A stretch of 54,093 bases of DNA from an uncultured Pelagibacteraceae bacterium (lineage in GTDB: Bacteria > Pseudomonadota > Alphaproteobacteria > Pelagibacterales > Pelagibacteraceae). Below are positions 1 through 54,093 of this stretch, in pieces. The notes under the pieces were generated by a model, which was not told the DNA's origin, made no database searches, and was given only the letters and a program-made list of their open reading frames with translations. The stretch covers positions 1-54,093 of the forward strand of contig CACONH010000006.1 of NCBI GenBank assembly GCA_902628495.1, in the 5' to 3' direction. The position numbers were made by a program, and so were the translations under genes. Numbering within the stretch: position 1 is the stretch's first letter; the number at the start of each line of letters is the position of its first letter.

Positions 1-1
1 A

Positions 2-388
2 TCAAAATTTTTTTTTGATGAAAAACTAAAAATAATAAACCACAAATATAGTGATATAGATTTTAGTGATCAGACTGAACTAGACAATTTAATATTTAAT
101 ACAAAGATAAACCTTGAAGATTTATGGAAAAGTAATAATTTGATTAATACTTCATTAAAGTTACCAATTAATTTACAGATCAATCCAAAAGATACATTAA
201 AAATAGTTAGGTTTGAAAAAGAAATAAGTAAAATTGATTTAATATATGATTACTATGTAACAACTATTTCTAATAAAAAAATGAATTATAAAATAATATT
301 TAATGGGAGTCCTGATATGTTTTTAAAAATTATGAGAGAAAAGGACATATCTATTGATATAGAAAATGAAATATGGAAAATAAAATAA
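2..388 (+). CDS. DUF2066-like protein, C-terminal part (5' end outside window)
   Basis: The reading frame is open from the first bases of the window, so this is the tail of a longer gene. A TTG at 140 could be mistaken for a start, but the frame continues upstream of it without a stop. The last 65 residues follow the pattern of the DUF2066 C-terminus: a short segment of the type KDTLKIVRFEKEISKI, beta strands, a G-S-P-x-x-F-L helix, and a final short strand ending I-W-K-I-K. DUF2066 proteins have no known biochemical function but often lie directly upstream of hda-like genes, as here, where the end overlaps the next gene by 16 bases. The family assignment is by pattern only and is moderate; the coding status is secure. 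Confidence 0.55.
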   Translation, partial: SKFFFDEKLKIINHKYSDIDFSDQTELDNLIFNTKINLEDLWKSNNLINTSLKLPINLQINPKDTLKIVRFEKEISKIDLIYDYYVTTISNKKMNYKIIFNGSPDMFLKIMREKDISIDIENEIWKIK

Positions 389-1062
389 GAGATTTAAGAC
401 AACAGTTGTTTAATTTTAAATTCAGTAAAAGTTTAAGCAAAAATGATTTTTTTGTAAGTGAAAGTAATTTTTATGCATATAGTTTATTGTCAAGTTGGCC
501 CAAATGGGAAAAAAAAATTATAAATATTCATGGTGAACGATACTCAGGAAAAACTCACTTAATAGAAATATTCTTAAAAAAAAACAAAGGTTTAATAATT
601 GATGTAAAAAAATTTGAAAACTATGATTTAGATGAATTAAGATTTAATGAAAATATAATAATAGAAAATATAAGCGATGAAATAGATGAAAGTTTATTTT
701 ATTCATTTATTGATACAATCGACAAATACAATAAATTCTTAATTTTAACATCTAATAAGCCCTTAAATGATTTTAACTTTAAACTCAAAGATTTAAAATC
801 CAGAATCAAAAATTGTTTATTTGCAGAAATTCAAAAACCTGATGATATTTTAATACAAGCTCTTATTACTAAAAATTTAGCAGATTATCAAATAACAATA
901 GACTCTAAATTAATAGATTTTATTTCAAAACGAATTACAAGATCTTTCACTAAAATTAGAGAATTTATATGTACAATTGATGAAATTAGTTTAAAAAAAA
1001 AAAAACCAATTAATATGAAAATAATTAAAGAAATTCTAGAGGATAAACTTGAAAACATATAG
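373..1062 (+). CDS. hdaA: DnaA/Hda-family ATPase (regulatory inactivator of DnaA-like)
   Basis: This 229-residue protein has the length and layout of alphaproteobacterial Hda. An N-terminal segment precedes a Walker A motif, GERYSGKTHL (about residues 53-62), followed by an AAA+ core and an S-R-I-K-N-C-L-F-A-E segment like the sensor region of DnaA. It lacks the DNA-binding domain IV of full-length DnaA. Hda homologues work with the DNA-loaded beta clamp to stimulate ATP hydrolysis by DnaA and so limit re-initiation. It overlaps the DUF2066-like gene by 16 bases and aspS by 14 bases, so the three are probably translationally coupled. The P-loop differs from the usual GPEGSGKSHL by having Tyr where the second glycine is expected. 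The family call is firm; the in vivo role is inferred. Confidence 0.75.
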   Translation: MENKIRDLRQQLFNFKFSKSLSKNDFFVSESNFYAYSLLSSWPKWEKKIINIHGERYSGKTHLIEIFLKKNKGLIIDVKKFENYDLDELRFNENIIIENISDEIDESLFYSFIDTIDKYNKFLILTSNKPLNDFNFKLKDLKSRIKNCLFAEIQKPDDILIQALITKNLADYQITIDSKLIDFISKRITRSFTKIREFICTIDEISLKKKKPINMKIIKEILEDKLENI

Positions 1063-2836
1063 AACTCACACATGTAGTGAATTGAATTTAAAAAATAATG
1101 GTGAAGAGGTCTTATTGTCCGGATGGATTAATAAAAAAAGAGACCACGGAAATCTTTTATTTATAGACTTAAGAGATAATTATGGAATTACACAATGCGT
1201 TATAGATAACAAAAATAGTTTATTTAAAAAAATTGAGAAAATACCATTAGAGACTGTCGTTAAATTTAAGGGCAAGGTAGTTAAAAGAGAAAAAAATACT
1301 ATAAACAAAGATCTAAATACAGGTGAAATTGAAGTAAAAATTTTAAATTTTGAGATTTTAGGCACATCTAAAGAGTTACCTCTTCCAGTATTTTCTGATC
1401 AGGAATATTCCGAGGAGATAAGACTTAAGTACAGATTTTTAGATTTAAGAAGAGCTAAAATTCATAAAAATATTAATTTAAGATCAAGAGTAATATCTTT
1501 CATAAGAAAAGAGATGGAAAGTTTAGGTTTTTTGGAATATCAAACACCTATACTAACATCTTCAAGCCCTGAGGGTGCAAGGGATTTTTTAGTCCCAAGT
1601 AGACTAAACCCTGGAAAGTTTTACGCTTTACCACAAGCACCTCAACAATTCAAACAACTCATAATGGTCTCGGGATTTGATAAATATTTTCAAATTGCAC
1701 CATGTTTTAGAGATGAGGATGCAAGAGCTGATAGAAGTCCTGGTGAGTTTTATCAATTAGATATTGAAATGTCATTTGTTAGTCAAGAAGAAATATTTAA
1801 TGTAGTTGAAAACTTACTAAATAAAGTTTTTAAAAAATTTTCAAATAAACAAATCCAAAATGAAAAATTTCCCAAAATTCCATATTGTGAGTCAATGCTT
1901 AAATACGGGACTGACAAACCCGATTTAAGGAACCCTTTGGAAATATGCGACTTGACCAAAATTTTTACAAGAAATGATGTAAAGTTTGAAATATTCAAAA
2001 AATTGGTAAGAGAAGGATCAATTGTAAGGGCAATAATAACAAAAAATACTAATAATAAATCTAGAAGTTTTTTTGATAATATAGACAAATGGGCTAAAGA
2101 AGAGGGTTCTAGCGGATTAGCATATTTTACTTTTGAAAAAGAGAACAACAAAATTATTGGAAAGGGGCCAATCGGAAAATTCTTTTCATCCGAGGCTTGT
2201 CAGGAAATTATAAAATCAAGTAAAGCTGAAATAGGAGATAGTATTTTCTTTGCGTGTGGGCAAAAAAAAGATGTAGAGAAATTATTATCTTTAGCGAGAG
2301 ATAAAATTGCTAAGGAATTAGAAATAATTGATGAGAACGCATTTGCCTTTTGTTGGATAGTTGACTACCCAATGTATGAAATTGACGATAAATCTGGAAA
2401 AATTAAATTTAGTCACAACCCTTTTTCAATGCCACAAGGCGACATAAGTAAGTTAAATTTTGATAATCCTCTAGATATTAAAGCATATCAATATGATATA
2501 GTTTGCAATGGTATAGAATTGTCATCTGGAGCGATAAGAAACCATATACCTAGTTTAATGTATAAACTATTTTCTGCAGCAGGTTATGATAGTAAAAGTG
2601 TTGATGAAAAATTTAGCGGCATGATAAATGCCTTAAGTTATGGAGCCCCGCCCCACGGTGGTATAGCACCTGGAGTTGACAGAATCATAATGTTATTAGC
2701 TAATGAAAAAAATATAAGGGAGGTTACTATGTTTCCTTTAAATCAAAATGCCCAGGATTTAATGATGAACGCTCCTTCAAATGTGGAAGACGAACAACTA
2801 AAAGAGTTAAATATCAATATAATAAAAAAAAAATGA
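1049..2836 (+). CDS. aspS: Aspartyl-tRNA synthetase
   Basis: This is a full-length bacterial-type AspRS (595 aa) that charges tRNA with aspartate in the cytoplasm. The order is an N-terminal OB-fold anticodon-binding domain (about 1-105), then the class II catalytic core with motif 2 CFRDEDARADR near residue 220, the bacterial GAD insertion, and motif 3 GIAPGVDRI near residue 535. Translation starts at TTG 1049, supported by a TAGAGGA ribosome-binding site five bases upstream. It overlaps the hda-like gene. A His in KRDHGNLLF (residue 33) sits where E. coli AspRS has Leu; His at this site is reported for non-discriminating enzymes that also make Asp-tRNA(Asn), but the second discriminating position is ambiguous here. 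The gene ends exactly where the convergent gene ends. Confidence 0.95.
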   Translation: MKTYRTHTCSELNLKNNGEEVLLSGWINKKRDHGNLLFIDLRDNYGITQCVIDNKNSLFKKIEKIPLETVVKFKGKVVKREKNTINKDLNTGEIEVKILNFEILGTSKELPLPVFSDQEYSEEIRLKYRFLDLRRAKIHKNINLRSRVISFIRKEMESLGFLEYQTPILTSSSPEGARDFLVPSRLNPGKFYALPQAPQQFKQLIMVSGFDKYFQIAPCFRDEDARADRSPGEFYQLDIEMSFVSQEEIFNVVENLLNKVFKKFSNKQIQNEKFPKIPYCESMLKYGTDKPDLRNPLEICDLTKIFTRNDVKFEIFKKLVREGSIVRAIITKNTNNKSRSFFDNIDKWAKEEGSSGLAYFTFEKENNKIIGKGPIGKFFSSEACQEIIKSSKAEIGDSIFFACGQKKDVEKLLSLARDKIAKELEIIDENAFAFCWIVDYPMYEIDDKSGKIKFSHNPFSMPQGDISKLNFDNPLDIKAYQYDIVCNGIELSSGAIRNHIPSLMYKLFSAAGYDSKSVDEKFSGMINALSYGAPPHGGIAPGVDRIIMLLANEKNIREVTMFPLNQNAQDLMMNAPSNVEDEQLKELNINIIKKK

Positions 2837-3670
2837 CTATTTTTTACCTTTAAGATTTATTCTTATATCAGAAAGGTCAACTAACTTTCTTTTATAATCA
2901 TTTCTAACAAAACCCTTACTAGTGATATCTTTGACAATTTTAATAAGCTGATTATTTTCTTCAAATGAATTATTTTCTTTTTCGTCAATATTGTCTGATT
3001 TACCAATTGAAGGAGTGTGAGCCAAATCTTCTCTATTTAGATAGGATATTGCTAATTCTCTAAAAATATAATCTAGTATAGATGTTGCTGAAATAATTCT
3101 ATCATTTCCATAAACTTTTCCAGAGGGTTCAAATTTTGTATCAACATATGCGTTTACAAATTCATCAAGAGGAACTCCATATTGTAAACCTAAAGATATA
3201 GCTATAGCAAAATTGTTCATCAAAGCTTTTACGAGCTCACCTTCCTTACTGGTATCAATAAAAATTTCTCCTATTTTGCCATCTTCATATTCCCCTGTAT
3301 GCAAGTAAACTTTATGATCTCCTATAGTCGCTTTTTGTATATAACCTTTTCGTCTATCGGGCATGCTGAATCTTTTACTAATATTTTCATCGATATTCTT
3401 TACAAAAGTAGAATTTTTACTTAAATTTTTCATTTCCAAATTTGGAGAAGCTTTATCAATTTTTACCTCAGAAATTTTAGTGGTATTATCTATCTTGGAA
3501 CTTTTATCGAGGCTTTTAGTTTTTCTTTTATCAATTTTAATATCAATTATTTCAAACTCACCATCGTCTCTTTGTTCTAAATTATTTAATTCTTTTTGGT
3601 CAATTTTGTTCAAAAAGTGTTTCACTTTGAAAGAACAGGTATAAAATGTTTCTACTAAATACTTTGACAT
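2837..3670 (-). CDS. Stand-alone C-terminal (TSCPD-type) domain of class II ribonucleotide reductase
   Basis: Residues about 105-220 of this 277-residue protein closely follow the C-terminal region of adenosylcobalamin-dependent ribonucleotide reductase NrdJ. Key blocks are [59 protein letters not shown] and [15 protein letters not shown]. The large catalytic alpha domain is absent. The only cysteine is in the N-terminal segment (FYTCSF), so this protein cannot carry out the thiyl-radical chemistry by itself. The N-terminal 100 residues are charged and unassigned. In Pseudomonas NrdJ is split and the second part (NrdJb) carries this domain, so it could be one half of a split enzyme; no catalytic half is present in the window. 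Its stop codon abuts the aspS stop. Confidence 0.75.
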
Positions 3671-3740
3671 GTATATAAAAATTTTTTTTTGAATCTATAA
3701 AAATATGTATATACAAATTTCATTTTTAGTCTAATCTATT

Positions 3741-3763
3741 TTTTTCAATTTTAAATTGAAAAA
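3741..3763. repeat. Perfect AT-rich inverted repeat in a divergent promoter region
   Basis: Two 11-base arms, TTTTTCAATTT and AAATTGAAAAA, flank a single T. They lie 13 bases before the NDUFA12 start and in the 105-base spacer between divergent genes (NrdJ-C-like on minus, NDUFA12 on plus). It could be an operator, part of a promoter, or a chance palindrome in AT-rich DNA. There is no GC core, so it is unlikely to be a terminator. Confidence 0.3.
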
Positions 3764-3775
3764 TATAAAAAAAAA

Positions 3776-4135
3776 ATGTTGACATTTTTAAAACAAATTT
3801 TCACTTGGTGGAATCACCAAACTTTAGGAACAAGAATTTATACATTGCTATTTGGGAAATTTAAGGGAAAAGATTATTTCGGTAATAAATATTATCAAAA
3901 TAAGTCTGGAAAAAGATGGGTTATTTATAATGGCGAGGTAGATGCAACAAAAATTCCAAATGAATGGTATTCTTGGATGCATTATCTAAATAATAAAATT
4001 CAGCATCATCAGGAACTAAAAAAGTTTAGTTGGCAAAAAAAAAATATTCCAAATCAAACTGGAACTTCAAAAGCATTTCACCCAAATAAAGATAATAAAA
4101 ATGAATATAAAAAATATAAATCTTGGAAAGAATAG
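3776..4135 (+). CDS. NADH:ubiquinone oxidoreductase NDUFA12-family subunit
   Basis: This 119-residue protein matches the NDUFA12 (B17.2) family, an accessory subunit of respiratory complex I that alphaproteobacteria share with mitochondria. Diagnostic segments are TLGTRIYTLLFGKFKGKDYF near the N-terminus, the RWVIYNGEVDATKIPNEWY block and the WMHYLN motif. The acidic/polar C-terminal tail is short and lysine-rich. The family gene normally sits beside a DUF2155 gene in alphaproteobacteria, as it does here, with a 35-base overlap. The core nuo operon is not in the window. The start ATG at 3776 follows an A-rich stretch without a clear Shine-Dalgarno. Confidence 0.9.
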   Translation: MLTFLKQIFTWWNHQTLGTRIYTLLFGKFKGKDYFGNKYYQNKSGKRWVIYNGEVDATKIPNEWYSWMHYLNNKIQHHQELKKFSWQKKNIPNQTGTSKAFHPNKDNKNEYKKYKSWKE

Positions 4136-4505
4136 TTTTTATTTTTTATTGTTAATTGTATTTTTCTACCTTCAAATGGTTATAGCTCATTCAGAAGAGG
4201 AAACTTATTTTGGAAAAATGGTAGATATTAAGATTTTGGATAAGTTGAGCTCAAAAAATAATTTAATTAACCTTAAAGTTGGAGAGGATTATATTTTTAA
4301 AAATTTAGTTCTAAAAGTGCTTAAATGTCAAAATTCAAAATTTGACGACAATCCAGAAATTACCTCGTATTTACAAGTAAGGGATCTTAATAATAAAAAC
4401 AATAATGAGGTATTTGTATTTAATGGATGGACTTTCTCCTCTAGTCCTTCAATTCAAGTTTTTGATCATCCTGTATATGATTTATGGATTTTAAAGTGTT
4501 ATTAA
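4101..4505 (+). CDS. DUF2155 domain-containing exported protein
   Basis: The protein (134 aa) begins with a signal-peptide-like hydrophobic segment (about residues 13-30, FYFLLLIVFFYLQMVIAHS), then the DUF2155 domain. Recognisable elements are the paired cysteines (LKCQNS near residue 75 and the C-terminal ILKCY), and the family block VFNGWTFSSSPS followed by DHPVYDLWILKC. DUF2155 proteins are small, probably periplasmic alphaproteobacterial proteins of unknown function. It overlaps the NDUFA12 gene by 35 bases and converges on accC with a 4-base overlap. In many alphaproteobacteria an aat gene lies between accC and DUF2155; none is present here. Confidence 0.85.
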   Translation: MNIKNINLGKNSFYFLLLIVFFYLQMVIAHSEEETYFGKMVDIKILDKLSSKNNLINLKVGEDYIFKNLVLKVLKCQNSKFDDNPEITSYLQVRDLNNKNNNEVFVFNGWTFSSSPSIQVFDHPVYDLWILKCY

Positions 4506-5839
4506 ATAAGTTTATCTTTATCAAGCCAGGTCACATTAAAGTCTGATTTAATAAATTTTTCGTGTGTTAACAGTTTTTTATGAAGATCAATTGTTGTTGT
4601 GATACCCTCAATAACAAATTCATCTAATGACCTTAAAGTTCTTTGTATAGCCTCAGTTCTGTTTCTACCATGACATATAAGTTTGCAAATCATGCTATCG
4701 TAATAAGGGGTTATATTGTAACCTTGATAAATTGCACCATCTACTCGTGTTCTAAAACCTGACGGTTGATGACACATACCAATTAAACCAGGAGAAGGTT
4801 GAAAATTTTTACTGGGATCTTCAGCATTAATTCTACATTCAATAGCATGTCCCCTCGGATTAACATTTTTTTGATGTAACGCAGTTTCCCCAGAGAATGC
4901 TATCCAAATTTGTTCCTTAACAATATCGATACCTGTGACCATCTCAGAGACAGGATGTTCTACTTGTACTCTAGTGTTCATTTCTAAAAAATAAAATTTT
5001 CCATCTTCATATATATATTCAACTGTTCCCGCACCTTCATAGTCAATTTTTGAAACCATGTTTACAGTTTTTTCAAATAAGTCACGTCTTAACTCATCGT
5101 TTAATACAGGACTAGGCGTCTCCTCAATTAGTTTTTGATGCCTTCTTTGAACTGAACAATCCCTCTCATGTAAATGTACTGTTCTATTTTTACCTGATAA
5201 AACTTGAACTTCAATATGCCTTGGATTTTCAAAAAATTTTTCAATATATAATTCATCGTTAGCAAAAAATTTTTTTGCTTCAGACTTTGCTGTTAGAAAT
5301 AAGTTATCAAATTCGTCCTCAGATTTAACAACTTTCATTCCTTTACCTCCGCCTCCACCTGCTGCTTTGATCAAGATAGGATAACCAATTTTTTTTGCGA
5401 TATTTTTACCCTCATTAAGGTTTGATACTCCACCCTCGGATCCCTCAATCACAGGTATTCCATATTTCTTTGCGGTATTTTTTGCCTCAATCTTATCTCC
5501 CATCATTTTAATTACCTCTGGAGATGGACCAATAAACTTAATATCATTATCTTTTAGTATTTTAGCAAAATTATAATTCTCAGATAAAAAACCATAACCA
5601 GGATGTACGGCATCAGCATTTGTAACTTCTATTGCGGATAAGATCGCTGGAATATTTAGATAACTGTCAACAGGTTGTCTCGATCCAACACAAAGACTTT
5701 CGTCTGCTAATTTAACGTGCATACTTTCTTTATCAACGTCAGAATGGATCGCAACAGTTTGGATACCCCATTCTTTACAAGCTCGTATAATTCTAACAGC
5801 TATTTCACCTCTATTTGCTATAAGAATTTTTTTAAACAT
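4502..5839 (-). CDS. accC: Acetyl-CoA carboxylase, biotin carboxylase subunit
   Basis: This 445-residue protein is a full-length biotin carboxylase, which uses ATP and bicarbonate to carboxylate the biotin on AccB in the first step of fatty-acid synthesis. It opens with the Rossmann-like MFKKILIANRGEIAVRIIRA, carries the ATP-grasp glycine-rich loop KAAGGGGGKGMKVV near residues 158-171, HERDCSVQRRHQK, and the active-site EMNTRVQVEHPVSEMVTG block. It is the last gene of aroQ-accB-accC; its start ATG overlaps the accB stop by one base, giving tight translational coupling. The gene end overlaps the convergent DUF2155 gene. Confidence 0.97.
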   Translation of the reverse strand: MFKKILIANRGEIAVRIIRACKEWGIQTVAIHSDVDKESMHVKLADESLCVGSRQPVDSYLNIPAILSAIEVTNADAVHPGYGFLSENYNFAKILKDNDIKFIGPSPEVIKMMGDKIEAKNTAKKYGIPVIEGSEGGVSNLNEGKNIAKKIGYPILIKAAGGGGGKGMKVVKSEDEFDNLFLTAKSEAKKFFANDELYIEKFFENPRHIEVQVLSGKNRTVHLHERDCSVQRRHQKLIEETPSPVLNDELRRDLFEKTVNMVSKIDYEGAGTVEYIYEDGKFYFLEMNTRVQVEHPVSEMVTGIDIVKEQIWIAFSGETALHQKNVNPRGHAIECRINAEDPSKNFQPSPGLIGMCHQPSGFRTRVDGAIYQGYNITPYYDSMICKLICHGRNRTEAIQRTLRSLDEFVIEGITTTIDLHKKLLTHEKFIKSDFNVTWLDKDKLI

Positions 5840-6255
5840 TACTCTAGGATCACAAGAGTTTGACCATATTCAACTGGCTGACCATCTTCAACAACAACTT
5901 TTTTTACAACACCATCTTTAGTCGATGGTACATGATTCATGGTTTTCATTGCCTCTACTATCATGACAGTATCTCCCTTTTTGATTTTTTTCCCAATTTC
6001 AACAAATTTTTTACCACCAGGCTCAGGTGCAAGATATGCGGTACCAATAATAGGTGATTTAATTTCTATACCGGTTAAAATTTTGTCCTCTTTTAATTCT
6101 ATTTTATTTGGTAAAATTTCTATTTTGCTATTTTCCTTAAATGAGTTTCTCGCAACTTTAATTTTAACATCCTTTTCTGAATATTCTAACTCAGAAAGTT
6201 TGTTTTCTTCTAAACAATTTACTAATTCTTTAATTAATTTTTTATTTATTTTCAT
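5839..6255 (-). CDS. accB: Biotin carboxyl carrier protein of acetyl-CoA carboxylase
   Basis: This 138-residue carrier protein has a variable lysine-rich N-terminal half and a C-terminal biotinyl domain with the canonical EAMKTMNHV motif, whose lysine (about residue 103) receives biotin. The TYLAPEPGGKKFVEIGKKIK and PVEYGQTLVIL segments are typical of the fold. It carries carboxybiotin between AccC and the carboxyltransferase AccAD (not in the window). It overlaps the preceding AroQ frame by 14 bases and accC by one base, so the three genes should be one transcript. Confidence 0.95.
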   Translation of the reverse strand: MKINKKLIKELVNCLEENKLSELEYSEKDVKIKVARNSFKENSKIEILPNKIELKEDKILTGIEIKSPIIGTAYLAPEPGGKKFVEIGKKIKKGDTVMIVEAMKTMNHVPSTKDGVVKKVVVEDGQPVEYGQTLVILE

Positions 6256-6691
6256 TTATCAGTATTTTATGCATTGCTATTATGGCCAAAATATAACCGT
6301 TGCTACCTAAACCAAATATACCTCCAGTAACGACATCACTTATTAAAGATTTCTTCCTAAAATCCTCTCTGGCGTAAATATTTGATATGTGCAATTCTAT
6401 CTTAGCTTTATCAAATATTTGTAATGCATCTCTAATAGAGACAGATGTATGGGTAAATCCAGCTGCATTTATTATTATTCCATCTTGAATTCCTTTTGCA
6501 TTTTGGATCCACGTGACTATTTCACCTTCAATATTCGACTGTTTAAATTCGATTTTGATATCTAATTCTTCAGATTTTTTAACACATAAGTCCCTAAGTT
6601 CATCAAATGAAATTGTCCCATATTGTGATTGTTCTCTTTGACCTAATAGATTAAGATTTGGACCGTTTATAAATAGAATTTTAAAAGTCAT
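6242..6691 (-). CDS. aroQ: Type II 3-dehydroquinate dehydratase
   Basis: AroQ converts 3-dehydroquinate to 3-dehydroshikimate in the shikimate pathway. The protein shows the type II signature ILFINGPNLNLLGQREQSQY near the N-terminus with the catalytic Tyr (YGT), the HTSVSIRDA block and ELHISNIYAREDFR with the catalytic His. I prefer the ATG at 6691 (149 aa), because family members start only a few residues before the NGPNLNLLG motif; a TTG six bases upstream would add two residues. It leads the aroQ-accB-accC operon, an arrangement widely conserved in proteobacteria, and is divergent from thiS with only 12 bases between the starts, so the two promoters must overlap the opposing coding regions. 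Confidence 0.95.
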   Translation of the reverse strand: MTFKILFINGPNLNLLGQREQSQYGTISFDELRDLCVKKSEELDIKIEFKQSNIEGEIVTWIQNAKGIQDGIIINAAGFTHTSVSIRDALQIFDKAKIELHISNIYAREDFRKKSLISDVVTGGIFGLGSNGYILAIIAMHKILINENK

Positions 6692-6703
6692 AAACAATAC
6701 ATA

Positions 6704-6922
6704 ATGAAAAAAACTAAAAAAATCAAAATTAATTTAAATGGAAAGACACTTTTCTTAGCTAAAGGCACATCGGTTTACAAAGTTATTAAAAAAACGAAAT
6801 TACAACCTAATAAAATAGCAATTGAACTGAATAAAAAAATTATAAATAAAAAAAATGTAAATAAAATATTTCTTAAGAATAAAGATAAAATTGAAATCGT
6901 TCATTTCATTGGAGGAGGGTGA
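6704..6922 (+). CDS. thiS: Sulfur carrier protein ThiS
   Basis: This 72-residue beta-grasp protein ends in the diagnostic Gly-Gly (HFIGGG), whose C-terminus is adenylated and then thiocarboxylated to donate sulfur for thiazole formation. The NG-K-T-L and [11 protein letters not shown] features fit the ThiS family. Lysine content is high. Its stop codon overlaps the thiG start by one base, so carrier and synthase are translationally coupled. No thiF, thiO, thiE or thiC is in the window. Cultured SAR11 are known to lack thiC and need the pyrimidine precursor, while keeping thiazole-side genes. Confidence 0.92.
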
Positions 6923-7695
6923 TGAAAAGAGATTTTTTAAAAATTGCATCTAAAAATTTTAACTCAAGATTAATTGTTGGAACAGGTAAATATAAAAGCT
7001 TTTTGGAGTGTTCAAAAGCTATTAAAGCAGCAGGCGCTAAAATAGTAACTGTTGCCGTAAGAAGAGTAAACATTTCTGATAAAAAAAAACCTGTATTAAT
7101 GGATTATATAGACCCAAAAAAAATAACATACCTGCCAAATACTGCAGGTTGTTTTACATCTGATGAAGCATTAAGAACTCTAAGATTAGCAAGAGAAATA
7201 GGTGATTGGAAATTAGTTAAATTAGAAGTTTTAGGAGATAAAAAAAGTTTACTTCCTGACATGATTGAGACTTTAAAGTCTACAGAGGTATTGTCAAAAG
7301 AAGGTTTCAAAGTGATGGTTTACTGCAATGACGATCCTTTAATGGCAAAGAGATTAGAAAATGTTGGAGCTGTTGCTATAATGCCTCTTGCTGCACCAAT
7401 AGGTTCTGGTTTAGGAATTCAAAATTATATTAATATTAAAATTATTCGTAATCAAACCAAATTACCACTTATTATCGATGCAGGAATTGGCGAAGCCTCA
7501 GACGCAGCTATTGCCATGGAATTAGGTTGTGATGGTGTTTTGATTAACACAGCTATTGCTCAAGCAAAAAAACCTATAGAGATGGCAAAAGCAATGAAAT
7601 ATGCTGTTTTAGCTGGAAGAAAATCTTATTTATCTGGGAGAATGAAAAAAAGTTTAATGGGTTTTGCATCAACCACAAATAAAGGAATTATCTAG
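6922..7695 (+). CDS. thiG: Thiazole synthase
   Basis: ThiG condenses deoxyxylulose phosphate, dehydroglycine and sulfur from ThiS-thiocarboxylate into the thiazole phosphate of thiamine. The protein (257 aa) shows the family blocks [44 protein letters not shown] with the Schiff-base lysine, MVYCNDDP, and [15 protein letters not shown] in a TIM-barrel order. I choose ATG 6922 because GGAGG at 6911-6915 lies at ideal distance; a GTG three bases earlier is also in frame. The gene end overlaps the convergent RNase gene by 8 bases. Confidence 0.96.
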
Positions 7696-9448
7696 CTTTT
7701 TTTCTTTTAAAATATTTTTTTTTCTTAAAATTCTTTTTAACAAATTTGACAACATTGTTAGGTTTATTTTTGTTATCAATTGATATTTTCTTTATTTCTA
7801 TTTTGTTTTCTATTTTATCTAAAACTTTTTTACTTTTATTCTCTAATAATATTTCATATTCAGGTACCAATAATAATTTATCTCCTAAAAGATTTATTTT
7901 TATCTTATATTTTTTTTCCATATATTTAAGATCTTTTTGAAAATTATCGAATAAAAAGTTCTTTATCTTTTCAGGTACATTTGCATTAACAATTTTTGCT
8001 TTAGATTTAATTGCTTTAACTTCAATTAATTTAATTATTTTTTGAGCGAATGATTGATTGGTTAAAGAAATATGCCATTGCACACTACTCTCTCTTAATC
8101 TCTGTCTAGACATCTCTAATAAACCAAAACCACTTATTCTACCAATTTGTACTCTAGCTCGATCTTTTCTACATCTTTCTTTTAGTTTTCTCTCAACTTG
8201 CTTTCTATTACCAAAATTCATCATATCGATAAAATCTATTATAATTAAACCAGACAAATCTCGTATTTTTATTTGCCTTGCTATTTCCTCAGCAGCTTCT
8301 AAGTTAGTATCAAGAGCAGTACTCTCCACATTCTTTTGTTTTATTGACTTACCAGAATTTATATCAATAGACACTAAGGCCTCAGTAGGATTTATCACTA
8401 AGTATCCACCTGAATTTAATTTTACTTGAGTGTCGTAAATTTCGTTTAATTTTTCTTCTATCCTCTCCTTAATAAAAAGAGGTTCTTTTTCTCGATATTT
8501 TTTAATTTTTTTTACACTTTTAGGCATAAGAATTTTCATAAAATTTTTTGCCTTTTGATAACCTTCGTTACCTTGAATTATAATATTTTTAGTATCATCA
8601 TCATAAATATCCCTTAGGGTTCTTTTAATTATGTCACTTTCTTGATGTATTAATGCAGGAGCGATTGCATTCATAGCGCTCTCTTTAATCTTATTCCAAT
8701 TATCAATCAAACTAGAGAGATCATATTCTATGTCGTTCTTAGTTTTATTTGACCCAGCTGTCCTAACTATTAGACCCATTTCTTTTGGTATTTTTATTTC
8801 ATTAAGGATTGATCTTATTTTTTTTCTTTCTCCAAAATTAAAAATTTTTCTCGATATACCTCCACCTTTAGGAGTATTTGGCATTAAAACAATATATTTA
8901 CCTGCTATAGATATAAAAGTTGTAAGCGCAGCACCTTTTAAACCTCTTTCATCTTTTAGAACCTGAACCAATATTACTTGATTAGGTTTTATTACCTCTT
9001 GAATTTTATATCTTTTTGATGGGATCTTAGATTTATTTATATCGTTGCTTGCATGATTATCTGTTTCAATTTTTTTATCTTGGTTACTATCTTCTGTTGG
9101 TGGATCTAAATCTTTATTGGAAATGTCATCTTCCTCACTTTTTTTTGCCAACTCTTCTCTTAATCTTTCCTCTTCTTGTTTAATTTTATCTAAATCGCTG
9201 GAAGGTATTTGATAATAATCAGATTGAATATCATTAAAGGATAGAAAACCGTGTCTTTCTCTTCCAAAATCTATGAATGCAGCTTGTAGAGAAGGCTCAA
9301 CTCTACTGACTTTACCTAGATAAATGTTGTTTTTGATTAAGTTGTTCTTAACAGTCTCGTATTCGTAATCTTCAATGTTACCATTTTCTTTAAGCACAAC
9401 TCTAGTTTCATCAGGATGCGATGCATCGATATATAAATTCTTTTCCAT
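7688..9448 (-). CDS. Ribonuclease E/G family endoribonuclease lacking the zinc-link motif
   Basis: The protein (586 aa) is an RNase E/G-type endoribonuclease for mRNA turnover and rRNA maturation. An N-terminal S1 domain ([30 protein letters not shown]) is split by a charged low-complexity insert of about 65 residues. The DNase-I-like catalytic part retains the metal-binding Asp residues in [10 protein letters not shown] and LIIIDFIDM, and the [18 protein letters not shown] block. The CPxCxG zinc-link that should follow is absent (the sequence reads [10 protein letters not shown]); the protein has only one Cys. There is no long scaffold tail, only a lysine-rich end. The gene is divergent from mrcA; the amiC gene commonly found between them in alphaproteobacteria is missing. 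Confidence 0.9.
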
Positions 9449-9530
9449 AATATTATTGTTATTTTTTTCATTATTTTTCTTAATTTAGATGCCTTAACTT
9501 TAACAAATTCGTCAATTAAATTAAACTAAA

Positions 9531-11873
9531 ATGAATCCTTTATTAAAAAAAATTATCCTTTTATTTAGTTCTGCAATATTACTATTTTTCGTAATAGTTG
9601 TATCTGTATTATGGGCTTTTTCTAATAATTTACCTGATTATAAATATTTAAAAAATTATAAAGCGCCTGTTTCTAGCAAAATATATTCAGGAGGTGGAGA
9701 GCTCATACAAGATTTTTCGTCCGAAAAGCGAATTTTCATTCCTTATAACTCAATACCTAAAATTGTAATAAGTTCATTTTTATCTGCTGAAGATAAAAAC
9801 TTTTTTGAACATCCTGGCATTGATGCTAAAGGAGTGTTAAGAGCAATAATTAAAAATATATCTAATATTATTAATTCAAAAAGACTAGAAGGAGCATCAA
9901 CAATTACGCAACAAGTTGCTAAAAACTTTCTTTTAACTAACGAAGTAAGTTTAAGAAGGAAATTGAAAGAGGCAATCTTAGCATTTAGAATTGAAAGGAG
10001 TTTATCAAAAGAAAGAATATTAGAATTATATTTAAACCAAATTTACTTAGGTCAAGGATCTTATGGAATTGCAGCTGCAAGTTTAGAGTATTTTGATAAA
10101 TCAATCGATGAATTAAACTATGAAGAGGCAGCATTGCTTGCGGCATTACCAAAAGCGCCAAGTAGATATAATCCATATAAAAATAAAAAGGTTGCAAAGT
10201 TTAGAAGAGATTTAGTTTTAAAAAATTTATTAGAAAATAAATACATCAATGAAACAGCTTATAAAAATTTAAAAGATAAAAAAATTATCTTAAAGAAAAG
10301 AAAAAAAATATTTTTAGAGGACTCTAGATATTATGTAGAAGAAGTTAGAAAGGATATAATAGATCAATTAGGTTATGATAAAGTTTATAAAGAAGGATTA
10401 AATATAAAAACTCCTTTAAACTTAAATTTACAAGAAATAGCGTCAAGTGTGCTTCGAAGTGGTATAGAAAGCTATGATAAGAGAAAGGGCTGGAGAGGAC
10501 CAATAAAAAATATAAGTTTATCTGATAAAAAATGGAAAAATTTAGTTGAAAACAATCTTGAAAAAAAAATTGGTTGGAAAATAGCAAGAATAACAAAAGT
10601 TGAAAATTCTTTAATAGAAATTGAAACAGAAAATGGTGAAAATAGTAAAATAAATTTATCGAGTTTAGAATGGATCAAATCAACAGATAATGAAAAAAAT
10701 TTCAAAGTTGGTGACTTGATATACGTTAAAAAAAACAAAAATAATTACTATGACATTAAACAATTGCCAACAGTTAATGGAGCTATAGTTGTTATGGATC
10801 CTTACACTGGTAGAGTTTTGGCACTAAGCGGTGGTTTTAGTTTTAAAAAGAGTGAATTTAACAGGGCTACCCAAGCTTTAAGACAACCTGGCTCTGCTTT
10901 TAAACCATTTATATATGCACTTGCTTTGGAAAATGGTTATTCTCCATCAACCTTAATTTTAGATGCGCCTTTAGTTTTAAAGCAAGGATCTGATCTGAAA
11001 ATGTGGAAACCAGAAAATTATGGTAAAAAATTTTATGGACGTTCTACTTTAAGAGAAGGTTTAGAAAAATCAAGAAATTTAATGACAGTTAGAATTTCTC
11101 AAGATCTAGGATTAAGTAAAATAGTTGACCTATCCAAAAATTTAGGAATTTATGAAAACCCAAATGAACTTTTGTCAATTTCATTAGGCTCTGCCGAGAC
11201 AACACTTTTAAAATTAACCTCTGCGTATTGTTCATTTGTTAATGGTGGTAAACTAGTAAAACCAAAATTAATTGACCGTATCCAGGACAGTGAAGGTAAC
11301 ACAATTTATAAAACTGAGGACAGATTTTGTGATAATTGTAAAAATATATCATTTTTAAGTGATGATGTTCCAAACATTAAGGACAATTTTAAACAGATTT
11401 TTTCTCCTCAAACCGCTTATCAAATTACTTCAATTTTGGAAGGCGCTACGAAAAGGGGAACTGCAAAAAAGTTAAGAGATTTAAATCTTGATATTGCAGG
11501 CAAGACTGGAACAACCAACAAAAATACCGATACATGGTTTATAGGATTTACCTCAGATTTGGTGGTTGGTGTTTATATTGGATATGATGAGCCAAAAACA
11601 TTAGGTAAATTTGAGACAGGTGCAAAAACAGCCATGCCTATATTTAAATCCTTTATGAAGAAGGCTATTAAAAAAGAAAATACAAGACCTTTTAAAATTC
11701 CTGAAAATATTACTCTAATGGTTGTTGATTCTCAAACAGGTAAAAAAGTTAGCTTTGCATCAAAAAAAACTTTAATTGAGTCTTTCAAATCAGAGAAAAT
11801 TGATCAAAATTTTGACGTTAATTTGAAAAATAATAATAGATTTAATAATAATAATATATTAAAATTTTATTAA
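9531..11873 (+). CDS. mrcA: Penicillin-binding protein 1A (bifunctional peptidoglycan synthase)
   Basis: This 780-residue class A PBP polymerises glycan strands and crosslinks peptides in the periplasm. It has an N-terminal membrane anchor (residues about 8-28), a GT51 transglycosylase domain with EDKNFFEHPG and GASTITQQVAKNF, and a transpeptidase domain with the nucleophile in GSAFKPF (near residue 453), SRN (near 512) and KTGTT (near 657). It is close to the normal family length. It faces rne across an 82-base spacer, and its stop codon overlaps the prfB start by one base (TAATG), so mrcA, prfB and the following gene probably form one operon. Confidence 0.95.
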   Translation: MNPLLKKIILLFSSAILLFFVIVVSVLWAFSNNLPDYKYLKNYKAPVSSKIYSGGGELIQDFSSEKRIFIPYNSIPKIVISSFLSAEDKNFFEHPGIDAKGVLRAIIKNISNIINSKRLEGASTITQQVAKNFLLTNEVSLRRKLKEAILAFRIERSLSKERILELYLNQIYLGQGSYGIAAASLEYFDKSIDELNYEEAALLAALPKAPSRYNPYKNKKVAKFRRDLVLKNLLENKYINETAYKNLKDKKIILKKRKKIFLEDSRYYVEEVRKDIIDQLGYDKVYKEGLNIKTPLNLNLQEIASSVLRSGIESYDKRKGWRGPIKNISLSDKKWKNLVENNLEKKIGWKIARITKVENSLIEIETENGENSKINLSSLEWIKSTDNEKNFKVGDLIYVKKNKNNYYDIKQLPTVNGAIVVMDPYTGRVLALSGGFSFKKSEFNRATQALRQPGSAFKPFIYALALENGYSPSTLILDAPLVLKQGSDLKMWKPENYGKKFYGRSTLREGLEKSRNLMTVRISQDLGLSKIVDLSKNLGIYENPNELLSISLGSAETTLLKLTSAYCSFVNGGKLVKPKLIDRIQDSEGNTIYKTEDRFCDNCKNISFLSDDVPNIKDNFKQIFSPQTAYQITSILEGATKRGTAKKLRDLNLDIAGKTGTTNKNTDTWFIGFTSDLVVGVYIGYDEPKTLGKFETGAKTAMPIFKSFMKKAIKKENTRPFKIPENITLMVVDSQTGKKVSFASKKTLIESFKSEKIDQNFDVNLKNNNRFNNNNILKFY

Positions 11874-12971
11874 TGAGCGAACAGTTTTTCCAACATTTAG
11901 ATACAATAAAAAAAATAAATCAAAGAATACAGGAGTATCTTTGAAAAGAACAATATCAGATCAAAAATTGAAGAATATCAAAAAATAATTTTAGAAGAAA
12001 AGTTTTGGAAAGATCAGCTTAACGCTCAAAAAATATTAAAAGAAAAAAAAAAACTAGATGATCTAGTTTCTTCATTTAAAAATTCAGTTAAAGAATGTAA
12101 AGATTTAGACGAATTTTTTATTTTAGCCACAGAAGAGAATAATTCGAAGCTTATTCAAGAAATAACAAAAAATATAGAAGTATTAAAATCTCAAGTTCAA
12201 AAAAATGAGATTAAATGCTTTTTGTCTAAAGAGAGCGATAGCAATGATTGTTTTGTTGAAATACATGCAGGTGCAGGAGGTACAGAAAGTCAAGATTGGG
12301 CTGATATGCTAAGAAGAATGTACATGAAATGGTCAAACAATCGTGAATTCAAATATAATATAATTAGTGAACATAAAGGAGATGAAGCAGGAATAAAATC
12401 AACAACAATCAAGATTAATGGAGATTATGCATTTGGTTGGTTAAAAAATGAGTCTGGAATACATCGTTTAGTAAGAATTTCTCCATTTGATTCAGGCGCT
12501 AGAAGACACACTAGTTTTGCGAGTGTATGGGTTTATCCTGTAGTTGATGACAGTATTCAAATAGATATTCAAGAAAAAGATCTAAGAGTGGATACTTACA
12601 GATCTAGCGGAGCTGGAGGGCAACATGTTAATACTACAGACAGCGCAGTAAGAATTACACATATTCCATCGAAGATAGTAGTGCAATGTCAAAATGATAG
12701 GTCCCAACACAAAAATAAAGAAACCTGTATGCAAATGTTAAAAGCTCGACTTTACAACCATGAACTAGAAAAAAGAGAAAAAGAAAGTGTTGACGAAAAA
12801 GATCAAAAAAAGGATATTGGCTGGGGTCATCAAATTAGATCTTACGTTTTACATCCATATAGGTTAGTAAAAGATAATAGAACAAATTTTGAAACAAGCG
12901 ATCCAGATAAGATTTTAAACGGAGATTTGGATGGCTTTTTGGAAAGCTCTTTATTCAATTTAAATGGTTAA
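11873..12971 (+). CDS. prfB: Peptide chain release factor 2, with programmed +1 frameshift
   Basis: RF2 recognises UGA and UAA stop codons and triggers peptide release. The gene begins at ATG 11873 and encodes 23 codons ending in Leu CTT (11939-11941), then meets an in-frame TGA at 11942. A +1 shift to GAA at 11943 continues into the long frame, giving 365 residues, the usual RF2 length. Key motifs are SPF (stop recognition, in RISPFDSGARRH) and GGQ (SSGAGGQHVNTTDS). The frameshift makes RF2 autoregulatory: low RF2 slows termination at its own UGA and raises frameshifting. A conventional gene caller would report only a truncated product from TTG 12222. It overlaps mrcA by one base and the next gene by 8 bases. 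Confidence 0.96.
11931..11944 (+). promoter_or_regulatory. RF2 programmed +1 frameshift site
   Basis: AGGAG (11931-11935), an internal Shine-Dalgarno-like element, is followed by TAT and then the slippery CTT with the in-frame stop TGA (11939-11944). The three-base spacing between the SD-like element and CTT matches the classic E. coli prfB site, and the frame after the shift reads directly into the RF2 coding region. Confidence 0.95.
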
Positions 12972-15165
12972 AAGAATTATACAAATAATATTTTCATTAT
13001 TATTACTTTTCATAATCTTTTTAACATATTTAAGTATCTACGGTATTAGCACCGATAAATTTAACAATATTGTTAGTGAAAAAATTTCTGAAAGAGATAA
13101 AAATTTAAAGATAAACCTTAAAGAAATAAAAATTTTTCTAAATACTAGTACTTTTAATTTAGAACTAAAAACTATTAATCCAAAAGTTTTTTTTAAAAAT
13201 AAAGAAATAAAAATTAAAAGCATAAGTACAGGTTTGCCATTAGGAAATATTTTATCAAAAAAAATAAACTTAGAGGAAATTAGGATTTTAACTCACAAAA
13301 ATAAAATTCAAGATTTAATTAAGATAATTAGAGCTTACAAGAATAATCCACAATTATTTTTTTTAAATAAGATTATAAGAGATGGTTTTATAGAAATAGA
13401 GAGTAAAATAAATTTTAAAGAAGATGGCAGTATCAAAAGTAATTATGTTGTTGATGGTAATATTGAGGATTTAAAAATTGAATTATTGAACAATAATATA
13501 ATTGAAAATATAAATTTAAGTTTTTTGCTTAAAGAAAAAGATTATTTGATTTATAATCTTTCTTCGATCTATCAAAAAGTTAGAATTAAGTCTAATCAAA
13601 TAAAAATTATTGACAATGGAGATAGTTATAATTTTGAAGGTGATATTTCAAATCAAAAAAATAAAATAGATTTAAATAAACTTTCTGCTGTTATAAATAA
13701 TGACATCAAAAATATTTTTAAAGAGGAATTAACTATTTCTTCGAATAATAAATTTTCTTTTAAATTAAATAAAAAATTTAAATTGTCAGATGTAAATGTA
13801 CAATCAAAAATATTATTGGAAGAATTAAATTATTCGAATGATATATTTAAACAATTTTTCCCAGGATATAAAAAAAATATTAAATTTGAAAACAATTCAA
13901 TTACGATTGACTATAATAATGGAGATTATCAGATCAATGGCAAATCTAAAATAAATATAAATGGTGATGTCGATGACTCTAACTACTCTTTAAAAAAAAT
14001 AAAAAAAGATTTTTTTTATAATTTTAATATCGAACTAATTGACTCCGCGTTAAATATTAATGTTTTAAACTATACTAAAAATAAAGATGATAAAAGTTTA
14101 ATTGAATTAAAAGGAAAATATTCAGACTCTAAGAAAACAAATATAGAAAAAATAAAATTTACTCATGATAAAAATTTTATAGATGTTCAAAATGTAAAGA
14201 TTAATAAAAATATGAAAATTAAGAGTATAGATAATATAAAAGTCAATGTTCTTAACAACAATGACAAGCTAAGTAAATTAGATATTAAAAGAGATAAAAG
14301 AAATTATAAGATAAATAGTCAAGTTTTTGATGGAACTAAACTAGTAGATGAAATTCTATTTCCCAAAAAGGATGGAAATTTTTTTGATTTATTTGAGAAT
14401 TTAAATAGTAATATATTAATTAAAATTGATACGGCCTATTTGAGTAATGAAGATTATCTTACATCCTTGGACACTAACTTAACTATAAAAAATAATCAAA
14501 TTTCTGATTTAAATTTATTATCTAAATTTTTTAATAATGAAGAGTTTAAAGTTTCAATTAGAACAAACCAAAAAAAAGAAAAGATCACAACAGTTTTTAC
14601 AAATTACGCTAAACCGTTGGTAAAAAAGTATAAATTTATAAAAGGTTTTGATGGAGGTGCACTAGACTTCTATTCAGTTTCAAAAGACAAAAAAACTAAT
14701 TCAAATTTAAAATTATATGACTTTAAATTAAAAGATGTTCCTGCGCTTACAAAACTATTAACCCTAGCCTCTTTACAAGGTATTGCTGATTTATTAACAG
14801 GTGAGGGGATAAGATTTAATGAATTTGAAATGGCGTTTAATAAAAATAATGGATTGATGACAATTGAGGAGATTTACTCACTAGGTCCCTCAATTTCAGT
14901 TTTAATGGATGGTTATGTTCAAAAAGATGGACTATTAAGTTTAAGAGGAACCTTGGTTCCTGCTACTACTATAAATAAAGCAATAGGTTCAATACCTTTG
15001 TTAGGTGATATATTAGTTGGAAAAAAGGCTGGTGAAGGAGTTTTTGGTGTTAGTTTTAAAATCAAAGGATACCCCAAAGATTTAAAAACTACTGTCAATC
15101 CAATTAAAACCTTAACACCAAGATTTATTACAAGAACTTTAGAAAAAATAAAAAAAGCTAATTGA
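12964..15165 (+). CDS. AsmA-like C-terminal domain protein, inner-membrane anchored
   Basis: This 733-residue protein has one N-terminal transmembrane segment (about residues 4-26) and a long region rich in Asn, Lys and Ile with repeating beta-strand character. The C-terminal 130 residues resemble the AsmA-like C-terminal domain (AsmA/YhdP/TamB superfamily): ALTKLLTLASLQGIADLLTG, a YSLGPSISVLMDGYV strand, and GTLVPATTINKAIGSIPLLG. Members are thought to bridge the periplasm and move phospholipids to the outer membrane. Its start overlaps prfB by 8 bases and its end overlaps convergent tyrS by 8 bases. The family call is good for the C-terminus; the lipid-transport role is inferred from relatives. 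Confidence 0.75.
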   Translation: MVKRIIQIIFSLLLLFIIFLTYLSIYGISTDKFNNIVSEKISERDKNLKINLKEIKIFLNTSTFNLELKTINPKVFFKNKEIKIKSISTGLPLGNILSKKINLEEIRILTHKNKIQDLIKIIRAYKNNPQLFFLNKIIRDGFIEIESKINFKEDGSIKSNYVVDGNIEDLKIELLNNNIIENINLSFLLKEKDYLIYNLSSIYQKVRIKSNQIKIIDNGDSYNFEGDISNQKNKIDLNKLSAVINNDIKNIFKEELTISSNNKFSFKLNKKFKLSDVNVQSKILLEELNYSNDIFKQFFPGYKKNIKFENNSITIDYNNGDYQINGKSKININGDVDDSNYSLKKIKKDFFYNFNIELIDSALNINVLNYTKNKDDKSLIELKGKYSDSKKTNIEKIKFTHDKNFIDVQNVKINKNMKIKSIDNIKVNVLNNNDKLSKLDIKRDKRNYKINSQVFDGTKLVDEILFPKKDGNFFDLFENLNSNILIKIDTAYLSNEDYLTSLDTNLTIKNNQISDLNLLSKFFNNEEFKVSIRTNQKKEKITTVFTNYAKPLVKKYKFIKGFDGGALDFYSVSKDKKTNSNLKLYDFKLKDVPALTKLLTLASLQGIADLLTGEGIRFNEFEMAFNKNNGLMTIEEIYSLGPSISVLMDGYVQKDGLLSLRGTLVPATTINKAIGSIPLLGDILVGKKAGEGVFGVSFKIKGYPKDLKTTVNPIKTLTPRFITRTLEKIKKAN

Positions 15166-16393
15166 TAATTTTAAATAGAACGTGATTTTTTTTACCATGT
15201 GATAATTTTAATATATCATCTTTAAAATCATCTATAGTAATATTAGAATTATCATTATCAACAGTATTGTTATTAATTTTTATCCCAAGATTTTTTATTG
15301 CTCTTCTAGCTTCACTTTTTGATTTTAATAAATTTGACATAATTACAACATCAATAATATTCATTCCGATATTCAGCTGATTTCTTTTTATTTTTATAAC
15401 AGGAAGATCATCACCAAAAGATCCCGCCCCAAATGTCTTTTCTGCTGTCTCAGCAGCTTTTTTTGCTGCAACTTTACCATGCAACATTGAGGTAGTTTCA
15501 TTTGCTAATAAAATTTTTAATTCATTAATATTTTTGTTTTTTATAATCTCAATTTCCGAGATATCTTTATCAGTAAACATCTTTAAAAATTTTATAACAT
15601 CACGATCATCTGTATTTCTCCAAAATTGCCAATAATCATATGGAGATAATAAATTTTTATCTAACCAAACAGCACCTTTTTCAGTTTTTCCCATTTTTGC
15701 CCCTGATGCCAAGGTTATCAACGGTGTTGTTAATCCAAAAACTTGTTCTCCAGAATTTCTTTTTATCAAGTCAACACCATTAACAATATTTCCCCACTGA
15801 TCTGAACCACCTATCTGAAGAACACAAGTATTTTTCTTGTTTAATTCTAAAAAATCATAAGCTTGTAAAATCATATAATTAAACTCCATGTAACTTAAAG
15901 ATTGTTCTCTATCTAATCTTAATTTAACACTATCAAAACTTAACATTTTATTTATCGTAAAATGTTTACCAATTTCTCTTAAAAATTTAATATAATTTAA
16001 TTTTCCAAGCCATTTTAAATTATTTACAAAAATTGGTTTTGTTTTAATATTTTTTTTATCTAAAAAAATATCAAAAACTTTTTTTATATTTTTGATATTC
16101 TTATTGATTTCCTTAGTAGATAAAATTTTTCTTGTTTCTTCTTTACCAGATGGATCCCCAATCATAGTAGTACCACCACCTAGCAACACAATTGGTCTAT
16201 GACCATATTTTTGAAGCATTCTTAAACACATTATTTGCAATAAACTGCCTACGTGCAAACTTTGAGCTGTACAATCAAAACCAATGTATGCATTGATTTT
16301 TTTATTATTCATCAAATTATCCAACTCGTCAGAATTAGTGCATTGATTAAAATACTCTCTTTCTTTAAACTCAGATATGAATGATTTTTTCAT
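15158..16393 (-). CDS. tyrS: Tyrosyl-tRNA synthetase
   Basis: This 411-residue class I synthetase charges tRNA(Tyr). It carries the HIGH-type motif as HVGS (in IGFDCTAQSLHVGSLLQIM), the tyrosine pocket segment YMILQAYDFLELN, the GGSDQWGNI block, the KMSKS-type motif as KMGKT (in SGAKMGKTEKGAVW), and a C-terminal S4 RNA-binding domain (KSKSEARRAIKNLGIKIN). All expected parts are present at normal length. Its end overlaps the AsmA-like gene by 8 bases; it is divergent from anmK, a neighbourhood common in alphaproteobacteria. Confidence 0.97.
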   Translation of the reverse strand: MKKSFISEFKEREYFNQCTNSDELDNLMNNKKINAYIGFDCTAQSLHVGSLLQIMCLRMLQKYGHRPIVLLGGGTTMIGDPSGKEETRKILSTKEINKNIKNIKKVFDIFLDKKNIKTKPIFVNNLKWLGKLNYIKFLREIGKHFTINKMLSFDSVKLRLDREQSLSYMEFNYMILQAYDFLELNKKNTCVLQIGGSDQWGNIVNGVDLIKRNSGEQVFGLTTPLITLASGAKMGKTEKGAVWLDKNLLSPYDYWQFWRNTDDRDVIKFLKMFTDKDISEIEIIKNKNINELKILLANETTSMLHGKVAAKKAAETAEKTFGAGSFGDDLPVIKIKRNQLNIGMNIIDVVIMSNLLKSKSEARRAIKNLGIKINNNTVDNDNSNITIDDFKDDILKLSHGKKNHVLFKIIN

Positions 16394-16452
16394 TTTTTAA
16401 ATTATTACTAATAATTCAATATACTTATTTTAATTTGATTGAAAAATAAATT

Positions 16453-17580
16453 GTGAACAAATCTTTAAATAGTTTAGGCTTAATGAGTGGCACTTCTGGT
16501 GATGGTGTTGATGCCTCGGTAATCAATTCTGATGGCAAAGGATATTACAAAGTTTTGATAAATAAATACTTTAAGTATTCAGATGAAATTTCACAAAATA
16601 TCTACAAATTAAAAAGAAATATTAATAAAATTGACGATGTAAAAATATTTAGCACAGAAATCAATGATTTAGAGAGAAAAATTACCTTATTCCATTCGAA
16701 TGTTGTGTCAGAGTTTACAAAAAAAAAGGATTTTGGAATAGATTTAATCGGATTTCACGGGCAAACAATATTACATAGTCCAAAAAACAAATATTCAAAA
16801 CAACTTGGTGATGGTAACTTACTATCTCAACTTTCAAAAAAAAAGGTTATTTTTAATTTTAGACAAAATGATTTATTTCAAGGCGGGGAGGGAGCTCCTT
16901 TGTCACCAATCTTCCATCAATTAATTGTTAAAGAAAAAAAAATTGATCTGCCAGTTTGTATTTTAAATATAGGTGGAATATCTAATTTAACTTTAATTAA
17001 GGATTTTAAGCAAGAAAGTTTAATAAGCAAAGATATTGGTCCTGGAAACTGTTTAATTGATGAATGGATAAGACGAAATAAAAAAGGTAATTTCGATAGA
17101 AATGGAGAATTTGCAAGTCAGGGTAAGACAAATAAATTAATACTTGACCAAGCTTTTGATGATTTTGAAAATATTCCAGTTAATAATTTAAACTCTTTTG
17201 ATGTAAACGATTTTGAGATAAATTTTTTAAGAGGCCTTGATTTAGAAGATGGTGCTTCAACCATTACTGATTTTACAAGCAAAATTATTGCTAGCAATTT
17301 GATAAAGATAATTTCAAAACATAATCAAAATATTTCTAGAATAATTTTATGCGGAGGAGGTAGAAAAAATAAAACATTAATCGAAAGAATTAAAAGAAAT
17401 AGTCATAATAAATTAGAATTTCAAACAACAGATGATTACAAAGTTGATGGTGACTTTGTCGAGTCCCAGGCTTTCGCATTTTTAGCTATTCGATCTTTTT
17501 TAAAACTCCCTATATCTTTTCCTAATACAACTGGATGCAAATTACCTTCAACAGGCGGTGTTTTAGTAAAAAACTTTTAA
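16453..17580 (+). CDS. anmK: Anhydro-N-acetylmuramic acid kinase
   Basis: AnmK hydrolyses and phosphorylates 1,6-anhydro-MurNAc recovered from cell-wall turnover, giving MurNAc-6-phosphate. The 375-residue protein shows the family signature LGLMSGTSGDGVDASVI at the N-terminus, the GFHGQTILHSP block, GEGAPLSPIFHQ, LNIGGISNLT, and the C-terminal ESQAFAFLAIRSFL plus TTGCKLPSTGG segments. Translation starts at GTG 16453; the signature follows at residue 7, which fixes the start closely. The gene ends with a 4-base overlap with the convergent hydrolase. It implies peptidoglycan recycling, consistent with mrcA nearby. Confidence 0.95.
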   Translation: MNKSLNSLGLMSGTSGDGVDASVINSDGKGYYKVLINKYFKYSDEISQNIYKLKRNINKIDDVKIFSTEINDLERKITLFHSNVVSEFTKKKDFGIDLIGFHGQTILHSPKNKYSKQLGDGNLLSQLSKKKVIFNFRQNDLFQGGEGAPLSPIFHQLIVKEKKIDLPVCILNIGGISNLTLIKDFKQESLISKDIGPGNCLIDEWIRRNKKGNFDRNGEFASQGKTNKLILDQAFDDFENIPVNNLNSFDVNDFEINFLRGLDLEDGASTITDFTSKIIASNLIKIISKHNQNISRIILCGGGRKNKTLIERIKRNSHNKLEFQTTDDYKVDGDFVESQAFAFLAIRSFLKLPISFPNTTGCKLPSTGGVLVKNF

Positions 17581-18233
17581 AATAAAGCAGATTCTTTTTG
17601 TATATACTTATCTAAAACTTTTCTTAGATTATTTTCAGATTTAGTAAAAAAATGATTAGCATCAGGTACAGATTGAAAATCAACTTTTATACCTTTTTGT
17701 GAAGATAATCTTTTATTGAGTTCATTAATATGATCGATTGGAACAAGTTCATCTTTTTTTCCATAAACCATTAATCCTGAAGTTGGGCAAGGTGAAAGGA
17801 AAGAAAAATCATATACATTAGGTTGAGGTGATATTGAGATAAATCTATTTATTTCTGGTCTTCTCATAAGTAATTGCATTGATATTAGTGATCCGAAAGA
17901 AAAACCAGCAACCCAACATTGTGAGTTATCAAAATTTTCTCTCTCAACCCAATCAAGTGCAGCCGCTGCATCAGCTAATTCACCTTGACCATTATCAAAC
18001 TCTCCATCACTTTTTCCAACACCTCTAAAATTAACTCTGCATACAGAAAAACCATTATCCATAAATGCATGAAATGTTTCTACTACAACTTTGTTATTCA
18101 TTGTACCTCCATATTGAGGATGAGGTTGTAATACTAAAGCGATGGGAGAAGTTATTTTTTGATTTTTATAATATTTTGCTTCTAATCTTCCAGCTGGACC
18201 AGGAATAAATATTTCTACAATTTTATTTTCCAT
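17577..18233 (-). CDS. COG2945-type alpha/beta hydrolase
   Basis: This 218-residue hydrolase begins with IFIPGPAGRLEAKYY and has the blocks LQPHPQYGGTMNNKVV, CRVNFRGVGKSDGEFD, the nucleophile elbow GFSFGS (Ser near residue 117), a distal Asp segment and DANHFF with the expected catalytic His. Substrate is unknown; relatives are often annotated as serine aminopeptidase-like or dienelactone-hydrolase-like. Its start lies about 10 bases from a Fur-like box and faces the iscR-suf operon, so it may share iron-linked control. The gene end overlaps anmK by 4 bases. Confidence 0.9.
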   Translation of the reverse strand: MENKIVEIFIPGPAGRLEAKYYKNQKITSPIALVLQPHPQYGGTMNNKVVVETFHAFMDNGFSVCRVNFRGVGKSDGEFDNGQGELADAAAALDWVERENFDNSQCWVAGFSFGSLISMQLLMRRPEINRFISISPQPNVYDFSFLSPCPTSGLMVYGKKDELVPIDHINELNKRLSSQKGIKVDFQSVPDANHFFTKSENNLRKVLDKYIQKESALF

Positions 18234-18242
18234 ATTTGTTAA

Positions 18243-18257
18243 TGATAATTATTCTCA
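18243..18257. promoter_or_regulatory. Fur-like iron box, copy 1
   Basis: TGATAATTATTCTCA differs from the 7-1-7 Fur core TGATAAT-N-ATTATCA at one base. It is part of a 23-base direct repeat (18235-18257) whose second copy begins 32 bases downstream. It lies 10 bases from the hydrolase start and about 140 bases before iscR. The match is by consensus only; other Fur-family proteins (Irr, Mur) bind similar sites. Confidence 0.5.
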
Positions 18258-18274
18258 AAAAAAATTTTTGTTAA

Positions 18275-18289
18275 TGATTATTATTCTCA
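18275..18289. promoter_or_regulatory. Fur-like iron box, copy 2
   Basis: TGATTATTATTCTCA is the second copy of the repeated element (whole repeat 18267-18289). It keeps the ATTCTCA half exactly and differs from copy 1 at one base of the 15. The 32-base offset is about three helical turns, so two dimers could bind the same DNA face. Confidence 0.45.
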
Positions 18290-18346
18290 CAAAAAAACTT
18301 TATTTATCATAACGGAGTGACAAAATGCGAGTCTTTTTAATTTCTA

Positions 18347-18371
18347 AAACTTGACTATTTTAGTCGGGTAT
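18347..18371 (+). promoter_or_regulatory. Type-1 IscR operator upstream of iscR-suf
   Basis: The left half AAACTTGACT and right half TAGTCGGGTAT are separated by ATTT. Against the enterobacterial type-1 IscR consensus (left ATASYYGACT, spacer RWWW, right YAGTCRRSTAT) 24 of 25 positions agree. It covers the likely -35 hexamer of the operon promoter, as in E. coli iscR, which suggests autorepression by the [2Fe-2S] form of the regulator encoded 28 bases downstream. Confidence 0.85.
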
Positions 18372-18378
18372 ATATATA
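18351..18378 (+). promoter_or_regulatory. Predicted sigma-70 promoter of iscR-suf
   Basis: TTGACT (18351-18356) and TATATA (18373-18378) are separated by 16 bases; TATAAG two bases on is an alternative -10. The IscR-type operator overlaps the -35 and most of the spacer. The ATG of iscR is 21 bases after the -10. Confidence 0.65.
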
Positions 18379-18398
18379 AGTCGCATAAATAAACGCTT

Positions 18399-18821
18399 AT
18401 GAAGCTAAATACTAAATCGAGATATGCTGTAATGGCTCTTGCTGACATGGCTGTTTTTTCAAGTGATAATGCAGTCAGTTTGAGAGATATTTCATTAAGG
18501 CAAGGCATATCTCTTCTTTATTTAGAACAAATATTTTTAAGATTAAAAAAAAATAATATAGTAAAAAGCGTCAGAGGAATTAATGGTGGATATATACTTG
18601 TTAAAAGTCCTAAAGAATTAAAAATTTCAGACATACTACTAGCATTAGATCAAAAAGTTAAAACAATAGGATGTAAAAAAGATTCTAAGAAATCTTGTAA
18701 TGGTAAAAGCACCAAATGTATCACACACGATTTCTGGGATGAATTAGATATTCATATAAACAGTTTTTTTGAAAACAAAAAATTAAGTGACTTACTAAAA
18801 AATAGAGAGGCTAGAATATAA
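18399..18821 (+). CDS. iscR: Rrf2-family Fe-S regulator IscR
   Basis: This 140-residue winged-helix regulator opens with MKLNTKSRYAVMALADMA, has the Rrf2 helix-turn-helix block ISLLYLEQIFLRLKKNNIVK and the wing VRGINGGYILVKSP. The cluster-binding region contains three Cys and one His (GCKKDSKKSC, then CITH), the Cys3-His set that binds [2Fe-2S] in IscR; the spacing between the first two Cys is slightly longer than in E. coli. It leads the suf operon, with sufB starting at the next base after its stop. A near-perfect type-1 IscR box overlaps its promoter, so it most likely senses Fe-S status and represses its own operon. Confidence 0.93.
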   Translation: MKLNTKSRYAVMALADMAVFSSDNAVSLRDISLRQGISLLYLEQIFLRLKKNNIVKSVRGINGGYILVKSPKELKISDILLALDQKVKTIGCKKDSKKSCNGKSTKCITHDFWDELDIHINSFFENKKLSDLLKNREARI

Positions 18822-20258
18822 ATGAGAGATAAACAAATAGAAGATTTAAAAGATTACAAATATGGTTTTTCAACCGATATTGAAAGTTTTAAAGCTCCAA
18901 AAGGATTAAATGAAGATGTAATTAAGTTTATATCAAATATTAAAAAAGAACCTAAATGGTTGTTAGATTGGAGACTTAAAGCATTTGAAAGACTAAAAGT
19001 TTTAAAAGAACCAGATTGGCAAAAACCAAAATACCCAAAAATAGATTATCAAGACCTGTATTATTATTCAGCTCCAAAAAGCTTTAAAGATAAACCAAAA
19101 AGTCTTGATGAATTAGATCCAAAATTACTTGAAACTTATCAAAAGTTAGGAATTCCACTTAATGAACAAAAAAGATTAAACGGAATTGCCGTTGATGCAG
19201 TTTTCGACTCTGTTTCTGTAGCCACAACTTTTAAAGAAACCTTAACAAAACAAGGGATAATATTTTGTTCAATTTCTGAAGCTGTTCAAAAACATCCAGA
19301 ATTAGTAAAAAAATATTTAGGCACAGTTATACCTTTAACAGATCATTTTTTTGCAACACTTAACTCAGCAGTCTTTACTGATGGATCATTTGTTTATATT
19401 CCACCAGGAGTAAGATGTCCTATGGAATTATCAACATATTTTAGGATTAATGCATCTGACACAGGTCAATTTGAGAGAACTTTAATCATTGCTGATAAAG
19501 GAAGTTATGTAAGTTATCTTGAAGGATGTACTGCACCAATGCGGGATGAAAATCAATTACATGCTGCTAATGTTGAACTTATTGCATTGGATGATGCGGA
19601 AATAAAATATTCTACTGTTCAAAATTGGTACCCGGGAGACAAAGACGGAAAAGGTGGAATATATAATTTTGTAACAAAAAGAGGATTATGTAAAGGTAAG
19701 AATTCTAAAATTTCTTGGACACAAGTTGAAACTGGCTCCGCAATTACTTGGAAATACCCGAGCTGTATTTTAAAAGGTGATAACTCAATAGGTGAATTTT
19801 ATTCAATTGCTATTACTAACAATCATCAAAAAGCTGACACAGGTACAAAAATGATACACCTTGGAAAAAATACAAAGAGTAAAATTATTTCAAAAGGTAT
19901 AAGTGCAGGTTTTTCAGACATGACATATAGAGGGCTAGTAGATATTTCCCCAAAAGCTACAAATTCAAATAATTTCACTCAGTGTGACTCGTTATTAATG
20001 GGAAATAAGTGTGGTGCACATACAGTTCCATATATTAAAAATAAAAATTCAGACTCTAATATTGCTCATGAAGCAACGACGTCAAAAATTAGTGAGGAAC
20101 AATTACATTATTGTCAACAAAGAGGATTAAATCCTGAAGAAGCAGTTGGACTAATAGTAAATGGTTTTTGTAAAGAAGTATTACAACAGTTGCCAATGGA
20201 GTTTGCAGTCGAAGCTCAAAAACTAGTAGGGATTAGTTTAGAAGGAAGTGTTGGGTAA
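18822..20258 (+). CDS. sufB: Fe-S cluster assembly scaffold subunit SufB
   Basis: SufB (478 aa) is the main scaffold subunit of the SufBC2D complex that builds Fe-S clusters. Typical blocks are [12 protein letters not shown]-type (here [15 protein letters not shown]), [40 protein letters not shown], the beta-helix core [20 protein letters not shown], and the C-terminal [20 protein letters not shown]. Length is normal. It follows iscR with no spacer and its stop overlaps the sufC start by one base. Confidence 0.97.
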
Positions 20259-20992
20259 TGTTAAAAATCAATAATCTAAGTGCCAAAATTGATAACAAAT
20301 CAATTTTGCAAGATTTCAAATTAGAGATTAATCCTGGTGAAGTTCACGCAATAATGGGCCCTAATGGTTCGGGTAAAAGCACACTATCTAACATTTTATC
20401 TGGAAAAAAAGGATACGATGTAACAGGAGAAGTTTTGTTTGAAAACAATGATTTATTTTCATTAGAAACTGAAGAACGCGCACACAAGGGAATTTTTTTA
20501 GCTTTTCAGTACCCATTAGAGATACCAGGAGTTAATACCAATGTTTTTTTAAAAACTTCATTAAATGCAATAAAAAAAGCAAGGGGTGAAAAAGAATTGG
20601 ATGCAATACAATTTTTAAAACTTGTTAAAGAAAAAGCAAAAGAACTTAAATTTGATGAAGAAAAATTAGGCAGACAACTTAATGTTGGTTTTTCTGGTGG
20701 AGAAAAAAAGAAAAATGAAATTCTTCAAATGTCTATTTTAAATCCAAAACTTTCTATTCTAGATGAAACAGACTCAGGCTTAGATATTGATGCTCTTAAA
20801 ACTGTTGCAGATGGTGTTAATGCATTAAGAAAGAAAAACAACTCTTTTTTAATTATTACCCACTATCAAAGATTACTTGAATACATCAAACCTGATTTTG
20901 TTCATGTTTTAATGAACGGAAAAATAATTAAATCTGGTGGTCCAGAACTAGCATTAGAGTTAGAGAAGAAAGGATACGAAAATATTAATTAA
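20258..20992 (+). CDS. sufC: Fe-S assembly ATPase SufC
   Basis: This 244-residue ABC-type ATPase powers the SufBCD complex. It has Walker A GPNGSGKST (about residues 32-40), a Q-loop at FLAFQYPLEIPG, the SufC-type signature VGFSGGEKKKNEILQM, Walker B LSILDETDSGLD and the switch His in IITHYQRLL. There are no membrane segments; SufC acts in the cytosol. One-base overlap with sufB and no gap to sufD. Confidence 0.97.
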   Translation: MLKINNLSAKIDNKSILQDFKLEINPGEVHAIMGPNGSGKSTLSNILSGKKGYDVTGEVLFENNDLFSLETEERAHKGIFLAFQYPLEIPGVNTNVFLKTSLNAIKKARGEKELDAIQFLKLVKEKAKELKFDEEKLGRQLNVGFSGGEKKKNEILQMSILNPKLSILDETDSGLDIDALKTVADGVNALRKKNNSFLIITHYQRLLEYIKPDFVHVLMNGKIIKSGGPELALELEKKGYENIN

Positions 20993-22240
20993 ATGGAAGA
21001 ACAATTAAAAATAGACTTTGAAAAAAAGTTAAAAGATTTCTCTTATTCTGAACAGGAAAAAAAGTTTAAGCAGACTAACTTTAAAGAATTTCTTAAGCAA
21101 GGATTTCCTAATAGAAAGTTAGAAAACTGGAAATTTTCTGATCTAAATCAAATAATTAAAAGTAATATTGGTGAGTTAACCTTCTACAACGATTATAAAA
21201 AAGAAAATCAAATTGATAAAATCGAATTAATAAATGATTTAGAACATAACAAACTTATTATAATTGATGGAAAAATTGAAAAAATTGATTTTAAGTTTGA
21301 AGAAAAAGATAAAATCGAAGTTTTAGTTGAACAGGGTGAAGAAACTATTAAAGAAAATATTAATTCACTAATTAACCTAAACAACGCTTTTTCTAATAAA
21401 TTCTGCAAGGTTATTATTAAAAAAAATTATAGTTTAATTAAACCTTTAGTCATTTATCATTCAACAAATAAAAATACACAATCAAAAAATACTAATTTGA
21501 GAATTGATTTTAAGTTAGAGGAAAATGCATGTTTAAGACTTATTGATATTTTCAAGGACAATTCAGAGAAAAATTTTCTTAATATTTATTATAATTTTGA
21601 ATTAGATAAATCATCAATATTAAAAAACTATAAAATAGATAAATCAATGAATAATAATGTTAAATATTCTTATAACAATGTTAAGCAACAGGCTAACAGT
21701 ATTTCTGAAACTTTTATATTATCTAGTGGTTCAAAATTTTTAAAAAATGAAATTAACTGTGATCTTCAAGGTCAGCACTCTTCAGCTTTTGTAAATGGAA
21801 TTTTTGATTTAGATGAAGAAAATCATCATGAAATAAAATCAAATATTAATCATCTGGTAGAGAATACTAAAAGTTATCAACTAGTAAAAAGTGTATTAGA
21901 GAAAAAATCTAAAGCAGTTTATCAGGGAAAAATTTTTGTAAGTTCTGAGGCTCAAAAAACGGACGGTTATCAATTAAGTAATGCAATACTTTTAAGTGAG
22001 AATTCAGAGTTTAATGCTAAACCTGAATTAGAGATTTATGCTGATGATGTAAAATGTTCTCATGGATCTTCATCAGGAAGTTTAGACGAGAACTCAATAT
22101 TTTATCTAATGTCTAGAGGATTAAACTACAAAGAAGCAAAAAAACTTCTAATTAACGGTTTTCTATTAGACGTCATTGAAAAAATAACGGACGAAGAAAT
22201 TAAAAATCTAATTAAGAATTTATTGGGAATTAAAGAATGA
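20993..22240 (+). CDS. sufD: Fe-S cluster assembly protein SufD
   Basis: SufD (415 aa) pairs with SufB in the SufBC2D scaffold. The N-terminal half is divergent and lysine-rich. The C-terminal half shows the SufB/D core: DLQGQHSSAFVNGIF, HHEIKSNINHLVENTKSYQL, VYQGKIFVSSEAQKTDGYQL, and ADDVKCSHGSSSGSLDENSI, which contains the conserved Cys and His. Its end overlaps sufS by 4 bases. Length and motif order are normal. Confidence 0.95.
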   Translation: MEEQLKIDFEKKLKDFSYSEQEKKFKQTNFKEFLKQGFPNRKLENWKFSDLNQIIKSNIGELTFYNDYKKENQIDKIELINDLEHNKLIIIDGKIEKIDFKFEEKDKIEVLVEQGEETIKENINSLINLNNAFSNKFCKVIIKKNYSLIKPLVIYHSTNKNTQSKNTNLRIDFKLEENACLRLIDIFKDNSEKNFLNIYYNFELDKSSILKNYKIDKSMNNNVKYSYNNVKQQANSISETFILSSGSKFLKNEINCDLQGQHSSAFVNGIFDLDEENHHEIKSNINHLVENTKSYQLVKSVLEKKSKAVYQGKIFVSSEAQKTDGYQLSNAILLSENSEFNAKPELEIYADDVKCSHGSSSGSLDENSIFYLMSRGLNYKEAKKLLINGFLLDVIEKITDEEIKNLIKNLLGIKE

Positions 22241-23451
22241 GCTTAAAAGATATTAAAAAAGAATTTCCTATCTTTAATAATAAAATACAAAATAACGATC
22301 TTGTATATTTAGATAGTGCAAATTCTTCACAAAAACCTCAAGTCGTTGTAGATAGAATATATGATTTTTATACTAAAGAATTTTCAAATGTCGGAAGAAG
22401 TATTCATTATTTAGCTGTTGCAGCCACTAATTTGTATGAAAATACAAGAACTTTAGTTCAAAAATATATCAACGCAAAAGATAAGAATGAAATAGTTTTT
22501 ACTAAAGGTGCAACGGAGGCAATTAATTTAGTTGCAAATACATTTGGTCAAAAATATTTAAAAGAAGGTGATGAAATTCTTCTTACAGAATTAGAACACC
22601 ACTCAAATTATGTGCCTTGGCATTACCTTAGAAAATCAAAAGGTGTGAAAATTAAATTCGCAGAAATGGATGAAAATGGAGATGTAACTTTAGAAACAAT
22701 TGAAAAAAATATTACTGATAAAACAAAAATTATAGCTATCACACATCTTTCAAACGTGACAGGTGCAATATTACCTGTAAAAGAAATTACAAAATTAGCA
22801 CACTCCAAAAATATTCCAGTGTTAATTGATGGATGTCAAGGAGCACCTCATTTAAAGCTTGATATGCAAGATCTTGATTGTGATTTTTATGCAATCTCAT
22901 GTCATAAAATGTATGGACCTACAGGATTAGGTATTTTGTATGCGAAAAAAAAATGGTTAGAAGAATTACCTCCGTATCAAGGCGGTGGTGGAATGATTAG
23001 AGAAGTTAAAAAAGAAGGTATTACATTTGGAGAATTACCAAACAAATATGAAGCTGGAACAATGGCAACTGCTCAAGTTATTGCATTTGGAGAGTCTATA
23101 AAATTTATAAATAAAATTGGAATAGATAATATTGAGAAACATGAACGGGAATTAACTGTTTACGGTGAAGAAGTATTAAGAAAAAATAATTCAGTAAAGC
23201 TTATTGGAAACCCTAAAAATAAGGGTTCAGTGTTATCTTTTACTTTAGACGGTGTTCATCCTCATGATATTGCAACTATTCTTGATGAAGATGGCGTTGC
23301 AATAAGAGCTGGACATCATTGTTGTCAGATTTTGCATGAGAAACTTGGTCTATCAGCAACGGCTAGAGCCTCATTAGGAGTTTACAATACTAAAGAAGAT
23401 TTAGATCAACTTAATGAGTCATTAAATAAGTGTAAAAAAATATTTAGCTAA
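22237..23451 (+). CDS. sufS: Cysteine desulfurase SufS
   Basis: SufS (404 aa) is a PLP enzyme that takes sulfur from cysteine for cluster assembly. Visible features are VYLDSANSSQKP, KGATEAINLVANTFG, the PLP lysine in SCHKMYGPTGLG, QGGGGMI, and the catalytic Cys in RAGHHCCQILHEKLG. It overlaps sufD by 4 bases and is two bases from the following sufU, so sulfur donor and acceptor are made together. Confidence 0.97.
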   Translation: MSLKDIKKEFPIFNNKIQNNDLVYLDSANSSQKPQVVVDRIYDFYTKEFSNVGRSIHYLAVAATNLYENTRTLVQKYINAKDKNEIVFTKGATEAINLVANTFGQKYLKEGDEILLTELEHHSNYVPWHYLRKSKGVKIKFAEMDENGDVTLETIEKNITDKTKIIAITHLSNVTGAILPVKEITKLAHSKNIPVLIDGCQGAPHLKLDMQDLDCDFYAISCHKMYGPTGLGILYAKKKWLEELPPYQGGGGMIREVKKEGITFGELPNKYEAGTMATAQVIAFGESIKFINKIGIDNIEKHERELTVYGEEVLRKNNSVKLIGNPKNKGSVLSFTLDGVHPHDIATILDEDGVAIRAGHHCCQILHEKLGLSATARASLGVYNTKEDLDQLNESLNKCKKIFS

Positions 23452-23453
23452 CA

Positions 23454-23924
23454 ATGGATTTAAAAGAACTTTATCAAGAAATAATCTTGGATCATGGAAA
23501 GAACCCAAGAAATATTGGAAAATTCGAAAATTTTAATAAAGATGCAGAAGGTTACAATCCCTTATGTGGTGACAAAGTTCATATTTATTTAAAGCTAAAT
23601 GAGAATAAAGAAATTGAGGATATATCTTTTGAAGGACATGGCTGTGCAATTTCAATGGCTTCAGCATCAATTATGACAGAACTGATGAAAGATAAAAAAA
23701 ACCCAGAAGTTAAAGAAATTTTAAATGATTTTTTGGATATGATTAAACAAAGCCCAGAACTTAAATCTCAGTTAATTAAAGAGGATGAAAAAACCAAACT
23801 AATGTCACTTTCAGGGGTTAAACAATACCCAATGAGAGTAAAATGTGCTACAATAGCTTGGCATGCTTTAGCATCAGCTATGAATTATAAAAAAGATGAA
23901 AATAATAGTGAGAAATTTATTTAA
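23454..23924 (+). CDS. sufU: SufU/IscU-type Fe-S assembly protein
   Basis: This 156-residue protein has the U-type fold with three conserved Cys: NPLCGDKVH, GHGCAISMASASIM and RVKCATIAWHAL, plus the N-terminal LYQEIILDHGKNPRN. It carries the SufU-like insertion before the third Cys, so it is more like SufU than classic IscU. SufU-type proteins accept sulfur from SufS. It lies between sufS and sufT with 2-base spacers. Confidence 0.92.
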   Translation: MDLKELYQEIILDHGKNPRNIGKFENFNKDAEGYNPLCGDKVHIYLKLNENKEIEDISFEGHGCAISMASASIMTELMKDKKNPEVKEILNDFLDMIKQSPELKSQLIKEDEKTKLMSLSGVKQYPMRVKCATIAWHALASAMNYKKDENNSEKFI

Positions 23925-23926
23925 TT

Positions 23927-24226
23927 ATGGAACTTAAAGAAAAAATTATAGGAGAGATCAAAAAAATCTACGATCCTGAAATCCCTGTGAATATTTACGA
24001 CCTTGGATTAATTTACGATGTTAAAGTGGATGACAAAAATAATGTAGAAGTAAAAATGACACTTACTACTCCTAACTGTCCGGTAGCAGAGAGCTTACCA
24101 ATGGAAGTTGAAAACACTGTCAAAGAAATTAAAGAAGTAAGTAAAGTTAACTTAGAGCTGGTTTGGGACCCACCTTGGGACAAATCAATGATCACAGAAG
24201 CAGGAAAATTAGAGTTAAACCTATGA
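23927..24226 (+). CDS. sufT: SufT / MIP18-family (DUF59) Fe-S maturation protein
   Basis: This 99-residue DUF59 protein contains the family motif YDPEIPVNIYDLGLIYDV, the conserved Cys in TTPNCPVAESLP, and the WDPPWDKSMI C-terminal block. SufT proteins help mature Fe-S proteins under high demand. It overlaps the next gene by 4 bases (ATGA). Confidence 0.92.
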   Translation: MELKEKIIGEIKKIYDPEIPVNIYDLGLIYDVKVDDKNNVEVKMTLTTPNCPVAESLPMEVENTVKEIKEVSKVNLELVWDPPWDKSMITEAGKLELNL

Positions 24227-24552
24227 CTCAAGTAATTAAATTAAGTGATAAAGCAGCTGATAGAATTAAAGAAATTCTCTCTGAAAAGAAAGACATGACT
24301 GGTGTAAGAATAGGGGTAAAAAGTGGTGGCTGCGCAGGAATGTCTTATATTATGGAGTACGCAAAAAACCACAACCCGAACGATGAATTAATTGAGGAAA
24401 AAGGTGTTAAAGTTTTTATAGACCCTAGCGCAATAATGTATCTTCTTGGAACAGAAATGGATTACAAAGTTGAAGAGTTCTCATCCTCATTTGTATTTAA
24501 TAATCCGAATGAAACTGAACGTTGCGGATGCGGTGAGTCTTTTAAAATATAA
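24223..24552 (+). CDS. sufA: A-type Fe-S carrier SufA/IscA
   Basis: The protein (109 aa from ATG 24223, MTQVIKLSDKAA) is an A-type carrier with the three conserved Cys: SGGCAGMSY and the C-terminal CGCGESF. An upstream in-frame TTG at 24163 would add 20 residues inside sufT and is rejected. It ends the suf operon. Only five bases separate it from the convergent glnA, with no terminator hairpin visible between them. Confidence 0.93.
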   Translation: MTQVIKLSDKAADRIKEILSEKKDMTGVRIGVKSGGCAGMSYIMEYAKNHNPNDELIEEKGVKVFIDPSAIMYLLGTEMDYKVEEFSSSFVFNNPNETERCGCGESFKI

Positions 24553-24557
24553 TCAAA

Positions 24558-25964
24558 TTAACAGCTGTAATACATCTCAAATTCGATTGGATGTGGAGTG
24601 TGTTCAAAATTGTGAACTTCTTCCATCTTCAACGAAATATACGCATCAATCTGATCGTCTGTGAAAACACCACCTTCTGTTAAGAATTTTCTATCTTTAT
24701 CTAAACTTTCTAAAGCTTCTCTTAAAGATCCACAAACAGTAGGGATTTTACTTATCTCTTGCTCAGACAATGCATAAAGGTCTTTATCAAAAGATTTACC
24801 TGGGTTAATTTTATTTTTAATACCATCTAATCCCGCCATGAGCATTGCTGCAAAAGTTAAATATGGGTTACCTGCAGCATCTCCAAATCTTATTTCACAC
24901 CTAGCAGCTTTTTTACTTAGCGTAATTGGTATTCTGCATGAGGCTGATCTATTTCTTGCAGAATAAGCTAATAATACTGGTGCTTCAAATCCAGGTATTA
25001 ATCTCTTATAACTATTAGTTGTTGCATTAGAAAATGCGTTGATTGCTTTAGCGTGTTTTAAAATTCCACCAATATAATTTAAAGCAAGATCTGATAGTCC
25101 AGCATATTTGTCCCCTGAAAATAATGCTTTATCACCCTTCCAAATAGATTGGTGAACGTGCATTCCTGAACCATTGTCACCTTTTACAGGTTTAGGCATA
25201 AAAGTTGCAGTCTTACCAAAAGAATGAGAAACCATATGCACTGCATATTTATAAAGTTGTAAGTTATCAGCTTGGTCTACAAGAGTACCAAAATACATAC
25301 CTAATTCATGTTGACTTGGAGCCACCTCATGGTGATGTTTTTCTACTTTAATACCCATATCTTTCATAGCTTTTAAATATTCGCTTCTCATATCTTGAGC
25401 ACTATCAACTGGTGGTACTGGAAAATATCCGCCCTTAACACCAGGTCTGTGTCCCATGTTACCATTATCGTAATCTCTTCCGCTATTATACGGGCCTTCT
25501 GTACTATCAATTTTAAAACCTGTTTCATTCATATCATTTTTGAATTTAACGTCATCAAATACAAAAAATTCTGCTTCAGGACCAAAAAATGCTTTATCTC
25601 CTATTCCTGATTTTTTTAAATATGCTTCAGCTTTTTTTGCTGTCCCCCTTGGATCTCTCTCATAAGGATCTTTTTTTATTGCATCCAATACATCACAAAA
25701 AAGATTTAGAGTGTTATGAGAAGTAAAAGGATCAACTATAGCTCTAGTCAAATCTGGCTTTAAAATCATGTCTGACTCGTTAATTGCTTTCCATCCAGCG
25801 ATAGATGAACCATCAAAAAATATTCCTTCATCCAACATGTCTTTATCAACCATCTTTGCATCCATGGTCACATGTTGAAGTTTACCTCTTGGGTCGGTAA
25901 ATCTAAGATCTACATACTCAATTTCTTTATCCTTTATAGTTTTTAATACTTCGTTTACGCTCAT
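24558..25964 (-). CDS. glnA: Type I glutamine synthetase
   Basis: GlnA makes glutamine from glutamate, ammonia and ATP and is the main entry of ammonium. From ATG 25964 it has 468 residues, the normal GSI length. Blocks include [58 protein letters not shown], and [16 protein letters not shown]. The adenylylation-site Tyr is likely in [11 protein letters not shown]. The frame stays open 42 codons upstream to a TTG at 26090, but homology supports MSVNEVL. Neighbours are sufA (convergent, 5 bases) and a YbaK-type gene (divergent). No riboswitch or sigma-54 site was recognised in the 136-base upstream spacer. Confidence 0.96.
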
Positions 25965-26100
25965 ATTAGTCTCTAAGTCAGTTGGATTATTATCAAAATA
26001 ATTTATAATTTGATCCTGATATAAATTAATATCACCTATGCAGTTTAAGCATGGATATGACAAAATAATAAGGTTTTTTGCATCAATCAAAGGCTAAAAT

Positions 26101-26583
26101 ATGAATTCAATATTAAAAAATGAGGCAGTGGTTAGAGTTCAAAAGGCTCTAAGTGAATTTAGCAATAGTTTAAAAATCATTATTTTAGAAAATACTGCTA
26201 GAACAGCTAAAGATGCTGCTAACGCACTTAATTGTGAAATTGGTGCCATAGTAAAAAGTTTACTTTTAAAAGCTGATGATAAATTTGTTTTGTGCCTTAT
26301 ACCGGGAGATAAAAAATGTTCTTTAAACAAATTAAAAAAAGCTATCTTAAAAAAAGATGTCTGCATGGCAGATGCGGAGCAAGTTAAAGAAAATACAGGT
26401 TTTAGTATTGGGGGAGTTTCGCCAGTTGGTCACTTAAAAAAAATTGATGTATTAGTTGATAAAACTTTTAACAGATTTAACGATGTATTTGCTGCAGCTG
26501 GACATCCTAATAGTATTTTTAAGATTAGTAATTTAGACCTTTTAAAAATAACAAATGGTAAAACTTTAGATATATCTGAATGA
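26101..26583 (+). CDS. YbaK/EbsC-type aminoacyl-tRNA deacylase
   Basis: This 160-residue protein has the YbaK/ProX editing-domain pattern: an A-x-E-x-G-A-I-V-K-S-L region (here CEIGAIVKSLLLKADDKFVL), LCLIPGDKKCSLNKLKK, FSIGGVSPVGHLKKI, and AAGHPNSIFKI near the end. Such proteins hydrolyse mischarged tRNAs such as Cys-tRNA(Pro) or Ala-tRNA(Pro); the exact substrate cannot be told. It overlaps the following DMT transporter by 4 bases. Confidence 0.88.
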   Translation: MNSILKNEAVVRVQKALSEFSNSLKIIILENTARTAKDAANALNCEIGAIVKSLLLKADDKFVLCLIPGDKKCSLNKLKKAILKKDVCMADAEQVKENTGFSIGGVSPVGHLKKIDVLVDKTFNRFNDVFAAAGHPNSIFKISNLDLLKITNGKTLDISE

Positions 26584-27473
26584 GACAACCCAATTTTATA
26601 GACTATTCTTTACTAGTTTTTTTGGCTGTAATTTGGGCTTCAGCTTTTTTTAATATAAAAATTGCAACAGAATCTTTTGGACCTATAACCATTGCTTTTA
26701 TAAGAGTTTTTTTAGGCTCAATTCCCTTACTTATTTTATGCAGTATTAAGAATATAAAAATTGAGGCATTTTCAAAAGATTGGGCTTGGTTTGCTTCAAT
26801 AGGATTTGTAAACTTGGTATTACCTTTTTTTCTAATTGCATACGGTGTTAAACAGGTGCAAAGCAATTTAGCAGCAATTCTAATGTCAACTTCACCTTTA
26901 ACCTCAACATTACTAGCTCATATTTTTATTAAAAATGAAAAAATTAACCTTTTAAAAATAGTAGGAGTCTCAGTTGGTTTTGCAGGCATAGTTTATCTGT
27001 TCTCAGATGATTTTTTAATTAATGAAAATAATATTTTTTCAGCGATCTGCATTTTAATTGGTTCACTAGGGTACGTAGTAGGTGGGATTTTAACTTTAAA
27101 AATTAGCAAGAAAAAAAATGAAAATGTTACAGCTTCAATTTTAATTTGGGCTACCTTAATACTTTTACCAATTTGTTTTATTCTAGAAGAACCTTGGAAA
27201 TATAGTCCATCAGTTAATTCACTTATTTCAATAATTTACTTAGGTTTAATAACAACAGGATTGGCGTGGGTTTTAAGATTTAAAGTTTTAAAAGATAATG
27301 GCCTGGTGTTTCAGTCACAGGTAGCCTATCTAATTCCAATTTTTGGTGTCGTTTTAGGATATATTTTTTTAGGAGAAATTATTACTGATAAAGTAGTTAT
27401 AGCTCTAGTTGCAATCATTATAGGAATTTATTTGGTAAAAAAATCAGCTAAAAAAATTTCAATTAAAGTCTAA
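26580..27473 (+). CDS. DMT (EamA) family transporter 1
   Basis: This 297-residue membrane protein has ten predicted hydrophobic helices in two EamA repeats, for example AVIWASAFFNIKIATESFG at the start and YLGLITTGLAWVLRFKVL in the second half, with a lysine-rich cytoplasmic tail. EamA proteins export or import metabolites such as amino acids; the substrate is unknown. It is coupled to the YbaK-type gene by a 4-base overlap. A weak hairpin and a parS-like palindrome follow before the next transporter. Confidence 0.88.
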   Translation: MRQPNFIDYSLLVFLAVIWASAFFNIKIATESFGPITIAFIRVFLGSIPLLILCSIKNIKIEAFSKDWAWFASIGFVNLVLPFFLIAYGVKQVQSNLAAILMSTSPLTSTLLAHIFIKNEKINLLKIVGVSVGFAGIVYLFSDDFLINENNIFSAICILIGSLGYVVGGILTLKISKKKNENVTASILIWATLILLPICFILEEPWKYSPSVNSLISIIYLGLITTGLAWVLRFKVLKDNGLVFQSQVAYLIPIFGVVLGYIFLGEIITDKVVIALVAIIIGIYLVKKSAKKISIKV

Positions 27474-27486
27474 GTTGATTCAACTT
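27472..27486 (+). terminator. Weak hairpin after the first DMT transporter
   Basis: AAGTTGA and TCAACTT flank one T, starting inside the stop codon, and TAGGTTTTTCT follows. The stem is short and AT-rich, so it is at best a weak terminator. Confidence 0.3.
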
Positions 27487-27499
27487 TAGGTTTTTCTGT

Positions 27500-27515
27500 G
27501 GTTTCACGTGAAATT
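27500..27515. promoter_or_regulatory. parS-like ParB-binding palindrome
   Basis: GGTTTCACGTGAAATT contains the perfect 12-base palindrome TTTCACGTGAAA and agrees with the bacterial parS consensus TGTTTCACGTGAAACA at 13 of 16 bases, including the whole core. It is in the 58-base spacer between two transporter genes. ParB recognises this core in most chromosomal Par systems. parA/parB themselves are not in the window. Confidence 0.6.
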
Positions 27516-27531
27516 GATATAACTTGATTAA

Positions 27532-28386
27532 ATGAAAAATAGCTTATCTTTTGCATTTATTTTTTTGTGGTCATCTGCTTTTGTAACAACTAAACCAATA
27601 GTTGATAATAGCGACCCATTTTCTGCGTTAGCTTTTAGATTTCTTTTAGTAGCTATTGGGTTTTTAATTTACGCAAAATATAAAAAAATTTCTTTAAGGT
27701 TAGAGAAAAAAGAATTGTCTCATTCAATTCTAAGCGGAGTTTTGTTTCACGGAATTTATTTAGGTGGAGTTTTTTATTCAGTTTCACTAGGTGTTCCAAC
27801 TGGAATTACAGCATTAATCGTTACAATGCAGCCAATACTTACGAATGCATTAGCTGGGCCTATTTTAAATGAAAAAGTAGGTTGGAGACAGTGGCTTGGT
27901 GTTGTGCTTGGTTTTGTTGGTGCTGCTATAGTTTTAGGCTTTGATTTAGGAGAAAGCCTACCTTTAATTGGTATAATTGCATCTTTTATTGCGCTAGCGT
28001 CAATAACTTCCGCAACTCTCTTACAAAAAAAATTTGGTGGAAGTGCCCCTTTACCAGTAAGCAACATGTATCAAGCTGCTGGTGGATGCATTTTCCATAT
28101 TATAATAATTATTTTATTTGCTGAAGCATTTATTAATTTTAATACGACTTTCTTGATAGCAATGAGCCATCAAATATTTTTAGTATCCTTTGGTGCGTTT
28201 ACAATTTTAATGTATTTGATAAAAAATAATTCTGCGAGCAAGACAGTTACAATATTTTTTTTAATTCCAGCTACTACAGCAATTATTGCTTGGATATTTT
28301 TAAATGAACAATTATCAAATTTAGATATTTTTGGTTTTGTAGTCGCATCTTTAGGAGTTTATATAGCTACTAGAAAAGATAGCTAA
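27532..28386 (+). CDS. DMT (EamA) family transporter 2
   Basis: A second EamA-type transporter (284 aa) with about ten transmembrane helices, starting SFAFIFLWSSAFVTTKPIVD. The first repeat contains SLGVPTGITALIVTMQPI and the second ends VVASLGVYIATRKDS. It differs clearly from the first transporter in sequence and may have a different substrate. It is separated from it by 58 bases with the parS-like site, and from the aldehyde dehydrogenase by 104 bases with no recognised element other than A/T-rich promoter-like DNA. Confidence 0.88.
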   Translation: MKNSLSFAFIFLWSSAFVTTKPIVDNSDPFSALAFRFLLVAIGFLIYAKYKKISLRLEKKELSHSILSGVLFHGIYLGGVFYSVSLGVPTGITALIVTMQPILTNALAGPILNEKVGWRQWLGVVLGFVGAAIVLGFDLGESLPLIGIIASFIALASITSATLLQKKFGGSAPLPVSNMYQAAGGCIFHIIIIILFAEAFINFNTTFLIAMSHQIFLVSFGAFTILMYLIKNNSASKTVTIFFLIPATTAIIAWIFLNEQLSNLDIFGFVVASLGVYIATRKDS

Positions 28387-28490
28387 AAAAGATAAGTACT
28401 TAAGCCAAAAAATTCTGCAACTTAAAATTGAAAATAAAATTGTTCATTTACAGATTGTGCAAAAAGAGTTTTAATTAGGGTTATATAAAT

Positions 28491-30194
28491 ATGGCTAAGA
28501 CTAAGAAAAAAGCTGTTAAAAGAAAGAGAAAGAAAACAAAAAAGTCGATTAAAAAAAGAAAAAAGCTTAGGAAAAAGGCGGCTAAGAAACTTTCCAAAAC
28601 CTTAAAAAAAGCAAAGTCGAAGTCAAAAAAACGTAAAACAAATGGAGGAAAAATGAGTGCAGAAATGAAAGTGTCTTCTGTTCTGGATACCTCTCATTTG
28701 AAGGTTAAATTTCCGTTTAAAGCTAAATACGGAAACTACATTAACGGTAAATTTGTAGAGCCTAAATCTGGAAAGTATTTTGACAATACTTCTCCTATTT
28801 CAAATGAGAAGATCTGTTCAATAGCACGATCAAATGAAAAAGACGTGGATGCAGCTTTAGATGCAGCTCACGCAGCTTTTCCGTCTTGGGGTAAAACTTC
28901 AATTACGGAAAGATCTAACATGTTACTTAAAGTAGCTGATGCGATTGAGAAAAACTTAAACACATTAGCTGTAGCAGAGTGTTTAGATAATGGTAAGCCA
29001 ATCAGAGAATGTATGGCTGCAGACTTACCTTTAGTGATTGACCATTGGAGATATTTTGCAGGTGTAATTAGAGCTGAGGAAGGTTCAATTGCTGAAATTA
29101 GCAGCGGTGAATATTCTTACCATATACCTGAGCCACTAGGTGTAGTTGGACAAATTATACCTTGGAACTTCCCTTTACTAATGGCAACTTGGAAACTTGC
29201 TCCAGCATTAGCAGCTGGTAACTGTGTGGTATTAAAACCTGCAGAGCAAACTCCAGCTTCGATCATGGTATTGATGGAACTTATTGGTGATATATTACCA
29301 CCAGGTGTAGTTAACATTGTAAGCGGTTTTGGTTTAGAAGCTGGTAAACCTTTAGCATCTTCTAAAAGAATAAGAAAAGTTGCTTTCACTGGTGAAACAA
29401 CAACTGGTAGATTGATAATGCAATACGCATCACAAAACTTAATTCCAATTACATTAGAATTAGGTGGTAAATCTCCTAACATTTATTTTGAAGACGTTAT
29501 GGATAAAGACGATGACTTCTTCGACAAATGTCTAGAAGGTTTTGCGATGTTTACATTAAACCAAGGAGAAGTTTGTACTTGTCCAAGTAGAGCATTAGTA
29601 CAAGAGTCTATCTATGACAAGTTCATGGAAAGAGCTGTTGCAAGAACTAAAGCAGTTAAACAAGACAATCCTTTAAAAATGGAAACAATGATTGGTGCGC
29701 AAGCTTCATTAGAACAAATGGAAAAAATCAAATCTTATCTAGATTTAGGTAAGAAAGAAGGTGCCAAAGTTCTATGTGGAGGAAATGTTGCTAAAATCAA
29801 TAGTGGTTTAGAAAAAGGAAACTACATTGAGCCAACTATTTTCGAAGGTAAAAATGACATGAGAATATTCCAAGAAGAAATTTTTGGACCTGTTGTTTCT
29901 GTAACTAAATTTAAAGATGAGAAAGAAGCATTAGAAATTGCTAATGACACACTTTATGGTTTAGGTGCAGGAGTATGGACTAGAAATGGTAATCGTGCGT
30001 TTAGAATGGGTAGAGAAATCCAAGCTGGTAGAGTTTGGACAAACTGCTATCACGCATATCCAGCTCATGCTGCTTTCGGTGGATACAAACAATCTGGTAT
30101 CGGAAGAGAAACACATAAAATGATGCTTAACCACTACAGACAAGTGAAGAACTTACACGTGTCTTACAGTGAAAAGAAATTAGGCTTCTTTTAA
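28491..30194 (+). CDS. Aldehyde dehydrogenase with a lysine-rich N-terminal tail
   Basis: The catalytic part is an NAD(P)-dependent aldehyde dehydrogenase of the AldA/ExaC type, with [20 protein letters not shown], the Glu in LELGGKSPN, the nucleophile Cys in [11 protein letters not shown], and [10 protein letters not shown]. In frame ahead of it lies a tail of 54 residues (28491-28652), 32 of them Lys or Arg, reading like a histone H1-type tail ([19 protein letters not shown]). A second start, ATG 28653 (MSAEMKV), has an excellent GGAGG at 28644-28648, so two products, tailed and untailed (513 aa), are plausible. The gene is followed by a GC-rich hairpin and a DUF779 gene, a usual partner of such dehydrogenases. 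Substrate is unknown. Confidence 0.88.
28644..28648 (+). promoter_or_regulatory. Internal ribosome-binding site in the aldehyde dehydrogenase gene
   Basis: GGAGG lies 4 bases before ATG 28653, which begins the conserved dehydrogenase part. The upstream ATG at 28491 has no comparable site. This favours internal initiation and gives a reason to doubt that the tail is always present. Confidence 0.6.
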
Positions 30195-30211
30195 ACAATA
30201 ATTAATATATA

Positions 30212-30242
30212 ATGGCCCGTGAGGAATCGCGGGCCATATTTT
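30212..30242 (+). terminator. Hairpin terminator after the aldehyde dehydrogenase
   Basis: ATGGCCCG (30212-30219) pairs perfectly with CGGGCCAT (30230-30237), with two further possible pairs around the loop, then ATTTT follows. In this AT-rich sequence an 8-10 bp GC-rich stem is conspicuous. It ends three bases before the DUF779 ATG at 30245, so it could also attenuate that gene or affect its translation. Confidence 0.7.
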
Positions 30243-30244
30243 AT

Positions 30245-30595
30245 ATGAAAGTAAAAGCTACAGAATCTGCATTAAAACTACTTGAAGATATTAAAGCTCA
30301 ACATGGTGATGAGCTTTTATTTCATCAATCAGGCGGATGTTGCGATGGAAGTGCTCCAATGTGCTATCCTAGAAAAGAATATTTAGTAGGTAATAGCGAT
30401 GTTAAACTTGGAGAAATTGGTGGTGTTCCTTTTTATATGAATGATGATCAATATGAAAAATGGAAACACACTGATTTAACTATCGATGCTGTTCAAGGTA
30501 TTGGTGGAATGTTTTCTTTAGACAATGGAACAGGTCGAAGATTCCTTACAAAATCAGAAATTTGTTTAGTCGTAGACAACGACAAAAAAAATTAA
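30245..30595 (+). CDS. DUF779 domain-containing protein
   Basis: This 116-residue protein (from ATG 30245, MKVKATESALKLL) shows the DUF779 pattern: LLFHQSGGCCDGSAPMCYPR with three closely placed Cys, GGVPFYMNDDQYEKWKHT, and a C-terminal GGMFSLDNGTGRRFLTKS. DUF779 genes are frequently next to aldehyde dehydrogenases and may aid their maturation or regulation; no reaction is known. An in-frame ATG at 30212 is inside the hairpin stem and is rejected as start. It converges on the GYD gene with a strong bidirectional hairpin between them. Confidence 0.88.
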   Translation: MKVKATESALKLLEDIKAQHGDELLFHQSGGCCDGSAPMCYPRKEYLVGNSDVKLGEIGGVPFYMNDDQYEKWKHTDLTIDAVQGIGGMFSLDNGTGRRFLTKSEICLVVDNDKKN

Positions 30596-30623
30596 TCTAA
30601 AATAAATAATTAAGTCAGGGTTT

Positions 30624-30654
30624 TTAATCCTCTGTCCGCACAACAGAGGATTAA
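30624..30654. terminator. Bidirectional Rho-independent terminator
   Basis: TTAATCCTCTGT (30624-30635) and ACAGAGGATTAA (30643-30654) form a perfect 12-bp stem with a 7-base loop. T-rich sequence flanks it on the left (TTTTT) and A-rich on the right, so it can end transcription from DUF779 on plus and the GYD gene on minus, where the run of A on the left strand gives U. Confidence 0.85.
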
Positions 30655-30662
30655 ATAAAAGT

Positions 30663-30986
30663 TTAGCCTGCAGGTTTATAAACTGAAGCTACTTTTCCTG
30701 CCATCTCTGCAGCTGACTTAATATCAATTGCCTCGCAAATAGTCATGTTGCTTATAGATCCACTAGCTTCTACAGCAAGTTTAATTGCTGCAACATTCGT
30801 GAAACTATCAGCCTCTACTACTGCTACGAAATCAACAGGACCTCTGACAATATCAAATGAGTGAACTTTTCCACCCATTGCTTGTGAAATTGCTTCAACT
30901 GCTTTTCCTCTATCTTGTCCCGGATTTTTAACAAATCCTTGGAAAGCTTGTGCTGAGTAATTTCCCATAACATAAAATTTAGCCAT
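30663..30986 (-). CDS. GYD-domain protein
   Basis: This 107-residue protein has the GYD-domain pattern: MAKFYVMGNYSAQAFQGF, then a KAVEAISQAMGGKVHSFDIV alpha-beta unit, DFVAVVEADSFTNVAAIKLA, and a C-terminal helix. GYD proteins are small ferredoxin-like-fold proteins of unknown function, probably oligomeric. A strong Shine-Dalgarno AGGAGG precedes the ATG. It stands alone between convergent DUF779 and divergent ALDH genes; the usual partner is not known. Confidence 0.85.
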   Translation of the reverse strand: MAKFYVMGNYSAQAFQGFVKNPGQDRGKAVEAISQAMGGKVHSFDIVRGPVDFVAVVEADSFTNVAAIKLAVEASGSISNMTICEAIDIKSAAEMAGKVASVYKPAG

Positions 30987-31072
30987 ATTCCTCCTTTTTT
31001 ATAAACATTATAATACGAATACGGAATTCTTTTTCATATGATTTATTTGCACACTAGACACTTTAAAAGGTA

Positions 31073-32530
31073 ATGTTAGATTGCAATATGTACGAAAAAT
31101 ACGGACAATTCACTGATGGTAAATGGCATAAATCATCTAATTGCGAAACGTACGAAGTAATTAACCCAGCGAATGAAGAAGTTTTAGGCCAAGCCTCAAA
31201 AGCATCGCCCGAAGATGTTAACAAAGCATTATTGTCTGCTCAAAAAGGATTAGAAGTTTGGAGAAAAACTCCACCATGGCAACGTGCTTATATTTTAAGA
31301 AGAATTGCTGACAAGATGAGAGAAAAGCAAGACATACTTGCTAAATGGATGACACTCGAAGTTGGAAAACCGTTTGCAGAAGCAAAAGGCGAAGTTAACG
31401 GTGCTGCAGATATATACGAATGGAATGCAGAAGAGACAAAAAGAATTTATGGTCAAACAGTTGAAAGTAGATTTGAAGACACAAGAGTTCATGTTTATTA
31501 TCAACCAGTTGGCGTAGTTGCTGCTTTAGTTCCATGGAATTTCCCTTTAGTTCTCTCTGCTAGAAAAATTTCTACAGCCCTTGCAGCAGGATGTTCTGTG
31601 ATTGTTAAACCTGATGTAATAACACCAGGTGTTGTAATGGAACAAGTTGAAATTTGTAGAGAGTGTGGAGTGCCTCCTGGAGTTGTTAATTTATTATCAG
31701 GAGATCCACCAAGCATTGCCCAACAATTAATCGCTTCGGATATTGTTAAAAAAATATCTATAACAGGTTCATCAAGAGTCGGTAAATTAATTCTAAAACA
31801 AGCTGCAGATAAAGTTCAAAGAGTAACTATGGAATTAAGTGGACATTCACCTTTTATAGTTTTTGATGATGCTGATATAAAAAAAGCAGCTGATATGGCA
31901 ATTGCTGCAAAGTTTAGAAATAATGGACAAGTTTGTATTTCCCCAAACAGATTTTATATACAAGAAAAGAAAAAAGAAGAATTTGTAAATCTTTTTGTAG
32001 AAAAAACAAAAAAATTAAAAATTGGTGATGGTATGGATCCATCAGTTCAACTTGGTCCTTTAACAACTAAAAAAAGATTAAATGAAATTGAAGATTTAGT
32101 TGAAACTACTAAAAAGGAAGGGGCTAAAGTTTTATTAGGTGGCAAAAGACCAAAAGGATTTAATAAAGGATTTTATTACGAACCAACTATTTTTGATAAT
32201 GTAAAAGATGATTTTACAATTATGAAGGTAGAGCCATTTGGCCCTTTAGTACCAATGCTATCATTTAAAGAATTTGATGAAGTTATTGAAAGAGCAAACA
32301 ATCACGAACTTGGATTATCAAGCTATATATGTACGAATTCAATGGAGAGAGCACACCGTGCATCTGAATTAATGGAGACTGGGACAGTTGCAGTTAATAC
32401 ACCTTTAGTCGCAATTGCTGAAGCACCATTTGGTGGTATAAAGCAAGCAGGTTATGGAAGAGAAGGTGGGTCAATGGCTATTAAAGATTATTTAAATGTT
32501 AAATATACTCACTTAGGAATTAAAGGATAA
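31073..32530 (+). CDS. Aldehyde dehydrogenase family protein
   Basis: This 485-residue enzyme is a second, tail-free ALDH. Blocks include VVAALVPWNFPLVLSARKIS, ELSGHSPFIVFDDAD with the general-base Glu, the nucleophile Cys in NNGQVCISPNRF, and EPFGPLVPMLSF. The PPWQRAYILRRIADKMRE segment and the GG-IKQAGYGREGG end resemble succinate-semialdehyde or lactaldehyde dehydrogenases, but the substrate is not determined. ATG 31073 is used here; ATG 31088 is an alternative. It is followed by a small membrane ORF and ccdA. Confidence 0.92.
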   Translation: MLDCNMYEKYGQFTDGKWHKSSNCETYEVINPANEEVLGQASKASPEDVNKALLSAQKGLEVWRKTPPWQRAYILRRIADKMREKQDILAKWMTLEVGKPFAEAKGEVNGAADIYEWNAEETKRIYGQTVESRFEDTRVHVYYQPVGVVAALVPWNFPLVLSARKISTALAAGCSVIVKPDVITPGVVMEQVEICRECGVPPGVVNLLSGDPPSIAQQLIASDIVKKISITGSSRVGKLILKQAADKVQRVTMELSGHSPFIVFDDADIKKAADMAIAAKFRNNGQVCISPNRFYIQEKKKEEFVNLFVEKTKKLKIGDGMDPSVQLGPLTTKKRLNEIEDLVETTKKEGAKVLLGGKRPKGFNKGFYYEPTIFDNVKDDFTIMKVEPFGPLVPMLSFKEFDEVIERANNHELGLSSYICTNSMERAHRASELMETGTVAVNTPLVAIAEAPFGGIKQAGYGREGGSMAIKDYLNVKYTHLGIKG

Positions 32531-32532
32531 AA

Positions 32533-32658
32533 ATGAAAACTAAAAAACAAATTAAAAAAGCTGCTAATATATTATTTTCTTGGAGGAGTATGATGCCACT
32601 TTATTACGGCGTCATATGGATTATCTTGCTATTAATTGTAATTTTTTCACCTTTTTAA
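32533..32658 (+). CDS. Small single-pass membrane protein (41 aa)
   Basis: An ORF of 41 codons starts at ATG 32533, two bases after the ALDH stop, and ends 15 bases before ccdA. It encodes a lysine-rich N-terminal part (MKTKKQIKKAAN) and a hydrophobic C-terminal helix (VIWIILLLIVIF). A strong GGAGGA at 32582-32587 precedes internal ATG codons at 32590 and 32593, so the real product may be only about 21 residues, nearly all membrane helix. No family was recognised. The good ribosome-binding site and membrane-protein pattern argue that it is real. Confidence 0.5.
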   Translation: MKTKKQIKKAANILFSWRSMMPLYYGVIWIILLLIVIFSPF

Positions 32659-32673
32659 AATCAAAAATTATAA

Positions 32674-33381
32674 ATGGCACAATTATTATTAGCTTTTTTT
32701 GCAGGCTTCATAAGTTTTTTGTCACCATGTGTTCTACCACTTATTCCAGGTTATATTTCTTATGTTTCAGGAAGTACTTTAAATGAACTATTAGAAAGTA
32801 AACGGGTAAATATTATTCCAACTGTGCTTTTTACTATTGGTTTTTCAATAGTGTTTATTGCTTTTGGAGCAACAAGTACTTTAATTGGTAATTTTGTATT
32901 AACCAATTCTTTTGAGCTAAGAATTGTTTCAGGTGCAATTATTATTTTATTCTCCTTACAACTCTTAGGTTTTTTCAATTTCAAATTTTTAAATATAGAA
33001 AAAAGATTTCAGACAGAAAGAAGATCAAATAAATTATACCCTGTTTTAGTTGGAATGGCTTTTGGTTTTGGTTGGACACCATGTATTGGGCCAATTCTTG
33101 GATCCATATTGGCCTTAGCAGCATTAGAAAGTACTTTAACTAAAGGAATTTTGCTTTTAACATCGTATTCCTTAGGTTTGGCAATCCCGTTTATTTTGTC
33201 AGGTTTCTTAATTCAAAAGTTCATGGCAGTTTCAAAAAATCTTAAAAATAACATGAATATTATTTCAAAATCTGGAGGAGTTATTCTTTTAATTACAGGA
33301 ATTCTAATAATTACAAATCAATTACAATCTGTTGGTTATTATTTACTAGAAGCCTTACCTTTCTTACAAAAGCTTGGTTAA
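32674..33381 (+). CDS. ccdA: CcdA-type cytochrome c biogenesis / thiol-disulfide transporter
   Basis: This 235-residue membrane protein has six or so transmembrane helices and the two conserved Cys of the CcdA/DsbD core: SPCVLPLIPGYISYVSG near the start and GWTPCIGPILGSILALAAL in the second half. CcdA passes reducing power from cytosolic thioredoxin to the periplasm, for example for cytochrome c maturation. No thioredoxin-like partner or ccm gene is adjacent. Confidence 0.93.
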   Translation: MAQLLLAFFAGFISFLSPCVLPLIPGYISYVSGSTLNELLESKRVNIIPTVLFTIGFSIVFIAFGATSTLIGNFVLTNSFELRIVSGAIIILFSLQLLGFFNFKFLNIEKRFQTERRSNKLYPVLVGMAFGFGWTPCIGPILGSILALAALESTLTKGILLLTSYSLGLAIPFILSGFLIQKFMAVSKNLKNNMNIISKSGGVILLITGILIITNQLQSVGYYLLEALPFLQKLG

Positions 33382-33408
33382 AATAATTTTTTGGTGTAAA
33401 ATATAGAT

Positions 33409-34428
33409 ATGTCGATAGGTTACTTTTTTAATCAGTCAACAAAATTTCTTTGGTACTCTGCGCATTATATAATTTCTTTTAAATATTCTACACCAATAAA
33501 AATAGATAAAACTAACCCCCCATCTTTTTATGGCAAGATGCCATCAGGAAAACAAATGTTTTTTGAGATGATGAAGTTATTAAATGAGGAAAGAAAATTA
33601 ATTAATTCAAAATTCTATAAATTACCAAAAACTCAACTAAAGGATTTATTAAGTGCAGCAAAAGGAAGTTTTGATTTTTTCCTTGACCTTCCCAAGATAG
33701 ATAAACGAAGAGCATCAGGTAAATTTTCGGAAGTAGAAACAAAGAAAAAGGACTTACCTAAATATTACTTAAGAAACTTTCACTATCAAACTGATGGATA
33801 CTTAAGTGAAAAATCAGCAAGATTATATGAATTTCAAGTTGAAACACTTTTCACTGGGTGTGCAGCAACTATGAGAAGATTTTCCATGATACCACTCATT
33901 AACTATTTAAATTCTAATAAAAAAAATATTAAATTATTAGATATTGGAACAGGCACTGGAGAAATTATTGAAAGTTATAAACTAAATTTTAAAGATACAG
34001 AAATTACGTGTTCAGACTTATCCGAGGAATACTTAAATGTTGCAAAACAAAAGCTAAAAAAGTTCAAAGATATTAAATACGTTAATTGCAAAGGGGAAGA
34101 ATTACCGTTTGAGAACGAGTCTTTTGATGTTCTTACATCTACATATATGTTTCATGAAATTCCAACTGAAATTAGAAAGCAGGTATTTTCTGAAATCTCA
34201 AGAGTATTAAAAAAGGGTGGTATATTTGTTTTAACAGACTCTTTACAAATTGATGATAATCCTAAGTTAAATCCACTTTTAGAATTTTTTCCATATTCTA
34301 CTCATGAACCTTTTTATCCAAAATACATAAGAGAAGATTTAAAAGAAGTAGCTAAAAATTATGGACTTGAAATGTACTATAACAAAAATGCCTACCTAAG
34401 TAAGAGCATGGCATTTAGAAAATTATAA
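33409..34428 (+). CDS. Class I SAM-dependent methyltransferase with N-terminal extension
   Basis: The C-terminal half (about residues 175-339) of this 339-residue protein is a Rossmann methyltransferase: LLDIGTGTGEIIESY (SAM-binding motif I), TCSDLSEEYLNVAKQKL, ELPFENESFDVLTSTYMFHE and RVLKKGGIFVLTDSL. The first 170 residues include the block YYLRNFHYQTDGYLSEKSA, which resembles a family of methyltransferases annotated in cyanobacteria and alphaproteobacteria. The substrate is unknown. It ends 2 bases from another methyltransferase gene on the opposite strand. Confidence 0.85.
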   Translation: MSIGYFFNQSTKFLWYSAHYIISFKYSTPIKIDKTNPPSFYGKMPSGKQMFFEMMKLLNEERKLINSKFYKLPKTQLKDLLSAAKGSFDFFLDLPKIDKRRASGKFSEVETKKKDLPKYYLRNFHYQTDGYLSEKSARLYEFQVETLFTGCAATMRRFSMIPLINYLNSNKKNIKLLDIGTGTGEIIESYKLNFKDTEITCSDLSEEYLNVAKQKLKKFKDIKYVNCKGEELPFENESFDVLTSTYMFHEIPTEIRKQVFSEISRVLKKGGIFVLTDSLQIDDNPKLNPLLEFFPYSTHEPFYPKYIREDLKEVAKNYGLEMYYNKNAYLSKSMAFRKL

Positions 34429-34430
34429 AT

Positions 34431-35060
34431 TTATTTTACTACCTCATATAATCCAAGCCAGGCATTCACTTCTTTACTAGCAAGATATTGAGATTTAAAA
34501 AACTCTAATTTTTTACATTTCTTTGCGTCACACAATTCTTTTAATTTTTTATCAAAACCATATTCTTCATGAATACCTTCATTAATCGTAAAACATATTA
34601 AACCTTTGTTTTTAGTAATTCTTACAAACTCATCTAAAGCTGGTGGTTTAACATGAGCATAAGTAAATGTACCAACACACATCACTGCATCAAATTTATT
34701 ATCTTCATGATTTATTTTTTTATTAAGATCAGCTTTCTCTAATAAATGATAAAGACCATTTGGAACTAAATCTAAAAGATTTTGGGAAAGATCTGCGCCA
34801 TAAAAGTTTTTAAAACCATATTTTTTTAATTCAACCCCAACTAACCCTGTGCCACAACCAGCGTCGTAAATTTTGATGTCTTTATCATTTGCATATTTAT
34901 TAAAAACCTCAGATGTTTCTTTTGGACCAGTGTAATTCCAGTCTGACATATCTTTGTCGTACTTGTTTTCTTTACCCCAGTCGTCATAGAACTTCATCAC
35001 ATCCTCTGTTTTTTTTAGAGTATGTAATGGAACTTTATTTCCTATATCTTTTTGAGCCAT
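34431..35060 (-). CDS. Class I SAM-dependent methyltransferase
   Basis: This 209-residue enzyme has motif I YDAGCGTGLVGVELKKYGF, then GADLSQNLLDL and FDAVMCVGTFTYAHV. An N-terminal VMKFYDDWGKENKYD segment is typical of Williams-Beuren-type (WBSCR27-like) methyltransferases. The substrate is unknown. It lies 16 bases downstream of the gamma-butyrobetaine-dioxygenase-like gene on the same strand and may be co-transcribed with it. Confidence 0.88.
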   Translation of the reverse strand: MAQKDIGNKVPLHTLKKTEDVMKFYDDWGKENKYDKDMSDWNYTGPKETSEVFNKYANDKDIKIYDAGCGTGLVGVELKKYGFKNFYGADLSQNLLDLVPNGLYHLLEKADLNKKINHEDNKFDAVMCVGTFTYAHVKPPALDEFVRITKNKGLICFTINEGIHEEYGFDKKLKELCDAKKCKKLEFFKSQYLASKEVNAWLGLYEVVK

Positions 35061-35076
35061 TGAATTGATAATTTAA

Positions 35077-36177
35077 TTAAATAAATTTTCTAAGTAAATG
35101 TCTAAGTTTACCTTCCGAGGAGTCATAATCAATATAACAACCTTGTAAAAATCTATTTCCTTCGTTTGGATTGAATTCTGTTCTACCGTGTAAGAGCCTA
35201 TAATTATCCATCATTAATAAATCACCTGGCATTAATTTAAATTTAATTAAAAACTTATCGGAGTTGTATATTTCTGATATTTTATTTCTTGCTTGGTAGT
35301 ATAAATCTAGTCTTTCTTTTTCTAAAGCAGGCACGAAATCTAATCTTGTACTAAATCTTACTTGTTTAATTTTGCTATCTTCGTCTAATTCAATAAGTTG
35401 GCCTACATTTTCTAACACAACGTCTTTATCAACAAATCTAAATTTTACCTTTACTTCTGTAAGAACTTTAAAAAAATTAGGATGATTTTTCTTTAAACTT
35501 TCTGCAACTGAAAACCCATCTACTAAAGTTGAATATCCTCCACTTACTTCATTCTCAATACAATGTAATAATTGAATGTTAGGAATAGGTTTCCTATATG
35601 GGTTATCTGTGTGAGGTGATAAAGGTAATGGTGTATATGCTAAGTCGTTTGGATTAGGTTTAGACTTTACGTTAAAATATTCTCCAAAATTAGTCCTTCT
35701 AATACTTCCTATTGAATTTGCAAATTTAACAATGTAATTATCTTTTGTAGGAACCTTAGAAATAACTACAAAACCATTTTTGTAAAACGATTTTAAAAGT
35801 TCTAACATCTCATCACTTTCAAAAAAATTATCTTTAAATTTAAAATTCTTAATATCTTTAAGGTTAGAGTCCCATAAAACTGGTTTTATTAGATCTTTTA
35901 AAAACGCATCTGAATTAAATTCTTTTTCTATTTTATCAATTTCAATCTTTGATTTTACGCCATCACTAAATTCAATATCCAAAAGCTTGTCTATAATATT
36001 TACTTTGTTAATTTTTATATCTTTTAAAAACGATGGATCAAAAAGACGTTGCTCAGTATTTTTATCTAAGTGTTCTTTCTCACTTACTCTTTCCCTAAGC
36101 CAAATAGGATGTAATTCCCATTTAGTTGAACCTTCAAAAACAAATACTTTGTTATTTTGTTCTAATTCAATTTTCAT
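35077..36177 (-). CDS. TauD/TfdA-family dioxygenase, gamma-butyrobetaine hydroxylase-like
   Basis: This 366-residue Fe(II)/2-oxoglutarate dioxygenase has an N-terminal DUF971-like domain (WELHPIWLRERVSEKEH) followed by the catalytic domain. The iron ligands are in PHTDNPYRKP (His and Asp) and RLLHGRTEF (distal His), and a 2-oxoglutarate Arg is in GNRFLQGCYIDYD. This arrangement matches gamma-butyrobetaine and trimethyllysine hydroxylases, whose substrates are quaternary amines. A carnitine-like or glycine-betaine-related role is plausible but not shown. It is likely in one unit with the downstream methyltransferase. Confidence 0.88.
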   Translation of the reverse strand: MKIELEQNNKVFVFEGSTKWELHPIWLRERVSEKEHLDKNTEQRLFDPSFLKDIKINKVNIIDKLLDIEFSDGVKSKIEIDKIEKEFNSDAFLKDLIKPVLWDSNLKDIKNFKFKDNFFESDEMLELLKSFYKNGFVVISKVPTKDNYIVKFANSIGSIRRTNFGEYFNVKSKPNPNDLAYTPLPLSPHTDNPYRKPIPNIQLLHCIENEVSGGYSTLVDGFSVAESLKKNHPNFFKVLTEVKVKFRFVDKDVVLENVGQLIELDEDSKIKQVRFSTRLDFVPALEKERLDLYYQARNKISEIYNSDKFLIKFKLMPGDLLMMDNYRLLHGRTEFNPNEGNRFLQGCYIDYDSSEGKLRHLLRKFI

Positions 36178-36262
36178 ATTAATATTCCTAGATATCTCAA
36201 AAAATTTACTTTTATCAAGTAAAATTAAATAGTAATAAGCTCATCTAAAAGAGTAAAAATAA

Positions 36263-37048
36263 ATGAAAAACAAAGATATTTATATTTTTTTAATTTCTTT
36301 AGCCAGAGATTTGAACAAATTTTATAGGTTAAAATTAAACAAGAGATTTAAAGCTAGGAATAAAGGAAGCGAATCTAATTATGATCCAGTCACTATCGCA
36401 GATAAAAAATTTGAAAAATTTATTAGAGATAAAATAAATAAGAAATTCCCCAATCACTCAATAATTGGTGAAGAGTTTGGAGTTAAAAAGAAAAAAAGTG
36501 ATTATTCTTGGGTTATAGATCCAATTGATGGAACAAGGTCATTTGTGATCGGTTATCCATCATGGAGCAACCTTATTGCATTTTGTCATAAGGATAAACC
36601 AATTATGGGATTAGCAAATTTTCCTGTGTTAAATAAATTTTATGTAAATCAAGATTCTAAAAATGCTTATCTTTTTGACAATAAGAAAAAAATTAAATTA
36701 AGAACATCAAATTGTAAAAAATTTAAATATGCGAAAATATCTGGAGATTTCCACGGTCAGTATAGTTTAGATGAACTTAAAAAAGTTAAAAAACTATTAC
36801 CACGTATGCAGTTTCCTTGTATGGATGCTTTAAGTTACTCACATTTTTGTGAAGGTAAAATTGATACAGTATTTCAAAGTGGAAATAAAATTTGGGATAT
36901 TTATCCTTTAATTCCCATAATAAAAGCTTCCGGAGGAATTGTAACTAATTGGCAGAACAAAGAAAATTTTAATAGTGGAAATGTGCTAGTTTCTTCAAGC
37001 AAATTAGTTCATTCTAAAATGTTAAAGTTTTTAAAACCTTTAAATTAA
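36263..37048 (+). CDS. hisN: Inositol monophosphatase family phosphatase (histidinol-phosphatase-like)
   Basis: This 261-residue protein is an Mg-dependent IMPase-fold phosphatase. Metal-binding residues are seen in IIGEEFG, WVIDPIDGTRSFVIGYPSW and KIWDIYPLIPIIKASGG. In SAR11-type genomes this family is usually annotated as histidinol-phosphatase (HisN), and the compact length fits. Activity on inositol-phosphate, AMP-type or other substrates cannot be excluded. Confidence 0.85.
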   Translation: MKNKDIYIFLISLARDLNKFYRLKLNKRFKARNKGSESNYDPVTIADKKFEKFIRDKINKKFPNHSIIGEEFGVKKKKSDYSWVIDPIDGTRSFVIGYPSWSNLIAFCHKDKPIMGLANFPVLNKFYVNQDSKNAYLFDNKKKIKLRTSNCKKFKYAKISGDFHGQYSLDELKKVKKLLPRMQFPCMDALSYSHFCEGKIDTVFQSGNKIWDIYPLIPIIKASGGIVTNWQNKENFNSGNVLVSSSKLVHSKMLKFLKPLN

Positions 37049-37103
37049 ATTAAGGATATGTTTATTTATTTTATTAAATTAAAATATAATTAATAGGAGG
37101 AAC

Positions 37104-37496
37104 ATGAGTATTTTTAAACCAATTCAAGAAAAACAAGCTAAGGGTAAAGTAAAAACCATATTTAATGAAATTAAAAAAACACGTAAAATTAAAAAGATCC
37201 CAAATTTTTGGAGATCAATTGCACATAATCCAAAACTTTTAGAGAGAACGTGGAATAATTTAAAAGAAATTATGAGAGATGGGGCTTTGAACTCAGTAAC
37301 AAAAGAATTAATTTATGTTGCTGTATCAATTACGAATAGTTGTGATTATTGCACAAGATCACATACTTTTGCTGCGAAAAAAAAGGGTGCAACAGATCAA
37401 ATGATAAAGGAGATGATCGACGTTGTTGGAATAGCTAATCAAAATAATAAATTGGTTGAAGCTTATCAAGTAGAAGTAGATAAGATTTATAAATAA
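37104..37496 (+). CDS. Carboxymuconolactone decarboxylase / AhpD-family protein
   Basis: This 130-residue all-helical protein has the AhpD-type active-site motif NSCDYCTRSH (CxxC followed by His), the KELIYVAVSITN helix and a conserved Glu-rich helix. Members are alkylhydroperoxidase-like, often acting as thiol-based antioxidants. It has a clear GGAGGA ribosome-binding site. It ends one base before the SMR transporter gene. Confidence 0.9.
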   Translation: MSIFKPIQEKQAKGKVKTIFNEIKKTRKIKKIPNFWRSIAHNPKLLERTWNNLKEIMRDGALNSVTKELIYVAVSITNSCDYCTRSHTFAAKKKGATDQMIKEMIDVVGIANQNNKLVEAYQVEVDKIYK

Positions 37497-37497
37497 T

Positions 37498-37833
37498 ATG
37501 AGTAATTTAATTGGGTATGTATATTTACTTTTAGCAGTTGTCCTTGGAATAACTTCTAACGGATTTTTAAAAACTACTAATGGTTTTACCAATATTGGCC
37601 CGACCATTATGTGTATGGCCACCATACTTCTTTGTATATTTTTTCTAGCAAAAGCAATGATGATAATACCTGTTGGATTTACTTATGCGACTTATGGAGG
37701 TTTAACGATAACTGCAGTGACTATTTTTGGAATACTTAAGTACAATCAAATACCAAATATCTATGGCATTATTGGAATAATTTTAATTATCATAGGTGTA
37801 GTACTTGTAAATTTCTTAGGAAAAACTTCTTAA
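37498..37833 (+). CDS. SMR (EmrE-like) small multidrug-resistance family protein
   Basis: This 111-residue protein has four hydrophobic helices. The first helix lacks the typical SMR glutamate near position 14. The second contains IMCMATILLCIFFLAKAMMI, the third the conserved VGFTYATYGGLTITAV pattern, and the fourth GIIGIILIIIGVVLVNFLG. SMR proteins dimerise and export cations or guanidinium. The missing Glu suggests a non-classical (SugE/other) subgroup or a heterodimer partner. Confidence 0.85.
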   Translation: MSNLIGYVYLLLAVVLGITSNGFLKTTNGFTNIGPTIMCMATILLCIFFLAKAMMIIPVGFTYATYGGLTITAVTIFGILKYNQIPNIYGIIGIILIIIGVVLVNFLGKTS

Positions 37834-37902
37834 AAATTAACTAGGACAATTCTATACATTTTTAAACATTGAAAATTTAAAAAATTTTATTATCTTAGAA
37901 TT

Positions 37903-38046
37903 ATGAACGTTTGTTATACAACATTATTAGGAATAGCTCTTTTAGCAACAATTGTATTTATATTTAGAAAACCATCAAAAAAAGAGTTAGAAAAATTCGA
38001 AAGTAAAGACCAAGATAAAATTAATTGGTCTAAAATGGGTTTTTAA
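37903..38046 (+). CDS. Small single-pass membrane protein (47 aa)
   Basis: An ORF of 47 codons starts at ATG 37903, between the SMR and SRAP genes. It has one N-terminal transmembrane helix (LLGIALLATIVFIF), then a highly charged stretch (RKPSKKELEKFESKDQDK) and the end NWSKMGF. This is a typical layout for a small bitopic protein. No family was recognised. It fills the only space in a 240-base gap between annotated genes, which supports it being a gene. Confidence 0.55.
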   Translation: MNVCYTTLLGIALLATIVFIFRKPSKKELEKFESKDQDKINWSKMGF

Positions 38047-38073
38047 TTTTTTCAATTAAAGTATAATTAATCT

Positions 38074-38697
38074 ATGTGTGGCAGGTATGTAATTACCAAA
38101 CCAGTTGAAAAAACTGTTAAAATTGTAAAATCATCGACAACAGTTAAAGATGATGAGAACTTTAATGCACACCCAAGCCAAGTATTGCCAATTATAAAAT
38201 CATATTCAAATGGTAAGACTTTAGAACTAGTGAAGTGGGGAATAGTGCCATCATGGGCAAAACAAAAAGATTTTAGACCTTTAATAAATGCAAGAATAGA
38301 AACAATTGATGAAAAAGTTTCTTTTAAAAAACTTATAAAAACAACAAGATGTGTTGCTGTAATGGATGGCTTTTATGAGTGGAAAAGATCTAAAGAGAGC
38401 AAAACTCCGTTTTATTTTACAAGAGAAGATAAAAAACCTTTATATGTTGCAGGAATTTTTGAAAACAATGAATTTTGTTTAATTACTGAAGAGGCTAGTC
38501 AAAATGTCATGGATATACATCATAGACAGCCAGTAATTCTAGATAATAATGAAATAGATAATTATTTAGATCTTAAAAAGGATGGCAAAAAATACTTGAG
38601 CCAGATTAAAAAAATACAATTAAGTTTTCATGAAATATCCAAAGAAGTTAATAAACCTACAAACAATTATCCATCATTGATTAGTAAGTTAAATTAA
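38074..38697 (+). CDS. SOS-response-associated peptidase (SRAP/YedK family)
   Basis: This 207-residue protein starts with the essential Cys2 (MCGRYVITKP), and has RPLINARIET, DGFYEWKR with the conserved Glu, and HHRQPVIL, matching the SRAP fold. YedK and HMCES form a covalent thiazolidine link to abasic sites in single-stranded DNA through Cys2. A role in DNA-lesion protection is therefore likely. It follows the small membrane ORF by 27 bases. Confidence 0.93.
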   Translation: MCGRYVITKPVEKTVKIVKSSTTVKDDENFNAHPSQVLPIIKSYSNGKTLELVKWGIVPSWAKQKDFRPLINARIETIDEKVSFKKLIKTTRCVAVMDGFYEWKRSKESKTPFYFTREDKKPLYVAGIFENNEFCLITEEASQNVMDIHHRQPVILDNNEIDNYLDLKKDGKKYLSQIKKIQLSFHEISKEVNKPTNNYPSLISKLN

Positions 38698-38699
38698 CA

Positions 38700-39227
38700 A
38701 TGGATTTAACTAAGTATAAAAACAAAAGTAGAATTTTATTAATTAAATCCCCAAATTATAAATTAAAAGAGTACTTAAATATTAAGTATGTTTATCAAAA
38801 GCACATAAAAAAATTTCACAAAAGACATATAAAGTTAATTACAAAAATAGATAAAAAAGGTTTTAAAATAAATTTTATTGATTTTGATGGCAAAACAAAA
38901 AAAATTTTAAATAAAATTAATACCAATACGTTATTTAAATATATTGATACTTTAAAAATTAGTAAGACTACAAAACCAATAAATTTATCTCTATTTTCAG
39001 ATTATAATCCTAAAACTACAACCCATGGATTAGGTTTTAAAAATAAAGAAAAAGCTTTGTATACCGTCGATACAATTAAAAACAGACCTATCAAATATCA
39101 AGTTAATGTAATTGCAACTATGTTAGGACGTGCAAAAAAACACCCACATAAAACAAGAGAAATGAAAGATGCGATAAAAGTTTTTAGTAAATGGATGTTT
39201 AATTATAAAAAAAGTTTTAAGAAGTAA
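38700..39227 (+). CDS. Conserved hypothetical protein, two-part (DUF4174-like N-terminus)
   Basis: This 175-residue lysine-rich protein shows two segments. Residues about 1-70 (SRILLIKSPNYKLKEYLNI and later FKINFIDFDGKTKKIL) resemble a DUF4174-like alpha-beta domain. The C-terminal 65 residues form a helical, strongly basic block (FKNKEKALYTVDTIKNRP and VIATMLGRAKKHPHKTREM). I do not know a function. The similarity to DUF4174 is weak. It starts 2 bases after SRAP, suggesting co-transcription, and overlaps the convergent DUF2798 gene by 11 bases. Confidence 0.65.
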   Translation: MDLTKYKNKSRILLIKSPNYKLKEYLNIKYVYQKHIKKFHKRHIKLITKIDKKGFKINFIDFDGKTKKILNKINTNTLFKYIDTLKISKTTKPINLSLFSDYNPKTTTHGLGFKNKEKALYTVDTIKNRPIKYQVNVIATMLGRAKKHPHKTREMKDAIKVFSKWMFNYKKSFKK

Positions 39228-39438
39228 TTTTATCTACAAATTTTTTAACAACTGGGGCGAGACTTAACACAGTAATAATTGCAATGGGTAAGCTTACAGA
39301 CCAAGCTTTCAAAAATCGTTTTACATATAATTCGTCTAGCCCAGTGTTAATATAAGTAATTAATAAAGTCATGATGAGACTTGTAAAAAATCCCACAATC
39401 AATGTAAAAAGTAATTGAGAGTATTTTTTTTTGATCAC
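39217..39438 (-). CDS. DUF2798 small membrane protein
   Basis: This 73-residue protein has two transmembrane helices (LLFTLIVGFFTSLIMTLLITY and SLPIAIITVLSLAPVV) joined by a loop with FLKAWSVSLP, which is the DUF2798 pattern. The role is unknown. It overlaps the DUF1330 gene by one base and the convergent gene at 38700 by 11 bases. Confidence 0.75.
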   Translation of the reverse strand: MIKKKYSQLLFTLIVGFFTSLIMTLLITYINTGLDELYVKRFLKAWSVSLPIAIITVLSLAPVVKKFVDKITS

Positions 39439-39725
39439 TACACACCTTTAATTATAATTATATTACCTTCAGAATTTTTTTGGCGTAATTCTTTAACCGG
39501 CTTATATAAATCTGAGTTATACCACTCCAATGCTTTTTCATAAGTAGGAAACTCAATAATTACATTTCTAGTATAATCCCATTTACCTTCCATAGATTTA
39601 TATTCACCAGCTCTTACTATATACTTACCACCAAATTGTTTTATAGTTTCAGGAACTTGCTCCGCATAAACTTTAAAACCTTCCTTATTAGTCATATTAA
39701 TTTGGGCTATTACATAACTAGGCAT
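39438..39725 (-). CDS. DUF1330 domain-containing protein
   Basis: This 95-residue protein is a dimeric ferredoxin-like fold (DUF1330). It begins MPSYVIAQINMTNKEGFKVY and contains GGKYIVRAGEYKSMEGKWD and the typical VIIEFPTYEKALEWYNSDLY strand-helix unit. Such proteins have no known reaction and resemble EthD/YciI-like proteins. One-base overlap with the DUF2798 gene suggests translation coupling. Confidence 0.9.
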   Translation of the reverse strand: MPSYVIAQINMTNKEGFKVYAEQVPETIKQFGGKYIVRAGEYKSMEGKWDYTRNVIIEFPTYEKALEWYNSDLYKPVKELRQKNSEGNIIIIKGV

Positions 39726-39748
39726 ATTAAATCCTTTTCCAGGTTGTA

Positions 39749-40753
39749 TTAAAATAATTTATTTTTCCAAGTCTTGGGTGTCAGATTATTTTTAATTTCC
39801 AAGTTATAATTGTATTCAAATTTTTTAGGACCATTTTCTTTTATAAAATTTATAACTTTATCAATTGAGTCGTGTAATTTGACAGTTGTTTTATAATTTA
39901 AAAATTTTCTTGCTTTATCAGATGAACAAATTGCATTTTTTACTTCGTTAGGTCTATCATCAACATATTTTGCCTGTTCATTAAATTGTAATTTATTACA
40001 CAAAATCTCATAAAGTTCGTTAATAGATATTGTGTCTTCATCTGGACCAATATTAAATATTTCAGACTTAATTTTTTTATTTGTAGCTAATTTGTCTAAG
40101 CAATAGATACAGTCTACTACATCAGAAAAGTTTCTAGTCTGTTTGCCATCTCCATAAATTATAGGTCTTCGCTTTTGAAGCATTAAGTTAATCATTATAG
40201 AAACAACATTTCTATATGGATCGTCATATTTTTGTTTTGGTCCAATTATATTGTGAGGAACTGCAATGTTATATTCTACACCATGTGAATCAGCTAAAAT
40301 TTTTAATACTTGTTCTGCTGCCAGCTTTGATACACCGTAAGGATCTACAGGATTTACATTCTGATTTTCTGCAAAAGGTGGCTTAACATTTCCATATCTA
40401 GCCATGGATGAGCAAAAAACAATTCTTTTTACTTTATTTTGAATTGCAGCAGTAAATACAGATACTGATCCAATAAAATTACTCTTACATATTAAATACG
40501 GTGCAAAAGTTGATAGGCCTTCATGAGGATAAGCTGCGGAGTGAATGACCACATCAACACCTTTCATAATTTTTGACATCTGTTCTAAATTTTCACAATC
40601 TGCTTTGTAAAATTTTACTTTTCTTAAATTTATATTTTTTTTTGTTCCTCCAACTAGGTTATCGCATCCTGAAACTTTATATTTTTTTGCAATATAATAG
40701 TCAGCAAGATTTGCTCCTAAAAAACCTGCGATACCTGTTATGAAAATATGCAT
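39749..40753 (-). CDS. NAD-dependent sugar epimerase/dehydratase
   Basis: This 334-residue extended short-chain dehydrogenase has the nucleotide-binding motif ITGIAGFLGANLADYY at the N-terminus, CSSMARYG, the catalytic YGVSKLAAEQ (Tyr-x-x-x-Lys) and the GDGKQTRNFSDVVDC block. This matches UDP-glucose 4-epimerase-type enzymes that act on nucleotide sugars. The exact sugar is unknown. It is the last of three minus-strand genes with a glycosyltransferase and a polytopic membrane protein, so it probably supplies a sugar for a surface polymer. Confidence 0.9.
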   Translation of the reverse strand: MHIFITGIAGFLGANLADYYIAKKYKVSGCDNLVGGTKKNINLRKVKFYKADCENLEQMSKIMKGVDVVIHSAAYPHEGLSTFAPYLICKSNFIGSVSVFTAAIQNKVKRIVFCSSMARYGNVKPPFAENQNVNPVDPYGVSKLAAEQVLKILADSHGVEYNIAVPHNIIGPKQKYDDPYRNVVSIMINLMLQKRRPIIYGDGKQTRNFSDVVDCIYCLDKLATNKKIKSEIFNIGPDEDTISINELYEILCNKLQFNEQAKYVDDRPNEVKNAICSSDKARKFLNYKTTVKLHDSIDKVINFIKENGPKKFEYNYNLEIKNNLTPKTWKNKLF

Positions 40754-40768
40754 TCTATATTTCTTGTA

Positions 40769-41503
40769 TCAAAATTTTGATTTTATGGTAGTCCATAATA
40801 CCTTTAAACCGTAAGGAATTGACTTTAAATGAGAAACCTCATCTCCATAATGTGTTGGGATGTAAATTTCTAATATTTTCAACTTATTTTTCAAAAACTC
40901 AATAATTATCTCGGTGTCAAAGTGGTAATAATTTGCTTTATCTTTAAAATTTATTTTTTTCAAAGAATCTACTTTAAAAGATCTATACCCAGAATGAAAT
41001 TCGCTAATCTTGGAACCTAAAATTAAATTTTGAATAAATGTTAAAAAAATATTACCTAAAAATTTATAAAAGGGCATACCCCCTTTAAGTGCACTTTTGT
41101 ACGACATCATTCTTGACCCAAAAACTGCATCCAAACTTTCATCATTAAATTTTGATATAAAATTAGGGATTTCCTCAGGAGCATATTGCCCATCTCCATG
41201 GACCATAATTGCATAATCAAATTCATTATCTATGGCATATTGAAACGCATATTTTTGAACCCCACCATACCCAAGATTGACTGTCGAATTATATACTTCA
41301 AAAGTATAATTAAAATTTTTAGTTGTTTTTAATATTTCCTCATAAGTTTTATCTTTTGAACAATCGTTAATTATTAAAATTTTAATATCGTTATTTTGGA
41401 ATATTGTTTTTGGTATTCTCTCAATTACTGAGTAAATTTTTTTTTCAACATTATATGCAGGTATGAAAATTAGGATTTTTTTTTTAATATTTGAATGGCT
41501 CAT
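40769..41503 (-). CDS. Family 2 glycosyltransferase (DPM1-like)
   Basis: This 244-residue protein has the GT-A fold: KILIFIPAYNVEKKIYSVIE at the start, INDCSKDKTYEEI, LGYGGVQKYAFQYAI, and the metal-binding VHGDGQYAPEEIPNFI. It lacks long transmembrane segments, apart from the SFKxDSLKK-type helical C-terminus. DPM1-like enzymes transfer a sugar to a polyprenyl phosphate. Its start overlaps the upstream YfhO-like gene by 20 bases. Confidence 0.9.
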   Translation of the reverse strand: MSHSNIKKKILIFIPAYNVEKKIYSVIERIPKTIFQNNDIKILIINDCSKDKTYEEILKTTKNFNYTFEVYNSTVNLGYGGVQKYAFQYAIDNEFDYAIMVHGDGQYAPEEIPNFISKFNDESLDAVFGSRMMSYKSALKGGMPFYKFLGNIFLTFIQNLILGSKISEFHSGYRSFKVDSLKKINFKDKANYYHFDTEIIIEFLKNKLKILEIYIPTHYGDEVSHLKSIPYGLKVLWTTIKSKF

Positions 41504-43598
41504 ATTTAAAATCTAAAATGTTATTTCCTGGTGAAAATCTAATACTTTTATATGTGTTCATCAATTTTTCTATAGCAACTAAATCACCATTAATTCTAGC
41601 AGTCCAAAAAATATCATAATTATCTATATAATTTAACCAACCCTCATTATTTGAGTAAAATTCAATACTAATTTTATTATTTTCAAAACTTGTAATTTTG
41701 TATTCAATATTATTTAAACTTTCAAAATTTTTTACATGTTCTATAAAATTAATTGGGTCTTTAAAATTAATATTTTCTGAAAAAAAGATCCGTCTATTGT
41801 TTGTATTTAGTCCATAAAATTCATAGACAAGATCTTTTTCATAATCTGTGATTTCTTTTAAATCTCCATTTTTTCTAAAGTAATCCCAGAAGATTTTGTT
41901 GTGAAATTTATTACCCCAGTTTAAAAAATTATTAACTGAAAAAGTATTATCTCTAAAATAGTTATTACCATATACTTGACTACTACTTCTGGGTTTTCTT
42001 AAATTTTTACTTAAATTATCAATAGCTGAATACTTAAAATTTGTATTTTTGGTTTTCCATTCTTTTAAACTCCATTGAATATTTGAGTTTAGAAATTGCT
42101 CACTAACCACACTTAAAAATATTAAAACAAAAATAAAACTATTAAGATAAATTAATTTTATTTTCCTTGAAAAAAAATAAACAAAATTAATTATTAGTAT
42201 TGTTGTGATTGTAGCAATTATATTAATTCTACCATCCCCAAACATCACCAATTTATTTAATGGGTAACTCAAATAATTTTCAGCAAAAATAAACCTCTTT
42301 TCATGCCAAGTATTCCAGTATGAATCGACTACATTATTTAAATAAAACCAAAGTTGTAAACTTAAAATTAAAATAAGAATTAAATTAGAAAAAAATAATA
42401 TTTTTTTTAAATTAATCTTTTGCAAGCTAATATTTCTTATTTCATTTAGAAAAAAGTTTAAACTCAATAAACTTAATATTGAAATAATTGGAACTAAAAG
42501 AATATTAATTCTTGGCCATGTTCTCATATTTTGAATGAAATCCACATGGCTCCAAATAAAAGTAAAAATAATAGAGTCTTTTGATGATGCGAGTGACGTA
42601 ATTATTAAAAAAGATAATAAGGCGAATATAAATATCTTTTTTTCAAAAATATCGGTTTTATTTAAATTAGATAAAAAATAAAATAAATATCGAATAACTA
42701 AAAAAGATAGAATTATTCCAAAATAGTATCTTCCTTCGGTATTAGAAATTATTGGATAGAACCAAGATCCAAGAACATCTAAAAAATTAAATTTATGAGC
42801 GGTTGCGTAGTCAAAATCATATAAATTTCTATCTTGTGCCAACTCAAGAGTTTTTGAAACACCATAAAACCAAGGTAAAGATACCAATAGAGATATAAAA
42901 CTTGGAAAAAATATTTTTAAAATAAAATTAATTATTCTTTTAAAATTAAGATCTTTTACAGATAAAATGAACAAGACGTAAAAACAGACAAAAACGAAAA
43001 TATATATAATAAAGTAAGGGTATCCTGCAGTGAAAATAAATAGAGTAGAGAAGAATATTAATAAATTAGACTTAAAAATATTTTTATTACTAGCACTGTA
43101 ATTAATACCTAATAATAAATATGGTAGCCAACATATAGTATGTATAGCATTTGGAAACCTCAAAAAATTAGAAAATATTAAAATTGTGGGTACAAGAAGA
43201 GTAATTAATATAATATTTTTTTTTGAAAAATAATTGAAACTTTTTAGCCACTGATATTGACCAACTAAATAAATTGAAATTCCAAAAATTGTATAAATCA
43301 AATAATCATAAAGGGAGAATGATCCTTTAATTAATGAAATCGAATATAGAAACCATGATGGTAAATAAAAAAACTGTGCAAAAGGATTGTATATTAATGA
43401 AAATCCTGCTCCTTCAACTGGCGACCAAAACGGCAAACGACCATCTTGAAAAAACTCAAATATATATTTTTTATAAGAAAAATAAATTAAATCAAAATCA
43501 TTGCCTATTACAATAAATTCACTTGTCATTGGAAAAAAATAAATAAATGGCCAAATGATCAATAAAAGATAGGCTATAAAAGATTTATTGTTTATCAC
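41484..43598 (-). CDS. Large polytopic membrane protein, YfhO/GT-C-like
   Basis: This 704-residue protein has about a dozen hydrophobic helices in its first 490 residues and a mixed, mostly soluble C-terminal part of about 200 residues. The opening FIAYLLLIIWPFIYFFPMTS and the aromatic-rich loops (GRLPFWSPVEGAGFSLIYNP) fit the YfhO/GT-C glycosyltransferase superfamily, which uses polyprenyl-linked sugars. Together with the DPM1-like gene, which it overlaps, it could glycosylate lipids or polymers at the membrane. The family call is by layout and short motifs. Confidence 0.75.
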   Translation of the reverse strand: MINNKSFIAYLLLIIWPFIYFFPMTSEFIVIGNDFDLIYFSYKKYIFEFFQDGRLPFWSPVEGAGFSLIYNPFAQFFYLPSWFLYSISLIKGSFSLYDYLIYTIFGISIYLVGQYQWLKSFNYFSKKNIILITLLVPTILIFSNFLRFPNAIHTICWLPYLLLGINYSASNKNIFKSNLLIFFSTLFIFTAGYPYFIIYIFVFVCFYVLFILSVKDLNFKRIINFILKIFFPSFISLLVSLPWFYGVSKTLELAQDRNLYDFDYATAHKFNFLDVLGSWFYPIISNTEGRYYFGIILSFLVIRYLFYFLSNLNKTDIFEKKIFIFALLSFLIITSLASSKDSIIFTFIWSHVDFIQNMRTWPRINILLVPIISILSLLSLNFFLNEIRNISLQKINLKKILFFSNLILILILSLQLWFYLNNVVDSYWNTWHEKRFIFAENYLSYPLNKLVMFGDGRINIIATITTILIINFVYFFSRKIKLIYLNSFIFVLIFLSVVSEQFLNSNIQWSLKEWKTKNTNFKYSAIDNLSKNLRKPRSSSQVYGNNYFRDNTFSVNNFLNWGNKFHNKIFWDYFRKNGDLKEITDYEKDLVYEFYGLNTNNRRIFFSENINFKDPINFIEHVKNFESLNNIEYKITSFENNKISIEFYSNNEGWLNYIDNYDIFWTARINGDLVAIEKLMNTYKSIRFSPGNNILDFKYEPFKY

Positions 43599-43623
43599 TT
43601 TTAGATTTTATAAATTTAGTTAC

Positions 43624-44625
43624 TTAAATCCATTTTGGGAAAGGTAAGCCTTTATCTTGCAGAAATTTTTTATTAAATAATTTTGAACTATATTTATCGG
43701 ATCTGTCACAAAGAATTGTCACAATAGTTTTTCCAGGCCCTAATTTTTTACCCAATTTAATTGCACCAGTAACATTGATTGCACAACTTGTTCCTAGGCT
43801 TAATCCTTCATTTTGAATTAAATCGTACAATACAGGCAAAGCTTCTTTATCATCTATACTAAATGCACCATCTATTTTAGCTTTTGCAAAGTTAGCAGTC
43901 ACTCGACTTGATCCTATTCCTTCAGTTATCGAGCTTCCAGAAGATTTTAGTTCTCCATATTCAACATGATTATAAAGAGATGAACCACCAGGATCTGCTA
44001 AAAAAATTTTAATGTCTTTATTTTTTTCTTTAAGATAACTACTTACTCCAGCAATAGTACCGCCAGTACCAGATGAACAAACAAAACCATCGACTTTACC
44101 TTCAGTTTGCTTCCAAATTTCTGGACCTGTTGTTTCATAATGGCCCTTTGAGTTAGCCGTGTTATCAAACTGATTAGCCCAAACTACTCCATGATTATTA
44201 GAACTTTTTAAATCATCAGCGAGTTTTGCTGCAACTTTAACAAAATTTCCGTCATCCTTATATGGTTTTGGTGGTACTAATCTTAAATCAGCACCCATGT
44301 TTCTTAACATATCTTTTTTCTCTTGTGTTTGATCTTCGTTCATAACAATAATTGTTTTATATCCAATAGAGTTACCAATTAAACATAATCCAATACCTGT
44401 ATTACCAGCAGTTCCTTCAACTATCGTTCCACCTTTTGATATTAGTTTTTTTTCTTCAGCATCTCTAATTAATGCAAGTGCAGCTCTGTCTTTAACAGAA
44501 CCCCCAGGATTTAAGTATTCTGCTTTACCATAAATATTACATCCAGTTATCTCAGATGCAGCTCTTAATTTTACCAAAGGTGTGTTTCCAATTCCTTCTA
44601 TAAAATTTTTTTGAGGTTTGTTCAT
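43624..44625 (-). CDS. cysK: Cysteine synthase A
   Basis: This 333-residue PLP enzyme makes cysteine from O-acetylserine and sulfide. It shows the PLP lysine in NPGGSVKDRAAL, the VEGTAGNTGIGLCLIG loop, VCSSGTGGTIAGVSSYL and GLSLGTSCAINVTGAIKLG. It abuts cysE (no gap), so the two probably form one transcript and their products can form the cysteine synthase complex. No sulfate-reduction gene is in the window, in keeping with the known dependence of SAR11 on reduced sulfur. Confidence 0.94.
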   Translation of the reverse strand: MNKPQKNFIEGIGNTPLVKLRAASEITGCNIYGKAEYLNPGGSVKDRAALALIRDAEEKKLISKGGTIVEGTAGNTGIGLCLIGNSIGYKTIIVMNEDQTQEKKDMLRNMGADLRLVPPKPYKDDGNFVKVAAKLADDLKSSNNHGVVWANQFDNTANSKGHYETTGPEIWKQTEGKVDGFVCSSGTGGTIAGVSSYLKEKNKDIKIFLADPGGSSLYNHVEYGELKSSGSSITEGIGSSRVTANFAKAKIDGAFSIDDKEALPVLYDLIQNEGLSLGTSCAINVTGAIKLGKKLGPGKTIVTILCDRSDKYSSKLFNKKFLQDKGLPFPKWI

Positions 44626-45207
44626 TTAATTTTTATCACTATCTTGAGTAATTCCATATGGTTTAAAGTTTTCATCTTGTGTAGAAACTTCACCAACATT
44701 TTTAGCTGGTATACCAACCATTACAGAGTTTTCGTCAACATCTTTTGTAACAACGGCATTAGCACCAATTTTTGCATTTTTACCAACAACAACTGGTCCT
44801 AATATCTGAGCACCTGATCCAACAACTACATTATCCATTAAGGTTGGATGTCTTTTTACGTTTCTTTGTTCATTTGAATTTATACTTGGGGAAATTCCAC
44901 CAAGAGTTACCATATGATAAATAGTTACATTGTCTCCAATTTCAGAAGTCTCACCTATAACAACTCCCATACCGTGATCTATAAATAAATTTTTTCCTAT
45001 CTTTGCATTAGGATGAATTTCTATTCCTGTTAAAAATCTTGAAAACTGAGAAATTATTCTTGCAACTAAATTAAATTTTGCAATTGCAAAAAAATTTGCA
45101 ATTCTATGAAAGAAAACAGCTTTTGCTCCAGGATAAGTTAATATTACACTTAATTTTGACTTAGCAGCTGGATCTCTTTTAATTATAGAATCTAAAAATT
45201 CATTCAT
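44626..45207 (-). CDS. cysE: Serine O-acetyltransferase (EpsC/CysE type)
   Basis: This 193-residue left-handed beta-helix enzyme makes O-acetylserine, the substrate of CysK. It has the short N-terminal region typical of EpsC-type enzymes ([16 protein letters not shown]), then the hexapeptide repeats [20 protein letters not shown] and [20 protein letters not shown], and the catalytic His in the DHGMG block. It directly precedes cysK and lies 15 bases after the ETHE1-like gene, so three sulfur genes are in one run. Confidence 0.95.
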
Positions 45208-45222
45208 GTTATTTACAGTTTT

Positions 45223-45921
45223 TTATGCTTTAACTTGATTTAAAGTTAAACCCTTTAGATTAGCTGGAACAGCTACATCCATCATTTTTGGGTTAGCAAG
45301 TTTAAGGTTATTCATTATTTCAACGTATTGGTCAACAGAATTAACCTGTAACCTTGGATTATTTTTTCTTTCTGATCCAATTGTAGAATGTTTTTTACCA
45401 TTATAGTCATGTGCAGGATATACCATTGTATTTTCCGGTAATTTTAATAATTTGTTAAATATAGAGTCGTATTGTTGTCTAGCATTGCCGTTTTGAAAAT
45501 CAGTTCTTCCAGTTCCATTTATTAAAAGTGTGTCACCTGTAAAAACTCTATCGTTCATTAAATAACTGTAAGAACAATCTGTATGCCCGGGTGTGTACAT
45601 TACTTTTAAATTAATATTATCAATTTTTACGTTTTCATCTTCCTTAACTCTTAAATCAACGACCTCAGACTTTGAATTTTCACCCATAATTTTTGTGCAA
45701 TTTGTTCTTTCACTTAATTCGTTTAAACCAGTTATGTGATCCGCATGAATATGTGTATCAATTACTTTTACTAATCTTAATTCTAATTTATTCAAAAAAT
45801 TTATGTATTGATCTGTGTGTTCTAAAACTGGATCTATGATTAAAGCTTCTCTACCTTTGCCGCTTGATAGTATGTACGTATAGGTTGAAGACTTTGTATC
45901 AAATAATTGCTCAAATATCAT
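45223..45921 (-). CDS. ETHE1-like persulfide dioxygenase / MBL-fold hydrolase
   Basis: From ATG 45921 (MIFEQLFDTKSSTYTYIL) this is a 232-residue metallo-beta-lactamase-fold protein. Metal ligands are in THIHADHITG (HxHxDH) and TPGHTDCSY. The blocks NGTGRTDFQNGN, VYPAHDYNGK and STIGSERKNNPRLQ are typical of ETHE1-type persulfide dioxygenases, which oxidise glutathione persulfide to sulfite. An in-frame upstream TTG or other start at 45960 would add 13 residues with no homology. It is upstream of cysE-cysK, which suggests coordinated handling of sulfide and persulfide. Confidence 0.88.
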   Translation of the reverse strand: MIFEQLFDTKSSTYTYILSSGKGREALIIDPVLEHTDQYINFLNKLELRLVKVIDTHIHADHITGLNELSERTNCTKIMGENSKSEVVDLRVKEDENVKIDNINLKVMYTPGHTDCSYSYLMNDRVFTGDTLLINGTGRTDFQNGNARQQYDSIFNKLLKLPENTMVYPAHDYNGKKHSTIGSERKNNPRLQVNSVDQYVEIMNNLKLANPKMMDVAVPANLKGLTLNQVKA

Positions 45922-45944
45922 ATTAATGATCACTTTATAAAAAA

Positions 45945-45973
45945 TTGCATAGCAAATCAATCTTGCATATAAT
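45945..45973 (+). promoter_or_regulatory. Sigma-70 promoter of the peroxiredoxin gene
   Basis: TTGCAT (45945-45950) and TATAAT (45968-45973) are separated by exactly 17 bases. The peroxiredoxin ATG follows 24 bases after the -10, with AAGGAG seven bases before it. The whole is within the spacer from the divergent ETHE1-like gene. It is the best consensus promoter seen in the window. Confidence 0.75.
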
Positions 45974-45996
45974 TTGATTATAAAAAGGAGAGTATA

Positions 45997-46659
45997 ATGA
46001 CTTTAAAAATAAATAGCTTAGCACCTGACTTTAAGGCTAAAACAACTATAGGTGATATATCATTTCACGAGTGGTTAGGAGATAGTTGGGGTGTTTTATT
46101 TTCGCATCCAAAAGATTTTACTCCAGTTTGTACAACTGAATTAGGATCTTTAGCTAGAATGAAACCTGAGTTTGATAAAAGAAACGTCAAAGTTATCGGC
46201 TTAAGTGTGGACCCGGTTGCAGATCACGTTAAATGGCTGGACGACATTAAAGATGTAACAGGAATGAAACCTGATTATCCAATAATTGCGGATGAAGATC
46301 TAAAAATTGCAAAACTTTATAATATGTTAGAAGGTGATGCAGGAACTACTTCAATGGGTAGAACTGCAGTTGACAACCAGACAGTTAGAACAGTTTTTAT
46401 TATAAGACCAGATAAAAGAATTGGTTTGTTCTTAACTTATCCAATGGCAACTGGAAGAAACTTTATGGAATTATTGAGATCAATAGACTCAATGCAGCTG
46501 ACTGCAAAACATAAAGTTGCAACTCCAGCGGATTGGAAAAAAGGTGAAGAAGTCATCATTGTTCCTTCAGTTAAGGATGATGAGGCTAAGAAATTGTTTC
46601 CTGATGGTTGGAATGCAGTTAAACCATATTTAAGAAAAGTTCCAGATCCATCAAAATAG
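45997..46659 (+). CDS. 1-Cys peroxiredoxin (Prx6-type)
   Basis: This 220-residue peroxidase has the peroxidatic Cys in HPKDFTPVCTTELG and the Prx6-type C-terminal half (SMGRTAVDNQTVRTVFIIRP and the ATPADWKKGEEVIIVPSV segment). The resolving Cys seen in 2-Cys enzymes is missing. It detoxifies hydrogen peroxide or lipid peroxides in the cytosol. It has a consensus promoter of its own and is followed after one base by a methyltransferase gene. Confidence 0.95.
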   Translation: MTLKINSLAPDFKAKTTIGDISFHEWLGDSWGVLFSHPKDFTPVCTTELGSLARMKPEFDKRNVKVIGLSVDPVADHVKWLDDIKDVTGMKPDYPIIADEDLKIAKLYNMLEGDAGTTSMGRTAVDNQTVRTVFIIRPDKRIGLFLTYPMATGRNFMELLRSIDSMQLTAKHKVATPADWKKGEEVIIVPSVKDDEAKKLFPDGWNAVKPYLRKVPDPSK

Positions 46660-46660
46660 T

Positions 46661-47314
46661 TTGGATAAAAAAGTTTTAGATCAACAATCTCAGCATTGGG
46701 AAAAAAGCTTCTCAAGTAAGCCTGAGATGTTTGGTCTTGAACCAAGCTTACCAGCTAAAAAATCTTTAAAAATATTCAAAAAAAATAATATTAAGAATAT
46801 TCTTGAACTCGGCGCTGGCCTAGGAAGAGATACTATCTATTTTGCGCAAAACTCAATTAGAGTCCATGCTCTTGATTATAGCAAATCAGCTATAGAAACT
46901 ATTAATGAGAAATCAAAAAAACTTGGATTGGAAGAATTTATAGAAACAAAAATATTTGATGTAAGAGAAACCTTTAAATTTGATGATAATATTTTTGATG
47001 GTTGTTATTCACATATGCTTTATTGCATGGCTTTAACAGATGATGATATTAAGAACTTAAATAAAGAAATTCATAGAATTATAAAACCAAATGGTATTAA
47101 TATTTATACAGTAAGAAATACTTTGGATGGGGACTATAAAAAAGGCACTCATAGAGGAGAAGATTTATACGAAATGAATGGTTTTATTATTAATTATTTT
47201 TCAGAACAAAAAATCAAAAATTATTTAGAGGGATTTAATAATTTATCTACTGAAAATTTTGAAGAAGGAAACTTTCCAAGAAGATTATATTTTGTAGTAA
47301 ATCAAAAAAAATAA
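46661..47314 (+). CDS. Class I SAM-dependent methyltransferase (TehB-like)
   Basis: The 217-residue protein has motif I ILELGAGLGRDTIYFAQ, then VHALDYSKSAIETIN and DGCYSHMLYCMALTDDDI; an HRIIKPNGINIYTVR strand follows. The arrangement is like TehB and other small-molecule methyltransferases. The substrate is unknown. Translation is assumed to begin at TTG 46661, one base after the peroxiredoxin stop; no ATG is available before QQSQHWEKSF. Confidence 0.82.
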   Translation: MDKKVLDQQSQHWEKSFSSKPEMFGLEPSLPAKKSLKIFKKNNIKNILELGAGLGRDTIYFAQNSIRVHALDYSKSAIETINEKSKKLGLEEFIETKIFDVRETFKFDDNIFDGCYSHMLYCMALTDDDIKNLNKEIHRIIKPNGINIYTVRNTLDGDYKKGTHRGEDLYEMNGFIINYFSEQKIKNYLEGFNNLSTENFEEGNFPRRLYFVVNQKK

Positions 47315-47315
47315 T

Positions 47316-47933
47316 ATGGAATTTTTAATACTTGGCTTTTTTACAGGTCTTAGTCTAATTTTAGCCTTTGGAGCTCAAAACATCTTTGTTATGGAGCAAG
47401 GGTTAAAAAAACAATTTATTTTTATTGTTTGTATAATCTGTTCAATTTCTGATTTTTTATTAATATTTTTAGGAATTTTTTTATTTGAAAGTTTTAAAAT
47501 TTATTTTAACAATTTAGTTGAAAGTATTTTAAATATTTTACTTTTTATTTTTTTAATTTACTTTATTTTTTCTAAGATCAAAACCAACTATTTAAGTTTT
47601 AATCTAAATACAAGTATTTCAGATATTAGTTTTAAATCTGTAATAATTAAAACGTTAGGATTTACCTATCTTAATCCTCATGTTTACTCTGATACTGTAT
47701 TTTTCTTAGGTAATTTTTCAAAAAATTTTGAATTAGTTGACAAAATTTTGTTTGGTTTGGGAGCCTCAATTTCATCATTTATCTTCTTTTTTGCCTTAGG
47801 ATATTTATCAAAGTTGCTATCAAAATATTTAATGAATATTAAAACTCTGAAAGTGATAAATTTATTCATTATATTATTTATGTCTTCTTTAGCAATCTAT
47901 GTCTTACGAGAGATATTGAGATTTTATATATAA
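47316..47933 (+). CDS. LysE-family amino-acid exporter
   Basis: This 205-residue membrane protein has six predicted helices. The opening LGFFTGLSLILAFGAQNIFVMEQGL matches LysE/ArgO exporters, including the G-A-Q-N-x-F signature, and the FTYLNPHVYSDTVFFLG segment is the second family motif (LNPHxxxD). Such proteins export lysine or arginine. It begins one base after the methyltransferase. Confidence 0.92.
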   Translation: MEFLILGFFTGLSLILAFGAQNIFVMEQGLKKQFIFIVCIICSISDFLLIFLGIFLFESFKIYFNNLVESILNILLFIFLIYFIFSKIKTNYLSFNLNTSISDISFKSVIIKTLGFTYLNPHVYSDTVFFLGNFSKNFELVDKILFGLGASISSFIFFFALGYLSKLLSKYLMNIKTLKVINLFIILFMSSLAIYVLREILRFYI

Positions 47934-47976
47934 ATCAACACTTCTGGATGCGATTTTATCTCATTGGAATTTTTTA

Positions 47977-48001
47977 AAATCCTACTAAATAAGTCGGGTA
48001 T
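47977..48001 (+). promoter_or_regulatory. Second type-1 IscR-like box at the alternative oxidase start
   Basis: The right half AAGTCGGGTAT is nearly identical to the operator upstream of iscR (TAGTCGGGTAT). Over the full 25-base consensus 21 positions agree. It overlaps the ATG at 48000 by two bases. A TACTAA (47983-47988) within the box could be a -10, placing the transcript start near the ATG and making the mRNA leaderless; that part is speculation. Confidence 0.55.
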
Positions 48002-48704
48002 GAACGAACTAGATAAACATTTTGAGCCACAAAACTTTAGCGATAAGGTTGCTTTAGCTTTTACTAAATTTTTAAGGTTTTTAGCAGATACTTTTTTTAA
48101 AAAAAGATACGGCCACAGAGCTGTAGTTTTAGAAACAGTTGCTGCAGTACCTGGAATGGTAGCAGGAATGCTAATTCACCTAAAGTCTTTAAGGAAAATG
48201 GAAGATGACAGAGGATGGATTAAAACTTTATTAGACGAAGCTGAAAATGAAAGAATGCATTTAATGACATTTATACATGTTGCTAAACCAACTTGGTTAG
48301 AAAGAGCTATAATTTTGATAGCACAATTTATTTTTATAATTACTTATGCAATCATCTATTTGATATCACAAAGAACTGCCCACAGGATAGTTGGTTATTT
48401 TGAAGAAGAAGCAGTAAGAAGTTACACAGAATATCTGCATGAGCTTGAAACCGGTAAAATAGAAGATCAACCTGCACCAGAGATTGCAATAAATTATTGG
48501 AATTTACCTTTACATTCAACTCTAAAAGATGTTGTAAAAGTCATAAGAGATGATGAGGCTGGCCATAGAGATGTTAATCATAACTTTGCTGATGTTATCG
48601 ATACTAGATCAAGAATTCAAAAAAGTGCAGATATTGAAAAAAAAGAGAAAATGAAAAAAGACGAAATTAAAGAAAATGATCAGGACCTAAATAAAATAAA
48701 ATGA
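48000..48704 (+). CDS. aox: Alternative oxidase (cyanide-insensitive ubiquinol oxidase)
   Basis: AOX passes electrons from ubiquinol to oxygen without pumping protons. The protein has 234 residues from ATG 48000 ([13 protein letters not shown]); a TTG at 47964 would give 246. The diiron ligands lie in [11 protein letters not shown] (Glu), [10 protein letters not shown] (Glu and His), [15 protein letters not shown] (Glu) and [12 protein letters not shown] (Glu and His), and two membrane-dipping helices lie at GMVAGML and [15 protein letters not shown] type-1 IscR-like box overlaps the start codon, so expression may respond to Fe-S status. It overlaps the flavodoxin gene by 4 bases. AOX is uncommon in bacteria but known in marine alphaproteobacteria. 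Confidence 0.94.
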
Positions 48705-49132
48705 AAAACTTAAATATTTTATGGGCCTCAATGGGTGGTACTGCTGAGAATGTAGCTAATCTTTTAAACGATAAAGCCTCAAAAATGGGTTTTAATACAA
48801 ATCAACAAGAACTTAATGAAGTAACGATGAGTAACCTTGCAAAGATGGATAACGTAGCAATAATAACATCAACAACAGGCGAGGGAGATCTACCAACAAA
48901 TGGCGAAGACTTTTGGCTTGATTTAAAAGATACTGATGTAGATCTAAAAAAATTGTCATACAGTGTTTGTGCACTAGGAGATAGATCTCATGAAACCTTT
49001 TGCGGTGCTGGAAAAAAAGTTGATGAAAAACTTCTTCAATTGGGTGCCAAAAAAATTCTTGATAGACAAGATTGCGATGGATCGGATGAGGGATCTGAAG
49101 AGTGGGGAAATACCCTTTTAAGCAAGTTTTAA
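48701..49132 (+). CDS. Flavodoxin domain protein (MioC-like)
   Basis: This 143-residue protein is a single flavodoxin domain. The FMN phosphate-binding loop is [15 protein letters not shown] near the N-terminus, followed by [17 protein letters not shown] and [20 protein letters not shown]. It lacks any reductase fusion. MioC-like flavodoxins carry electrons to partners such as biotin synthase. A 4-base overlap with aox suggests coupled expression. Confidence 0.9.
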
Positions 49133-49247
49133 AGTTATAAATTATTTGTTTGAATACCCTAAAAAAGAGGAGAATATTAGCTCTGAAGATTTAAGTAGAG
49201 AATAAATTCTATTTTTATATATTCATTTTTTAAATTCTCAATTTAAG

Positions 49248-51401
49248 ATGAATAAAAGAATAAAAATATTTTATCTAATTTTATTATTTCTAATCACATT
49301 TCATTTTAAAGCTATAGCGGAACCAACTCTTGTACGAAGTAAATCAGTTGAAAATGTAACTGGTGACTACTTAACAATGGCATTAACTTTTAATAACGAT
49401 GGAACCAAAATGTACACATCATCGATGAGAGCAGGGGCAACAGGAGATAGGCTTTATGAGTATGATTTAACAACAGCTTACAATATTTCAACTGCAACCT
49501 TACGCACCAGTATAAATGTAGGTACATACTCTGGTTCATCAACTAATATTCATGGAGCTATGCAAGTTGTATTCAATAACGATGGTACAAAAATGTTTAT
49601 TGCTGATCATCATAAAACTATTATTGAATGGACGTTGACTACACCATATGACATTGATACTGCAAGCACAACTTATAATGCAGGTCAAGGTTATGATACA
49701 AACGCTAATCAAAAAAGACCCACCTCCGTTGCATTTAATAACGATGGAACTAAAATGTTTGTTACTGGAAACCACAAAGCTGAAAACCCTCAATCAATTC
49801 ACGAATACACACTTGATACCCCATTTGTTATTGAGTCAGGAGTTACTCATGTTCAAGAAGTACAACCTGATGATCTTCAATCAGATTACGTAGATGGAAT
49901 TGTTTTTAATTACGACGGTACTAAAATGTTTATAACTTCCGGTGGAGAAAGCGGGGGAGATAATAAAATTAGGCAGTATAAATTAACAACAGCTTTTAGT
50001 ATCGCCACTCTATCACTTGAGGGAACTGTTGAATTATCTAACTACAGCGGCTTAGGAAGTGGAAGAGAAACAGCATTTAATTCTGATGGAAGTAAAATGT
50101 TTGTAATTGATGTGGATGCAGAAGTTTATGAATTTGATTTAACTTGTAATTGGAGCATAATTGATGGTGCTTGTGATGATCCAATAACTACCTCTGATGA
50201 AGGTAAAGATATTTTAAGCTCAATCGAGTCCCAAACTGCAACTGCTAAACAAATTGCTATTCAAGCAAGTACTCCAGTTCTTAACCGTATGTATTGGTTA
50301 AGAAGACATAGAACAAGCGATCAATTAAGTAATCAAAATATTAAATTTAACTTTCCAAATAAAACAATAGCATCTTTAGCAAAAGTTATTCCAATATCGG
50401 AAAAATCAAATAATACTTTAAATAAGTTGTCTGACAGCTGGTCATTTTGGAGCGAAGGTAGTGTGAGTTTTGGCAAAACAGGTGACACATCTTCTTCATC
50501 ATCTAAAAAAATTAATACCAAGGGCATTACACTTGGAATGGATAAAAAGATAAGCAAAAATAGATTATATGGTTATGCACTTAGATTTGGTAATGATGAT
50601 GTTGATGTAGGTACATCTGGAACTAATTTAGATACTGAGTCTTTTAGTTTATCTGTTTATGGAACTTTTCCTCATGATGATGAAAAATTTACCGAAGGTA
50701 TTCTTGGAATAAGCACATTGAAAACTGATCATCTTAGAAAAGGAGGAGGAAGCACTAGAACAGGAGAGAGAGATGGTGCACAAATATTTGGCTCACTAAA
50801 TTACTTATCAACATATAAAAAAGAAAATTTTAATATTACTCCTAATTTAAGAATTGATTTAAGCTATACAGAGCTGTCGAAATATAGAGAAAAAGGTCCT
50901 GCAGCTTTAGTTTACAAAGCTCAAACAATTGAAACTGGAATGATATCTACTGGTTTTACAATAAGTGATATTTTAAATTTTAATACTTTTACTTTTAAAC
51001 CAAATGGTGGATTAGAGATTGGGGTAGATTTTAGTCCATCTTCAGACGCTACTTATCGTTACCTATCGGAAACTACAGAATATACAAAATCAATTGATCA
51101 AGATTCTAAAAATTTAAGAGCAAATATTGGATTTGATTTAATAACTGATAATGGTTTTTCTATAATGACTATCTATGAAAGAAATCAAGGTGACAATGCC
51201 CATAGCGATACTCTGTATATAGGGTTTGGTTATATTCCATCAGATAACAATGAATATGCTTTGAGCTTAGATAATGATAAAGCGTCTCTAACTTATAACA
51301 AAAATTTAAATGGTTTTGATATCAGAGTGAATTCAAATTATAATTTGATGAGTTCAATTCCTGATTATGGTGCAACTATTGAGCTTGTTAGTACTTTTTA
51401 A
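49248..51401 (+). CDS. Autotransporter-type surface protein with beta-propeller-like repeats
   Basis: This 717-residue protein begins with a signal peptide (FYLILLFLITFHFKAIAEP). Residues about 40-300 contain five repeats, each with a core such as FNNDGTKMY, FNNDGTKMF, FNYDGTKMF and FNSDGSKMF, spaced about 55-60 residues apart, which resembles a WD40/YVTN-like beta-propeller. A linker follows, then a C-terminal region from about residue 400 (WSFWSEGSVSFGKTGDTSS) with alternating hydrophobic strands and a final Phe (ELVSTF), typical of an autotransporter beta-barrel. It is probably exported and displayed at the outer membrane. The passenger function is unknown. It stands alone, with 115 bases upstream. 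Confidence 0.85.
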   Translation: MNKRIKIFYLILLFLITFHFKAIAEPTLVRSKSVENVTGDYLTMALTFNNDGTKMYTSSMRAGATGDRLYEYDLTTAYNISTATLRTSINVGTYSGSSTNIHGAMQVVFNNDGTKMFIADHHKTIIEWTLTTPYDIDTASTTYNAGQGYDTNANQKRPTSVAFNNDGTKMFVTGNHKAENPQSIHEYTLDTPFVIESGVTHVQEVQPDDLQSDYVDGIVFNYDGTKMFITSGGESGGDNKIRQYKLTTAFSIATLSLEGTVELSNYSGLGSGRETAFNSDGSKMFVIDVDAEVYEFDLTCNWSIIDGACDDPITTSDEGKDILSSIESQTATAKQIAIQASTPVLNRMYWLRRHRTSDQLSNQNIKFNFPNKTIASLAKVIPISEKSNNTLNKLSDSWSFWSEGSVSFGKTGDTSSSSSKKINTKGITLGMDKKISKNRLYGYALRFGNDDVDVGTSGTNLDTESFSLSVYGTFPHDDEKFTEGILGISTLKTDHLRKGGGSTRTGERDGAQIFGSLNYLSTYKKENFNITPNLRIDLSYTELSKYREKGPAALVYKAQTIETGMISTGFTISDILNFNTFTFKPNGGLEIGVDFSPSSDATYRYLSETTEYTKSIDQDSKNLRANIGFDLITDNGFSIMTIYERNQGDNAHSDTLYIGFGYIPSDNNEYALSLDNDKASLTYNKNLNGFDIRVNSNYNLMSSIPDYGATIELVSTF

Positions 51402-51403
51402 AA

Positions 51404-52693
51404 TTATTCGTTGGAATATCCGTATTTACGTAATCTTACATCACCAGTTCTTGCATGAGCTTCCATGCCTTCATATCTTGAAATCCTAGCAGCTGCAGAA
51501 CCAACTTCTTTTGTAGATTCTTTTGTCATTCTTTGAAAACTTAATGTTTTTATAAATTTACCAACGAACAACCCACCAGTATATTTACCAGCACCCTTAG
51601 TTGGTAATATATGATTGGTGCCAGAACATTTATCACCATAAGCAACAGTTGTTTCTTCCCCAATAAATAACGAACCGTAGTTTTTTAATCTCTTATGAAA
51701 CCATTCAAGATTTTTAGTTTGTATCTCTAAATGTTCAGGTGCATAATCGTCACTCACTTTCACCATTTCTTCATCCGTATCGCATAAAATAACTTCACCG
51801 TAATCTCTCCAAGCAGCCTCTGCACTTAACCTTGGAACTTCTGGAAGTTTCTCTATTAATTCTGGAACTCGTTTCATCACCTCATCTGCAAGTTTTTGGC
51901 TTGTGGTGTATAACCAACATGGAGAATTATATCCGTGTTCAGCTTGACCAACTAAATCAACAGCTACAATTTCTGGATCTGCAGTTTCATCTGCAATAAT
52001 TCCTATTTCTGTTGGACCAGCAAATAAATCAATTCCAACTTTTCCAAATAAAATTCTTTTAGCTTCAGCAACAAATTGATTTCCAGGACCAACTAAAATA
52101 TCAGCTGGAGCATTTCCAAACATCCCATATGTCATTGCAGCAATAGCTGGAACTCCACCAAGATTTAAAATTACATCAGCGCCACATAAATTAGCTGTAT
52201 AAATTATAGAAGGGTGGGCACCAATTCCTTCTTTAGGGGGACTACATGCAATAATATTGTTAACACCCGCAACTTTTGCAGTTGTAACGCTCATAACAGC
52301 TGATGCTATGTGGGCGTATCTTCCACCAGGTATATAACAGCCTGCAGTATTAACAGGCACTAACTTTTGACCAGCATATAATCCGTTTGATAATTCAACT
52401 TCAAAATCTTTTCCATAGTTTGCAAGTTGCGCTTCTGCAAATTTACGAACTCTATCGTATGAAAATTTAATATCGTCTTTAGTTTTTTGATCTAAATTTT
52501 TATTTATTTCCTCTATTTTTTCTTTTGAAACAATTATTTCTCCATCATATTTATCAAATTTTTTAGTTAATTCTTTACAGCCTTCTTCTTTTGATTTTTC
52601 TAATTCTTTTAAAAGATTTTGAACTATATCTTTTGTTTTAGTGTCATCTGTTGATGCAGTTTTAGATGCTTTTTTTAAATATTTAATTGTCAT
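51404..52693 (-). CDS. hpsN: HisD-family dehydrogenase, probable sulfopropanediol 3-dehydrogenase HpsN
   Basis: This 429-residue NAD-dependent enzyme belongs to the histidinol dehydrogenase family; metal and catalytic residues are intact (GQAEHG, YAPEHLEI, GDKCSGTNH, MEAHARTGD). Several segments look more like HpsN, which oxidises (R)-2,3-dihydroxypropanesulfonate (DHPS) to sulfolactate, than like biosynthetic HisD: the start MTIKYLKKASKTAS, AGCYIPGGRYAHIASAVMSV, and GKYTGGLFVGKFIKTLSFQR. The downstream order in operon sense, Ldh2-type dehydrogenase, phosphate acyltransferase, then this gene, fits organosulfonate catabolism better than histidine synthesis. If it is the only HisD homologue in the genome, the biosynthetic role returns. 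Confidence 0.7.
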   Translation of the reverse strand: MTIKYLKKASKTASTDDTKTKDIVQNLLKELEKSKEEGCKELTKKFDKYDGEIIVSKEKIEEINKNLDQKTKDDIKFSYDRVRKFAEAQLANYGKDFEVELSNGLYAGQKLVPVNTAGCYIPGGRYAHIASAVMSVTTAKVAGVNNIIACSPPKEGIGAHPSIIYTANLCGADVILNLGGVPAIAAMTYGMFGNAPADILVGPGNQFVAEAKRILFGKVGIDLFAGPTEIGIIADETADPEIVAVDLVGQAEHGYNSPCWLYTTSQKLADEVMKRVPELIEKLPEVPRLSAEAAWRDYGEVILCDTDEEMVKVSDDYAPEHLEIQTKNLEWFHKRLKNYGSLFIGEETTVAYGDKCSGTNHILPTKGAGKYTGGLFVGKFIKTLSFQRMTKESTKEVGSAAARISRYEGMEAHARTGDVRLRKYGYSNE

Positions 52694-52716
52694 TTTTTCA
52701 AATTTATATTGTTTTA

Positions 52717-53628
52717 TTAATCTAATGCAACAACTGCAGCAGCAATTGAAGCTAATCTGGCTGTTGCTTCATCTGATCTACTTGTAATAACCACAGGTAC
52801 TTTTCCTCCAATTACAACACCCGCTGCACAAGCTCCCATAAAATAAATCATCATTTTTACTAAAGCATTTCCACTTTCAACACTAGGAACTAATAGTACA
52901 TCAGCATCTCCTGCAACTATGTTTTTAATTCCCTTAATTTCAGCAGATTTTTTTGAGATACTATTATCAAACGCTAAAGGCCCGAATACATCTGCATCCA
53001 AACTTTCTTTTTTTGAAAGTTCAGTAATTTCTTTTGCCTCCATTGAACTTTGAATACTATCTAAAACTTCTTCTGTTGCTGACAATACAGCAACCTTTGG
53101 TCTGTTGTTTCCAATTCTTTTAGAAAAATCTATAACGTTTTTTAATATGTGCATTTTTGTTTTTACATTAGGTAAAACATTTAAAGCACCATCAGTGATT
53201 ATTAATGGCTTATCATCTTTTTCTAATGTCATATGCCAAACATGGCTTAATCTAGTTTTACCAAGAAGTTTATACTCTCTTTTTAAAACTTCTTTCATCA
53301 ATATATCCGTATGAATATGACCCTTTACTATAATCTTAACTTTACCCTTCATTGCAAGTTTAGCAGCGACTGCCGCTGTATTATTTTCTACTGGCTCATG
53401 AATTACTTCATAACCTGAAATATCAAATTGAATTTCATTAGCACATTTTTGAATTTGTTCTTTATCACCAATAAATATTGGTTTAATTAAATCTTCCTTT
53501 ACAGCATCCATTACAGATTGCATTGGAAGAGGTTTTCCAGCATTAACAATTGCAGCTGTTGCACCTTTCTTTTTTATAGAGGCATCCAGTAAATTGTTTG
53601 GACAAATTATTTGTTTATTAGATAGCAT
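52717..53628 (-). CDS. Phosphate acetyl/butyryltransferase family enzyme
   Basis: This 303-residue PTA/PTB-family enzyme exchanges CoA thioesters and acyl phosphates. Family blocks are AAIVNAGKPLPMQSVMDAVK near the N-terminus, KGHIHTDILMKEVLKREYKL, RLSHVWHMTLEKDDKPLIIT and ETGNAL-type VESGNALVKMMIYFMGACAA. It resembles the C-terminal half of bifunctional enoyl-CoA hydratase/phosphate acetyltransferases. In sulfonate degradation Pta converts acetyl phosphate, made by Xsc, to acetyl-CoA; Xsc is not in the window. It starts 11 bases inside the Ldh2-type gene's 3' end and lies 23 bases before the hpsN-like gene. Confidence 0.9.
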   Translation of the reverse strand: MLSNKQIICPNNLLDASIKKKGATAAIVNAGKPLPMQSVMDAVKEDLIKPIFIGDKEQIQKCANEIQFDISGYEVIHEPVENNTAAVAAKLAMKGKVKIIVKGHIHTDILMKEVLKREYKLLGKTRLSHVWHMTLEKDDKPLIITDGALNVLPNVKTKMHILKNVIDFSKRIGNNRPKVAVLSATEEVLDSIQSSMEAKEITELSKKESLDADVFGPLAFDNSISKKSAEIKGIKNIVAGDADVLLVPSVESGNALVKMMIYFMGACAAGVVIGGKVPVVITSRSDEATARLASIAAAVVALD

Positions 53629-54093
53629 TTAGTTTTTTTAAATCTTCCATAATACTTTTTGGTATTGGAATATTCTTTTTCATATTTTTTTTATATCTTT
53701 TTTTTGTACCTTCACCAGGAAAATTTATTTCTTTAACTCCTTTAATTTTTGGTAATTTCTTTATAATTCTAATGTTATCTTTAATTCTTTTAATATAGTC
53801 GCTTCCAATAAAAATATTTGGTTTTACAGCCATAAATAAATGTCCAACATTTTGTGGTCCTTTAAAATCATCAAATGGATCTCTCACTTTACCTCCATGG
53901 TTTGCACCTGTCATAACTCCACTTAATATGTCTACCATCCAAGCTAAACCTGATCCTCTAAATCCTGCAATAGGTAACTGTACACCTTTAAGAGCTTTAA
54001 TTGGATCTGTAGTTGGCTTTCCATTTTTATCTAAAGCTACACCTAAAGGAATTTTGTGACCTAAATTAGCCGCTACTCTTATTTTACCTCTAT
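53618..54093 (-). CDS. Ldh2 (malate/L-lactate/sulfolactate dehydrogenase) family protein, C-terminal part
   Basis: The frame is open to the right edge of the window, so only the C-terminal 158 or so residues are present. The segments RGKIRVAANLGHKIPLGVAL, KALKGVQLPIAGFRGSGLAW, MVDILSGVMTGANHGGKV and FPGEGTKKRYKKNMKKNIPI match the Ldh2/YlbC/ComC family. The gene overlaps the phosphate acyltransferase by 11 bases, so both are probably in one operon. In DHPS and sulfolactate pathways a ComC-type enzyme of this family interconverts sulfolactate and sulfopyruvate; this makes the assignment plausible but it could also be an ordinary malate or lactate dehydrogenase. Confidence 0.85.
   Translation of the reverse strand, partial: RGKIRVAANLGHKIPLGVALDKNGKPTTDPIKALKGVQLPIAGFRGSGLAWMVDILSGVMTGANHGGKVRDPFDDFKGPQNVGHLFMAVKPNIFIGSDYIKRIKDNIRIIKKLPKIKGVKEINFPGEGTKKRYKKNMKKNIPIPKSIMEDLKKLNAI

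Follow-up and report, generated by a model that had tools for sequence, protein, structure and literature searches.

The window, by which we mean the whole 54,093-nt stretch of DNA analysed here, comes from contig CACONH010000006.1 of GCA_902628495.1, an uncultured Pelagibacteraceae (SAR11) genome that is 92% complete (hereafter G000). Towards its end, on the forward strand, a gene for an alternative oxidase (aox; 48000..48704, 234 amino acids) is followed by a flavodoxin gene of the MioC / CysJ FMN-domain type (48701..49132, 143 amino acids), the start of which overlaps the aox stop by 4 nt. The aox product belongs to PF01786 (Pfam AOX, 2.4e-84) and matches solved mitochondrial alternative oxidases with a best value of 3.6e-51; its LETVA, NERMHL, EEEAV and DEAxHRxVNH segments, which we take to be the four di-iron motifs of AOX, align with a solved mitochondrial AOX. 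The flavodoxin, which the original prediction overlooked although it is the next gene after aox, matches Pfam Flavodoxin_1 (9.7e-29). It passes no NCBIfam cut-off; its matches to the CysJ FMN domain (9.3e-28) and MioC (1.7e-25) profiles both fall under theirs, and it is closer to MioC and to the FMN domains of CysJ and cytochrome P450 reductase than to FldA, for which the best model gives 47.8 bits against a cut-off of 175.

A putative IscR type-1 operator, AAATCCTACTAAATAAGTCGGGTAT, lies at 47977..48001 on the forward strand, where it overlaps a putative −10 element, the ATG of aox at 48000 and the point at which transcription probably begins. The original prediction had described this 25-mer, its overlap with the ATG, a right half identical to that of the operator at iscR and agreement with the type-1 consensus at 21 of 25 positions, and all four points hold. 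The shared right half, AGTCGGGTAT, is found at 47992–48001 and again at 18362–18371, within the putative operator of iscR-suf (AAACTTGACTATTTTAGTCGGGTAT; 18347..18371, forward strand); these two copies in the window compare with an expectation of 0.02. Scored against the consensus, for which we assumed the E. coli form, the iscR site reaches 24/25 and the aox site 21/25, and the next best sites in the window other than iscR reach 19/25. We also scored the window with a matrix derived from 17 distinct iscR operators of this genus; it placed the aox site next after iscR, but with low scores, 11.7 bits in one orientation and 7.4 bits in the opposite one, compared with 40.6 bits for iscR and 4.1 bits for the runner-up.

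The regulator that would read such a site is encoded in the same window. The iscR gene (18399..18821, forward strand; Pfam Rrf2, 8.3e-32) is followed directly by a sufB-like gene (18822..20258, forward strand; Pfam SUFBD_core, 8.4e-77). The best family for its product is TIGR02010 (IscR), at 149.2 bits and under the cut-off of 207.55. The cluster ligands are Cys92, Cys100, Cys107 and His110; this Cys3His set is present in 55 of 56 SAR11 IscR alignments (49 distinct sequences), the other being cut short, and the equivalent of E. coli Glu43, a residue important for DNA recognition, is glutamate in all 56 (again 49 distinct). This iscR is the one Rrf2 gene found in the 92%-complete genome. Given that this sole gene adjoins suf and that its product matches IscR (5.9e-44) far better than NsrR (5.4e-09), control of aox by NsrR is disfavoured. 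A site scoring 21–25/25 stands about 50 bases before iscR in all 50 genus-side loci (repeats included), whereas none of six iscR loci from the order's other family showed this operator form. In the iscR operator of the window, a −35-like hexamer, TTGACT, forms part of the left half. Between iscR and a divergent hydrolase gene (17577–18233) we also observed two Fur-box-like repeats, TTAATGATAATTATTCTCA and GTTAATGATTATTATTCTCA (window 18236–18289), so that Fur as well as IscR may act on this region. In another genus of the family, two loci (L165 and L155, from G309 and G263) carry an IscR-like box, ACTAAAATAGTCAGGTAT, and then TGATAATCATTATCA, which we take to be Fur-like, before an iron-binding-protein-like gene that we likewise assume to resemble SfuC/FutA (SBP_bac_6 at 1.9e-18 for L165), a hint that in this genus iron uptake, too, comes under IscR.

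How much of this resemblance could arise by chance was gauged across the genome. AGTCGGGTAT occurs three times, at iscR, at aox and inside a coding sequence read as pyrC-like (L001), with two occurrences in the reversed control. Allowing up to two mismatches, the 21-base core of the operator is found at iscR and aox only; at up to three mismatches, three further places appear (6 in total), against 4 in the reversed control. Shuffles of the window yield 0.02 cores per 54 kb at up to two mismatches, which scales to about 0.4 per genome. Because these control and shuffle rates are not far below the matches, the match in a single genome is only suggestive; the box exceeds chance because it sits on the start codon and is conserved in related loci. 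A search of 20 genomes with the pattern ACT-N5-AGTCRGGTAT gave 22 listed matches, every one at iscR or aox, and the reversed pattern gave none in all 20. Both sites were matched in G000, G034, G425, G532, G655 (= G669) and G671. In G670 the pattern matches at iscR only, because its aox box reads GTTGGG (locus L068). Among 12 boxless genomes, seven have one site, at iscR, and five have none; three of those five (G280, G243 and G472) carry an iscR operator of slightly different letters, scoring 24/25 each, and in the remaining two (G009 and G017) no Rrf2 gene was found.

To place the box in its evolutionary context, we compared aox loci gathered from the best 80 of 557 matches and from 30 of 89 match rows; among the matches listed, the close aox relatives of the window are SAR11. 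The 146 loci with aox reduced to 115 distinct ones, and 82 entered the counts after duplicates, loci with fewer than 60 bases upstream, those with a non-ATG start at the aligned position and those below 72% identity were left out. Most loci from the order's other family and most non-SAR11 matches lie outside this set, and an ATG at the position equivalent to 48000, present in all 82, was a condition of entry. The box stands at the same place against the ATG in 7 of the 82 loci (G000, G034, G425, G532, L067 (= G655), L068 and L069), with L068 (GTTGGGTAT, one change, GTTGGG) counted by choice; the exact box gives six. All seven also carry the flavodoxin; of the 75 boxless loci, eight carry it and 67 do not. 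The original prediction had named aox orthologues as the test of the box. At the level of the clade that test went partly against it, the box being absent from 75 of 82 loci, whereas within the seven it is strongly conserved. Scored at the fixed position, for distinct loci with at least 74% identity, the seven reach 18–22/25 and the other listed loci at most 15; at other places within 150 bases upstream, boxless loci score up to 18/25, as high as L068. The left half of the box is imperfect in the window (CCTACT), reads CATACT in three box loci that score 18–19/25, and reads CCGACT in the diverged locus L069, giving CCGACTAGATCAGTCGG, a nearly perfect palindrome at 22/25.

Conservation at the box stands out from its surroundings. 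Over positions −8 to −1, mean pairwise identity among the seven box loci is 0.964, compared with 0.512 at fourfold sites of aox and 0.494 over −75 to −45. The same eight positions have an identity of 0.605 in boxless sister loci (18 of 20 picked, two being duplicates), against 0.606 at their fourfold sites, which corresponds to neutral drift. Six of the eight boxless loci with a linked flavodoxin give 0.458 against 0.64. One way to explain the conserved bases is that aox starts further upstream, at a TTG at 47964, so that they encode LLNKSG. In the window, the reading frame that begins at 47964 is open, and so is the same frame over the 36 bases before the ATG in five of the other six box loci. 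The sixth, L069, has an in-frame TAA upstream of the ATG, which contradicts coding as the explanation for the upstream conservation. In addition, among the five loci that retain all of LNKSG, not one letter differs in the codons CTA AAT AAG TCG GGT, whereas about half of the fourfold aox sites have changed. We therefore regard an upstream start as highly improbable.

The promoter itself is shared far more widely than the box. A putative −35 element, TTGGAA (47964..47969, forward strand), is identical in all seven box loci, and a putative −10 element, TAAATA (47986..47991, forward strand), follows 16 bp from it and 8 bases before the ATG. The original prediction had proposed TACTAA as the −10; we set this aside for TAAATA, the part that is also found in the boxless sisters. 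Mean identity of the −35 is 0.88–1.0 across the box, sister and flavodoxin-linked boxless groups, and that of the −10 is 0.905 in the seven box loci, 0.912 in the 18 sisters and 0.944 in the six flavodoxin-linked boxless loci; the box locus L069 has TAGATC at this position. When the best TATAAT-like hexamer was sought without a fixed position, it fell at scattered places across the 82 loci. Because all three groups conserve the −35 and −10 and only the box loci conserve −8 to −1, the promoter appears to be general and the box to be kept only where it is present.

These comparisons also bear on the idea that the bases are retained as core promoter or initially transcribed sequence and resemble an IscR box by accident. 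Such a reading would account for the −35 and −10 conserved in every group, and the 0.4 two-mismatch cores expected per genome leave room for coincidence. It fits poorly with the 18 boxless sisters, in which −8 to −1 drift neutrally behind the same −35 and −10, with L069, which has moved nearer to the IscR palindrome rather than further from it, and with the exact identity between the right halves of the aox and iscR sites. An accidental likeness is thus quite unlikely in our judgement, and we continue with the box as an IscR operator.

The position of TAAATA implies a transcript start at about 47998–48000, and therefore the aox mRNA is probably leaderless. A Shine-Dalgarno-like 4-mer is found in 0 of the 82 aox loci; this adds little to the case, because only 8 of the 47 ORFs in the window have one. 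An upstream element, TTTAKCNCATNGNAATTT, occurs once in the window, and we make no claim on it because shuffles give 1.91. Separately, an element like TTTAGCNCATAGTAATTT or GCGCATGTTAAAAT lies at about −45 to −28, over the −35 region of many boxless SAR11 aox promoters, and may be the site of another regulator or an unusual −35.

Given that the flavodoxin gene adjoins aox downstream in all seven box loci, the target of the box would be an aox-flavodoxin operon, the two overlapping genes presumably being co-transcribed. The flavodoxin is far rarer than the oxidase: among 399 sampled genomes of the genus, aox was found in 87 and this flavodoxin in 9, and by coordinates all nine adjoin aox. Outside the genus, G038 has a 51%-identical flavodoxin on a different contig from its aox. 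Three boxless loci that are nested with the box loci (L030, L033 and L085) have instead a cupredoxin-like gene that overlaps the aox stop and replaces the flavodoxin, a call that rests on Pfam for L030, and in these three the right half of the box is decayed. We considered whether this sublineage had lost IscR. No Rrf2 gene was found in any of its three genomes (G017, G009 and G677, respectively), but a full sufB was not found in them either, and G677 has only a weak SufD-like match at the very start of a contig. As this may reflect an assembly gap, we dropped the idea as evidence; the three genomes, one of which is 92% complete, may share an assembly break or have a diverged suf locus.

The history of the box involves few independent evolutionary events. 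A paired test of box against flavodoxin on the tree gave a median p of 0.5, with two independent pairs on supported branches and hence no power. Trees in which AOX of the box loci forms one clade were not rejected, either for the seven alone (p-AU 0.131) or together with the three boxless relatives (p-AU 0.352), and the box loci may share one origin. The flavodoxin tree places them on one side of a branch with support of only 56/12.

Taken together, these data make it likely that the box is a working type-1 operator through which holo-IscR represses the aox-flavodoxin operon and from which a shortage of Fe-S clusters releases it. When clusters are plentiful, [2Fe-2S]-IscR would occupy the box and keep RNA polymerase away, much as at the promoter of iscR-suf itself; by analogy with iscR, holo-IscR should block initiation because the site spans −10 to +2. 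Under iron limitation, oxidants or NO, IscR would lose its cluster and let go of the box, and the released cell would make AOX and the FMN flavodoxin together with the SUF machinery. AOX would then take electrons from ubiquinol, bypassing both the bc1 complex, with its Rieske Fe-S protein, and the heme cytochrome oxidase, and the flavodoxin may take the place of a ferredoxin. AOX had been put forward as a heme- and copper-free oxidase, which is right as to heme and copper and does not make it iron-free: it is a di-iron enzyme that needs two irons. Its use would therefore spare Fe-S clusters and heme while still drawing on iron.

IscR might also bind the box and act in another way, with apo-IscR as repressor or activator, or with the flavodoxin as the main object of control and AOX a passive partner. 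In Caulobacter, the parts of the report available to us propose that apo-IscR represses fixK and likely activates riboflavin genes (PMC11475020). At the SAR11 locus, a site of type-1 form that spans the putative −10 to +2 occupies a repressor position, and the motif likewise overlaps the −35-like hexamer of the iscR promoter in SAR11, both of which make these other modes unlikely and leave repression by holo-IscR as the preferred reading.

In operator form and in its Cys3His regulator, the system resembles the autoregulation of IscR in E. coli and Caulobacter. It departs from isc/suf autoregulation in its target, a terminal oxidase with a flavodoxin, and in the placing of the box over the start codon of an mRNA that is probably leaderless. 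Holo-IscR represses its own operon, as described in the sections seen of PMC11475020. From the same sections, an alphaproteobacterial IscR influences terminal oxidase operons in Caulobacter too; the route there is through fixK and heme oxidases, with no aox named and the word 'flavodoxin' appearing 0 times in the text seen. The nearest precedent in the portions of the literature available to us is NsrR control of aox in Vibrio fischeri (PMC1274295, PMC5156696, PMC8115020; Rodionov 2005, and Dunn 2010 through other papers), likewise a bacterial aox under an Rrf2-family regulator. Regulator and signal (NO) are different in V. fischeri; at the locus described here, the one Rrf2 gene found is IscR-like, the operator is that of iscR, and the operon includes a flavodoxin. 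The original prediction knew of no description of the link; this stands for IscR and aox, for which we recognised none among the matches listed from open-licence literature, seen in part, and it has to be qualified by the V. fischeri NsrR papers already in print. Ca. Pelagibacter ubique responds to iron limitation by inducing suf and sfu (PMC2864753, seen in part), which fits a released IscR regulon; the main text of that paper contains 0 words beginning with IscR, flavodoxin or oxidase.

We see evenly balanced chances for a fuller version of this model. In it, IscR would control two targets, suf and aox-fld, and at Fe-S shortage both respiration and electron carriage would pass in a single step to proteins free of Fe-S. 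One short sequence would act at once as −10, as operator and as the point where translation of a leaderless mRNA begins, and the sister lineages would have kept the promoter and not the switch. The portion seen of PMC5156696 treats the purpose of bacterial AOX in surface waters of the ocean as an open question. The proposed operator would link AOX to the Fe-S status of the cell in a marine group that is among the most abundant, and the box with its linked flavodoxin offers a genomic marker for use in metatranscriptomes, beside suf and sfuC. This link suggests that an Fe-S-sparing respiratory response is built into a very small regulon, and that one sensor may switch a small SAR11 lineage to electron transport that needs little Fe-S.
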